Positions 1-42,314 of a stretch of 42,314 nucleotides of DNA are shown piece after piece (the stretch's first letter is position 1; each line of letters begins with the position of its first letter). The notes under the pieces are model-generated. The model was not told the origin of the DNA and ran no database searches. It saw only the letters and a list, made by a program, of their open reading frames with translations. Origin of the DNA: Chitinophaga pinensis. GTDB taxonomy: Bacteria; Bacteroidota; Bacteroidia; AKYH767-A; OLB10. Both the position numbers and the translations under genes were made by a program. The DNA lies in assembly GCA_943332105.1 (NCBI GenBank), contig CALQOD010000012.1, positions 1 to 42,314 of the forward strand. Direction: 5' to 3'.

Positions 1-215
1 AGTTAGCGAACAAGCGTGTATTCCCTGCAATTGACTTAGTTGCTTCAAGTACAAGAAGAGATGATTTATTATTAGACCGTGAGATGTTACAGAAGATGTG
101 GATTTTAAGAAATCACTTAGCGGATATGAATCCAATTGAAGCGATGGATTTCCTACTCGACCGTATGCGTGGTACTAAATCGAATGAAGAGTTTTTAGTC
201 TCGATGAATTCGTAA
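1..215 (+). CDS. rho: Transcription termination factor Rho, C-terminal end (5' partial)
   Basis: The reading frame enters from the left edge (first whole codon at base 3) and stops with TAA at 213-215, giving 70 residues. The segments FPAIDLVASSTRRDDLLL and MDFLLDRMRGTKSNEEFL are the typical end of the RecA-like ATPase domain of Rho, the hexameric RNA helicase that ends transcription of untranslated RNA. The ATP-binding loops and RNA-binding domain lie outside the window. It is followed by a hairpin with a T-run at 236-263 and converges on the FISUMP gene block. Identification rests on recognising the family's C-terminal sequence and is secure despite the truncation. Confidence 0.93.
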   Translation, partial: LANKRVFPAIDLVASSTRRDDLLLDREMLQKMWILRNHLADMNPIEAMDFLLDRMRGTKSNEEFLVSMNS

Positions 216-235
216 TTGAATTTGAATAATAAAAG

Positions 236-263
236 AAAAGGCTGTCGTGAGATGGCCTTTTTT
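236..263. terminator. Intrinsic terminator between rho and the FISUMP block, probably bidirectional
   Basis: The arms AAAAGGCTGTC (236-246) and GATGGCCTTTT (251-261) pair around a GTGA loop, with two G-T wobbles, and six T follow on the plus strand. On the minus strand the same stem is followed by a T-rich stretch, so it can also end the transcript of the convergent FISUMP genes. Confidence 0.75.
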
Positions 264-283
264 GTTTAAAAAATACTGATGAT

Positions 284-1069
284 TTAATTCTTTAAGCAGC
301 GAACGGAGAACCCGAAATATTTTATAGAAGTAGCTCGTATAAAGTTAGTATCGCTATAATACAAACAACGTTTATAAGCATCTGTAATTGAACTTTGTGA
401 AGATGTCCACCAAAAACCGTATTCACCAATGCCACTATAACCACCAAAATCGTAACGATAACCTCCTGGCAAACCAGTAAAGGTGCTTGTGTTGGATGCA
501 CCTGTATTTGGCATAGCCCAATGAGCCAAACCAATTTCTTTAAGAGCTCCTCCAGCAATTATACTTTGAACACAATTTATGCAGGTAGTATCCGAGTTTG
601 TATCAATTACTTTTACTAAAATATTCCATTCGGAATCATCAGGAACATGCCAACCAACAGGACAAAGCCCTTGAGTATTCGCTACTGCGTAGCCATTATA
701 TAGTCTACCATAAACTGAAGCACTACTTGAATCATCGTTATAATCAGCACAAGCGCCGAGAAAATTAGGCCATTGGGCAGGACTTAAATTATTGGGTATT
801 GAAGTTCCATTTCGATAGTGTAATGTTTTTAAATTTTCTTTCATCCAACATTGAGAACCTATCTCAACAGTGTTATAAATATTACCATCGATATCTGCAA
901 CCGTTGAAGGGCAAACATTGGAATCCAATGTATAATTAATACTATCGATATCCGAAATAGGTATGGATAATAAACTACCATTTATGTATTGTATATTTAA
1001 ATGCTTTTGAGCATATGAAATGTCCAATAAGAAACATATCGATATTATTAAAAGTAGATATTTTTTCAT
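284..1069 (-). CDS. Secreted FISUMP-domain protein, paralogue 1
   Basis: 261 residues. A signal peptide (MKKYLLLIISICFLLDISYA) is followed by Gln. Residues about 24-46 form a short module (NGSLLSIPISDIDSINY) shared with the neighbouring genes. From about residue 53 to the end runs the FISUMP domain (Fibrobacter succinogenes major paralogous domain): CPSTVADIDGNIYNTVEIG, QCWMKENLK, LCPVGWHVP, LPGGYRYDFGGY and the terminal FSVRCLKN. Conserved cysteines at the VCP, QCW, ACADY, LCPVGWH and VRC positions suggest disulfides in an extracytoplasmic protein. The biochemical role of FISUMP domains is not established. It has no T9SS sorting domain and no lipobox. It is the last of five closely spaced minus-strand genes and lies 23 bp after the next FISUMP gene. 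Confidence 0.85.
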   Translation of the reverse strand: MKKYLLLIISICFLLDISYAQKHLNIQYINGSLLSIPISDIDSINYTLDSNVCPSTVADIDGNIYNTVEIGSQCWMKENLKTLHYRNGTSIPNNLSPAQWPNFLGACADYNDDSSSASVYGRLYNGYAVANTQGLCPVGWHVPDDSEWNILVKVIDTNSDTTCINCVQSIIAGGALKEIGLAHWAMPNTGASNTSTFTGLPGGYRYDFGGYSGIGEYGFWWTSSQSSITDAYKRCLYYSDTNFIRATSIKYFGFSVRCLKN

Positions 1070-1092
1070 TGATTAGTTTTTATACAATTAAA

Positions 1093-1869
1093 TTAATCTT
1101 TAACACAACGAACAGAATATCCATTGTTCTTCGCCCCTAAATATTTATTAATTCCGCTGAGATTATAACCTATATGGAGATTTATCGCAACAGTGGATGA
1201 AACCGAAAATGCTGTCCACCAATATCCAGCAACACTTATATTACTAAAACCTTGTCCGGTATGAAAACCACCAGGAAGGGCAGTAAAATCAACACTATTA
1301 TTTGCTCCTACATTAGGAGTTCCCCAATGTGCAGTACCGCTTTCCTTCAAAAAGCCGCCTGCTGACGAACTAGATATACATTGAGTACAATTAGTATCAG
1401 CGTTAGCGTCAATAAATTTCAACAATTCATTCCACTCCCATTTTTCTGATTCGTGCCAGCCGACAGGACATAATTCAGATGTATCTGCCAAAGCATACCA
1501 ATTATATAATTTGCCATATACTGAAGAATTTGCGGTGTCATTGTTATAGTCAGCGCATGATCCACTTGTTGTAGAATTCCATTGCGACCAACTTAGATTA
1601 GTTGGGATTACAGTGCCATCATTATAATGTGCTGTTCGCAAATTCTCTTTCATCCAACAAACTTCATTTATTTTAACAACATTGTAAACATTACCATCAA
1701 CATCTGTTACTGTTACGGGACAAGTATTACCATTAATATAATACAAAGTGTCAATATCAGAAATTGGAATAGACAACATACTTCCATTCGTATAATAAAT
1801 GTTCATTTTCGTTTGGGCCATCAAGTTATTTACCTGGAACAAAAAGAAGAAGAGAATTATTTTTTTCAT
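1093..1869 (-). CDS. Secreted FISUMP-domain protein, paralogue 2
   Basis: 258 residues from the chosen start. An in-frame ATG lies six codons upstream (1887), but the ATG at 1869 opens directly into a clean signal peptide (MKKIILFFFLFQVNNLMA, then Gln), so I use it. After the peptide comes the shared module NGSMLSIPISDIDTLYY, then a FISUMP domain with CPVTVTDVDGNVYNVV, VCWMKENLR, LCPVGWH, FTALPGGFHTG and the terminal SVRCVKD. The module and domain boundaries match those of the adjacent paralogues, so local gene duplication is the simplest origin. Neither a T9SS sorting domain nor a lipobox is present. It sits 24 bp downstream of paralogue 3 and 23 bp upstream of paralogue 1, probably in one transcript. 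Function unknown. Confidence 0.85.
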   Translation of the reverse strand: MKKIILFFFLFQVNNLMAQTKMNIYYTNGSMLSIPISDIDTLYYINGNTCPVTVTDVDGNVYNVVKINEVCWMKENLRTAHYNDGTVIPTNLSWSQWNSTTSGSCADYNNDTANSSVYGKLYNWYALADTSELCPVGWHESEKWEWNELLKFIDANADTNCTQCISSSSAGGFLKESGTAHWGTPNVGANNSVDFTALPGGFHTGQGFSNISVAGYWWTAFSVSSTVAINLHIGYNLSGINKYLGAKNNGYSVRCVKD

Positions 1870-1893
1870 ATTAATACAGATTATCATCTAATT

Positions 1894-2691
1894 TCAATCC
1901 TTCACACAGCGAACGGACATACCTGTCCGAATATGATGATTTGTTTCACTAAGCATATTCCAACTATGCTCTATGATTATTGAATAACTATTTGCTGAAT
2001 TTTTATATGTAGATGTCCAAAACTCTCCACGATATTTTATATCCCAATAAGTTCCATCGAAATTAGCACGCATTCCTCCCGGCAGAGCAGTAAATCCAGA
2101 ACTATTGGTAACAACTGACATTGGAATACCTGGAGGAAGCCAATGAGAAAAACCTACTTCCTTTAATGATATTCCTAAAACCGGACTCACCATACTGATG
2201 AGCTCCATCGTATCAGACATCGGATCAAGGTACGCTTCTAAACGCTTCCAATCGGAACGCGAAGAAGGATGCCAACCAACGGGACATAATCCTGAAGTAT
2301 CACTTACTGCATACCAATTGTATAATTTACCGTATACAGCTGTATTAGTTGGATTATTATCACAATCGGCACAAGCAGCACTTAGCGAATTTGTCCATTG
2401 CGCATTAGTCAGCGTACTTGGAATTGCAACTCCATTTTTAAAATGAGTAGTTTTTAAATTTTCTTTTAACCAGCATTGATCACCAATTGCAATCACATTG
2501 TATGAATTGCCATCGACATCTGTGACTGTATTAGGACAAACAACTGAATGAATAGTATAATTAATACTATCTATTGAATTTTGAAGATAATGTTGCGGAC
2601 CAATTCCTTTGAATACAATATTCGTTAATGATTGAGCCATTATGAAGTGAGTCATTAAAACGAAAACGCTCAATAAACATTTTATTTTCAT
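1894..2691 (-). CDS. Secreted FISUMP-domain protein, paralogue 3
   Basis: 265 residues. Signal peptide MKIKCLLSVFVLMTHFIMA followed by Gln. The N-terminal module is the most divergent of the four (about GIGPQHYLQNSIDSINYT) but keeps the IDSI core. The FISUMP domain shows CPNTVTDVDGNSYNVIAIG, QCWLKENLKTTHF, LCPVGWHPS, FTALPGGMRANF, EFWTST and SVRCVKD. The stretch between WHPS and the LPGG motif is longer and more hydrophobic than in its neighbours. It lies 12 bp after paralogue 4 and 24 bp before paralogue 2, consistent with an operon. No other domain is seen; ligand and function are unknown. Confidence 0.84.
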   Translation of the reverse strand: MKIKCLLSVFVLMTHFIMAQSLTNIVFKGIGPQHYLQNSIDSINYTIHSVVCPNTVTDVDGNSYNVIAIGDQCWLKENLKTTHFKNGVAIPSTLTNAQWTNSLSAACADCDNNPTNTAVYGKLYNWYAVSDTSGLCPVGWHPSSRSDWKRLEAYLDPMSDTMELISMVSPVLGISLKEVGFSHWLPPGIPMSVVTNSSGFTALPGGMRANFDGTYWDIKYRGEFWTSTYKNSANSYSIIIEHSWNMLSETNHHIRTGMSVRCVKD

Positions 2692-2703
2692 ATCTACGTA
2701 TCA

Positions 2704-3510
2704 TTAATTTTTTACACAACGAATGGAATAACCTGCGTTATAATCATAAGTATTCCACATAACAATCGTTGACTTATTATAATAAAGTTCTTTGTAATAT
2801 CCACCATCATAAGGATCAAGTGTCGATGTCCAGAAATTTCCGTAATTATTTAATCCACTATAATATCCGATATTATTTCTAATCCCACCTGGCAATGCAG
2901 AAAAATTCCAATAATTAGTAGCACCTACATTAGGACTTGCCCAATGTGAAATACCTGCTTCTTTAATACCAGATGCTATCAAAGATCCATAATCACCCGT
3001 TCTGTTTGAAACATCTGGAAAAGTATCAATATAGCTATAAAGAATTCCCCAATCAGCATTTGAAGGAACATGCCAGCCAACAGGGCATAAATTCAATGAA
3101 TAAGCAGCATAACCATTATATAGTCTGCCATAAATGAGCACCAGGGTAGAATCATTATTATATTCTGCGCATGCAGGATAGGAAGCATTTCCCCATGCTG
3201 TATTTGTTAATCCTGATGATATAGGTGTACCATTATTATTATGCTTGGTTCGTAAATTTTCCTTCATCCAACACTGTGAACCAATTTGAACAACATTATA
3301 AATATTTCCATCCGTATCATTCACTGTTGCAGGACAAATAGCTTGATTTACATTATACGTGATTGTATCAATTGCATTAATTGGATATTGAACAGCAGGT
3401 CTATTATTGAAATAAACGTTCATAGTGGTATAGGTGTTCGTGAACGTTTGAGCATGCACACTAATACCACTCATTACAACAATTAAAAACAATAATATTT
3501 TATTTTTCAT
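2704..3510 (-). CDS. Secreted FISUMP-domain protein, paralogue 4
   Basis: 268 residues. Signal peptide ending SVHA, then Gln. Module MNVYFNNRPAVQYPINAIDT is followed by a FISUMP domain: CPATVNDTDGNIYNVVQIG, QCWMKENLRTKH, LCPVGWHVPSNADW, FSALPGGIRNNIGY, NFWTST and YSIRCVKN. It is the first FISUMP gene in transcription order, starting 18 bp after the stop of the small T9SS protein. The four paralogues keep the same order of conserved blocks while the loops vary, which suits surface proteins under diversification, but I have no functional evidence. It lacks the T9SS C-terminal domain carried by its upstream neighbour. Confidence 0.85.
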   Translation of the reverse strand: MKNKILLFLIVVMSGISVHAQTFTNTYTTMNVYFNNRPAVQYPINAIDTITYNVNQAICPATVNDTDGNIYNVVQIGSQCWMKENLRTKHNNNGTPISSGLTNTAWGNASYPACAEYNNDSTLVLIYGRLYNGYAAYSLNLCPVGWHVPSNADWGILYSYIDTFPDVSNRTGDYGSLIASGIKEAGISHWASPNVGATNYWNFSALPGGIRNNIGYYSGLNNYGNFWTSTLDPYDGGYYKELYYNKSTIVMWNTYDYNAGYSIRCVKN

Positions 3511-3528
3511 AACAATGTTTATAAAGTA

Positions 3529-4032
3529 TTACTGTATCACCACCTTCTTACTAATAATCTGCTGCTCCGTTGATAGTTTAATCAGATACAAACCTTTTGC
3601 AGTTGCATGCCATTGTTGCGTATAGCTCCCTGAATCTTGCTCCCCTATTTTTCGCTGATCAATTAATTGTCCTTTTAAATCGTAAATGGCTAACTCCAGC
3701 TTTTGATGAACTGGTAAGGTGTACTTTATTTGAACATCACCGTTAGAAGGATTTGGAGAAACCTCCATGCCAATTGCAATATTCGGAACCTCTGAAAGTG
3801 CTGTGATATATGGCAAATATTTATAGCTGATGATTGCCGTAGTATTCCAGCTTACAAGCGTACCATTGGTTAAGTGCATTTGCATATCCGTACTTGAAAA
3901 ATCGATATGCTGCACATCGATTAAAGGATATTGCCCATTGGTACCATTGGTAAAATTAAAATAAATGGACTGTGCGCTTGCATTTAATGAGCATGATGCT
4001 ATTACGATAAATAGCCATACAATTTTCTTCAT
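3529..4032 (-). CDS. Small secreted protein with T9SS type A sorting domain
   Basis: 167 residues. Signal peptide (ending LNASA, then Gln), then two short related segments at about 22-46 (IYFNFTNGTNGQYPLIDVQH) and 49-73 (MQMHLTNGTLVSWNTTAIIS) that resemble the module in front of the FISUMP domains. Residues about 90-167 form a T9SS type A C-terminal sorting domain: VSPNPSNGDVQIKY, AIYDLKGQLI, GLYLIKLST, KKVVIQ. The family is exported through the outer membrane by the type IX system, which usually removes this domain. The gene heads the five-gene FISUMP run and has a consensus promoter at 4050-4080. It could be a surface partner for the FISUMP proteins; that is inference. Confidence 0.82.
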   Translation of the reverse strand: MKKIVWLFIVIASCSLNASAQSIYFNFTNGTNGQYPLIDVQHIDFSSTDMQMHLTNGTLVSWNTTAIISYKYLPYITALSEVPNIAIGMEVSPNPSNGDVQIKYTLPVHQKLELAIYDLKGQLIDQRKIGEQDSGSYTQQWHATAKGLYLIKLSTEQQIISKKVVIQ

Positions 4033-4049
4033 AAACTATAATTTATATT

Positions 4050-4080
4050 CAAATATAAAATAAATACTTCAAATGCCAAA
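4050..4080 (-). promoter_or_regulatory. Consensus Bacteroidota promoter for the T9SS/FISUMP operon
   Basis: On the minus strand TTTG (4080-4077) is followed by exactly 19 bases and TATATTTG (4057-4050), an exact match to the TTTG-N19-TAnnTTTG pattern of the Bacteroidota primary sigma factor. It ends 17 bases before the ATG at 4032. It lies in the largest gap of the block, so the five genes to 284 probably form one unit. Confidence 0.8.
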
Positions 4081-4092
4081 TAAAAATTATAT

Positions 4093-5919
4093 CTAAGGAT
4101 TCACTACCAGTGCTTCCGATATGAATTTTGATCCATCAGCAACTGTTACCCGATAAAATCCTGCAACTAATCCTTGTATTACAATTTCATCATCAGAAAC
4201 AGCAATTAAACTACACAACACCTCTCTACCGCCAACGTCCACCACACGAATTATTTTATCCTGCCCCCATTCACCTTGTAATTTCATGTTCACAGCATTT
4301 GTTGCGGGATTAGGATACAATATAATTTTATTCTCCATTGTAATTTTTTCTGCTCTACAAGGAACACTCACTGTAATCGTATTAGACCATTTAGAACACC
4401 CGAAAGAATTTGTAGCTACACAACGATATAACCCTGCCAAAGTAGCTGAAAATTGTGATGATGTGCCACCAGAAATAGCAACATTATTCTTACGCCAATT
4501 ATATGTCAACCCACTACCTGTATTTACATTCAGTAAAACAGAACCACCTGCACAAAACGATGTTGCGCCTGCAGCAGTAATTATGGCACTTGGCTTTGGA
4601 TTAACTGTAACTGGTACAGCAGAAGATTGTTTGGAACATCCATACTGGTTTGTAACTACTACCCTATAATTTCCAGATAACTTTAGATAACAATTAGAAT
4701 TTGTTGCTCCTAAAATATTATTGTAAAAGCGTTGCCACTGATAAGTCAATCCACTGCCCGTATTAGCCGCTAACCCAACACTATCACCATCACAAACAGT
4801 TGTAGCAGTAATTGGAGTAATAACAGCAGATGGCTTATATCGTTGAGTAACTGTTAACGTATTTGATGTTGCACTGCAGGAAGAACCATTCGTTGCTAAA
4901 ACAGAATACGACCCACTTGCTTTTGCATAGTAATTTAAATTTGAAACATTGCTGATCAGCACTCCATTATTGCTCCATTGATATTGAAGTCCACCCGTAG
5001 GTGTCGATGCGATTAAATTTAAACTATCACCACTACAAAAATTTGCACTGGCCGCAGTTAGGGTAATGGTAGGACTTGTTATAAAATTTATTGTATCTAC
5101 TACTGTATTTCTGGAAGCACAGGCATTCGATATATTACAATAATAACGATAGGTTGCTGCATTGTTGTATCCAGGCATACTCAAAGTGTTTGACGAAGAA
5201 GTACTAATCAAAACAGGACTTCCTAAAGATGTCAAATAATACCATTTATAACTTGCTCCAGCATAAGCAGGAACAGACAATGTGAATGGCGTACTTACGC
5301 ATACGTTAGAACCCACCGAAGAAGCAATATTCACTACAGAAGGTATAGCAGATGAGACATAAGCCATATACAATCCATACGTATTTGTGTCGGCCCCACA
5401 AGAATTACCAACCCAACAATTATAATGTCCGCCAACAGTAGCAGCATAATTAGGCGTTGTTGCTCCAGGAATAATTTGTCCGTTTAATGTCCATTGAAAG
5501 GAAGAAAAATAAATGCCATTGGTATTCACAAATAAATTATTTACTCCACATGCAGAAGCTGGCGACTGATATTGCCATAAATATTGTCCATTCCACGCCT
5601 GACTAACCATTATACTATTAGTATTAAAAGTGCCATTTGCATCAGTAATCTGACAAAAATAATTTCCACTATAATATGCATCAAAAGTATTAGTAGAAGT
5701 TCCGGGAAATTGATTTAAATTGCCATAAACATCATAAAAATACCATGTGTAGTTTAATGCATTTGCTGGATTAACAACTAATGTTACGAAAGGGTGTGTT
5801 TGACACAAATTCGTAGAACTCGTTGCTGTAAGTGTAGCTGATTTTGCATAAAAACTTAATGAAACAAAAGCAGTTAAGAATGAGATTGATTTAAGATGAT
5901 ATAGATTAAAAAATTTCAT
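4093..5919 (-). CDS. Secreted multi-domain Ig-like/PKD-like protein with T9SS sorting domain
   Basis: 608 residues. N-terminal signal peptide (hydrophobic core SISFLTAFVSLSFYA). The middle is built of tandem beta-sandwich-like units of about 75-85 residues. The clearest three (about 280-520) each contain FCSGDSLNL / VCDGDSVGL / FCAGGSVLL, then LQYQWSNN / LTYQWQRF / LTYNWRKN, then GSYSVLATN / GNYRVVVTN / GLYRCVATN. This is the Ig-like pattern common in Bacteroidota surface proteins. Residues about 530-608 are a T9SS type A sorting domain (ILYPNPATNAVNMKL, VVDVGGREVL, GFYRVTVADG). It lies 60 bp upstream of the FISUMP operon promoter and 58 bp after mpl. Probable surface adhesin or structural protein; ligand unknown. 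Unlike its neighbours, its signal peptide is not followed by Gln. Confidence 0.83.
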   Translation of the reverse strand: MKFFNLYHLKSISFLTAFVSLSFYAKSATLTATSSTNLCQTHPFVTLVVNPANALNYTWYFYDVYGNLNQFPGTSTNTFDAYYSGNYFCQITDANGTFNTNSIMVSQAWNGQYLWQYQSPASACGVNNLFVNTNGIYFSSFQWTLNGQIIPGATTPNYAATVGGHYNCWVGNSCGADTNTYGLYMAYVSSAIPSVVNIASSVGSNVCVSTPFTLSVPAYAGASYKWYYLTSLGSPVLISTSSSNTLSMPGYNNAATYRYYCNISNACASRNTVVDTINFITSPTITLTAASANFCSGDSLNLIASTPTGGLQYQWSNNGVLISNVSNLNYYAKASGSYSVLATNGSSCSATSNTLTVTQRYKPSAVITPITATTVCDGDSVGLAANTGSGLTYQWQRFYNNILGATNSNCYLKLSGNYRVVVTNQYGCSKQSSAVPVTVNPKPSAIITAAGATSFCAGGSVLLNVNTGSGLTYNWRKNNVAISGGTSSQFSATLAGLYRCVATNSFGCSKWSNTITVSVPCRAEKITMENKIILYPNPATNAVNMKLQGEWGQDKIIRVVDVGGREVLCSLIAVSDDEIVIQGLVAGFYRVTVADGSKFISEALVVNP

Positions 5920-5978
5920 TCAATGAAATTAATAATTTTTATTCAATTAATTCCAAAAACCGAAATAACACCATATTA

Positions 5979-7319
5979 TCAAATTAACTTCAAATCCAAC
6001 CCATCAAAAGTCCCAGAGCTCATCATTAACATAACATCTCCATTTTTAGGGATTGAATCAAGATGGCTTTTCAATGCTTCAGTCGTATCAATCACAATTA
6101 TATCTTCCCTTGCAAATGACTTACGCACCTGCTCAACAGTTATTGGGGGCAGTTTCTTATGTTCGATGGTATGCGCATTGAAATACACAATGGCTTCATC
6201 AGCCATATCCATTGAATTAGCATATTCATCTAAAAATGTAGCATTTAAACTACTGAAGGTATGCAACTCCATGCAAGCAATTAAACCACGTTTGGTAAAT
6301 TGCTCTTTTACAGCCGCAATGGTTGCTTTTAGTTTAGAAGGCGAATGTGCAAAGTCTTTATAAACGATACGTTCATTACTTCTTGAAACTAATTCCAAAC
6401 GACGGGCAGCACCTTTAAAAGTTGAAATAGCCTGATAAAATTGCTCGTTAGTCACACCAAGTTGATTACAAACATTTCTCGCCCCTTCTAAGTTCATCAA
6501 ATTATGTTTTCCGAAAACCATTAATGAAATTTCGCCAGCGTCTGTTTGCAAGTAGGTAATCCCATCACGAATTTCATGTGCAGGAACAGTATATCCAATT
6601 TTATTAACTCCAACATTTGCTTCAATACTTGCACCCACTACTTCATTGTCATTTTCACAATAGACCAATGTGCCATCAGCAGGCAACTGACGAACGAAAA
6701 TGCGGAATTGCTCTACATAATTATCGAACGTTGGAAATACATTGATATGATCCCATGCGATTCCACTTAACAAAGCAATATCGGCATGATATAAATGAAA
6801 CTTCGGTCGGCGGTCAATAGGAGAAGATAAGTACTCATCGCCTTCTAAAATAATCACAGGTGCATCATGACTTAATCGCACCATGGTATCAAAGCCTTCG
6901 AGCTGAGAGCCTACCATATAATCGAATTTCATTTCACAAGCACTTAGCACATGTAATATCATAGCGGTAATAGAGGTCTTACCATGACTCCCCCCTATCA
7001 CTACTCTGCGTTTATCTTTCGATTGCTCGTATAAATATTCAGGATAAGAAAATATTTTCAATCCTAGTTCCTTAGCTCTTACCAATTCAGGATTATCGAT
7101 ACGCGCATGCATACCTAAAATAATGGCATCAATATCAGCAGTAATCTTTTCCGGATACCATCCCATTTCAGAAGGCAATAATCCAACTCTATCTAATCGA
7201 CTTTTAGAAGGCTCGCTGATTTCATCATCAGAACCTGTAACGTTATAACCTTTACTATATAATGCCAATGCCAAATTATGCATTGCAGCTCCTCCAATCG
7301 CGATAAAATGAATTCTCAT
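5979..7319 (-). CDS. mpl: UDP-N-acetylmuramate:L-alanyl-gamma-D-glutamyl-meso-diaminopimelate ligase
   Basis: 446 residues, the usual size of Mpl, a cytoplasmic Mur-ligase-family enzyme that joins recycled murein tripeptide to UDP-MurNAc using ATP. The N-terminal Rossmann-like start MRIHFIAIGGAAMHNLA and the ATP loop VIGGSHGKTSITAMI (about 108-122) separate it from MurC. LEGDEYLSSPIDRRPKFHLY and the motif GIAWDHINVFPTF are typical of this branch, and FAHSPSKLKATIAAV opens the C-terminal domain. Calling Mpl rather than MurC rests on these Mpl-like variants and length. It diverges from the MBL-fold gene. A TATTTTTG box at 7337-7344 suggests its own promoter. Confidence 0.88.
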   Translation of the reverse strand: MRIHFIAIGGAAMHNLALALYSKGYNVTGSDDEISEPSKSRLDRVGLLPSEMGWYPEKITADIDAIILGMHARIDNPELVRAKELGLKIFSYPEYLYEQSKDKRRVVIGGSHGKTSITAMILHVLSACEMKFDYMVGSQLEGFDTMVRLSHDAPVIILEGDEYLSSPIDRRPKFHLYHADIALLSGIAWDHINVFPTFDNYVEQFRIFVRQLPADGTLVYCENDNEVVGASIEANVGVNKIGYTVPAHEIRDGITYLQTDAGEISLMVFGKHNLMNLEGARNVCNQLGVTNEQFYQAISTFKGAARRLELVSRSNERIVYKDFAHSPSKLKATIAAVKEQFTKRGLIACMELHTFSSLNATFLDEYANSMDMADEAIVYFNAHTIEHKKLPPITVEQVRKSFAREDIIVIDTTEALKSHLDSIPKNGDVMLMMSSGTFDGLDLKLI

Positions 7320-7336
7320 AGGATAATATTTACATT

Positions 7337-7370
7337 CAAAAATATCTGACTTTAAGAAATAAAATCAGAT
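7337..7370 (-). promoter_or_regulatory. mpl -7 box with an adjoining imperfect inverted repeat
   Basis: The minus strand reads TATTTTTG at 7344-7337, matching TAnnTTTG, 17 bases before the mpl ATG. Directly upstream, 7344-7354 (ATCTGACTTTA) and 7360-7370 (TAAAATCAGAT) form 11-base arms with one mismatch around a 5-base loop. No convincing -33 TTG is seen. The repeat could be an operator or chance in AT-rich DNA. Confidence 0.4.
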
Positions 7371-7448
7371 TGACAATCTTACTTAATAACAATACGCTGT
7401 GAAGAGGGGAATTCAAATCAAATAAATACTTTTACAAAAATTTATGTT

Positions 7449-8288
7449 ATGCAATTACAAACAATCAATACGGGGTTATTTAAATTAGACGGTGGTGCTA
7501 TGTTTGGCGTTGTTCCTAAATCGGTTTGGAATAAGGCATATCCTGCCGATGAAACTAATATGTGCACCTGGGCTATGCGTTGCCTATTGATTGAACATAA
7601 TAATCGTTTGATATTAGTCGACAATGGAATTGGCAACAAGCAGGATGAAAAATTCTTTGGACATTATTACCCGCATGGAAATGACACTTTAGATAATTCT
7701 TTAAAAACACTTGGCTATTCGAAAGATGATATTACGGATGTATTCTTAACGCATTTACATTTTGACCATTGTGGTGGAAGCATCGAATGGAATTCAGAAA
7801 AGAACGGATTCCGACCTGCTTTTAAGAACGCAACTTTCTGGAGTAATGAACGCCACTGGGAATGGGCAACACAGCCTAACGCAAGGGAAAAAGCATCCTT
7901 CCTGAAAGAAAACATTTTACCAATTCAAGAATCTGGTCAGTTGAAGTTTATTAATGAAGGTGATGAATTTGCAGAAGGAATCAGTATTCAATTTATGAAC
8001 GGACATACTGATGCGATGATGTTACCTTGTGTGAATTACAAAGGAAGAACAGTTGTTTTTATGGCGGATTTACTTCCATCTACCGCTCATTTGCCGATTC
8101 CTTATGTGATGGGATATGATACTCGTCCGCTTTTAACACTCGATGAAAAAGCAAAATTCCTAAATGAGGCAGTTTCTAACGATTATGTATTATTCTTCGA
8201 ACATGATGCAGTGAATGAATGTTGCACACTAAAAAACACTGAGAAGGGAGTTCGTGTGAATGAGACTTTCAAACTGAGCGAGCTGTAA
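7449..8288 (+). CDS. MBL-fold metallo-hydrolase
   Basis: 279 residues, cytoplasmic (no signal peptide). The metallo-beta-lactamase zinc motif HLHFDHCGG sits at about 102-110; the further ligands are in NGHTDAMM, VVFMADLLPS and FFEHDA. This arrangement resembles the lactonase-like or N-acyl-homoserine-lactonase-like branch, whose members hydrolyse diverse esters and lactones, so the substrate cannot be told from sequence. The start is the ATG at 7449; an ATG at 7444 is out of frame. It is divergent from mpl. Its last 60 bases overlap the 3' end of comEC on the other strand. ComEC proteins in other phyla often carry a fused MBL domain that is missing here, but this gene is cytosolic and convergent, so a link is unproven. 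Confidence 0.85.
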   Translation: MQLQTINTGLFKLDGGAMFGVVPKSVWNKAYPADETNMCTWAMRCLLIEHNNRLILVDNGIGNKQDEKFFGHYYPHGNDTLDNSLKTLGYSKDDITDVFLTHLHFDHCGGSIEWNSEKNGFRPAFKNATFWSNERHWEWATQPNAREKASFLKENILPIQESGQLKFINEGDEFAEGISIQFMNGHTDAMMLPCVNYKGRTVVFMADLLPSTAHLPIPYVMGYDTRPLLTLDEKAKFLNEAVSNDYVLFFEHDAVNECCTLKNTEKGVRVNETFKLSEL

Positions 8289-9875
8289 AGATTTAATTTC
8301 AGAAAATAAGTTAACAAGTAACAGTAAAGCATAACCGCTTAAAAAAAGCATCAACGAATTATATCGTTTAGTTGAAATCCAATCGACGATTACAAACAAC
8401 ATCCAATAAAACAGAAAACATTCTAAGGCAGAAACACCTATGTTATTGGTGACCGCCCCTTTCAGATGCGTGAGTAGATTTAAAAAATCATTCATAAAAC
8501 AAATTATCTTTTCGTTACAAAAAGAAATTATATTTAGCACAACCATCCATTGTTGAAATACAATTTGTGCGATAGACAAATAAATAGCAATGGTACTTAA
8601 TGGAATTACGATCCAATTAGCGATGATAAAATAGTTAGGGAATTTTCCGAAAAGATAAAGACTAACTGGAAGTGTCATAATTTGTGCTGCGATTGACACA
8701 GAAGTAAACTCCCATACTTTATAGGCAATTGCACTTTTAACTTTCCAGATAGAAAGTATTTTCGGTTGCAAATAAACTATTCCATATACAGCGAGATAAG
8801 AAAGTATAAATCCTTTGTCGGTTAAATAAAAAGGATTGTACAACAACAGCACAAACATAGAAAGCACGAGTGAATTATAAATTGGACTATTCCCATTTAT
8901 CCACTTACCAATAATAACAACTGTGAGCATGGTTGCAGCACGAAAGACAGATGCTGACGATCCTGAAAGGACACTATACATCCAGATAAAAATCAAAATC
9001 GAAAGAAAATAAAGAGGACGCAAAAATTTATTTTTCTCTATTCGTCCAAATAAAGAAACGAGCAACAAATAAATTACTCCTACGTGCATACCTGAAACAG
9101 ATAACACATGCAACGTACCTGAATCGGTGTAAGCTTGATAAACGGATTTCGGAATAGCATCGTCATCACCTATAAGTAAGGCGGAAGCAACAGCAAATGC
9201 TTCTTGATTTTCTAAAGAACTTTGTAATACTGAATGGCATTTTTCACGATACCAATAAGCCAAAGAAACAAAATAATTTCCTTGATTACGAGCAACTAAT
9301 TTCCACTCACCTGATTTTATATATGCCTGCTTAAAAATTTGTTTGTTTGCTAAGTACTGACGATAATCGAAATTAGAATTAGGAATATTCTCAATGGATT
9401 TACAAATCAGATTCGTAGTGATTTCATCTCCGTATTTCAAGTTGATGGATGCAGAATCCTTTTTAAAATAAAGTAAAACTTGTCCTGATGAATTACAATC
9501 ACCTACCCTAATCACCTTGGCAAATGCCTTTATCGATTTTGCTTTTACCTCAGGAATCGAATTAATAACAATTTGACAATGCCCTTTTGAAAAATTCGAA
9601 AAATGATCTAAATAACAGTTCTCACGATACGCGTATGTATGCAAATAACCTAACAATACAAAAAGAAAGTGAAATAAAATCTGACGATTAATATTTTTAA
9701 AAAACAATCTGTAAAGTAGAATACAAAAAAATAGCAGTCCGCCTACCAACCATAAAACATTATCAAATGTAATCCCGATCAGATTAAGAACAATTCCAAG
9801 TATAAACGGAATTAAAATACGGAGTACGGGCACTGCTTTAAAAACTGGCCATTGATGAGCATGGGTATAATTCAC
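8229..9875 (-). CDS. comEC: ComEC/Rec2 family DNA-uptake membrane channel
   Basis: 548 residues with a GTG start at 9875. Two or three N-terminal membrane segments (about 18-80) precede a soluble DUF4131-like OB region (about 95-195). The ComEC core follows: ALLIGDDDAIPKSVYQAYTD and LHVLSVSGMHVGVIYLLL (about 232-270), then many hydrophobic helices to about 530. ComEC forms the inner-membrane channel that brings single-stranded DNA into the cytoplasm during natural transformation. The C-terminal MBL domain of Bacillus ComEC is absent. Upstream, TAATTTTG at 9888-9881 lies 5 bases before the GTG, supporting this start. The 3' end overlaps the convergent MBL gene by 60 bases. Confidence 0.86.
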   Translation of the reverse strand: MNYTHAHQWPVFKAVPVLRILIPFILGIVLNLIGITFDNVLWLVGGLLFFCILLYRLFFKNINRQILFHFLFVLLGYLHTYAYRENCYLDHFSNFSKGHCQIVINSIPEVKAKSIKAFAKVIRVGDCNSSGQVLLYFKKDSASINLKYGDEITTNLICKSIENIPNSNFDYRQYLANKQIFKQAYIKSGEWKLVARNQGNYFVSLAYWYREKCHSVLQSSLENQEAFAVASALLIGDDDAIPKSVYQAYTDSGTLHVLSVSGMHVGVIYLLLVSLFGRIEKNKFLRPLYFLSILIFIWMYSVLSGSSASVFRAATMLTVVIIGKWINGNSPIYNSLVLSMFVLLLYNPFYLTDKGFILSYLAVYGIVYLQPKILSIWKVKSAIAYKVWEFTSVSIAAQIMTLPVSLYLFGKFPNYFIIANWIVIPLSTIAIYLSIAQIVFQQWMVVLNIISFCNEKIICFMNDFLNLLTHLKGAVTNNIGVSALECFLFYWMLFVIVDWISTKRYNSLMLFLSGYALLLLVNLFSEIKSLQLAQFESLIHTNSLLSVF

Positions 9876-9880
9876 GGATT

Positions 9881-9888
9881 CAAAATTA
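9881..9888 (-). promoter_or_regulatory. -7 box of comEC, almost touching the start codon
   Basis: The minus strand carries TAATTTTG (9888-9881), matching TAnnTTTG, with only five bases before the GTG start at 9875. Transcription would begin at or next to the start codon. No clear -33 TTG is present at the expected distance. Confidence 0.45.
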
Positions 9889-9970
9889 GCGTGATAATTT
9901 ATGGATATCCGTTTTTAATTATTTACTAACGACTAATTCAATTTGCTAATGTGCTAATATGCTAATGTGC

Positions 9971-9998
9971 TCGCGTCCCGAAGAATCGGGACCGCGAT
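9971..9998. repeat. Palindrome TCGCG-TCCCGA-loop-TCGGGA-CGCGA in repeat copy A
   Basis: TCGCGTCCCGA (9971-9981), loop AGAA, and TCGGGA then CGCGA (9986-9991, 9993-9997, one-base bulge at 9992) form a strong hairpin. Copy B has the shorter hairpin GCGAGGCTTCGC (10179-10190) at the same place, so two different palindromes occupy equivalent sites. Confidence 0.65.
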
Positions 9999-10284
9999 GT
10001 GCTAATAGGTTAATGAGCTAAATAAATTCATTGTGTTTCATTAGCAAATCAGCGAAAAATCAAAAAATCATCTCTCAATACCATGGGGGGACAGCAGCCC
10101 CACCCCAAGGTAAAATTATTTAATCGAAAATAATTATTCGGTTATTAAGCATTTACAAACGATTAAGTTAATTTGATAGCGAGGCTTCGCGATGTGCTAA
10201 TAGGTTAATGTGCTAAATAAATTCAGTGTCTTTCATTAGCAAATTAGCAAACTATCTAATTAAACCATTAATTTCCTGCCCCAG

Positions 10285-10332
10285 TTTATCCCGAGAAAAC
10301 CTCGGGACTTTATCCCGAGAAAACCTCGGGAC
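10285..10332. repeat. Perfect tandem duplication of a 24-bp palindromic unit
   Basis: The 24 bases at 10285-10308 are repeated exactly at 10309-10332. Each copy holds the inverted repeat TCCCGAG-AAAAC-CTCGGGA. A close relative forms the terminator at 38190-38222, and a variant lies at 9976-9991, so this is a dispersed REP-like palindrome family. Confidence 0.8.
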
Positions 10333-10429
10333 CGCATTAAAATTATTTAATTGAAACTATTTATTCGATTAGTAACCATTTACAAACGTTTAATTTCAAT
10401 ACCCTACCTTACCCAACAATTTTTCTTCC

Positions 10430-10437
10430 TATTTTTG
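10430..10437 (+). promoter_or_regulatory. -7 box of the rhomboid gene, four bases before ATG
   Basis: TATTTTTG at 10430-10437 fits TAnnTTTG and is followed by only AACT before the ATG at 10442. This predicts a leaderless or nearly leaderless transcript. No TTG is seen about 20 bases upstream. Confidence 0.45.
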
Positions 10438-10441
10438 AACT

Positions 10442-11059
10442 ATGACCATTACATTCATAATCCTCCTACTTACAGTCGCAACTTCCATCATCGGATTTTC
10501 CAACCCAACCTTTCAATCGAAAGGAATGCTGAACCCCTACATGGTGCATCATCGTAAGGAATACTGGCGATTACTCAGCTCTGGATTTCTACATGCTGGA
10601 TTTTTTCATTTGCTTATCAATATGATGGTCTTATTTGGATTCGGAACCATCGTTGAAAGCTACTACAGAGAATTATTCCCACAGAATGGTAAAATCTATT
10701 TTGCCATATTATACCTCGGTGGAATTTTAGTTGCGAATGTTCCCTCATTAAATAAACATAAAGACAATGTGTATTATAATTCGCTAGGAGCTTCAGGCGC
10801 GGTAGCAGCAATATTGTTCGCTTCTATTTTATTCGATCCATGGCAAAAGATTTACATCTTCGGGATATTACCTTTACCAGGAGTAATTCTTGGTCCTTTG
10901 TATTTATTTTTTGAATACACCATGTCGAAGCGCGGTGGCACCAACATTAACCACGATGCCCATTTTTACGGAGCTATATTCGGCTTACTTTACACGATCA
11001 TCCTTGATCCGACAATATTAAAAGATTTCTTTAATGTTTTAATGAATCCTCCTTTCTAA
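10442..11059 (+). CDS. Rhomboid-family intramembrane serine protease
   Basis: 205 residues with six predicted membrane helices and almost no extra domains, the compact bacterial rhomboid form. The catalytic Ser is in GASGA (Ser118) and the partner His in NHDAHFYGA (His174). The conserved HLLINM (His56, Asn60) lies in the second helix. Rhomboids cleave single-pass membrane proteins inside the bilayer; the substrate here is unknown. Its stop codon overlaps the start of the aminotransferase gene by one base (TAATG), so the two are cotranslated. It is divergent from comEC across the repeat region. Confidence 0.9.
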   Translation: MTITFIILLLTVATSIIGFSNPTFQSKGMLNPYMVHHRKEYWRLLSSGFLHAGFFHLLINMMVLFGFGTIVESYYRELFPQNGKIYFAILYLGGILVANVPSLNKHKDNVYYNSLGASGAVAAILFASILFDPWQKIYIFGILPLPGVILGPLYLFFEYTMSKRGGTNINHDAHFYGAIFGLLYTIILDPTILKDFFNVLMNPPF

Positions 11060-11871
11060 TGATTTGCGTTAACGGGAATTTTATTGAATCAGAAGCTGTA
11101 ATCAATCGTGCAATGCTTTTTGGCGATGGCTTTTTTGAATCGATGCGTATTCATAAAAACGAAATTCTACTCGAAGAATTTCATCTACAACGAATAAAAC
11201 AGTCGGCTGAATTATTACAACTAAATTGCACCGAAACATTTCTTCAAGAATTAAAATCGAATATTCATAAAACCTTAACTGCGAATAAACATCATGATCA
11301 TGCGCGTATTCGTGTAAGCATTTATCGCGGGGGCGGTGGACTCTATGCTTCTACCTCGGATGAAATAAATTATTTGATTAGCGCAAATTCATTGGACAAC
11401 TTTTATCAGTTTGCTAAAAAAGGACTATCAATCGATTTTTATCAAGAACAAGTCAAAGCAGCGGGAAAATACAGTTGTATAAAATCGTTGAGTAGTCAGT
11501 TGTATGTGATGGCATCCATCTATGCACAACAACACAGCTTTGATGAAATCGTTATCTTAAATCATCAGCAAAATTGTATTGAAGGAAACACAAGCAATCT
11601 TTTTATCATATCCAACAATACGATTTACACTCCTCCTATTTCTGATGGATGCGTGGATGGTGTATTCAAAAATTTTCTGATAGCTTTATTACAGAAAAAT
11701 AATTTCAAAATAGAAATTCAAAGTATCACACAACAGGATTTATTAAATGCAGATGAAGTTTTCTTCTGCAATGCTGTCCGTGGAATTCGTTGGGTGAATA
11801 ATTTAGGAAACAAAATTTATCGCAACAATATCACGCAATCGATATTCGATTTACTGCTACAGCAATTATAA
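11059..11871 (+). CDS. Class IV PLP-dependent aminotransferase (PabC/IlvE/Dat-like)
   Basis: 270 residues. FGDGFFESMR (about 21-30), the pair His42/Arg45 in FHLQRIK, the PLP lysine in CIKSLSSQLYVMA (Lys142) and EGNTSNLFI (about 175-183) mark fold-type IV PLP enzymes. Members include aminodeoxychorismate lyase (folate synthesis), branched-chain and D-amino-acid aminotransferases. The compact length and neighbouring motifs favour a PabC-like role, but no folate or chorismate partner lies in the same transcript, so the substrate is left open. It overlaps the rhomboid stop by one base. It converges on the ABC-F gene with a 14-base gap and no obvious terminator. Confidence 0.84.
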   Translation: MICVNGNFIESEAVINRAMLFGDGFFESMRIHKNEILLEEFHLQRIKQSAELLQLNCTETFLQELKSNIHKTLTANKHHDHARIRVSIYRGGGGLYASTSDEINYLISANSLDNFYQFAKKGLSIDFYQEQVKAAGKYSCIKSLSSQLYVMASIYAQQHSFDEIVILNHQQNCIEGNTSNLFIISNNTIYTPPISDGCVDGVFKNFLIALLQKNNFKIEIQSITQQDLLNADEVFFCNAVRGIRWVNNLGNKIYRNNITQSIFDLLLQQL

Positions 11872-11885
11872 AATCTAAAAAAAAA

Positions 11886-13760
11886 TTATTTTTCTTGCAA
11901 CTCTAGCCAGCGAATTGTTTTTAAGTCGATGGCCACTTCCGTTTTTTGATAATCGATAGCCGCTTTAGCTAATGCATCGTGCGACTGGCTTGTATCATTC
12001 ATCAATTCGACAATACCTTTTTTCTTCACTTCTAAATCTTCTAGCTCTTTCTCGATGGCTTCTAACTCGCGTTGCTCTTTAAAGCTCAACTTCGATTTCT
12101 TCACAGGAGCTGCTTCTATCTTTTCTTCTACCTTTTCTGCTTTTGCTTTATCTAGTTTAGCTTGTTGCTTTGCACTGATTTCAAACAACTCACGATAATC
12201 TGTGTAATTACCATGAATATCTTTCACCACACCCGTTCCATCTAACACAAAAACGTGATCTACTAATCGATCCATGAAATAACGGTCATGCGTTACCATT
12301 AACATACAACCCTGATAACCTTCTAAAAATTCTTCAAGAATATTCAACGTAACGATATCTAAATCGTTAGTAGGCTCATCTAAAATTAAAAAGTTCGGAT
12401 TCTTTAAAAGTATGGTCAATAAATACAAACGCTTCTTCTCTCCCCCGCTTAACTTCGATACAAATGCATGTTGCTTCGCCCCTGAGAAATTAAAGTGATT
12501 CAAAAATTGAGATACTGCAATCCAATTTCCATTACCTGTTTCCACAAATTCCGCAATGTCTTTCACCACATCAATCACACGCTTGTCTTCTGGCAATTGC
12601 ATTCCCTGTTGCGAATAATATCCGTATACCACTGTCTCGCCCGATTTTACCTTTCCTTGATCTGGCTTTGTTAATTCCATAATGATGTTCAACAAAGTTG
12701 ACTTACCTGCACCATTACGACCAATCAATCCAATTTTTTCTCCGCGTTTAAACGTATAAGAAAAATCTTTCATCAAGGTTTTACCGTCGTACGATTTACA
12801 AACATTTTCTAATTCTAAAATCTTACTCCCCAGTCGATTCATTTGCATTGTCATCTGCATTTTCGTTTCCGTCTTCTTACTTTTAGCAACTTCTTCTACA
12901 TCGTAAAATGAATCTTGTCGCGATTTTGATTTTGTTGTACGTGCTTTAGGCTGGCGACGCATCCATTCTAACTCTTTGCGATAAGTGTTTCTTGCCTTGT
13001 CAACCGTAGCGCGTTGCTGCGCCTCACGTTCTTCTTTCTTTTCTAAATAGTAAGCATAGCCGCCATTGTAAGTATAAATCTTACCATCTTCTATTTCAGC
13101 AATCGAATTACAAACAGTATCTAAGAAATAACGATCGTGACTAATCAATAAAATCGTTTTGTTTTGGCGCTTCAAATAATTCTCTAACCATTCAATCATG
13201 TCTAAATCGAGGTGATTGGTAGGCTCATCTAATAACAACAACTCATGATCTTCAATCAGCAAACGTGCTAATGAAATTCTTTTTTTCTGTCCGCCGGATA
13301 ACTGATTAACTGGCTTATCTAAATCATGAATACCCAAACGACCTAACACTTCAGATGCGCGAGCTTCATAATCCCATCCATTTAATGAATCCAAGATATC
13401 CATCACATTTTGCAACTCCACAGGATCCACATTCTCACCCAATTCCAATAATCTTTCATATTCACCAATTGCGTGTAATACAGGATGGCCTGGCTCAAAA
13501 ATACAATCTAGAATAGATGCTCCAGGTGTAAAAAAGGGGTCTTGTTCTAAATAACCCATTCGCAGATCAGAACGATAGGATACTTTTCCTGAATCAGGTG
13601 TTTCTTTACCTGCAACAATTTTCAGTAACGTAGTTTTACCACTTCCATTGGCAGCAATTAGTGCCAATTTCTGTCCTTCATTTAATGAGATATCAAGATC
13701 AGAAAATAGCGGTTTCTCATTAAACGACTTACTGATTTTTTCGGCGGTAAAAATATTCAT
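11886..13760 (-). CDS. ABC-F family ATPase (Uup-like)
   Basis: 624 residues from the ATG at 13760. An in-frame start at 13865 would add 35 residues overlapping the divergent GNAT gene and the promoter, and family members begin at MNIFTAEKISKSF, so the shorter start is used. Two ABC domains without membrane segments: first GSGKTTLLK, LSGGQKKRISLARLL, LLLDEPTNHLDLDMIEWLE; second GRNGAGKSTLLNI, LSGGEKKRLYLLTILL, LILDEPTNDLDI. A charged linker lies between them and a C-terminal coiled coil (LSFKEQRELEAIEKELEDLE) is typical of Uup. ABC-F proteins act on ribosomes or, for Uup, also on branched DNA. The -7 box TACTTTTG ends four bases before the ATG. Confidence 0.88.
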   Translation of the reverse strand: MNIFTAEKISKSFNEKPLFSDLDISLNEGQKLALIAANGSGKTTLLKIVAGKETPDSGKVSYRSDLRMGYLEQDPFFTPGASILDCIFEPGHPVLHAIGEYERLLELGENVDPVELQNVMDILDSLNGWDYEARASEVLGRLGIHDLDKPVNQLSGGQKKRISLARLLIEDHELLLLDEPTNHLDLDMIEWLENYLKRQNKTILLISHDRYFLDTVCNSIAEIEDGKIYTYNGGYAYYLEKKEEREAQQRATVDKARNTYRKELEWMRRQPKARTTKSKSRQDSFYDVEEVAKSKKTETKMQMTMQMNRLGSKILELENVCKSYDGKTLMKDFSYTFKRGEKIGLIGRNGAGKSTLLNIIMELTKPDQGKVKSGETVVYGYYSQQGMQLPEDKRVIDVVKDIAEFVETGNGNWIAVSQFLNHFNFSGAKQHAFVSKLSGGEKKRLYLLTILLKNPNFLILDEPTNDLDIVTLNILEEFLEGYQGCMLMVTHDRYFMDRLVDHVFVLDGTGVVKDIHGNYTDYRELFEISAKQQAKLDKAKAEKVEEKIEAAPVKKSKLSFKEQRELEAIEKELEDLEVKKKGIVELMNDTSQSHDALAKAAIDYQKTEVAIDLKTIRWLELQEK

Positions 13761-13764
13761 GGCG

Positions 13765-13815
13765 CAAAAGTACGGATTGCGCTCCAATTGTCGATTGCGG
13801 GAATGATTATCTTTG
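13765..13815. promoter_or_regulatory. Divergent promoters for the ABC-F and GNAT-aroC transcripts
   Basis: Minus strand: TACTTTTG (13772-13765) precedes the ABC-F ATG by 4 bases. Plus strand: TATCTTTG (13808-13815) precedes the GNAT ATG by 7 bases, and a TTG at 13788-13790 lies 17 bases upstream of it, slightly shorter than the usual 19-20. Both match TAnnTTTG, and the two transcripts would have little or no leader. Confidence 0.55.
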
Positions 13816-13822
13816 TTGCTGG

Positions 13823-14314
13823 ATGAACATTCAATTGCATAAAGCTCAAACGCAGGATATTCCACAGATTACATCACTAGCATGTAAAATCTGGAAGGCC
13901 TACTACCCTGCCATAATAACGCATGAGCAGATTAATTATATGCTGGATAAATTTTATTCGATCTCCTCGTTGGAAGAACAGATGAATAATGACCAGGATT
14001 TTTATCTGATTAACAGCAATGGTATTTCTGTTGGATATCTTTCCATAGCTAAACAAAATGAAGGCGACTATTATCTGAATAAATTTTATATCGACCCTGA
14101 CGAGCACAGAAAAAATATTGGAGAAAATTCATTTTTACTTTTGCTTGATTTACTTCCTGATTTGAATACAATGCGATTGACAGTAAACAGAACTAATTTT
14201 AAATCGATAAACTTTTATTTTAAATTAGGGTTTATCATTGAAGAGGTGAAAGATTTTGATATTGGTAATAACTACTTCATGAATGACTTTATCATGATTT
14301 ATAAAAAACGATAA
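13823..14314 (+). CDS. GNAT family N-acetyltransferase
   Basis: 163 residues. Starts [20 protein letters not shown], the usual first strand and helix of a GNAT fold. [20 protein letters not shown] (about 87-106) is the acetyl-CoA pyrophosphate-binding motif A, here H-R-K-N-I-G rather than the classic R-G-x-G-x-[21 protein letters not shown] (motif B region) is well kept. Members transfer acetyl from acetyl-CoA to amines of many substrates; the substrate is not predictable here. It is followed after two bases by aroC, so it may simply share that transcript. Confidence 0.84.
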
Positions 14315-14316
14315 TT

Positions 14317-15396
14317 ATGGCTGGTAATACATTCGGAAAACTTTTTCGCATCACAACATTTGGCGAATCACACGGGGCAGGAATTGGTGTTGTGATTGAT
14401 GGTTGTCCTGCGGGATTATTAATCGACGAAAATTTTATTACGCATCAGCTAAAACGTCGTAAACCAGGACAAAGTGCTATCACTACATCTCGTAATGAAG
14501 ATGAACAATTTGAAATTTTATCAGGTGTATTTGAAGGTAAATCCACAGGCGCCCCCATTGCTATTTTTATTCGCAATAAGGACACAAAATCAGAAGATTA
14601 TTTGCATTTGAAAGATGTATATCGTCCGAATCATGCTGACTATACCTACGAGCAGAAATATGGCATTCGTGATTATCGTGGAAGTGGAAGAGCATCCGCA
14701 CGAGAAACCGTAGCACGCGTTTTAGGAGGATCAGTAGCACAACTATTATTAGATCATCATCAAATTTCGATTCACGCTTTTGTTAGTTCCGTTGGACCTA
14801 TATCGCTGGATAAAAACATTAACGCAATTGACTTATCATCTATCGAAGACTCGATTGTTCGTTGTCCCGATGCCGTTATTGCTAAGCAAATGGAAGAATA
14901 CATTCTATCAGTAAAAGAAGCTGGCGACAGTATTGGTGGATGTATTACCTGCGTGATTCAAGGTGTGCCTGTTGGATTAGGCGAACCTGTTTTTGATAAG
15001 CTTCATGCCGACTTAGCTAAGGCCATGATGAGTATTAATGCTGTTAAAGGATTTGAAATTGGCGATGGCTTTTCAAGTACGCTAAGAAATGGAAGTGAAC
15101 ATAATGATGTATTTGTAAATTCAGATGCAGGGATCAAAACTGCTACCAATAACTCCGGTGGAATTCAAGGTGGAATCAGCAATGGCGAAACAATTTATTT
15201 TCGTGTTGCTTTCAAACCTGTTTCTACGATTATGCAAGATCAACAAAGCATTGACAAAAACGGTAATGCCATAACGTTAGTAGGTAAAGGTCGACATGAC
15301 CCATGTGTAGTACCACGCGCAGTACCTATTGTTGAATCGATGGCGGCGTTGGTGATTGCAGATCATTTGTTGAGAAATAGAGGAACAAGGGTTTAA
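14317..15396 (+). CDS. aroC: Chorismate synthase
   Basis: 359 residues, the normal length. The enzyme converts 5-enolpyruvylshikimate 3-phosphate to chorismate, the last common step to aromatic amino acids and folate, using reduced [23 protein letters not shown] at the start, [16 protein letters not shown], the signature [16 protein letters not shown] (about 125-140), [12 protein letters not shown] (about 276-287) and the closing [16 protein letters not shown] (about 327-342) are all present. The ATG lies two bases after the GNAT stop, so the two genes are probably one transcript from the TATCTTTG box at 13808. No other aro genes are in the window. Confidence 0.96.
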
Positions 15397-15445
15397 TTTT
15401 ACAATTTGCTAATTTGAAAATTGGATATTGACGATTACTTTTCCG

Positions 15446-15461
15446 ATAGTTCGGGAACTAT
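15446..15461. repeat. Perfect 7-bp-arm palindrome downstream of aroC
   Basis: ATAGTTC-GG-GAACTAT is a perfect inverted repeat. Just before it, 15400-15422 (acaatttgctaatttg) resembles the gctaat blocks of the 9.9-10.4 kb repeats, so this gap may hold a decayed copy of that element. No T-run follows, so it is a weak terminator candidate. Confidence 0.4.
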
Positions 15462-15575
15462 TAGGCATAAACCGCATATAAACTGTAACTATTTCTATAG
15501 GTTTTATATTACCCAAAGTTGGAATTTTAATGTTTTCTAAAAAAATAGTTATCTTGCATCCTATAAGTTAATAAA

Positions 15576-16019
15576 ATGAAAAAAGTAATCTTGTTTGCAT
15601 TTGCCGCATGGACCATTATTTCCTGCGAAAGCAACTCAAAAAATATAGTAGTAGTTTACGATACTATCAATGTAGATACAGCCTTAATTCAAATTGATTC
15701 AATTGCACCAGATAAAAATTTTTCAGGCATATTACCCTGCAAAGATTGTGACGGAATCAACATCTATTTAACGCTGCACTTAGATAGTACTTTTCATTAT
15801 ACCGAATCAAAAATAAATGATACAATTCAAAATGCAATATCAGAAAAGACAGGGATCTACTCTATCGATTCTAATAAGGTTGCAGAAGTAATTGATTTGA
15901 AGTTCGCAGATGGATCAAAATTGTATTTTCAAATCTATGGAGATACGGCCATTAAGCTTTTGAATTCTAAAATGAATGCATTAACAACAGATCAGAATAC
16001 ATTCCTGAAAAGGAATTAA
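15576..16019 (+). CDS. NlpE-like copper-resistance/envelope lipoprotein
   Basis: 147 residues. A short signal peptide ends in a lipobox-like WTIIS-C (Cys17), predicting a lipid-anchored protein. From about residue 47 it carries the NlpE N-terminal domain start NFSGILPCKDCDGINIYLTL, with the CxxC pair Cys55/Cys58, followed by small beta strands (TGIYSID, LYFQIYGD). NlpE-type proteins sense envelope or copper stress in enterobacteria; for Bacteroidota homologues the role is not settled. It stands alone, and a strong terminator at 16040-16072 follows. Upstream, TATCTTGC is only a near match to the -7 consensus. Confidence 0.75.
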   Translation: MKKVILFAFAAWTIISCESNSKNIVVVYDTINVDTALIQIDSIAPDKNFSGILPCKDCDGINIYLTLHLDSTFHYTESKINDTIQNAISEKTGIYSIDSNKVAEVIDLKFADGSKLYFQIYGDTAIKLLNSKMNALTTDQNTFLKRN

Positions 16020-16039
16020 TCAGGAACCAAAAATTTAGT

Positions 16040-16072
16040 AAAACCTCTTAATTAATTTTAAGAGGTTTTTTT
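16040..16072 (+). terminator. Intrinsic terminator of the NlpE-like gene
   Basis: AAAACCTCTTAA (16040-16051) and TTAAGAGGTTTT (16058-16069) are perfect 12-base arms around a 6-base loop. The run of seven T at 16066-16072 includes the last arm bases. Confidence 0.85.
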
Positions 16073-16102
16073 ATTTGTCTTGTACTCAAAAATCATCCTA
16101 AT

Positions 16103-16135
16103 AAAAAATCGGCAGCCATTTCTGACTGCCGATTT
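16103..16135 (-). terminator. Intrinsic terminator of the 918-residue T9SS protein gene
   Basis: Read on the minus strand, AAATCGGCAG (16135-16126) pairs perfectly with CTGCCGATTT (16115-16106) around a 10-base loop and is followed by more T. It lies 29 bases past the stop codon at 16164. Confidence 0.8.
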
Positions 16136-16163
16136 GAAGTATTTAAGATTACAAACAATTTTT

Positions 16164-18920
16164 TTATTCAACTAGAATACGAAGCACCTCCGAGTTGATA
16201 TCCGATTGCATTTGCAACATGTAAATTCCTTTCGAGAATTCGGATACATCAATTGTAGTTGTATTTATACCTTTTGTTGTTGATTTACTTTCATTGTAAA
16301 CTACTCGCCCTGCGATATCACGCATGGTCACATTCACCGATTGCGATTGCTCTGCAATAAACTCTACTGTTAAGTTCGAGTTTGTTGGATTCGGATAAGC
16401 AATCATTGATAAAGATGTTGCATCTCCTACACGTGGACAAACTCTAGATACAACAGCTAATACTTTCACTGCCGATACACCGCATGCGTTAGAAGCTTTA
16501 ACCGTTACAATTCCATTTGCGGATGGCGTTGCACCATAAGTCATGTTTATAATTTTTGAACCCTGACCGGATGTGATTGTTCCGCCTCCTGGTATTGTCC
16601 ATACATAACTTGATGCTCCCGTTACAGTTGCGATTGAATATGTGTTAACTGACAATACACATGCAGATGTTGCACCTGTGATTGATCCTGGTGTAGATGG
16701 AGTCGCCTTAACAGCTAAGCTGCGAATAGCACCTGTTCCACAACCATTGGTTCCTGATACAGTAATATTACCTGTTGTAAATGTTCCGTTGAAGCTAACT
16801 GTAATTGCATTAGTGTTATTTCCACCAACAATTGTTGCTCCTGCTGGAACTGTCCAATTATATACACTTGCACCTGCTAAAGGAGTAACAAAGAAAGTTA
16901 CATTGCTAGCATTACATAATCCATCAACTGGTCCACTGATAATACCTGGTGCTGTTAAGTAATTTAATGTTACTGTACGAACACGAGCTGTACTAGTTCC
17001 GCATAAGTTGCCTGCAGTAACTGACATATTTCCGCCAGCGAAAGTAGCTCCATATTGGACTGTAATTACGTTAGTACCTACACCACTTAAGATTGAAGCG
17101 CCTGTTGGCATTGTCCAGTTGTATTGTGAAGCACGCGCTACTGTAGCAACTGAGTAAGTTCCGATATCGCCAACACATGCACCTTGTGGTCCAGAGATTG
17201 AACCTGGAGTAACTGGTGCTGATACAGCTGCTATAACATTAATTGTTGATGCTGTTGCATTGAAACAACCATTGCTATTGTTTGGTGTTACAGAGATTGA
17301 AGCACTTAAGCCTACTTGAACATATGCATCAACAAATCTTACTTGAATTGAATTACCAGTTGCCGTTCCAACGATTGTTACTCCTGTTCCAACTGTCCAT
17401 GTATATGTTGTAGCTCCTGCAACCGGTGCAATTGAGTAAGTATACAATGTAGATCCTGGATTACAATACGATGTTGTTCCTGTAATTGCTCCTGCAGCAG
17501 CTGGTATTGCAACGAATGTTAATGTAATTGAACTTGTAGCCGCTGTACAAGGTGCCACTGCATTTGATGTTAGAGTTAACGACACTGTTCCTGCAGCGAT
17601 ATCTGCTGTTGATGGAACGTATGTAGCATTTAACACGTTAGCTGAAGGACTGAATGTTCCAGTACCACTTGTTGACCATGTACCATTTGAAGCGCTTCCG
17701 CCAATTGAACCATTTAAGGCAACTGAACTACCAGCACAAACATTTGTATTAGATCCAGCATTTGCCGTTGGAGGATTTACACATCCGCATCCTTCGTCGA
17801 TGTTACCATCGCAATTATCATCGATTCCGTTACCACAAATTTCTGTAGCACCTGGATGAATTGCTGAATTATTATTATCGCAATCACCTGTAAGCGCTGC
17901 ATAGCCACTCGGCGCTCCATTACAACTGTACAGTATTGAAGAAGCAACTCCATATCCATCACCATCAGGATCCTTATAGTATGCTGTTGATGGAGTAATT
18001 GTTAAGTTTAAAGTATAATCCTGGCAATTTGCATAATATGTAAATGTTCCTGATTGCGTATAGGCAGTCCCGTTAGCTGACCATGTATAGCTATCGCATT
18101 CTGATGCACTAGTTACAATAGGCGCTGCAGGAGAACCTGTTACATCCCAAGAGCAAGTTGAAGTATTGAAGATTGCAGTTTCATAACATGCTAATATTGG
18201 AAGCGTAGGTTGTGTTCCTGTTACATCCCAAGAACAAGTTGTTGTATTGAAAGAAGCCGACTCATAACAAGCCAATGTTGGCATCGCAGGCTGTGTACCC
18301 GTCACATCCCAAGAGCAAGTTGTAGTATTAAACGTTGCAGTCTCATAACAAGCTAATGTTGGAAGCGCAGGTAGAGAACCTGTTACTACCCATGAGCATG
18401 TTGTAGAATTAAACGTAGCCGTTTCATAACATGCTAAATTTGTTGGTGCAGGTTGAGAACCTGTTACATTCACTATCGCACTACCCGTTAAATCTGCTGC
18501 TACCGCAGTACCATTCTGGTCTGTTAAGGAAGCAACCGTATAAGTAGTAGTGCTACTCGGACTAACATTTATTGTGTAAGGGTTATTAGAGGTAGTAAAG
18601 GGTGTGCCATCTGATAACATACCAGACCAAGGACCTACACCTGTGAAGGCAATACTTAATGCAGCAGTGCTTCCATTACAGATGCTGTTACTACCACTGA
18701 TTACAGCGGTTGGATTAGCCCCAATACCTTGTTGCACTCCATCTGTACTTGACAAACCATTACCTGATTTAGAAGTATAAAATACCTCTCCTGCAGTAAA
18801 GCTTGCTGAGCCACCATTTCCGGTAGCCTCGCCTCCTGCCACAACCGTATTGCTTTGGGCATTACACCAAAGCACACTTGTGCAGATTATGCAAAGTATT
18901 AATATTATTTTTCTCATCAT
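16164..18920 (-). CDS. Large secreted T9SS protein with Cys repeats, MopE-like motif and PKD-like domains
   Basis: 918 residues (M1 or M2 may be the start). Signal peptide to CNA, then Gln. About 152-259: four 27-residue repeats, each with two Cys (LACYETATFN ... TTCSWDVTG). About 314-378: YYKDPDGDGYG ... DCDNNNSAIHPGATEICGNG ... DNCDGNIDEGC, the MopE-type putative metal-binding motif rich in Asp and Cys. About 470-840: four PKD-like units of 80-90 residues (for example SISGPQGACVGDIGTYSVAT, YNWTMPTGASI). About 845-918: T9SS type A sorting domain (IAYPNPTNSNLTVEF, RDIAGRVVYNE, GIYMLQMQSD). It is a probable cell-surface or released adhesive protein. It follows the YadA-like gene by 49 bp on the same strand, and a terminator follows. 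Confidence 0.85.
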   Translation of the reverse strand: MMRKIILILCIICTSVLWCNAQSNTVVAGGEATGNGGSASFTAGEVFYTSKSGNGLSSTDGVQQGIGANPTAVISGSNSICNGSTAALSIAFTGVGPWSGMLSDGTPFTTSNNPYTINVSPSSTTTYTVASLTDQNGTAVAADLTGSAIVNVTGSQPAPTNLACYETATFNSTTCSWVVTGSLPALPTLACYETATFNTTTCSWDVTGTQPAMPTLACYESASFNTTTCSWDVTGTQPTLPILACYETAIFNTSTCSWDVTGSPAAPIVTSASECDSYTWSANGTAYTQSGTFTYYANCQDYTLNLTITPSTAYYKDPDGDGYGVASSILYSCNGAPSGYAALTGDCDNNNSAIHPGATEICGNGIDDNCDGNIDEGCGCVNPPTANAGSNTNVCAGSSVALNGSIGGSASNGTWSTSGTGTFSPSANVLNATYVPSTADIAAGTVSLTLTSNAVAPCTAATSSITLTFVAIPAAAGAITGTTSYCNPGSTLYTYSIAPVAGATTYTWTVGTGVTIVGTATGNSIQVRFVDAYVQVGLSASISVTPNNSNGCFNATASTINVIAAVSAPVTPGSISGPQGACVGDIGTYSVATVARASQYNWTMPTGASILSGVGTNVITVQYGATFAGGNMSVTAGNLCGTSTARVRTVTLNYLTAPGIISGPVDGLCNASNVTFFVTPLAGASVYNWTVPAGATIVGGNNTNAITVSFNGTFTTGNITVSGTNGCGTGAIRSLAVKATPSTPGSITGATSACVLSVNTYSIATVTGASSYVWTIPGGGTITSGQGSKIINMTYGATPSANGIVTVKASNACGVSAVKVLAVVSRVCPRVGDATSLSMIAYPNPTNSNLTVEFIAEQSQSVNVTMRDIAGRVVYNESKSTTKGINTTTIDVSEFSKGIYMLQMQSDINSEVLRILVE
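18144..18467 (-). repeat. Four tandem 81-bp coding repeats (27 residues each)
   Basis: The repeats are exactly in frame: 324 bases encode four copies of a VTG..P..P.LACYE.A.FN..TCSW unit in the 918-residue protein. DNA identity between copies is high enough for slippage or recombination to change copy number. Confidence 0.85.
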
Positions 18921-18969
18921 TAATTGTTATTGTAGTTTTTTAATATGACAACTTCTTTTAATTTAAAAT

Positions 18970-20940
18970 TTATGGTGCCATAACAATAAAACTAAAACTT
19001 CCAGACATAGGATAACCTCCAACATTTCCTATGACTACCATAAAACCAGTTGTTGTTACGTTAGTTACCGATATAAAGCCAGGGGAATTCTGCAACGTAG
19101 CAACTACAATAGGTAGGGTTGTAAATGGAGTATTAAAAGTTATAGAATAATATCCAATTGTATTAACATAGGAAGAAAAGCCATTACCAATACTTACAGT
19201 TCCATTAGAAGCAACAGTCCCCCTTTTCGTTGCAGAAGCCAAAGCTTGCTCTGCAGCTATTGCACGAGATGTTTCAGCATCCAAACTTGACTGAAGATTA
19301 TATTCTGCAGCTGTAGCACGAATTGTTTCGTTATTCAAGGCTGACGCAAGATTAGATTCTACAGAATTCAAGGCTTGTGTGGTAGCATATCCTGAAAGAT
19401 CAGGACCTACAGTGGTTGTACCATCCGCCATCAAATATTGTGATGAAGTACCACCCGCTTTTACAAAGCTATTGGCTGTTGTTGTTCCGTTGATAGTTGT
19501 ATTACCATTTTTCAAAACCACCATCGCGTCGCTTTTATTGTTTTCATCAGTACCATTACCTACTACAAATATGCGATCTGCTCCATTAAATTCATATGGT
19601 GAAGTTGGTGTGTTTAACGTATATGCTGTATTAAATTGTCCAAGAGCAATTTCAGATAATGAATAAGCTTTAGCTCTACTTCCCAAGGCTACTGATGAAG
19701 ATCCCTCAGCGCTTGATAGTATACCTATCGCTGTTGCGCCCCATCCACTAGCTGTTGATCCTATACCCAAAGCAGTAGTTGAATAACCGTTGGAAATTGA
19801 AGCATCTCCCATTGCAGTTGAATATGGTCCGCTGGCAATTGTATTTAGACCCGTAGCGATTGAGTAAGGGCCGCTTGCAATTGATCCGCCATTTGAAATA
19901 TTACCTCTTACTTTTAAATTACCATTCACATCTAATTTTTCACCGGGCAAATCAGTACCAATACCTACATTACCAGTGTTAATATTAGAAATATTATTAG
20001 GATCTATTGATGTTGTAACAAAATTCGATTGCACATTACTTATCTGTGATTGTAAATTAGTAATGTCTGTTGTGTTGGTTTGCACTTGCGTACCCAAATT
20101 AGAGATGCTCTGATTTTGCGTCGCATTAACCAAATTCAAATCAGTAATCTGATTTTGCTGAACTTGGTTTATCGTACTTTGAATATCAACCTGGTTTTGT
20201 AAATTGTTTAAATCAGTCGTTGTTGCTAATCCGCTTAAATCTGGAGCTGCCGGTGTTTGCCATGTTGCATATCCCAACATATCAGATGTTAATACTTTTC
20301 CTTGATTAGGTTGGCCACCCGGAAAGAGCAAGTTGCCATATACCGTTAAATTCTGGCCCACCGTGCTGTTACCTTGTACAATCTCATTCTGACGAACTAA
20401 TACATTACCAGAAACATCTAATTTTTCTCCTGGCAAATCAGTACCAATACCTACATTACCTGAATTAATATTATGAATTGCATTAGGATCATCGGCAGTT
20501 ATTTCAAAAACATTTCCACCACTTTTTGCTGCATATAATGCATAAGGCACACTCGCTAATTGCTGTGTTCCTACAATAGAGTAATTACTACCTCCTGTAG
20601 GATCTGTTTCTGTTTTGATAAAATACGGACCATTTGCCCAATCAATATTTGCGAATGTTCCAGTTACTGCACTGCCAGCTCCTATTTGCAACGACAGTAG
20701 GCCGTTTGCGTTAGTAGTAGCAGCTTGTGTTTCAGAAAATATTTCCGAGCCTGTTGCACTGCCTTGTAGAATGCTAATTTTAATTCCTACAGCAGTATTA
20801 GCCATCAACACATTGCTACTGTTGCGCAATACCGATTGATAGGTTAATGTTTGTGGCACTTGCTGTGCCCTTAAATCACTAATGGTTAAAGTACCACATA
20901 ATAGTACAGCGCCAATAACTAGACGAAAACAATTTTTCAT
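18970..20940 (-). CDS. Secreted tail-fibre-like protein with YadA-type head repeats and coiled coils
   Basis: 656 residues. Signal peptide ends LRA, then Gln. About 27-140: an N-terminal domain common in Bacteroidota (VPQTLTYQSVLRN, VPYALYAA). Two copies of GNVGIGTDLPGEKLDV (about 155-175 and 315-345) flank a coiled coil (about 240-305, Gln/Asn-rich heptads). About 350-440: YadA/Hep_Hag head repeats (SIATGLNTIASG, STALGIGSTASG, SVALGSRAKAYS). A second short helix (about 525-575) leads to a C-terminal beta domain (about 580-656) ending SGSFSFIVMAP. The plan recalls trimeric adhesins or phage tail fibres, but there is no YadA membrane anchor and no T9SS domain. LytTR-like sites lie just upstream. 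Confidence 0.8.
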   Translation of the reverse strand: MKNCFRLVIGAVLLCGTLTISDLRAQQVPQTLTYQSVLRNSSNVLMANTAVGIKISILQGSATGSEIFSETQAATTNANGLLSLQIGAGSAVTGTFANIDWANGPYFIKTETDPTGGSNYSIVGTQQLASVPYALYAAKSGGNVFEITADDPNAIHNINSGNVGIGTDLPGEKLDVSGNVLVRQNEIVQGNSTVGQNLTVYGNLLFPGGQPNQGKVLTSDMLGYATWQTPAAPDLSGLATTTDLNNLQNQVDIQSTINQVQQNQITDLNLVNATQNQSISNLGTQVQTNTTDITNLQSQISNVQSNFVTTSIDPNNISNINTGNVGIGTDLPGEKLDVNGNLKVRGNISNGGSIASGPYSIATGLNTIASGPYSTAMGDASISNGYSTTALGIGSTASGWGATAIGILSSAEGSSSVALGSRAKAYSLSEIALGQFNTAYTLNTPTSPYEFNGADRIFVVGNGTDENNKSDAMVVLKNGNTTINGTTTANSFVKAGGTSSQYLMADGTTTVGPDLSGYATTQALNSVESNLASALNNETIRATAAEYNLQSSLDAETSRAIAAEQALASATKRGTVASNGTVSIGNGFSSYVNTIGYYSITFNTPFTTLPIVVATLQNSPGFISVTNVTTTGFMVVIGNVGGYPMSGSFSFIVMAP

Positions 20941-20964
20941 AAATACAGGATAGTTTTATTTTAA

Positions 20965-20993
20965 TTTCTTGCAAGAAACCGAAAAGGTTTTTT
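20965..20993. promoter_or_regulatory. 14-bp perfect palindrome and adjoining small hairpin before the YadA-like gene
   Basis: TTTCTTGCAAGAAA (20965-20978) is a perfect palindrome. It overlaps AAACC-GAAAA-GGTTT (20976-20990), followed by TTT. These lie 25-53 bases upstream of the start codon at 20940 and could act as an operator or leader structure; no TAnnTTTG box was found between them and the gene. Confidence 0.4.
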
Positions 20994-21004
20994 AGATTTT
21001 AAAA

Positions 21005-21037
21005 TAAGTTACGAAACAACATTTTTTAGTTACGAAA
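21005..21037. promoter_or_regulatory. Two direct repeats with LytTR-operator geometry
   Basis: AGTTACGAAA occurs at 21007-21016 and again at 21028-21037, exactly 21 bp apart, i.e. two helix turns. The 9-base cores TAAGTTACG (21005-21013) and TTAGTTACG (21026-21034) are 12 bp apart. The published LytTR consensus is two direct repeats [TA][AC][CA]GTTN[AG][TG] with a 12-13-bp spacer; the cores match 8 and 7 of 9 positions. They lie between the LytTR regulator gene and the YadA-like gene, upstream of the latter. Confidence 0.55.
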
Positions 21038-21172
21038 GCACTAATACTTATTTAAAACAAAAATAAATGAGTAGGAATGCGCATTGAAAATCAGAGAAAA
21101 TTCAAACTTCTTTTATCATAAAAAACTAACGTCCTGCATTTAAAAAACATCCATTAGAAAATTAATTAATAC

Positions 21173-21883
21173 CTACATTCTATTCAACAATTCTTCCCTG
21201 ACTTCCTTCGAAATGGAAATTTCCTGATCGGCAATAAACAATGATTTGGTATCAATCTTTTTAATCTGATTGATATTGACAATGCAAGAACGGTTGACTT
21301 TAAAAAACTGATCAGCAGGTAATAATCGAAGCATTTCCTGATTGGTGGCGCGAACAATTAACATGTTTCCATCTGTCATAAATATGTCTATGTAAACATG
21401 ATCGTTTTTCATATAAGAAATATCATCTAACATTATCTTTTCATAAAACGAACCTACCTTTAAAACAACATGCTTTTGTTTTGCTTTTACCGCATACACA
21501 CTTTTGTTGTAATTCGTCCACCCAATTTCAATGGCTGAAAATAAATCGGTAGAAGAAAATGGCTTAACGATATAGGCTATCGGATGTATGTCTTTTGCCC
21601 TGTTAACTGTATTTGCATCAGCATTTGCCGTTAGAAAAATAATCGGTATTGCAAATCTGTCTTTTATTTCGGTTGCTAAATCAATCCCGTCTTTTTTACT
21701 TCCTAAATTAATATCTAATAAAACTAAATCGGGTTGATGCACTTTAACCATCTCTAAAGCATCAGCATAGGTCCCTACTTTACCTACCACTGCATAACCT
21801 AGTTTTTCTAATGTCAATGCAATCGTCTCCGCAATAATCATCTCATCTTCTACAATCCCAATTTTAATTTTAATCCCTTCCAT
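21173..21883 (-). CDS. LytTR-family response regulator
   Basis: 236 residues. A receiver domain (about 6-120) has the acidic pair in IVEDE, the phospho-acceptor Asp57 in LVLLDINLG, a Thr in FLTANAD and the Lys in YIVKPFS. A LytTR DNA-binding domain follows (about 135-236): FYEKIMLDDISYMKNDHVYI, LLPADQFFKVNRSCIVNINQ, ISISKEVREELLNRM. LytTR proteins bind paired direct repeats and activate nearby promoters. It starts 14 bp after the propeller histidine kinase, its evident partner. A matching direct-repeat pair lies just past its stop codon, in front of the YadA-like surface gene, which suggests a local target. Confidence 0.92.
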   Translation of the reverse strand: MEGIKIKIGIVEDEMIIAETIALTLEKLGYAVVGKVGTYADALEMVKVHQPDLVLLDINLGSKKDGIDLATEIKDRFAIPIIFLTANADANTVNRAKDIHPIAYIVKPFSSTDLFSAIEIGWTNYNKSVYAVKAKQKHVVLKVGSFYEKIMLDDISYMKNDHVYIDIFMTDGNMLIVRATNQEMLRLLPADQFFKVNRSCIVNINQIKKIDTKSLFIADQEISISKEVREELLNRM

Positions 21884-21897
21884 TCCAGCTTATTGTT

Positions 21898-24800
21898 TTA
21901 TTTTTTTTCTTTGAAATTTATAACAAACACACTTCCCTTCTCAAAATAATACTTCACGCTACCATGTATCTGTTTTGATAATCCATTAATTAATCTTAAT
22001 CCTAGGGTAGCTGTCGTCTCAAAATCAACATCATCCGCTAAGCCAGGTCCATTATCCCGATAAGTGAGTTGGTACTCCCTTTTGCTTAGTTTCATTATAT
22101 GAATCTGAATTTTATTTTCATGCTCATCCGACATCGCATATTTGTAACTGTTCGTTAATAGCTCATTAACAATTAACCCAAGCGGAACAGCCACATCTAT
22201 CGATAAATAAAGTTCATCCTGACCTAATTCAAATTGCACTTTTCTATTTTGATTATCGAACAACTCGCCTATTTTACTAGACAAATCAATGATGAATGAA
22301 GAGAATTCTATATTGCCAGGATTTTCATTCTGATACAAGTTATGATGAATTAATGCAATGCTATTGACACGACTCTGACCTTCTGAAAAGGCTTTGCGTG
22401 TAGCCTCATCTTTTAAATTCTCCTTTTGTAATTCTAATAAGCCACTTATTACCTGCAAATTATTTTTTACCCGATGATGAACTTCCGAAAGCAATAACTC
22501 TTTATCATGCACCGCCTTTTTTAAGGCTTTAGTACGATTCATTACTTTCAATTCCAAATCTAATTTTTGCTTTTTCAATAAACGGGTTCTGTATTTAAAA
22601 ATAAAAAAGGCGACAACCATGATTAAGACAAAGACAAAGACAAAAAACCATAGTTTAAAATAGAATGGCTTTACAACTTCAACAAATACTGAAATGCATT
22701 TTTTAGTCCATTGCCCACTTGCAAGCTGAGCCTTAATTTGTATTTCATGCTCACCATATGGTAATCCACTCACACGTAAAACATTTTCATCAAGATATCG
22801 CCAATCGTTATCAACTCCAATAATTTTATAAGCGTAGCGATGCTTTCTTTTTTGAAAATCGAGTAATTGAAATTCTAAATTCAATACGGATAAGCCATGT
22901 TCAAAAATAACTTTGTTTGTTCTTTTTAGTTCATCAAAACAATCACTAAATTCAGATTCGCTTTGGGATAATTTTAATGCCGACAATAAAAGAAACGAAG
23001 GCTGTACTACTGACAGTTCATTTTTTATCAATGCATCAGGATCAAAAGAAATTAATCCGTCTAACCCCCCAAAAAACATTGTTCCATTATTAGATTTAAA
23101 AGAGGAAACGCGATTAAACTCATTATGCGTTAGGCCATCATCAACGGTATAATTAAAAGTTGTAAAGTCAAGTGTATTAAATCGCATCAATCCGTAATAA
23201 GTACCTATCCATAAATTATTATAGTCATCAAATTCGATACGATATAATATCATTGATGCCAGACCATCGTTAATCGTAAATTGCTTCACGTTTAAAGAGT
23301 CGCCTTTAAGATTCCAGTCGAATCTATACAATCCTTCTCCGTTAGATGCCATCCAGCAAACACCCTTATCATCTTCCTGTAAATCATAAATAGACGAAAC
23401 AGGTAAATAATGAGATTTTTCATTAGCAAGAATACCATAATAATCAACTATCCGTTTGTTTTTAATAATAAACAATCCATTTTCGGCTACAGCTATTAAT
23501 CCTTTCGTCTTTGATTTTACAAATCGATAAACATTTTGAGCGGCAGGAATTTTACTAGAAGCATACTCCAGCTTTTGTACTACGTGCGATGAAATTGAGT
23601 ATGAATAAATATCGTTTGTCCTACCCATCAACAATTCATCATTACTTAATGAATACAATGACCAAATTTCAGAACCTACGGTACTATCAAGTTTAATTAA
23701 ATCATTTTTAGCTTTGTTTAATTCAAACAACAGACCAGCACCTATATAAATTTTGTTGTTATGCTTTAGCAAGGAATATATAATCCCATTACTTGAAGCT
23801 ATTTTTATCTTTTCTCTACTATTTTCAACAATCAAGTTTCTCCATGCCGAAACATAAATAGTATTTAAAGAATCTTCCTCCTTAAATATACCCCTGATTT
23901 GATTAGCAAAAATATTCCCATCTTGCTGATGGGTGTATAATGATTTAAACAACCTAGGCTTTATACTTATCTGCCTTACGCCTTCTGCTGTACTCAGCCA
24001 AAAATCCCCTCGACTATCAAAAAAACTACTAATTAACGAGAAGTTAGACTTATCAATAATTTGGCTTGTGTCGATTATTTGATACGAATTTATACCATCA
24101 CTGATTGACACCCCATTTAATCCATTAAGTTCAAGATAAGTATTTGAATTTTGATTTACATAGACGCCCCATTTTTGATCGTCCTTAATTTCAACATAAT
24201 CTCTTTCACTATTTTGTACAGGAATAAACTTTAATTTTTTGTCGCTACCAGTTTCTAAATTCAACTTGCTAAATTTTGTGGTATTACCATCAATAAACAA
24301 CAACTCTTTATCCGTCTGAAATATCAACGGAGTTAAAATTGTATTAAATGTTTGAACTTGGTTTTTTGTGATGCAATAAATGGGAAACTTACCAAGATTA
24401 AGAACAATACCCTTTTTACTAAAAATCGATTTCCTTAACAAAGCACCATAATAAATACTTATCTTATTAATTGTATCAGACCATTCAGTCATTTCACATA
24501 GCAAATCAAACTTTCTATCATTTGAATACTTCCAAAGCTGAAATGGTTTTATTGTAATGAAATTTAATTCTTTGTTTTCATCTGTAATAATTCCTAAAAT
24601 AGCCTCCTCTTTAAAAGGCATTTTTGAAAATACATTATCAAATTTTTTAAATTTATAATCATTCAAATCAAGTATTTGAATTTTACCAGCATTATCATTA
24701 TAAAGATCTTCATCTCGATACTGTATATACAAGCGATTTTTTTTATCTATACTAAGCTTAGTGATGTGATTAGCATACAATCCAAAATTTTGTTTTGTGT

Positions 24801-25080
24801 ATAATTTAAAGCTTTTACCATCATATCGATTTAGCCCATTATTCGTAGCTAACCAAATAAATCCATTCTGATCTTCAACTATATCATATACCTGACGCGA
24901 TGATAAGCCATCTTCAATAGACAACAACCGAGAAGAAATCAATTTGCTTTTCCAATCTGACAATTTGCCCTCTTGTGCTTCAGCAGAAAAACAAAGTATA
25001 ATAAATAAGAAAACTACTTTGAATGCAAGAATGCGTTTAAAGTTTATATGAATCTGAGATTTCTGATTAGAGCTGATCAA
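21898..25080 (-). CDS. Propeller sensor histidine kinase (Reg_prop, Y_Y_Y, HisKA_2)
   Basis: 1060 residues. The start is probably TTG at 25080: no ATG lies in frame before the signal sequence (LAFKVVFLFIILCFSAEA, then Gln), and an in-frame TAA is five codons further upstream. About 40-700 is a large periplasmic part with Reg_prop beta-propeller motifs (GFIWLATNNGLNRYDG, LWIGTYYGLMRF), then a Y_Y_Y-like beta domain (about 710-795). A membrane helix (about 800-825) precedes the kinase: HisKA_2 phospho-box LLLSEVHHRVKNNLQVISGL (His near 866) and ATPase motifs NELLTNSYKYA and DNGPGL. It has no fused receiver or AraC domain, unlike many Bacteroidota hybrid sensors; the separate LytTR regulator follows after 14 bp. 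The gene begins 32 bp after the symporter gene. Confidence 0.88.
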   Translation of the reverse strand: MISSNQKSQIHINFKRILAFKVVFLFIILCFSAEAQEGKLSDWKSKLISSRLLSIEDGLSSRQVYDIVEDQNGFIWLATNNGLNRYDGKSFKLYTKQNFGLYANHITKLSIDKKNRLYIQYRDEDLYNDNAGKIQILDLNDYKFKKFDNVFSKMPFKEEAILGIITDENKELNFITIKPFQLWKYSNDRKFDLLCEMTEWSDTINKISIYYGALLRKSIFSKKGIVLNLGKFPIYCITKNQVQTFNTILTPLIFQTDKELLFIDGNTTKFSKLNLETGSDKKLKFIPVQNSERDYVEIKDDQKWGVYVNQNSNTYLELNGLNGVSISDGINSYQIIDTSQIIDKSNFSLISSFFDSRGDFWLSTAEGVRQISIKPRLFKSLYTHQQDGNIFANQIRGIFKEEDSLNTIYVSAWRNLIVENSREKIKIASSNGIIYSLLKHNNKIYIGAGLLFELNKAKNDLIKLDSTVGSEIWSLYSLSNDELLMGRTNDIYSYSISSHVVQKLEYASSKIPAAQNVYRFVKSKTKGLIAVAENGLFIIKNKRIVDYYGILANEKSHYLPVSSIYDLQEDDKGVCWMASNGEGLYRFDWNLKGDSLNVKQFTINDGLASMILYRIEFDDYNNLWIGTYYGLMRFNTLDFTTFNYTVDDGLTHNEFNRVSSFKSNNGTMFFGGLDGLISFDPDALIKNELSVVQPSFLLLSALKLSQSESEFSDCFDELKRTNKVIFEHGLSVLNLEFQLLDFQKRKHRYAYKIIGVDNDWRYLDENVLRVSGLPYGEHEIQIKAQLASGQWTKKCISVFVEVVKPFYFKLWFFVFVFVLIMVVAFFIFKYRTRLLKKQKLDLELKVMNRTKALKKAVHDKELLLSEVHHRVKNNLQVISGLLELQKENLKDEATRKAFSEGQSRVNSIALIHHNLYQNENPGNIEFSSFIIDLSSKIGELFDNQNRKVQFELGQDELYLSIDVAVPLGLIVNELLTNSYKYAMSDEHENKIQIHIMKLSKREYQLTYRDNGPGLADDVDFETTATLGLRLINGLSKQIHGSVKYYFEKGSVFVINFKEKK

Positions 25081-25112
25081 AACAGGACTTAATTAGTTAA
25101 TGTTTTAATTAT

Positions 25113-26354
25113 TTATTTGCTTGTCCGTTCCAAATTTAACTCTCCTTCCCACTTGCTAACTACAGCTGTTGCTACTGCATTTCCAATCACATTGGTAGCC
25201 GAACGGCCCATGTCTAATATCTGATCAATTCCTAAGAGCAATAATAATCCAGCTTCCGGAATATGAAACGCACCTAACATTCCGGCTATAACGACCAAGG
25301 ATGCACGAGGAATGCCCGCCATACCTTTACTCGTAACTAATAACATTAGCATCATCGTAATTTCTTGCTGTAAGCTTAATTCAATTCCGTACGACTGTGC
25401 AATAAAAACAGTAGCAAAGGTCATGTACATGATAGATCCATCCAAATTAAATGAATATCCCAACGGCAATACAAAACTGATGATACGATTGCTACATCCG
25501 AATTTTTCTAACGCCTCAACTGTCTTCGGAAATGCTGACTCACTGGATGCTGTGCTGAAGGCTAAAATGATTGGATCTTTAACGTGTTTAATCAAACTGT
25601 AAAAAGGAATTTTCAAAGCTTTGCAGATGGAGAATAAAATCACGAATGCAAAGAATAATAATCCACCATAAAAGCAAGCAATCAAGTATAAATATCCGCC
25701 AATAATTCCTAAACCTTGCTTAGCAACTACCGCCGCAATAGCTCCAAATACACCAAATGGTGCAAACAACATCACATAGTTTGTTACTTTAAACATAATA
25801 TGTGAAACTGAATCTAATGCATGCACAACGCTTTTTGCTTTCTCACCCATCGAGGCTGCTGCCACTCCGAAAAACAATGAAAAAACGACTAATGGTAAAA
25901 TCTCATTATTCGCCATTGCCTCAATCACACTCTTAGGAATAACATGTCCTATAAATTCTTTGAAGTTAAAAGCTACTTGCGCAACTCCCGATTGTGCACT
26001 TTCCGCAGGTAATTTCAAATGCATGATGTGTCCAGGCTCGAAAATATTTACCATTACCAAGCCGAGACTCAATGCAAGCAGCGTAGCAAACTGAAAGTAA
26101 AGAATGGTCTTCAATCCAATCCTACCCACTGCTTTAAAGTCGCCAACCTTAGCAACACCCACTACCAATGTACAAAACACCAGCGGTGCAATAATCATTT
26201 TTATCAGACGAAGGAAGATATCACTCAACACTTGAATATTCGAGACAAAGCTCTCACAATCTGCGAGTGCAGGGTGATAATAACGATAAGTCTGTCCGAC
26301 AATAATACCTAGTAGAAGTCCGATAAAAATGCGTGTAGTAAGATTGATTTTCAT
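25113..26354 (-). CDS. Dicarboxylate/amino acid:cation symporter (DAACS family)
   Basis: 413 residues from the ATG at 26354. A longer frame to 26693 runs into valS and lacks hydrophobic or family character, while the chosen start follows a consensus promoter. MKINLTTRIFIGLLLGIIVG begins the first helix. FNLDGSIMYMTFATVFIAQS, LLVTSKGMAGIPRASLVVIA and LLLGIDQILDMGRSATNVIG are the hairpin and substrate/cation-binding motifs of the Glt/DctA family, which imports C4-dicarboxylates or acidic amino acids with Na+ or H+. The exact substrate is not predictable. The propeller kinase and LytTR genes follow on the same strand after 32 bp. Confidence 0.92.
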   Translation of the reverse strand: MKINLTTRIFIGLLLGIIVGQTYRYYHPALADCESFVSNIQVLSDIFLRLIKMIIAPLVFCTLVVGVAKVGDFKAVGRIGLKTILYFQFATLLALSLGLVMVNIFEPGHIMHLKLPAESAQSGVAQVAFNFKEFIGHVIPKSVIEAMANNEILPLVVFSLFFGVAAASMGEKAKSVVHALDSVSHIMFKVTNYVMLFAPFGVFGAIAAVVAKQGLGIIGGYLYLIACFYGGLLFFAFVILFSICKALKIPFYSLIKHVKDPIILAFSTASSESAFPKTVEALEKFGCSNRIISFVLPLGYSFNLDGSIMYMTFATVFIAQSYGIELSLQQEITMMLMLLVTSKGMAGIPRASLVVIAGMLGAFHIPEAGLLLLLGIDQILDMGRSATNVIGNAVATAVVSKWEGELNLERTSK

Positions 26355-26360
26355 AGTTTT

Positions 26361-26391
26361 CAAAAATAGAACAAAAGAGAGAACACTCCAA
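26361..26391 (-). promoter_or_regulatory. Consensus promoter of the symporter (and perhaps kinase/regulator) transcript
   Basis: Minus strand TTG (26391-26389), 20 bases, then TATTTTTG (26368-26361), six bases before the ATG at 26354. It fits the Bacteroidota TTG-N19-20-TAnnTTTG pattern and decides the start of the symporter. Confidence 0.72.
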
Positions 26392-26422
26392 CCATTCCCT
26401 CTAATCCTTTGCACACATTTGC

Positions 26423-26430
26423 TATATTTG
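26423..26430 (+). promoter_or_regulatory. -7 box of valS
   Basis: TATATTTG at 26423-26430 matches TAnnTTTG and lies 17 bases before the valS ATG. No TTG is found at the expected -33 distance. Confidence 0.5.
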
Positions 26431-26447
26431 TACCTTAATTTACGATT

Positions 26448-29123
26448 ATGGAGATTGCCAAAAATTATATTCCCAAAGAAGCTGAATCGAAGTGGTATGC
26501 CTACTGGATAGAGAAAGGATATTTTCGTTCTGTTCCAGATGAGCGTGAGCCGTACACGATTGTAATTCCGCCGCCTAATGTAACAGGCGTTTTGCATATG
26601 GGACATATGTTGAATAATACGATTCAGGATGTATTGATTCGTCGTGCGCGAATGCTCGGCAAAAATGCATGCTGGGTACCCGGAACAGATCACGCCTCTA
26701 TTGCTACTGAAGCGAAAGTAGTGGCGATGTTGAAAGAGAAAGGCATCAATAAATCTGATTTATCACGCGAAGAGTTTTTAAAGTATGCATGGGACTGGAA
26801 GGAAAAGTACGGTGGAATTATTCTTGAGCAATTAAAGAAACTCGGTGCTTCTTGCGACTGGGATCGTACGCGCTTTACCATGGAAGATGATTTGAGTGAG
26901 GCCGTTATTGATGTATTCATTGATCTTTTCAAGAAAGGATTTATCTACCGCGGAACACGTATGGTAAATTGGGATCCAGCAGGATTAACAGCTGTGAGTG
27001 ACGAAGAGGTTATCTACAAAGAAGTTCAATCGAAGTTATGTTATGTGCGTTATGCGCTCATTGATGCAGATGAAGAATACAACAACGATGATGAAGAACA
27101 ACGTCAGGCGAAGTTTGATAAAGGTCAGTTCATAACGATTGCGACTGTCCGCCCTGAAACTATTTTAGGCGATACTGCTGTTTGTGTGCATCCGGAAGAT
27201 GAGCGCTATAAACATCTGAAAGGAAAATTTGCTGTGATACCAATGTGCAATCGTAGAGTGCCCATTATTTTTGATGATTATATTTTGATGGAGTTCGGAA
27301 CAGGCTGCTTAAAGGTAACTCCTGCTCACGACATCAACGATTACAACTTAGGAATTAAGCATGGCTTACCAACCATCGATACTATTCAGCCGAATGGTAC
27401 TATGAGCGAAGCAGCAGGATTTTATATTGGTGAAGATCGCTTTATCGTGAGAAAGAAAATTGTGAAAGATTTGGATGCGATGGGTGCGGTTGTGAAGGTT
27501 GAAGATTACACCAACAAGGTTGGATACAGCGAGCGTACGGATGCTGTGATTGAACCGAAGCTGAGCATGCAATGGTTTGTGAAGATGAAAGAATTTTCTA
27601 AGCCTGCATTGGATGCTGTAATGGATGACGAAGTAAAGTTGATTCCAAATAAGTTCATTAATACCTATCGCCACTGGATGGAAAATGTTCATGACTGGTG
27701 TATCTCTCGTCAGTTATGGTGGGGACAACGAATTCCCGCTTGGTATGATAACAAAGGGAATTATGTTGTTTGTAAAACTTCGGAAGACGCATTAGCTGCT
27801 TTAAAAGAAAAGAATGCTAATGTAACCGTTACGGATATCCGTCAGGATGAAGATGTATTGGATACTTGGTTCTCGTCTTGGTTATGGCCTATTTCTGTTT
27901 TTGATGGATTTAAAAATCCTGATGGAGCAGACATCAACTACTACTACCCTACTAATGATTTAGTAACAGCACCAGAGATTTTATTCTTCTGGGTTGCGCG
28001 CATGATCATGGCAGGTTATGAATATCGTGGCAAACGTCCGTTTGAAAATGTTTACTTAACAGGAATTGTACGCGATAAGCAAGGAAGAAAAATGAGTAAG
28101 TCGTTAGGCAATTCACCTGATCCATTAGCGTTAATTGAAAAATTTGGTGCTGATGGTGTACGTGCAGGAATGTTGCTTTCGTCGCCCGCTGGAAATGATT
28201 TATTGTTTGATGAATCTTTATGTGAACAAGGAAGAAACTTCTGGAACAAACTATGGAACGCTTTCCGTTTAGTGAAAGGATGGGAAATAGATGCAACACT
28301 TGAGCAACCTGATTATTGCAAAACATCGATAGAGTGGTTCGAAAATAAATTCAATGCTTCGTTAGCAGAGATAAATGATCACTACGACAAGTATCGTATG
28401 TCGGATGCGTTAATGACTACCTATAAATTAGTATGGGACGACTTCTGTGCATGGTATCTTGAATTGATTAAACCAGCATATCAGTCGCCGATTGATGCGA
28501 AAACCTACGCTGCAACTATATTATTTTTCGAAAACATCGTTCGCATATTACATCCGTTTATGCCGTTCATATCAGAAGAAATATGGCATTTAATAGGCGA
28601 CAGAAAAGAAGGAGATGACTTGATTGTAAGCAAATGGCCAGAAGTACAACCAATAAATCAAAGCATCATTAGTAATTTCGCAGTTGCTTCTACGATGATA
28701 TCTGAAATCAGAAATTTCCGCCAGAATAAAGGCATTTCGCCGAAAGAATCATTAGAACTAATCATTTCAAAAGTAGGTAACACGATAGCGTTAGACCAAT
28801 TTGGAAGTTCAATTATAAAACTTTCTAATTTAAGTACGATTACAACAACAGATGAAAAACCAATTGGTGCATTTCCTTTTGTAGTTCAACATTACGAATG
28901 TTATATTCCACTTTCAGAAGCAATTGATAAAGATGCAGAGAAAGAACGTTTAACGAAAGAACTAGAATACACAAAAGGGTTTTTAAAATCGGTAGCTGCC
29001 AAATTGAACAACGAAAGATTTGTAATTAATGCGAAACCTGATGTAGTTGCTGCAGAGCAAAAGAAAAAAGCTGATGCAGAATCAAAAATAAAATCGATTG
29101 AAGAAGCGCTTGCTTCATTATAA
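26448..29123 (+). CDS. valS: Valine--tRNA ligase
   Basis: 891 residues, a full-length class I aminoacyl-tRNA synthetase that charges tRNA-Val. The ATP-site HIGH box appears as GVLHMGHML (HMGH at 50-53), with PPPNVTG just before it, and the KMSKS loop as [15 protein letters not shown] (about 548). [19 protein letters not shown] lies in the editing domain and [17 protein letters not shown] is typical of ValS. The C-terminal coiled-coil arm ([20 protein letters not shown] onward) is present. The ATG is chosen from the family start [17 protein letters not shown]. The aminotransferase gene follows after six bases, so they are probably cotranscribed. Confidence 0.97.
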
Positions 29124-29129
29124 TACTTT

Positions 29130-30317
29130 ATGCATATCAGTCAGCGGCAATTATTTTTTAGTCACGTAGCTCAAACTAGTCCTGAGCCGTTGGCTTTAGA
29201 AATTGATAAAGCCGAAGGAGTCTTTTTATTCGATGTTGTTGGCAAACGCTATATCGATTTTATCAGTGGTATATCTGTGAGCAATGTTGGTCACCGACAC
29301 CCAAAAGTAATTGAAGCTATTCAAGAGCAGCTAAATAAGCATATGCATGTAATGGTGTATGGCGAGTTCATACAAAGTCCGCAAGTAAAACTAGCGGATG
29401 CACTATCAAAAACTTTACCTGGTAATTTAGATAGTATTTTCTTCGTTAACTCTGGGTCTGAAGCAACAGAAGGTGTTATTAAATTAATCAAACGTGCAAC
29501 AGGAAGAAAAAAAATAATAGCGTTCAAGAATTCTTATCATGGAAGCACGAATGGTGCTTTAAGTTTGATGAGTGATGAATATTTCTCCTCTGCCTATAAA
29601 CCCTTATTACCGCATATCGAATTTCTTAATCCGAATGACGAAACTGAATTATCAAAAATAGATTCTGAAACAGCAGGCGTATTTGTTGAATTAATTCGAG
29701 GAGAAGCAGGTGCCATTGCGTTAGACAAAACATTCGTTTCTAAATTAAAAGTTCAATGTGAACAAGCTGGAGCGTTATTAGTTGTTGATGAAATACAATC
29801 AGGCTTTGGCAGATCTGGTAAATTCTGGACGTGCGAACATTATAATTTAATTCCTGATGTAATTTTAATGGCAAAAGGAATGGGAGGCGGAATGCCCATC
29901 GGTGCATTTGCAGCTAATCAATCGCTGATGAAAGAACTTAGTCATAATCCGGTATTAGGTCATATCACCACCTTTGGTGGACATCCCGTATCATGTATGG
30001 CTTCGTTAGCAACGCTAGAAGTCGTAAATGAAGTATTGGCAACTACACATATTGAAGAATGTGAAACCATCATCAGAGAAGAATTAAAGCATCCAAAAAT
30101 CAAATCGATTAATGGAATTGGACTATTGCTAGCTGGCGAATTAAATTCGAAAGAAGAAAATTTTACCTTCATCAAAAATTGTATTCAAGATGGATTAATT
30201 ACCGATTGGTTTTTATTTGCCGACCATAAATTCAGAATTGCTCCTCCTCTTACAATTACTAAAGAGGAATTAAGAAGTGCACTTGAAATAGTAAAATTAA
30301 ATCTAGATAAGCTTTAA
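29130..30317 (+). CDS. Class III PLP-dependent aminotransferase
   Basis: 395 residues. GKRYIDFISGISVSNVGHRH near the N-terminus, FFVNSGSEATEGVIKL (PLP phosphate site), KNSYHGSTNGAL, VVDEIQSGFGRSGKFW and the Schiff-base lysine in LMAKGMGGGMPIGAF (Lys249) define the acetylornithine/ornithine/4-aminobutyrate aminotransferase group. Related Bacteroidota proteins are often labelled aspartate aminotransferase family; the real amino donor is unknown. No arginine-biosynthesis gene is nearby, so I do not assign argD. It begins six bases after valS, and the OmpR-type regulator starts 94 bp beyond its stop. Confidence 0.88.
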   Translation: MHISQRQLFFSHVAQTSPEPLALEIDKAEGVFLFDVVGKRYIDFISGISVSNVGHRHPKVIEAIQEQLNKHMHVMVYGEFIQSPQVKLADALSKTLPGNLDSIFFVNSGSEATEGVIKLIKRATGRKKIIAFKNSYHGSTNGALSLMSDEYFSSAYKPLLPHIEFLNPNDETELSKIDSETAGVFVELIRGEAGAIALDKTFVSKLKVQCEQAGALLVVDEIQSGFGRSGKFWTCEHYNLIPDVILMAKGMGGGMPIGAFAANQSLMKELSHNPVLGHITTFGGHPVSCMASLATLEVVNEVLATTHIEECETIIREELKHPKIKSINGIGLLLAGELNSKEENFTFIKNCIQDGLITDWFLFADHKFRIAPPLTITKEELRSALEIVKLNLDKL

Positions 30318-30411
30318 AATTCCTTAAAAATTCATATTGCTGAACTTAACTTGCATCGCTTATTCAGCATAAATCAATAAATATTTATATACGTAATTAA
30401 TCTATTTTGCC

Positions 30412-31086
30412 ATGAACGTACTAATTGTTGAAGACGAACGATCCCTTTCGCATGAGATGGAAATTTATTTAACCAAGCAGAACTTCAATTGCGATGTGGC
30501 TTTTAATGGAAAGAGCGGAACCGACATGGTTCTTTCCAATGAATATGATTTTGTATTGCTCGATTTAGGTTTACCCGATATGGATGGACTTGAACTTTTG
30601 AGAGAAGCGAAAAATAAAAAGTGCGAAGCAGCATTTATTATTCTTACAGCACGCAGCGAAGTAGAAGATAAAATCAAGGGCCTTGATTTAGGTGCTGATG
30701 ATTACATAGGCAAACCTTTTTCACTAGCAGAATTGCAAGCGCGCATGCAGGCCATCCTTCGACGTAAGCACGGCTTAAAATCTAATCTAATGCAGATTGC
30801 AGATTATGAAATTGATATATCAAACCGTACAGTTCACTGCAATGGCAATTTAATCAACCTAACAAAAAAAGAATTCGATTTATTACATTACCTTGGACTA
30901 CATAAAAACAGAGTTCTTACAAGAACGCAACTAACAGAACATATCTGGGGCGATGTATTAGATGATGATTACGAATCTAATTACATAGATGTACATATTA
31001 AAAATTTAAGAAAGAAACTATCTGCACAAGGTACTGTAGATTGGTTTGAAACAGTAAGAGGTGTTGGATATAGAGTAAATTTATAA
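30412..31086 (+). CDS. OmpR-family response regulator
   Basis: 224 residues. A receiver domain with IVEDER, phospho-acceptor Asp51 in FVLLDLGLPDMDG, the Thr in ILTARSE and Lys in YIGKPFS. It is followed by a winged-helix DNA-binding domain (about 125-224) with LTKKEFDLLHYLGLHKNRVL, LTEHIWGDV, SNYIDVHIKNLRKKL and the terminal TVRGVGYRVN. It is separated by one base from the kinase gene, its partner. Just before the ATG the sequence TATTTTGCC is one base short of TAnnTTTG. The signal and regulon are unknown. Confidence 0.94.
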   Translation: MNVLIVEDERSLSHEMEIYLTKQNFNCDVAFNGKSGTDMVLSNEYDFVLLDLGLPDMDGLELLREAKNKKCEAAFIILTARSEVEDKIKGLDLGADDYIGKPFSLAELQARMQAILRRKHGLKSNLMQIADYEIDISNRTVHCNGNLINLTKKEFDLLHYLGLHKNRVLTRTQLTEHIWGDVLDDDYESNYIDVHIKNLRKKLSAQGTVDWFETVRGVGYRVNL

Positions 31087-31087
31087 G

Positions 31088-32461
31088 ATGAATATTTTAC
31101 ACAACTTCATTAAACGCAGGAAATCGCCAACTATTCAAACTAAGTTTGCGATATACAACGGATTATCTAAACTGGTAATCGTATTAGCTTTTAATGCTAT
31201 TCTTCCAATAATAGTTCAGAAGTTGGTTTACGATCATATTGACAAACGTTTAATTGCGAGATCTGAAAGAGTGCTTCTTACGGTTAAGAAAGGAGGAATT
31301 GAAGAAATTACCTTGGAACAAGATTGCAGCTTCGAAAGCTATAGTATTCTCAAAGAAGAATTTGTTGCAATTTACCCTATCCTTGATCCAAGAAAAATGT
31401 CGAGAGATATGGATATAAGTGATGAAGAATGGAGATCCTCCAACGGAGAAGCCATGAAGCATCGAATTATTAAACGACCATTCACATACGACAATCAGCT
31501 TTATGAATTAAATGTTGGAGAAGGGATCGGATCAATAGAGCAACTTAAAAACACCTTCCAACAATTTTCATTTATGATTATGTTGTTTTTTGTTATCGTT
31601 AGTTTATTTATTGATTTAGGATTCGTTTCAATCCTGATGCGCCCTTTGAATAAAATAATGGAACGAAAACTTAAACCAGTTCCATCGCCAAACAATTTCG
31701 ACTTTACCAAAATTAATACAACAACCAGAGAGTTTAATAAGCTAGATCAACGAATCAATGAAATGATGCTAATGTTAAAAGACGCATTTCAAATTGAGAA
31801 AGAATTTATCTCGAATGTATCGCACGAATTACAAACACCAATTAGCATTATACAAAACCGTTTAGAAAATTTAATGATTGATCAGGAACTCAATGAAGAG
31901 GTGATGATTAAACTATCAGACTCGCAGCGGACGCTCAATCGAATGAGTAAAATTATCAAAGCGCTATTACTGATTTCAAAAATTGAAAATGATCAGTATT
32001 TGAAGAATGAAAAAATTGATTTGATACAATTACTTGATGAAGTTCTAGAAGAAATAGAAGAACGCCTGATAGAAAAAGAAATTAAAATCATTCGTCAGTT
32101 TTACGAAAATTTTGAAATTAACCCGGGTAATAAAGCCTTATTGTATACGATGTTTACCAATGTAATCAACAATGCAATTAAGTATAATAAAGAAGGCGGA
32201 AATATTATCATCACCACAAAAACTATTGGTAACGAATTTACGATTGAAATAAAAGACACTGGTTTGGGAATGAAAAAAGAAGATATCCCAACTATTTTTG
32301 ACCGCTTTAAACGATTAAATAATTCAACAGCAGAAGGATTTGGCTTAGGATTGCCGATTGTAAAAACAATTGCAAATTTCCATCAGATGAAAGTGCGAGT
32401 AGATTCTGAAGTCGCCGTAGGAACTTCTTTTACCTTCATTACAGAAATCAATACTGATTAG
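31088..32461 (+). CDS. Sensor histidine kinase, partner of the OmpR-type regulator
   Basis: 457 residues. An N-terminal membrane helix (about 24-46), a periplasmic loop of some 110 residues with no recognised domain, and a second helix (about 157-180). The kinase core follows: SNVSHELQTPISIIQNRLEN (phospho-His246), N-box NVINNAIKYNKEGG, DTGLGM and GFGLGLPIVKTIA. It is an inner-membrane two-component sensor that phosphorylates the regulator encoded one base upstream. Its last 14 bases overlap the 3' end of the convergent CoA-binding gene. Confidence 0.93.
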   Translation: MNILHNFIKRRKSPTIQTKFAIYNGLSKLVIVLAFNAILPIIVQKLVYDHIDKRLIARSERVLLTVKKGGIEEITLEQDCSFESYSILKEEFVAIYPILDPRKMSRDMDISDEEWRSSNGEAMKHRIIKRPFTYDNQLYELNVGEGIGSIEQLKNTFQQFSFMIMLFFVIVSLFIDLGFVSILMRPLNKIMERKLKPVPSPNNFDFTKINTTTREFNKLDQRINEMMLMLKDAFQIEKEFISNVSHELQTPISIIQNRLENLMIDQELNEEVMIKLSDSQRTLNRMSKIIKALLLISKIENDQYLKNEKIDLIQLLDEVLEEIEERLIEKEIKIIRQFYENFEINPGNKALLYTMFTNVINNAIKYNKEGGNIIITTKTIGNEFTIEIKDTGLGMKKEDIPTIFDRFKRLNNSTAEGFGLGLPIVKTIANFHQMKVRVDSEVAVGTSFTFITEINTD

Positions 32462-32813
32462 ACGCTAATAACACTAGCGTACATGCATGCACAAAAGGAA
32501 TATTATTATCATTCAGTAATTTTTCCAGTTCAGTATTCTCTGTTCCTGGATTAAAAATTACGCGTTGCGGATTAGTTTTAATTATATAATGATAAAAAAC
32601 TTCTTGGTTATCAGGATTTACATAAATAGTGATCGTATCAACATTACCAAAATCTTTTTGCTCTGTAATAATCTCACAAGCATTAATAAATCCATGACGC
32701 AATCCTACCGCACAAACTTCATGTCCGTGATGTAACAAACTAATAATTGCTCGGTTTGAGTAGCGCTCAGGATTAGTAGATGCACCAAGCACCAATGTCT
32801 TTTTAGAGTTCAT
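32448..32813 (-). CDS. CoA-binding domain protein (YccU-like)
   Basis: 121 residues, cytoplasmic, a single Rossmann-like CoA-binding domain: KKTLVLGASTNPERYSNRAI with the glycine-rich turn at the start, VDTITIYVNPDNQEVFYHYI in the middle, and RVIFNPGTENTELEKLL near the end, including the NPG motif. The family is related to the CoA-binding half of acyl-CoA synthetases but has no known reaction. Its start overlaps the MFS stop by 11 bases and its end overlaps the convergent kinase gene by 14 bases. It is the last gene of the rimO-bshC-MFS run. Confidence 0.83.
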   Translation of the reverse strand: MNSKKTLVLGASTNPERYSNRAIISLLHHGHEVCAVGLRHGFINACEIITEQKDFGNVDTITIYVNPDNQEVFYHYIIKTNPQRVIFNPGTENTELEKLLNDNNIPFVHACTLVLLASNQY

Positions 32814-34059
32814 GATAATTTAGTTCTTTGTTAAATGTTTCTTTAATAAAGTAAACGCCAATAAATGCTGGTATAAAGCAAATAACTCCTAACGCTATGG
32901 CAGCGTTAATTGTCCCATATGTTGGCTCCCAGTATTTAAATAACAATACAATTGGCACAACAGAACCACGTACAATATTAGGTGTAGTAGTAGCAACTGT
33001 TGCTCTAAGGTTCGTACCGAATTGCTCTGCTGCCATCGTTACAAATATCGTCCAATAACCTGAAGTGACTCCAAGTAAAAAGAAATAAAAATAATACAAG
33101 CTTATGCTAATACCTTTAGAGTTTAAAAAAACAAAATAAAATAAAGTACAAAATACTAAATAAATATACAGCACCTTTTTTCTACTTTTCATTATTTGTG
33201 ATAGCCATCCACTTAATAAATCGCCAACCGAAAATCCAAGATAAGTAAACATAACTGCTTTCGTAATTAATGCAGACCCACCAACAATATTTAATAAATC
33301 AGGTCCAGAGAACTTCACACTAAACTTCATTAATATTCCTACACTACACCAGATAGGAATACCGATGGCTAAACAAAGCATGTATTTTAGCAAGCGCTCT
33401 TTATTACCAAAAATCATTAATAAGTCGCCTCGTTTAATTTTATTGCTACTATCCATCGACTTAAACATCCCTGATTCGATAGTGCCCACACGAAGTAATA
33501 ATAGTAGTAATCCTAAGAAGCCACCAATCAAATAGGCCACTTGCCAATTAGCGAAAGAACCAAAACTTAAATCCAGACCTACCAATGAAGAAGCGAGCAC
33601 AGCACCTAAAGCACCTCCCACGGCAACTAACATCGTCCCCCACCCTCTCGACTCTTTATGCATAGTTTCAGATACTAACGTTACCGCAGCACCTAACTCG
33701 CCGGCTAAACCGAAACCTGTAATGAAACGCATAAATGCATATTGTTCCACATTCCATACAAACGCATTCGCAATATTAGCAAGCGAATACAACAAAATGG
33801 ACCCAAACAAAACCGACTTCCTTCCTTTTTTATCTCCTAAAACACCCCATAAAATTCCACCTGCGAGCATTCCACCCATTTGCCATAAAAACAAATGATA
33901 ATCGTAAAAGTAAATTAATTTTGGATCAACAATTCCAATCCCTTTAAGACTTTCCTTACTAACAAGATTAAACAATTGCAAGTCGAACAAATCAACAAAG
34001 TAACCCAATGCGGATACCAGAACAATTAAATTAAACGGATTGCGCGTATTGTTATTCAT
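32803..34059 (-). CDS. Major facilitator superfamily transporter
   Basis: 418 residues, about twelve membrane helices. GILWGVLGDKKGRKSVLFGS is the MFS motif A between helices 2 and 3, and FITGFGLAGELGAAVTLVSE resembles the helix 4 region of the sugar/organic-acid porter group. A cytoplasmic loop sits in the middle (about 195-220). Substrate not predictable. It starts 5 bases after bshC and overlaps the CoA-binding gene by 11 bases, so it is expressed with rimO and bshC; whether it moves a thiol, cysteine precursor or unrelated solute is unknown. Confidence 0.86.
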   Translation of the reverse strand: MNNNTRNPFNLIVLVSALGYFVDLFDLQLFNLVSKESLKGIGIVDPKLIYFYDYHLFLWQMGGMLAGGILWGVLGDKKGRKSVLFGSILLYSLANIANAFVWNVEQYAFMRFITGFGLAGELGAAVTLVSETMHKESRGWGTMLVAVGGALGAVLASSLVGLDLSFGSFANWQVAYLIGGFLGLLLLLLRVGTIESGMFKSMDSSNKIKRGDLLMIFGNKERLLKYMLCLAIGIPIWCSVGILMKFSVKFSGPDLLNIVGGSALITKAVMFTYLGFSVGDLLSGWLSQIMKSRKKVLYIYLVFCTLFYFVFLNSKGISISLYYFYFFLLGVTSGYWTIFVTMAAEQFGTNLRATVATTTPNIVRGSVVPIVLLFKYWEPTYGTINAAIALGVICFIPAFIGVYFIKETFNKELNYHEL

Positions 34060-34064
34060 GTTTT

Positions 34065-35660
34065 TTATTCGGTTACTACTATTACTATTTCTTTGGATAA
34101 GGGATCAAAATTTTCAAACAGATAATTTATACCCTGACTTCCTTCTTTTAGATAAAAAGGAATAAATGATTGCTCACGCTCTTGAGGATGACCGTTAGGA
34201 AAAACCTCATCAGTAATTTGCTTGCAAACATTTAAAGAGATTTGATTTTTCTTTTTAATGGCTTGCAACATTTTCTTTTCAATGTTTTCTAATGCATTGA
34301 TTGTTTTTTGTCGCTCTGCTTGAATGTATTTTTCTGTTGAAGCATCAACTAATGTTGCTTTAGTTGCCAAGGTATCAAATTCGTGAGCAACTAAATCGAT
34401 ATTTTCTTTCGTAGAAAAAGCATCGGTTACGGTCCTTTTTAAAACTAATTTAATCAATGCTTGTTCATCTTGAAAAATCTCTTCCTCACTAATTCCAGCT
34501 GATGATGCTTTTTTCAATAGTTTTTCGGAAATGGTTAGTGCATTATTTCGATTAATAAGCATCGGATAAAAAACCTGATGATATTCGAATAGTGACTTTA
34601 ATTGCAACCAATAGGCTACCTCACCAGCACCACCAACATAGGCAATGTTTGGCAATATTTTTTCCTGATAGAGCGGACGCATAATAACATTAGGACTAAA
34701 TCTTTCAGGATACTTATCGAGCATTTCGAATAAAATATCTTTAGAAAAAAACAAATCAGTATTCTTAATATTGTAAGTTCCATCTTCAAGATCGACAATC
34801 CTTTCGCGCAAATTATTGTCTTTATAAAATAAATTTACTTCTCTTGGAAAAACTTGCGGCTTATATTTTTGTGCTAATCGCTCTGATGTTTCACTAACTT
34901 TTTTATGCGCGGAATGATTCGACAATTCATCACGCATAGTAGCAACAAAAGCTTTTTTCAATCGTGCATCATTCGCATCAATAACAACAACACCATAAGA
35001 ACCAAAAATCCAATAAACAAATTTTCGAGTGGCTTCTGCTAGCGTCAAACCTGATTGATAGCAAGAATGAAGAATATCATTCAGCTCGTTAGCATTACTA
35101 GAATTTCCATTAATTTTTTTTAGCTCTTCTATTAATTCATTTAACGTGTCAGTAGACAATTCGCCGCATGCACCAGAAGCATCCTTTAAACTCCAATGCA
35201 ATTGATTATTAAAAACACGAATACTTGCAATTTCTGCAAAGTCATGATCTTCAGATGCCATCCAAAAAACAGGAACAAATCGCTCACTCGTATACTGATC
35301 ATTTAATTGCTTTGTAAGTTTAATAGTGGTGATGATCTTATAAATAAAAAATAATGGTCCGCCAGCAATACCTAACTGATGACCAGTAGTAATTGTAAAA
35401 GTGTTTTCAGATATTAATGATTGAATAGTTTCAGCTAAACCATTTGAATGTAACGCGTCTTTATTTTGATCTAATAAAACATCCACAAGCAAATTTCTAT
35501 CGATTGGGAATTTATTTCGGTCATTAATTGCATGAATAAGATTTTCAAATTTAGGTTCGTATTGATAAAAGGATTTCAAAAAGTCAGACCCCTTCAAATA
35601 ATCATCTAACAGATTATTTTTCCAGTTACTATTACTTAATGAAATTGAATACTTGCGCAT
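34065..35660 (-). CDS. bshC: Bacillithiol biosynthesis cysteine-adding enzyme BshC
   Basis: 531 residues, normal for BshC, which adds cysteine to glucosaminyl-malate in the last step of bacillithiol synthesis. TITTGHQLGIAGGPLFFIYK (about 91-110) and VPVFWMASEDHDFAEI (about 129-144) are the family's nucleotide-binding-like motifs. LPNIAYVGGAGEVAYWLQLK (about 340-360) and a long C-terminal coiled-coil region (about 440-500) are also typical. It suggests that the cell uses bacillithiol as its small thiol; bshA and bshB are not in the window. It follows rimO by three bases. Confidence 0.92.
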   Translation of the reverse strand: MRKYSISLSNSNWKNNLLDDYLKGSDFLKSFYQYEPKFENLIHAINDRNKFPIDRNLLVDVLLDQNKDALHSNGLAETIQSLISENTFTITTGHQLGIAGGPLFFIYKIITTIKLTKQLNDQYTSERFVPVFWMASEDHDFAEIASIRVFNNQLHWSLKDASGACGELSTDTLNELIEELKKINGNSSNANELNDILHSCYQSGLTLAEATRKFVYWIFGSYGVVVIDANDARLKKAFVATMRDELSNHSAHKKVSETSERLAQKYKPQVFPREVNLFYKDNNLRERIVDLEDGTYNIKNTDLFFSKDILFEMLDKYPERFSPNVIMRPLYQEKILPNIAYVGGAGEVAYWLQLKSLFEYHQVFYPMLINRNNALTISEKLLKKASSAGISEEEIFQDEQALIKLVLKRTVTDAFSTKENIDLVAHEFDTLATKATLVDASTEKYIQAERQKTINALENIEKKMLQAIKKKNQISLNVCKQITDEVFPNGHPQEREQSFIPFYLKEGSQGINYLFENFDPLSKEIVIVVTE

Positions 35661-35663
35661 TAT

Positions 35664-36977
35664 TTATTTTATTAGCTCGCCAAACAAATCAAATTCTGAT
35701 GCCGAAACAATTTTCACATTCGCAAAATCACCAATACGCACATAAGCATCAGTGGCATCAATCAGCACTTCATTGTCCACTTCTGGCGAATCGAATTCTG
35801 TTCTACCAACAAAGTGATTATCTTCTTTTCTATCAAACAACACTTTAAATTCTTTTCCTACTTTTTGCTGATTTAATTCTGCAGATATTGACTCTTGTGC
35901 TGCCATCACTGCTTGCGCTCTTTCAACTTTTATTTCTTGCGGAACATCATCTACTAACGAGTATGCATGTGTGTTTTCCTCATGTGAATAGGTAAAGATG
36001 CCCAAACGATCAAACTTCAAATCCTCCACAAATCGCAACATATCTTCATGATCTTGCTCTGTCTCCCCTGGATATCCAGCAATTAATGTTGTTCTTAAAG
36101 CAATCCCAGGCACTTTTTCACGAATTGTATTTACTAAGTTATAAGTCTTCTCGCGGGTTGTACCTCGGCGCATCGACTTCAACATATTATCACTTACATG
36201 CTGCAGTGGCATATCGAGGTAATTACAAATATTACTATTCGTATTCATCACATCAAGAACATCCATCGGAAATCCAGCTGGGAAAGCATAATGCAAACGG
36301 ATCCATTCAATACCGTTGACATCTGCAAGGCGCTGCATTAATTCAGCGAGCTTGCGTTCTTTGTACAAATCGAGTCCGTAATAAGTTGAATCCTGCGCAA
36401 TCAGAAGTAATTCTTTTGTACCATTAGTAGCTAAATTTTTTGCTTCCTGCACTAATTCTTCCATTGGCTTAGAAATATGATTACCACGCATTAAAGGAAT
36501 CGCACAAAATGAACAAGGGCGGTCGCAGCCTTCCGCAATTTTCATATAAGCAAAATGACGAGGGGTAGTAAGTAATCGTTCTCCTACTAACTCCTGTTTA
36601 TAGTCGGCGCCTAAAGTTTTAAGAAGCAAAGGCAAATCACGCGTACCAAAGTAGGCATCTACATTAGAAATTTCTCTCTCTAAATCTGGCTTATAGCGTT
36701 CTGATAAACATCCTGTCACAATTAACTTTTCGATTTTACCCGCCTCTTTTTGCTTTGCAAAATGGAGAATGGTATCGATACTTTCTTGTTTAGCATTATC
36801 AATGAATCCGCAAGTATTGATGATTACAATTGAAGCATCCTGCTTGGTACTTTCATGTGTTACATCAAATTTATTGGCCTTTAGCTGGCCCATTAACACT
36901 TCCGAATCGACTAAATTTTTAGAACATCCGAGTGTTACTACATTAATTTTGTTTTGCTTGAGCGTTTTTGATTTCAC
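35664..36977 (-). CDS. rimO: Ribosomal protein S12 methylthiotransferase RimO
   Basis: 437 residues using the GTG at 36977. An ATG at 37007 is in frame, but the -7 box TAAATTTG (37003-36996) lies inside that longer frame, so a transcript from it would lack the ATG. The GTG start gives KSKTLKQNKINVVTLGCSKN, the usual family N-terminus. The enzyme is a radical-SAM protein that adds a methylthio group to an Asp of S12. The N-terminal UPF0004 domain holds LGCSKN and GCLSERYKPDL; the radical-SAM cluster is CDRPCSFCAIP; a TRAM domain ends the protein. First gene of the run to 32448; bshC follows after three bases. Confidence 0.94.
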   Translation of the reverse strand: MKSKTLKQNKINVVTLGCSKNLVDSEVLMGQLKANKFDVTHESTKQDASIVIINTCGFIDNAKQESIDTILHFAKQKEAGKIEKLIVTGCLSERYKPDLEREISNVDAYFGTRDLPLLLKTLGADYKQELVGERLLTTPRHFAYMKIAEGCDRPCSFCAIPLMRGNHISKPMEELVQEAKNLATNGTKELLLIAQDSTYYGLDLYKERKLAELMQRLADVNGIEWIRLHYAFPAGFPMDVLDVMNTNSNICNYLDMPLQHVSDNMLKSMRRGTTREKTYNLVNTIREKVPGIALRTTLIAGYPGETEQDHEDMLRFVEDLKFDRLGIFTYSHEENTHAYSLVDDVPQEIKVERAQAVMAAQESISAELNQQKVGKEFKVLFDRKEDNHFVGRTEFDSPEVDNEVLIDATDAYVRIGDFANVKIVSASEFDLFGELIK

Positions 36978-36995
36978 CTTTCTATATTTCTTAGA

Positions 36996-37003
36996 CAAAT
37001 TTA
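36996..37003 (-). promoter_or_regulatory. -7 box that decides the rimO start
   Basis: TAAATTTG on the minus strand matches TAnnTTTG and lies 18 bases upstream of the GTG at 36977, but within codons 2-4 of the longer ATG frame. No -33 TTG is found at 19-21 bases. Confidence 0.45.
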
Positions 37004-37147
37004 CCAAATCGTTTCGTGAAGCTGACCTTATTCTTCAATTCTTTATAAGCAGCTATTTGAACATCATGAGCGCAAAATTTGGGCTGTACTTTTTGTCAAA
37101 ATAAGTCTGATTGATGATTTTCGAAAATTAAATCACCCAAAAAAAGC

Positions 37148-37179
37148 TGTCTTTTACCCTAATAAAACATGTCTTTTAC
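37148..37179. promoter_or_regulatory. 10-bp direct repeats, 22-bp period, upstream of a T9SS gene
   Basis: TGTCTTTTAC occurs at 37148-37157 and 37170-37179, with a 12-bp spacer, 57 bases before the ATG at 37236. A two-turn period is typical of sites bound by tandem response-regulator dimers. It does not fit the LytTR consensus on either strand. A near -7 box (TAAATTG) lies between the repeats and the gene. Confidence 0.4.
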
Positions 37180-37235
37180 AAAATCTATACAGTAGAAATG
37201 ACTATCATGAATAAATTGCTTCAAAATTAAAACAC

Positions 37236-38174
37236 ATGAAAAAATTAATTATCGTCTTATTGCTAATCAGCAGCGTAAACTCATTCGCTCAGATTACAGC
37301 TCCGAACGGAATCTTTACTGGTTGCAAACCTGCAAGTTTCACCTTGATTGGCCCTTCGGGTTATGATAAATATGAATGGAGTAACGGAGCGACTTCGAGA
37401 CAAATCGAATACATTATGGACGGTACCTCAGGAGCGATATTAGATACAGCTACCGTAGGATTAACATGCTACGATGCTAACAATGTGGCTTACGTGCAAC
37501 AACCAGTAGTATTAAGATCTATCAAAGAACCTGAATTGCTTTCAAATTTCAACGGTAAATACGATTATTCTATAAATGACAGTATTAAAAGTCAATTAGT
37601 ATTAACCTATCAAAGCAGTGCTCCACAATATGTTTTTACATTTATCCAAACGGATGCTAAAGGCAAAGGTTCAAATCCGATTTCTAGATGTGTATCAAAT
37701 ACAAGATGGTGTAACCTTAGCAATGCAACACCTGCATTAAAGAATGGGAAGTTTTACTATGTGACAGTTCATGCTCGAGTAGATAATGTAAACTATTGTA
37801 AAGGTAATTATAGTATTATTGGTTTAGGAATTAATTCTGATGATGACCATGATGGTCATGGCCATGGAGATAGCGATGGTAATGGCGACAGCGATGACGA
37901 CAACAATGACTTAGTAGGATCTTCCAACCCAATTGAGATCAGTACTTACCCAAACCCAAGCTACAAAGATTGTAGAATTGTTGTTGACAGTGATGATAAA
38001 TCACCAATGGATATTAGTATTTATAATATAGAAGGACAGCTTATTTACCGCGAAGCATTTGAGAGCTTCCCTGTAAATCAAGAAATAAGCAATTACATTA
38101 ACAACCCTGGAACTTATAAAATGGTTGTTTCTCAAAATGGAAAAATAAAAACATCCTCTATTGAACGTCTTTAA
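37236..38174 (+). CDS. Secreted T9SS type A protein with Asp/His/Gly-rich linker
   Basis: 312 residues. Signal peptide MKKLIIVLLLISSVNSFA, then Gln. About 25-195 is a region of beta character with several Cys (FTGCKPASF, VGLTCYD, SRCVSNTRWC, VNYCKG) and the YEWSNGATS pattern seen in Bacteroidota Ig-like domains; otherwise unrecognised. About 203-226 is a strongly acidic linker of Asp, His, Gly and Ser (DDDHDGHGHGDSDGNGDSDD) that could bind divalent metal. About 232-312 is a T9SS type A sorting domain (ISTYPNPSYKDCRIVV, SIYNIEGQLIYRE, GTYKMVVSQNG). Stands alone, with direct repeats upstream and a terminator downstream. Confidence 0.82.
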   Translation: MKKLIIVLLLISSVNSFAQITAPNGIFTGCKPASFTLIGPSGYDKYEWSNGATSRQIEYIMDGTSGAILDTATVGLTCYDANNVAYVQQPVVLRSIKEPELLSNFNGKYDYSINDSIKSQLVLTYQSSAPQYVFTFIQTDAKGKGSNPISRCVSNTRWCNLSNATPALKNGKFYYVTVHARVDNVNYCKGNYSIIGLGINSDDDHDGHGHGDSDGNGDSDDDNNDLVGSSNPIEISTYPNPSYKDCRIVVDSDDKSPMDISIYNIEGQLIYREAFESFPVNQEISNYINNPGTYKMVVSQNGKIKTSSIERL

Positions 38175-38189
38175 TTAAATGATATAACT

Positions 38190-38222
38190 AAAAAAGTCCC
38201 GGGATAACCTCGGGACTTTTTT
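38190..38222. terminator. Bidirectional intrinsic terminator made from a REP-like palindrome
   Basis: AAAAAAGTCCCG (38190-38201) and CGGGACTTTTTT (38211-38222) are perfect 12-base arms around a 9-base loop, with T-runs on both strands. It serves the T9SS gene and the convergent ftsY, whose stop codon touches it. Its core resembles the TCCCGAG...CTCGGGA units at 10285-10332. Confidence 0.88.
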
Positions 38223-39181
38223 TATTCGTTAAACAACGACTTTACAAATTCATTTCTATCAAAAAGCTGCAGATCTTCCATTTTCTCACCAACTCCAATA
38301 TATTTAACAGGAATTTTAAACTGATCACTGATTCCGATTACAACACCCCCCTTTGCTGTTCCATCCAACTTCGTTAATGCAAGCGCATTAACATCAGTAG
38401 CGGCAATAAATTGTCGAGCTTGTTCAATAGCATTTTGTCCCGTAGAAGCATCTAGAACCAATAAAATTTCGTGTGGTGCATCAGGAATAACTTTTTGGAT
38501 AACCCTTCTGATTTTAGAAAGCTCATTCATCAGGTTGATTTTATTATGCAATCTTCCGGCAGTATCAATAATACAAACATCGGCACCTTGCGCTTTAGCC
38601 GAACTAACAGCATCAAAGGCTACACTTGCTGGGTCTGCACCCATTCCCTGCGAAATAATCGGAACACCAACACGATCTGCCCAAATTGCAAGTTGATCTA
38701 CGGCTGCTGCACGAAAAGTATCAGCAGCACCTATAACTACTTTTTTACCTGCCAACTTAAACTGGTTTGCCAGCTTGCCAATAGTAGTAGTTTTTCCAAC
38801 ACCGTTCACTCCTACTACCATAATAATATATGGTTGCGCAGGAAGATCCATTAATGTATTGAAATTATTATTGTCCGATGATTTGTTTTCTTCTAAAAGA
38901 AGTACAATTTCTTCGCGAAGAAGTTTGTTTAGTTCACCAGGAGAAGTGTATTTATTACGCGCAACTCTTTCTTGAATACGCTTAACAATTTTAAGAGTAG
39001 TTTCTACTCCTACATCAGAAGTAACCAATACTTCCTCCAGATTATCTAGTACTTCATCATCAATTGTTGATTTCCCTACTAATGTTTTTGTCAGCTTTGA
39101 AAAAAAACTTTCGCGAGTTTTTTCTAGCCCTTTATCAAGGGATTCTTTTTTATCGCGATTAAACAGTCCAAATAAACCCAT
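38222..39181 (-). CDS. ftsY: Signal recognition particle receptor FtsY
   Basis: 319 residues, the short form lacking the long acidic N-terminus. FtsY is the SRP receptor GTPase that brings ribosomes making membrane proteins to the inner membrane. An N domain (about 15-90) is followed by the G domain: MVVGVNGVGKTTTIGKLANQ (P-loop), ADTFRAAAVDQLAIWADRVG (insertion box), CIIDTAGRLHNK, LTKLDGTAKGGVV, and the closing KYIGVGEKMEDLQLFDRNEF. Nearest upstream on the same strand is the DUF4295 gene, but a terminator at 39209-39238 separates them, so ftsY probably has its own promoter. Confidence 0.96.
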   Translation of the reverse strand: MGLFGLFNRDKKESLDKGLEKTRESFFSKLTKTLVGKSTIDDEVLDNLEEVLVTSDVGVETTLKIVKRIQERVARNKYTSPGELNKLLREEIVLLLEENKSSDNNNFNTLMDLPAQPYIIMVVGVNGVGKTTTIGKLANQFKLAGKKVVIGAADTFRAAAVDQLAIWADRVGVPIISQGMGADPASVAFDAVSSAKAQGADVCIIDTAGRLHNKINLMNELSKIRRVIQKVIPDAPHEILLVLDASTGQNAIEQARQFIAATDVNALALTKLDGTAKGGVVIGISDQFKIPVKYIGVGEKMEDLQLFDRNEFVKSLFNE

Positions 39182-39208
39182 CTTTAAAAATATCGAGTAT
39201 TAATTTAA

Positions 39209-39238
39209 TAAAAAAAGCTCCTTTCATAGAAAGAAGCT
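39209..39238 (-). terminator. Intrinsic terminator between the DUF4295 gene and ftsY
   Basis: On the minus strand AGCTTCTTTC (39238-39229) pairs with GAAAGGAGCT (39225-39216), one G-T wobble, three-base loop, then seven T. It ends the rpmG-DUF4295 transcript before ftsY. Confidence 0.8.
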
Positions 39239-39267
39239 AATTTCATAGGCAGGTTGATTGCCAGTTA

Positions 39268-39423
39268 TTATTTATCTTTTAAGAAATCTTTCACATGATC
39301 ATTGTGAACGACTTCTGATTTAAAACTGTAAGATCCTGTTAAAGGAGACTTCACCATCTTAATTACTTTTGAGAACTCTTTACCTTTACCGGTTTTTAGT
39401 GTCGCAACTACTTTCTTTGCCAT
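39268..39423 (-). CDS. DUF4295 family small basic protein
   Basis: 51 residues, starting MAKKVVATLKTGKGKEFSKV and ending in HNDHVKDFLKDK. It is a short, lysine-rich protein that in Bacteroidota sits between rpmG and ftsY, and the position here (29 bp after rpmG, 86 bp before ftsY) fits. A role at the ribosome is suggested only by its neighbours and basic charge; none is proven. A terminator follows at 39238-39209. The frame is supported by the family's highly conserved sequence rather than by length. Confidence 0.87.
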   Translation of the reverse strand: MAKKVVATLKTGKGKEFSKVIKMVKSPLTGSYSFKSEVVHNDHVKDFLKDK

Positions 39424-39452
39424 GTTGTGATAATTTTAAGGGAAACCCCGGT

Positions 39453-39635
39453 TTATTTAATTTCTTTATGAACTGTTACACGCTTTAAGGTACGATTGAA
39501 TTTCTTCAACTCTAAACGCTCAGTTGTGTTTTTCTTGTTTTTTGTAGTGATGTAACGAGATGTTCCAGGCATGCCACTGTTCTTGTGTTCAGTGCACTCC
39601 ATAATTACTTGTACTCGGTTGCCTTTCTTTGCCAT
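39453..39635 (-). CDS. rpmG: Ribosomal protein bL33
   Basis: 60 residues. [40 protein letters not shown] and [14 protein letters not shown] are the conserved L33 sequence, a small part of the 50S subunit. The zinc-ribbon Cys pairs of the Cys-plus form are missing (only Cys14), so this is the Cys-minus (zinc-free) form. It is separated from rpmB by an aminopeptidase gene, and has a consensus promoter of its own at 39673-39704. The DUF4295 gene follows after 29 bp. Confidence 0.95.
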
Positions 39636-39672
39636 GATTTAAAATCAATTAATTTCCTTTCTTAAAGGGATG

Positions 39673-39704
39673 CAAAGATAATACAGATTTACTAAAATCA
39701 CAAA
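39673..39704 (-). promoter_or_regulatory. Consensus promoter of rpmG-DUF4295
   Basis: Minus strand TTTG (39704-39701), exactly 20 bases, TATCTTTG (39680-39673), matching TTTG-N19-20-TAnnTTTG. The leader to the ATG at 39635 would be about 30 bases. Confidence 0.8.
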
Positions 39705-39779
39705 TACAATTCATTTAAAAATCAAAAACTCTAAGAAATGTATTTGCCCAATCAATTTCCTTTACATGAGACGGCAAAA

Positions 39780-41162
39780 TCAATACTTTAAATACGAATC
39801 TTCCTGAATCAATGCCTCGATAGCCGTAACAGTTCGCGGTAATTTGCCTGACAAGTTCGTGGCCGGTCCACTTTCATTTATTAAGATATCGTCTTCAATC
39901 CGTACGCCTATGTTCCACCATTTTTTCAAGCATTGGGACCCTTCCGGGATGTAAATACCTGGTTCAACAGTAATTATTGTTCCTGCCTTATATATTCCAT
40001 AAGTTCCAGCATCGTGCACATCCAATCCAAGATAATGACTAGTACCATGCATAAAATACTGGTTGGCTTCTTTTTCAATTTTAATGATTCCCAGTTCAAC
40101 TAGGCCTTTTGAAATTATTTCAAATGCAGCCTCCTGGGTTGACCGAAATGATTTTCCCGATAAACAAACTGCTATTCCAGCTTCTTGTGCTTTAAGCACC
40201 AAATCGTAAATCAATTTTTGTTCATCCGAAAATTTTCCATTTACAGGAAATGTTCTCGTGATATCTGCTGTATAACCGTGATACTCGCCACCCATATCGG
40301 CTAACAGCAAATCGCCCGATTTTAACAAGTCGCGATTATCCTGGTAATGTAAAATGCAACTATTACCTGCTCCCCCACAAATTGAAGGATATCCCTGAAA
40401 TTCGCCTCCGTTATTCTTGACAAAATACTCCACTATTGCCTGCGCTTGATATTCTTTAAATCCAGGTTTAATCGCCTTCATCAATTCAATGAATCCTTCA
40501 ATTGATATATCTATTGCTTTTTGAACCAATGCAATTTCTTCTTTCTTCTTAACTTCTCTCATACCAGCCATTATTTTGATTGGTTTAATTTCGTCCACTA
40601 CATTCTGAGTTAAAAGCTTTTTATTAAAATCATCTACTAAATTCTTTAATGCAATCTTTGAACGCCCTTCGTTGTTAGGTTGCAATGGATATTCAACCCA
40701 GACATCTTCGAATTTCGTAAAGTCAATTCCGAATTCATTAAACGAGGATGTTGTATAAACCGCCTGAATATCAGTAATTCTTTGAGCCTCCAAAATTCCT
40801 GGCCTTAATCCAGTCCACAGTTCTTCAAATTTATCTTTAGGCCTTATAAAAAGAAGCTCATGAACACCTATGTTATTATCAAAAGTTTTCTCCTCCTTGA
40901 ATAATAACAAAACCGCATCCGGATCACGAAAACCAGTCAGATAATAAAAGTTAGGGTTTTGACTGTATTGATAATCGACGTCATTGCTTCTATTTCTTAT
41001 TGGATTTGCGAAAAAAATCGCAACCGAATGAACAGGCATTTGTGCAATAAATTGTGTTCTATTCGCCTTGAAAAAAGAAGCTGGGAGTAAGTCAGCATCG
41101 GCATTTTGACCAAAAAATAATGTTGGTAGTAAAATAAAAAAAACCGACAGATTACTTTTCAT
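39780..41162 (-). CDS. Secreted aminopeptidase P family metallopeptidase
   Basis: 460 residues. Signal peptide MKSNLSVFFILLPTLFFG followed by Gln, so it is exported. The N-terminal creatinase-like domain (about 28-190) includes YQYSQNPNFYYLTGFRDPDA. The M24 pita-bread domain (about 200-455) has the metal ligands in LLADMGGEYHGYTADITRTF (two Asp), HGTSHYLGLDVHD (His), TVEPGIYIP (Glu) and GVRIEDDILI (Glu). Such enzymes remove an N-terminal residue before proline, here probably from peptides in the periplasm. It lies between rpmB and rpmG. Its -7 box TAAATTTG is four bases before the ATG. Confidence 0.92.
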   Translation of the reverse strand: MKSNLSVFFILLPTLFFGQNADADLLPASFFKANRTQFIAQMPVHSVAIFFANPIRNRSNDVDYQYSQNPNFYYLTGFRDPDAVLLLFKEEKTFDNNIGVHELLFIRPKDKFEELWTGLRPGILEAQRITDIQAVYTTSSFNEFGIDFTKFEDVWVEYPLQPNNEGRSKIALKNLVDDFNKKLLTQNVVDEIKPIKIMAGMREVKKKEEIALVQKAIDISIEGFIELMKAIKPGFKEYQAQAIVEYFVKNNGGEFQGYPSICGGAGNSCILHYQDNRDLLKSGDLLLADMGGEYHGYTADITRTFPVNGKFSDEQKLIYDLVLKAQEAGIAVCLSGKSFRSTQEAAFEIISKGLVELGIIKIEKEANQYFMHGTSHYLGLDVHDAGTYGIYKAGTIITVEPGIYIPEGSQCLKKWWNIGVRIEDDILINESGPATNLSGKLPRTVTAIEALIQEDSYLKY

Positions 41163-41166
41163 GATT

Positions 41167-41174
41167 CAAATTTA
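41167..41174 (-). promoter_or_regulatory. -7 box of the aminopeptidase P gene
   Basis: TAAATTTG on the minus strand fits TAnnTTTG, four bases before the ATG at 41162, implying a leaderless transcript. No -33 TTG at the right distance. Confidence 0.45.
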
Positions 41175-41221
41175 ATCAAAATCGTAATCTACCGGTTCTT
41201 TCAACCGTTATATAATAATTG

Positions 41222-41455
41222 TTACAATGAGCCTTTTAGGATAGCGCGTGTAATCGCATCCGTAATTCCGATTTTGTTAATCGTTTTTAAAGCAGATGTG
41301 CTTACTTTTAATGTAATCCACTCTCCAGTCTCAGGTAGAAAAAATTTCTTAACCTGTAAATTCGGATTAAAACGACGCTTTGTTTTGCGGTTTGAGTGGC
41401 TAACTTTATTACCGGTGATTGCTTTTTTTCCGGTTAAATCACAAATTCTCGACAT
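41222..41455 (-). CDS. rpmB: Ribosomal protein bL28
   Basis: 77 residues. MSRICDLTGKKAITGNKVSH, SNRKTKRRFNPNLQVKKFFL and VSTSALKTINKIGI are the L28 consensus; the protein is part of the 50S subunit. In many Bacteroidota rpmB is followed directly by rpmG and the DUF4295 gene; here the secreted aminopeptidase gene intervenes. A consensus promoter lies at 41477-41506, between it and cinA. Confidence 0.95.
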   Translation of the reverse strand: MSRICDLTGKKAITGNKVSHSNRKTKRRFNPNLQVKKFFLPETGEWITLKVSTSALKTINKIGITDAITRAILKGSL

Positions 41456-41476
41456 GACTTTTCGTTATTGGGAAGG

Positions 41477-41506
41477 CAAATTTAGTAAATTTTGTTTTAT
41501 CTACAA
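41477..41506 (-). promoter_or_regulatory. Consensus promoter of rpmB
   Basis: Minus strand TTG (41506-41504), exactly 19 bases, TAAATTTG (41484-41477). It lies 21 bases before the rpmB ATG and fits TTG-N19-TAnnTTTG. Confidence 0.8.
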
Positions 41507-41547
41507 GCACCTCGCGTATTTTTTATTTAATTAATTGGAATATGATT

Positions 41548-42314
41548 TTATTCTTCATTTAATAGTTCCTTCCGCAAGAAGTTCAAACCGCTAAGTGCAG
41601 CAATCTCAATAGTTCTAAGCCGATTATCTCCTAATTTAAGTAAAAAGGTTTTTGTTCCTTTTGGGGTGCACACACCAACCCAAACTGTTCCAACTGGCTT
41701 ATCTGCTGTTCCTCCTCCGGGCCCGGCAATGCCTGTTGTTGCTACTGCACAGTCAACATTGAATAGTTTTTTAACGGATTCAACCATTGCCAAAACTACA
41801 GGTTCACTTACGGCACCATTCTTTTCAATCATCGATTTTGGGATATTTAAAAGTTGAGTTTTACTTTCATTGGAATAGGTTACAGACGAACCCATATAAT
41901 AAGCCGAGCTACCCGGAATCGATGTTATCAAATGCGCCATATATCCACCAGAACAACTTTCAGCAGTTGCAAAGGTGTATTTTTTTGATTTCAATAATTC
42001 GCCAACTACTTGTGGCATTTCATCTTTTTCAAAGCCATAAATATATTCACCTACAAGTCCCTTAATGTCATCAGTAAATCTTTTCAATTGCAGCCTCAAT
42101 TGTTGTTCATCATCACCACTGCCAGACAACCTTAAGCGAACAGATCCGGCACTAGGCAAATAAGCCAATTTTATAGTTGATGGGAGCGAATTTTCAAAGG
42201 CAGCTATTTTCTCGGAAAGAAAGCTCTCTCCAATACCAAATGTCAGTATAGTACTATGAACGATAAACGGAGTTTTAAATCTCGTTTTAATTCTAGGTAA
42301 CACCTCCTGCTCCA
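41548..42314 (-). CDS. cinA: CinA/PncC family nicotinamide-nucleotide amidase, 5' partial
   Basis: The frame is open to the right edge, giving at least 255 residues of the C-terminal part; the visible beginning EQEVLPRIKTRF is inside the family's molybdopterin-like domain, so the start lies beyond the window. The CinA C-terminal amidase domain is clear: FATAESCSGGYMAHLITSIP (catalytic Ser region), GSSVTYSNESKTQLLNIP, NGAVSEPVVLAMVE and ATTGIAGPGGGTADKPVGTV. It deamidates nicotinamide mononucleotide in NAD recycling; in some bacteria CinA is also linked to competence. A possible link with comEC in this genome is only thematic. rpmB lies downstream on the same strand with its own promoter. Confidence 0.92.
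   Translation of the reverse strand, partial: EQEVLPRIKTRFKTPFIVHSTILTFGIGESFLSEKIAAFENSLPSTIKLAYLPSAGSVRLRLSGSGDDEQQLRLQLKRFTDDIKGLVGEYIYGFEKDEMPQVVGELLKSKKYTFATAESCSGGYMAHLITSIPGSSAYYMGSSVTYSNESKTQLLNIPKSMIEKNGAVSEPVVLAMVESVKKLFNVDCAVATTGIAGPGGGTADKPVGTVWVGVCTPKGTKTFLLKLGDNRLRTIEIAALSGLNFLRKELLNEE

Follow-up and report, generated by a model that had tools for sequence, protein, structure and literature searches.

In the window, which is the whole of contig C12 (42,314 nucleotides) from a Bacteroidota genome of 2.77 Mb in 147 contigs, four FISUMP genes follow a small gene for a T9SS protein, here called T. The locus raises the question of how FISUMP proteins that lack a sorting domain of their own could be placed at the cell surface. 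The reading favored here, with a probability of roughly 60%, is that T is a carrier or anchor bearing a C-terminal sorting domain (CTD), that it places the CTD-less FISUMP proteins (its clients) at the surface, and that a short shared module is the contact between them.

The array and the shared module

The tandem array described in the initial annotation is real. Its four FISUMP genes are minus-strand ORFs (Table 1), and the encoded proteins all score above the curated cut-offs of PF09603 (123-142 bits, cut-off 33.9; E 4e-41 to 2e-35) and TIGR02145 (102-106 bits, cut-off 41.65). These paralogues are only 41-51% identical to each other. As had been claimed, neither a T9SS domain nor a lipobox is present in any of the four. 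The small T9SS protein was also correctly placed at the head of the array. It matches TIGR04183/PF18962 at residues 91-167 of 167, with a TIGR04183 score of 52.9-55.1 bits against a cut-off of 23, as is found for type A cargo. SprA (2623 bits) and a PorU-like sortase (1288 bits) are encoded in the same genome, along with more than 100 other CTD proteins. There is no barrel gene in the cassette and the CTD of T fits the type A model, so this is not a pair of a type B CTD protein with PorP/SprF.

Table 1. Features of the array in the window, with positions on the contig
Feature	Position	Strand	Basis or remark
F1, FISUMP client, 261 aa	284..1069	-	ORF + PF09603/TIGR02145
F2, FISUMP client	1093..1887	-	likelier start 1869 (MKKIILFF)
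F3, FISUMP client with degenerate module, 265 aa	1894..2691	-	
F4, FISUMP client with diverged module, 268 aa	2704..3510	-	
T, 167 aa: signal peptide, two modules, type A sorting domain; candidate carrier/anchor	3529..4032	-	
T module copy 1 (about residues 22-46)	3895..3966	-	E 1.1e-10, within seed
T module copy 2 (about residues 50-74)	3811..3885	-	E 4.3e-11, within seed
Type A C-terminal sorting domain (CTD) of T	3532..3762	-	TIGR04183
F4 module MNVYFNNRPAVQYPINAIDTITY	3349..3423	-	module profile
F3 degenerate module NIVFKGIGPQHYLQNSIDSINY	2551..2625	-	module profile
F2 module MNIYYTNGSMLSIPISDIDTLYY	1732..1806	-	module profile
F1 module LNIQYINGSLLSIPISDIDSINY	929..1000	-	module profile
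Region of highest variability in the FISUMP domain (F1 residues 211-250), immediately ahead of the conserved GFSVRC end	320..439	-	
Bacteroidota-type promoter TTTG-19 bp-TATATTTG, upstream of T	4050..4080	-	
Ig_7/T9SS protein upstream of T; flank, outside the cassette (retained in cassette-less G003)	4093..5919	-	

The order of transcription is promoter, T, F4, F3, F2 and F1, with intergenic gaps of 6-23 bp. The proposal of one promoter for the whole array holds, because TAnnTTTG occurs just once, at 4050-4057, when the minus strand of positions 1-4200 is scanned. It has a TTTG 19 bp upstream.

The motif NGxxxxPISxID[S/T]I had been assigned to all four FISUMP proteins. It is present in F1 and F2 (F2 reads IDTL), but F4 and F3 have diverged, F3 especially, and have NNRPAVQYPINAIDTI and GIGPQHYLQNSIDSI at the motif site, respectively. 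Only ID-S/T and the flanking strands are common to the four modules. T does contain related segments, in the form of two module copies followed by the CTD. The module is 24 residues long, is hairpin-like, and is uncovered by any Pfam or NCBIfam domain. An HMM built from FISUMP modules alone recovers both T copies in register, and the score of the better copy is reached by 132 of 20,000 shuffles. The 41 T proteins collected in the survey below match the client-module HMM above shuffles (p = 4e-22). A profile-profile comparison of T with double-module clients gave a probability of 96.9 and E = 1.3e-10 over 59 columns. Structure prediction was less informative. The AlphaFold model of T has a pLDDT of about 33 over the module (alignment of 3 T rows), and that of F1 has 61 overall and is poor over the module (alignment of 16 F rows). 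Foldseek with the F1 model gave no usable match, and no PDB entry was matched when the sequence of the T module was searched.

Neighbors of T in the Bacteroidia

A full-length T profile was searched in 395 Bacteroidia genomes. T was found in 30 of these, from 14 families (31 genomes if a contig-end fragment in G194 is counted), although the seeds of the profile all adjoined FISUMP clients, and T-like proteins with other neighbors may therefore be under-represented. The window's T is itself a seed sequence (E 8.8e-69). The full-length group consists of proteins of about 165-200 aa, nearly all of which outscore the matches to the CTD only (E up to 5e-25, compared with 5.9e-23 and above). A diverged T in G162 (E 1.8e-19) scores among the CTD-only matches.

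The neighborhoods of 41 T genes were inspected; some of the genomes are incomplete, contig ends hide partners, and two of the genes are at contig ends. At all 39 loci with downstream sequence, the first gene for a secreted protein that follows T on its strand starts with the module. This includes 26 of 26 such loci known from the T profile only, where the next secreted protein bears the module and is CTD-less. The automatic start finder scored 37 of the 39 clients, and L177 and L226 were read by eye. No CTD was found in the 37 tabulated clients or in the FISUMP proteins of the window. As a control, the gene next to generic T9SS genes was inspected, and it carried the module in 0 of 50 cases; the only flagged case was the gene just upstream of the window's T. 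The gap between T and client is mostly 168 bp or less, and is 275 bp in L227. In three genomes from the same family, T and client are separated by one small unrelated gene encoding 117-128 aa (L224, 4247-4633; L231, 5163-5516; L233, 2429-2782). It resembles the 23S rRNA intervening-sequence four-helix family. At L127 (G025, 4711-5154) there is an in-frame TAG within the CTD of T with an intact client, which is either a broken gene or an assembly error.

The clients mostly have FISUMP domains. There are also FGE-sulfatase-like clients (L226 and L234, E about 1e-51), a YceI-like client (L238), a Lcl_C-like client under the domain cut-off (L235), and a client with Fn3-like domains (L212). Client L225 and its relative L360 have no known domain beyond the module. 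YceI is a different family, and therefore the module is not restricted to a single fold. Several clients per single T are also found in G125 and G089. In G125, one T is followed by about seven double-module FISUMP genes, several of them fragmented (L358, contig C11, 1188-18497), like a birth-and-death family.

It had also been considered that the module could be a generic leader, found before many unrelated domains and not accompanied by T. The module is indeed found ahead of a number of different domains, yet with T adjoining it. The initial annotation had proposed a search with the module alone, and this was done with a 24-column profile in the same 395 genomes. At E < 1e-3 there were matches in 27 genomes, 26 of which are among the 31 that have T (Fisher p about 1e-34); this overlap is partly circular, since the seeds were mostly T-linked clients, which the profile is bound to recover. 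What is informative is the near absence of matches beyond the T-positive genomes. Matches at E 0.001-0.05 were ignored, being at about the chance level for 395 genomes. A generic leader is rejected, as the module-only matches in the 395 genomes are confined to T-positive ones, with the exception of G103.

FISUMP proteins of the wider set can be divided into unmixed classes that have a lipobox, a CTD of their own, or the module. Among those with enough upstream sequence, neither the lipobox proteins (18) nor the own-CTD proteins (11) have a module or an adjacent T. The genome of the window has 15 good FISUMP domains, and those checked outside the array are in lipoproteins or in parts of larger proteins, without the module. 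Outside the window's genus, T adjoins 11 of 13 module-FISUMP genes, the exceptions being L164 and L165. In a second set of 80 FISUMP loci, T was found in none and module-FISUMP in five, with four of the five belonging to the window's genus. In G066 (L164), G106 (L165), G005 contig 173 (L089) and G103 (L357), a module-FISUMP gene has no T beside it, which counts against T being the carrier. The one in G005 (L089, 994-1800) stands alone in a genome that has T on another contig, and is a possible client in trans. In L179 (3994-5310), L162, L264, L319 and L223 (5595-6914), a single ORF encodes a FISUMP domain at the C-terminus, preceded by a CTD-like domain in mid-protein and by a further segment at the N-terminus. 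It is odd for a CTD not to be C-terminal, and in these ORFs carrier and client may have become fused.

T could also be a periplasmic secretion chaperone, plug or regulator that later leaves as a T9SS substrate, with the clients remaining in the periplasm. Chaperone genes often come first and adjoin their client gene, as T does. A CTD would be unusual on a periplasmic chaperone, and related FISUMP proteins of this genome are lipoproteins, which makes this role very improbable. In G296 the gene order is FISUMP, T, FISUMP (L170, 4089-6900), and therefore T need not come first in the cassette.

Divergence of the cassette

Within the genus, G007 has T and six FISUMP genes and G005 has T and two. 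In G008, T is at the end of one contig, and a different contig contains at least four FISUMP genes. Those cassettes that are assembled all lie between two genes that we take, from their sequences, to be rho and mpl. In the congener G003, mpl, the Ig_7/T9SS gene and rho are adjacent, with no T and no FISUMP gene between them; therefore, the cassette was gained or lost as a unit. No cassette was seen in G006, where mpl is at a contig end.

The mature N-terminus of T is near-identical in four species, although 25-91% of synonymous sites differ. The dN/dS of the T module could be computed for four pairs, where it is 0.004-0.045 with pS of 0.25-0.69; the other two pairs are saturated at synonymous sites. 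In the same four pairs it is lower than that of the CTD of T and of the flanking mpl. The DNA of F3 is 99.7% identical between the window's genome (G000) and G007, compared with 94.5% for mpl and 89.8% for T. This appears to be a sign of recent transfer or of gene conversion inside the array. The F3 gene has been kept despite its degenerate module, which counts against the carrier reading.

Distances between T modules are correlated with those between client modules (Mantel r = 0.71, 0 of 5000 permutations), and the cognate pairing of T and client beats the swapped one in 8 of 9 within-genome tests. This correlated divergence fits specific pairing, but also follows from co-inheritance in one operon. 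T and its clients could then merely be co-regulated, having arisen from a duplicated small beta-hairpin leader and acting independently without contact, for example as two surface or periplasmic binding proteins. Homologous modules, a common promoter and co-inheritance would all be accounted for in this way. This explanation is nevertheless considered quite unlikely, because T is almost only module and CTD, and the module is its most constrained part. In addition, client domains have been exchanged while the module and T persist, and FISUMP proteins with a targeting signal of their own are without the module.

A candidate carrier for surface proteins

If T is a carrier or anchor, it would be exported by Sec to the periplasm, and its CTD would then direct it to the cell surface by way of the SprA/PorV translocon. 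At the surface, PorU normally cleaves type A cargo and anchors it. The clients, with a predicted Sec signal and neither CTD nor lipobox, would pair by their N-terminal module with the homologous module or modules of T. T would then bring them out in trans, or would hold them at the surface once they are out. One T would serve several clients (four in the window; six, two and at least four in the congeners), and a single conserved carrier would let the cell display a set of diverged, C-type-lectin-like binding domains. The clients would have to share or compete for T, and the ratio of one T to four clients counts against this reading.

The suggestion in the initial annotation that T serves the FISUMP proteins through the shared module has strong comparative support in the linkage at 39 of 39 loci, as against 0 of 50 in the control. 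Physical binding of T and client, export of the clients, the direction of dependence, the choice of export in trans over anchoring only, and ligand binding by FISUMP are inferred. The CTD of type A cargo binds loops of PorV in the SprA pore, and the cargo exits sideways with PorV (PMC10994853). Folded proteins are moved by the T9SS (PMC9251779). Because of these two properties, a non-covalent complex of T and client formed in the periplasm could possibly leave by the CTD of T. It is tentatively proposed, at somewhat short of even odds, that there is T9SS export in trans, in which a small dedicated carrier, built from a paired recognition module plus a CTD, would export and display module-bearing, CTD-less clients, and that one carrier may serve a diversifying lectin-fold array.

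T could instead be an anchor only. The clients would cross the outer membrane by other means, or be released, and T fixed at the surface would capture them by the module without being needed for export. The linkage of T and client applies here equally, and T is normal type A cargo. This is rather unlikely, as the clients have no recognized outer-membrane export signal and a second route must be assumed.

The proposed carrier can be compared with known systems. T resembles T9SS type A cargo in its Sec signal, its CTD above the TIGR04183 cut-off, and the presence of SprA and PorU in the genome. Known cargo bears its own CTD, whereas here the putative functional domains belong to other proteins, which are CTD-less. 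Type B CTD substrates and their PorP/SprF shuttles (PMC9143113, PMC12618676) are similar in that T9SS cargo has a dedicated partner, encoded in genetic linkage with it, that determines where the cargo is placed; in that system the cargo bears a type B CTD and its partner is a barrel of the outer membrane, whereas T has a type A CTD and its clients have none. Hitchhiker or piggyback transport, known from Tat and peroxisomes (PMC9251779), likewise has one signal-bearing subunit with a signal-less partner. No description of two-part, CTD-less-substrate or piggyback/hitchhiker T9SS export was found in the open-access literature; elsewhere one is possible.

The client domains themselves have a parallel. 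FISUMP (Fib_succ_major), FGE-sulfatase and DUF1566 (Lcl_C) are reported as domain types of the variable proteins of diversity-generating retroelements and are linked to the C-type lectin fold, and retroelement-driven variation acts near the C-terminus in these related domains (PMC4159848). The same three types are found among the clients. In FISUMP, too, variation peaks close to the C-terminus, where column entropy is 1.9-2.4 bits at F1 residues 211-250, compared with 0.4-1.4 in conserved blocks. The window's genome differs in having no reverse transcriptase, and its diversity comes from tandem paralogues and recombination. A diversity-generating retroelement was ruled out as the source of FISUMP diversity, with no PF00078 match genome-wide.

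Lists of T9SS substrates are built on the CTD, and would miss proteins that are exported or held by a separate CTD-bearing carrier. The module is a sequence handle for finding such carrier-dependent proteins, and the modular pair of T and client can be tested as a display tool. If true, the carrier reading would explain how a lectin-like surface set could be expanded without a sorting domain for each gene.
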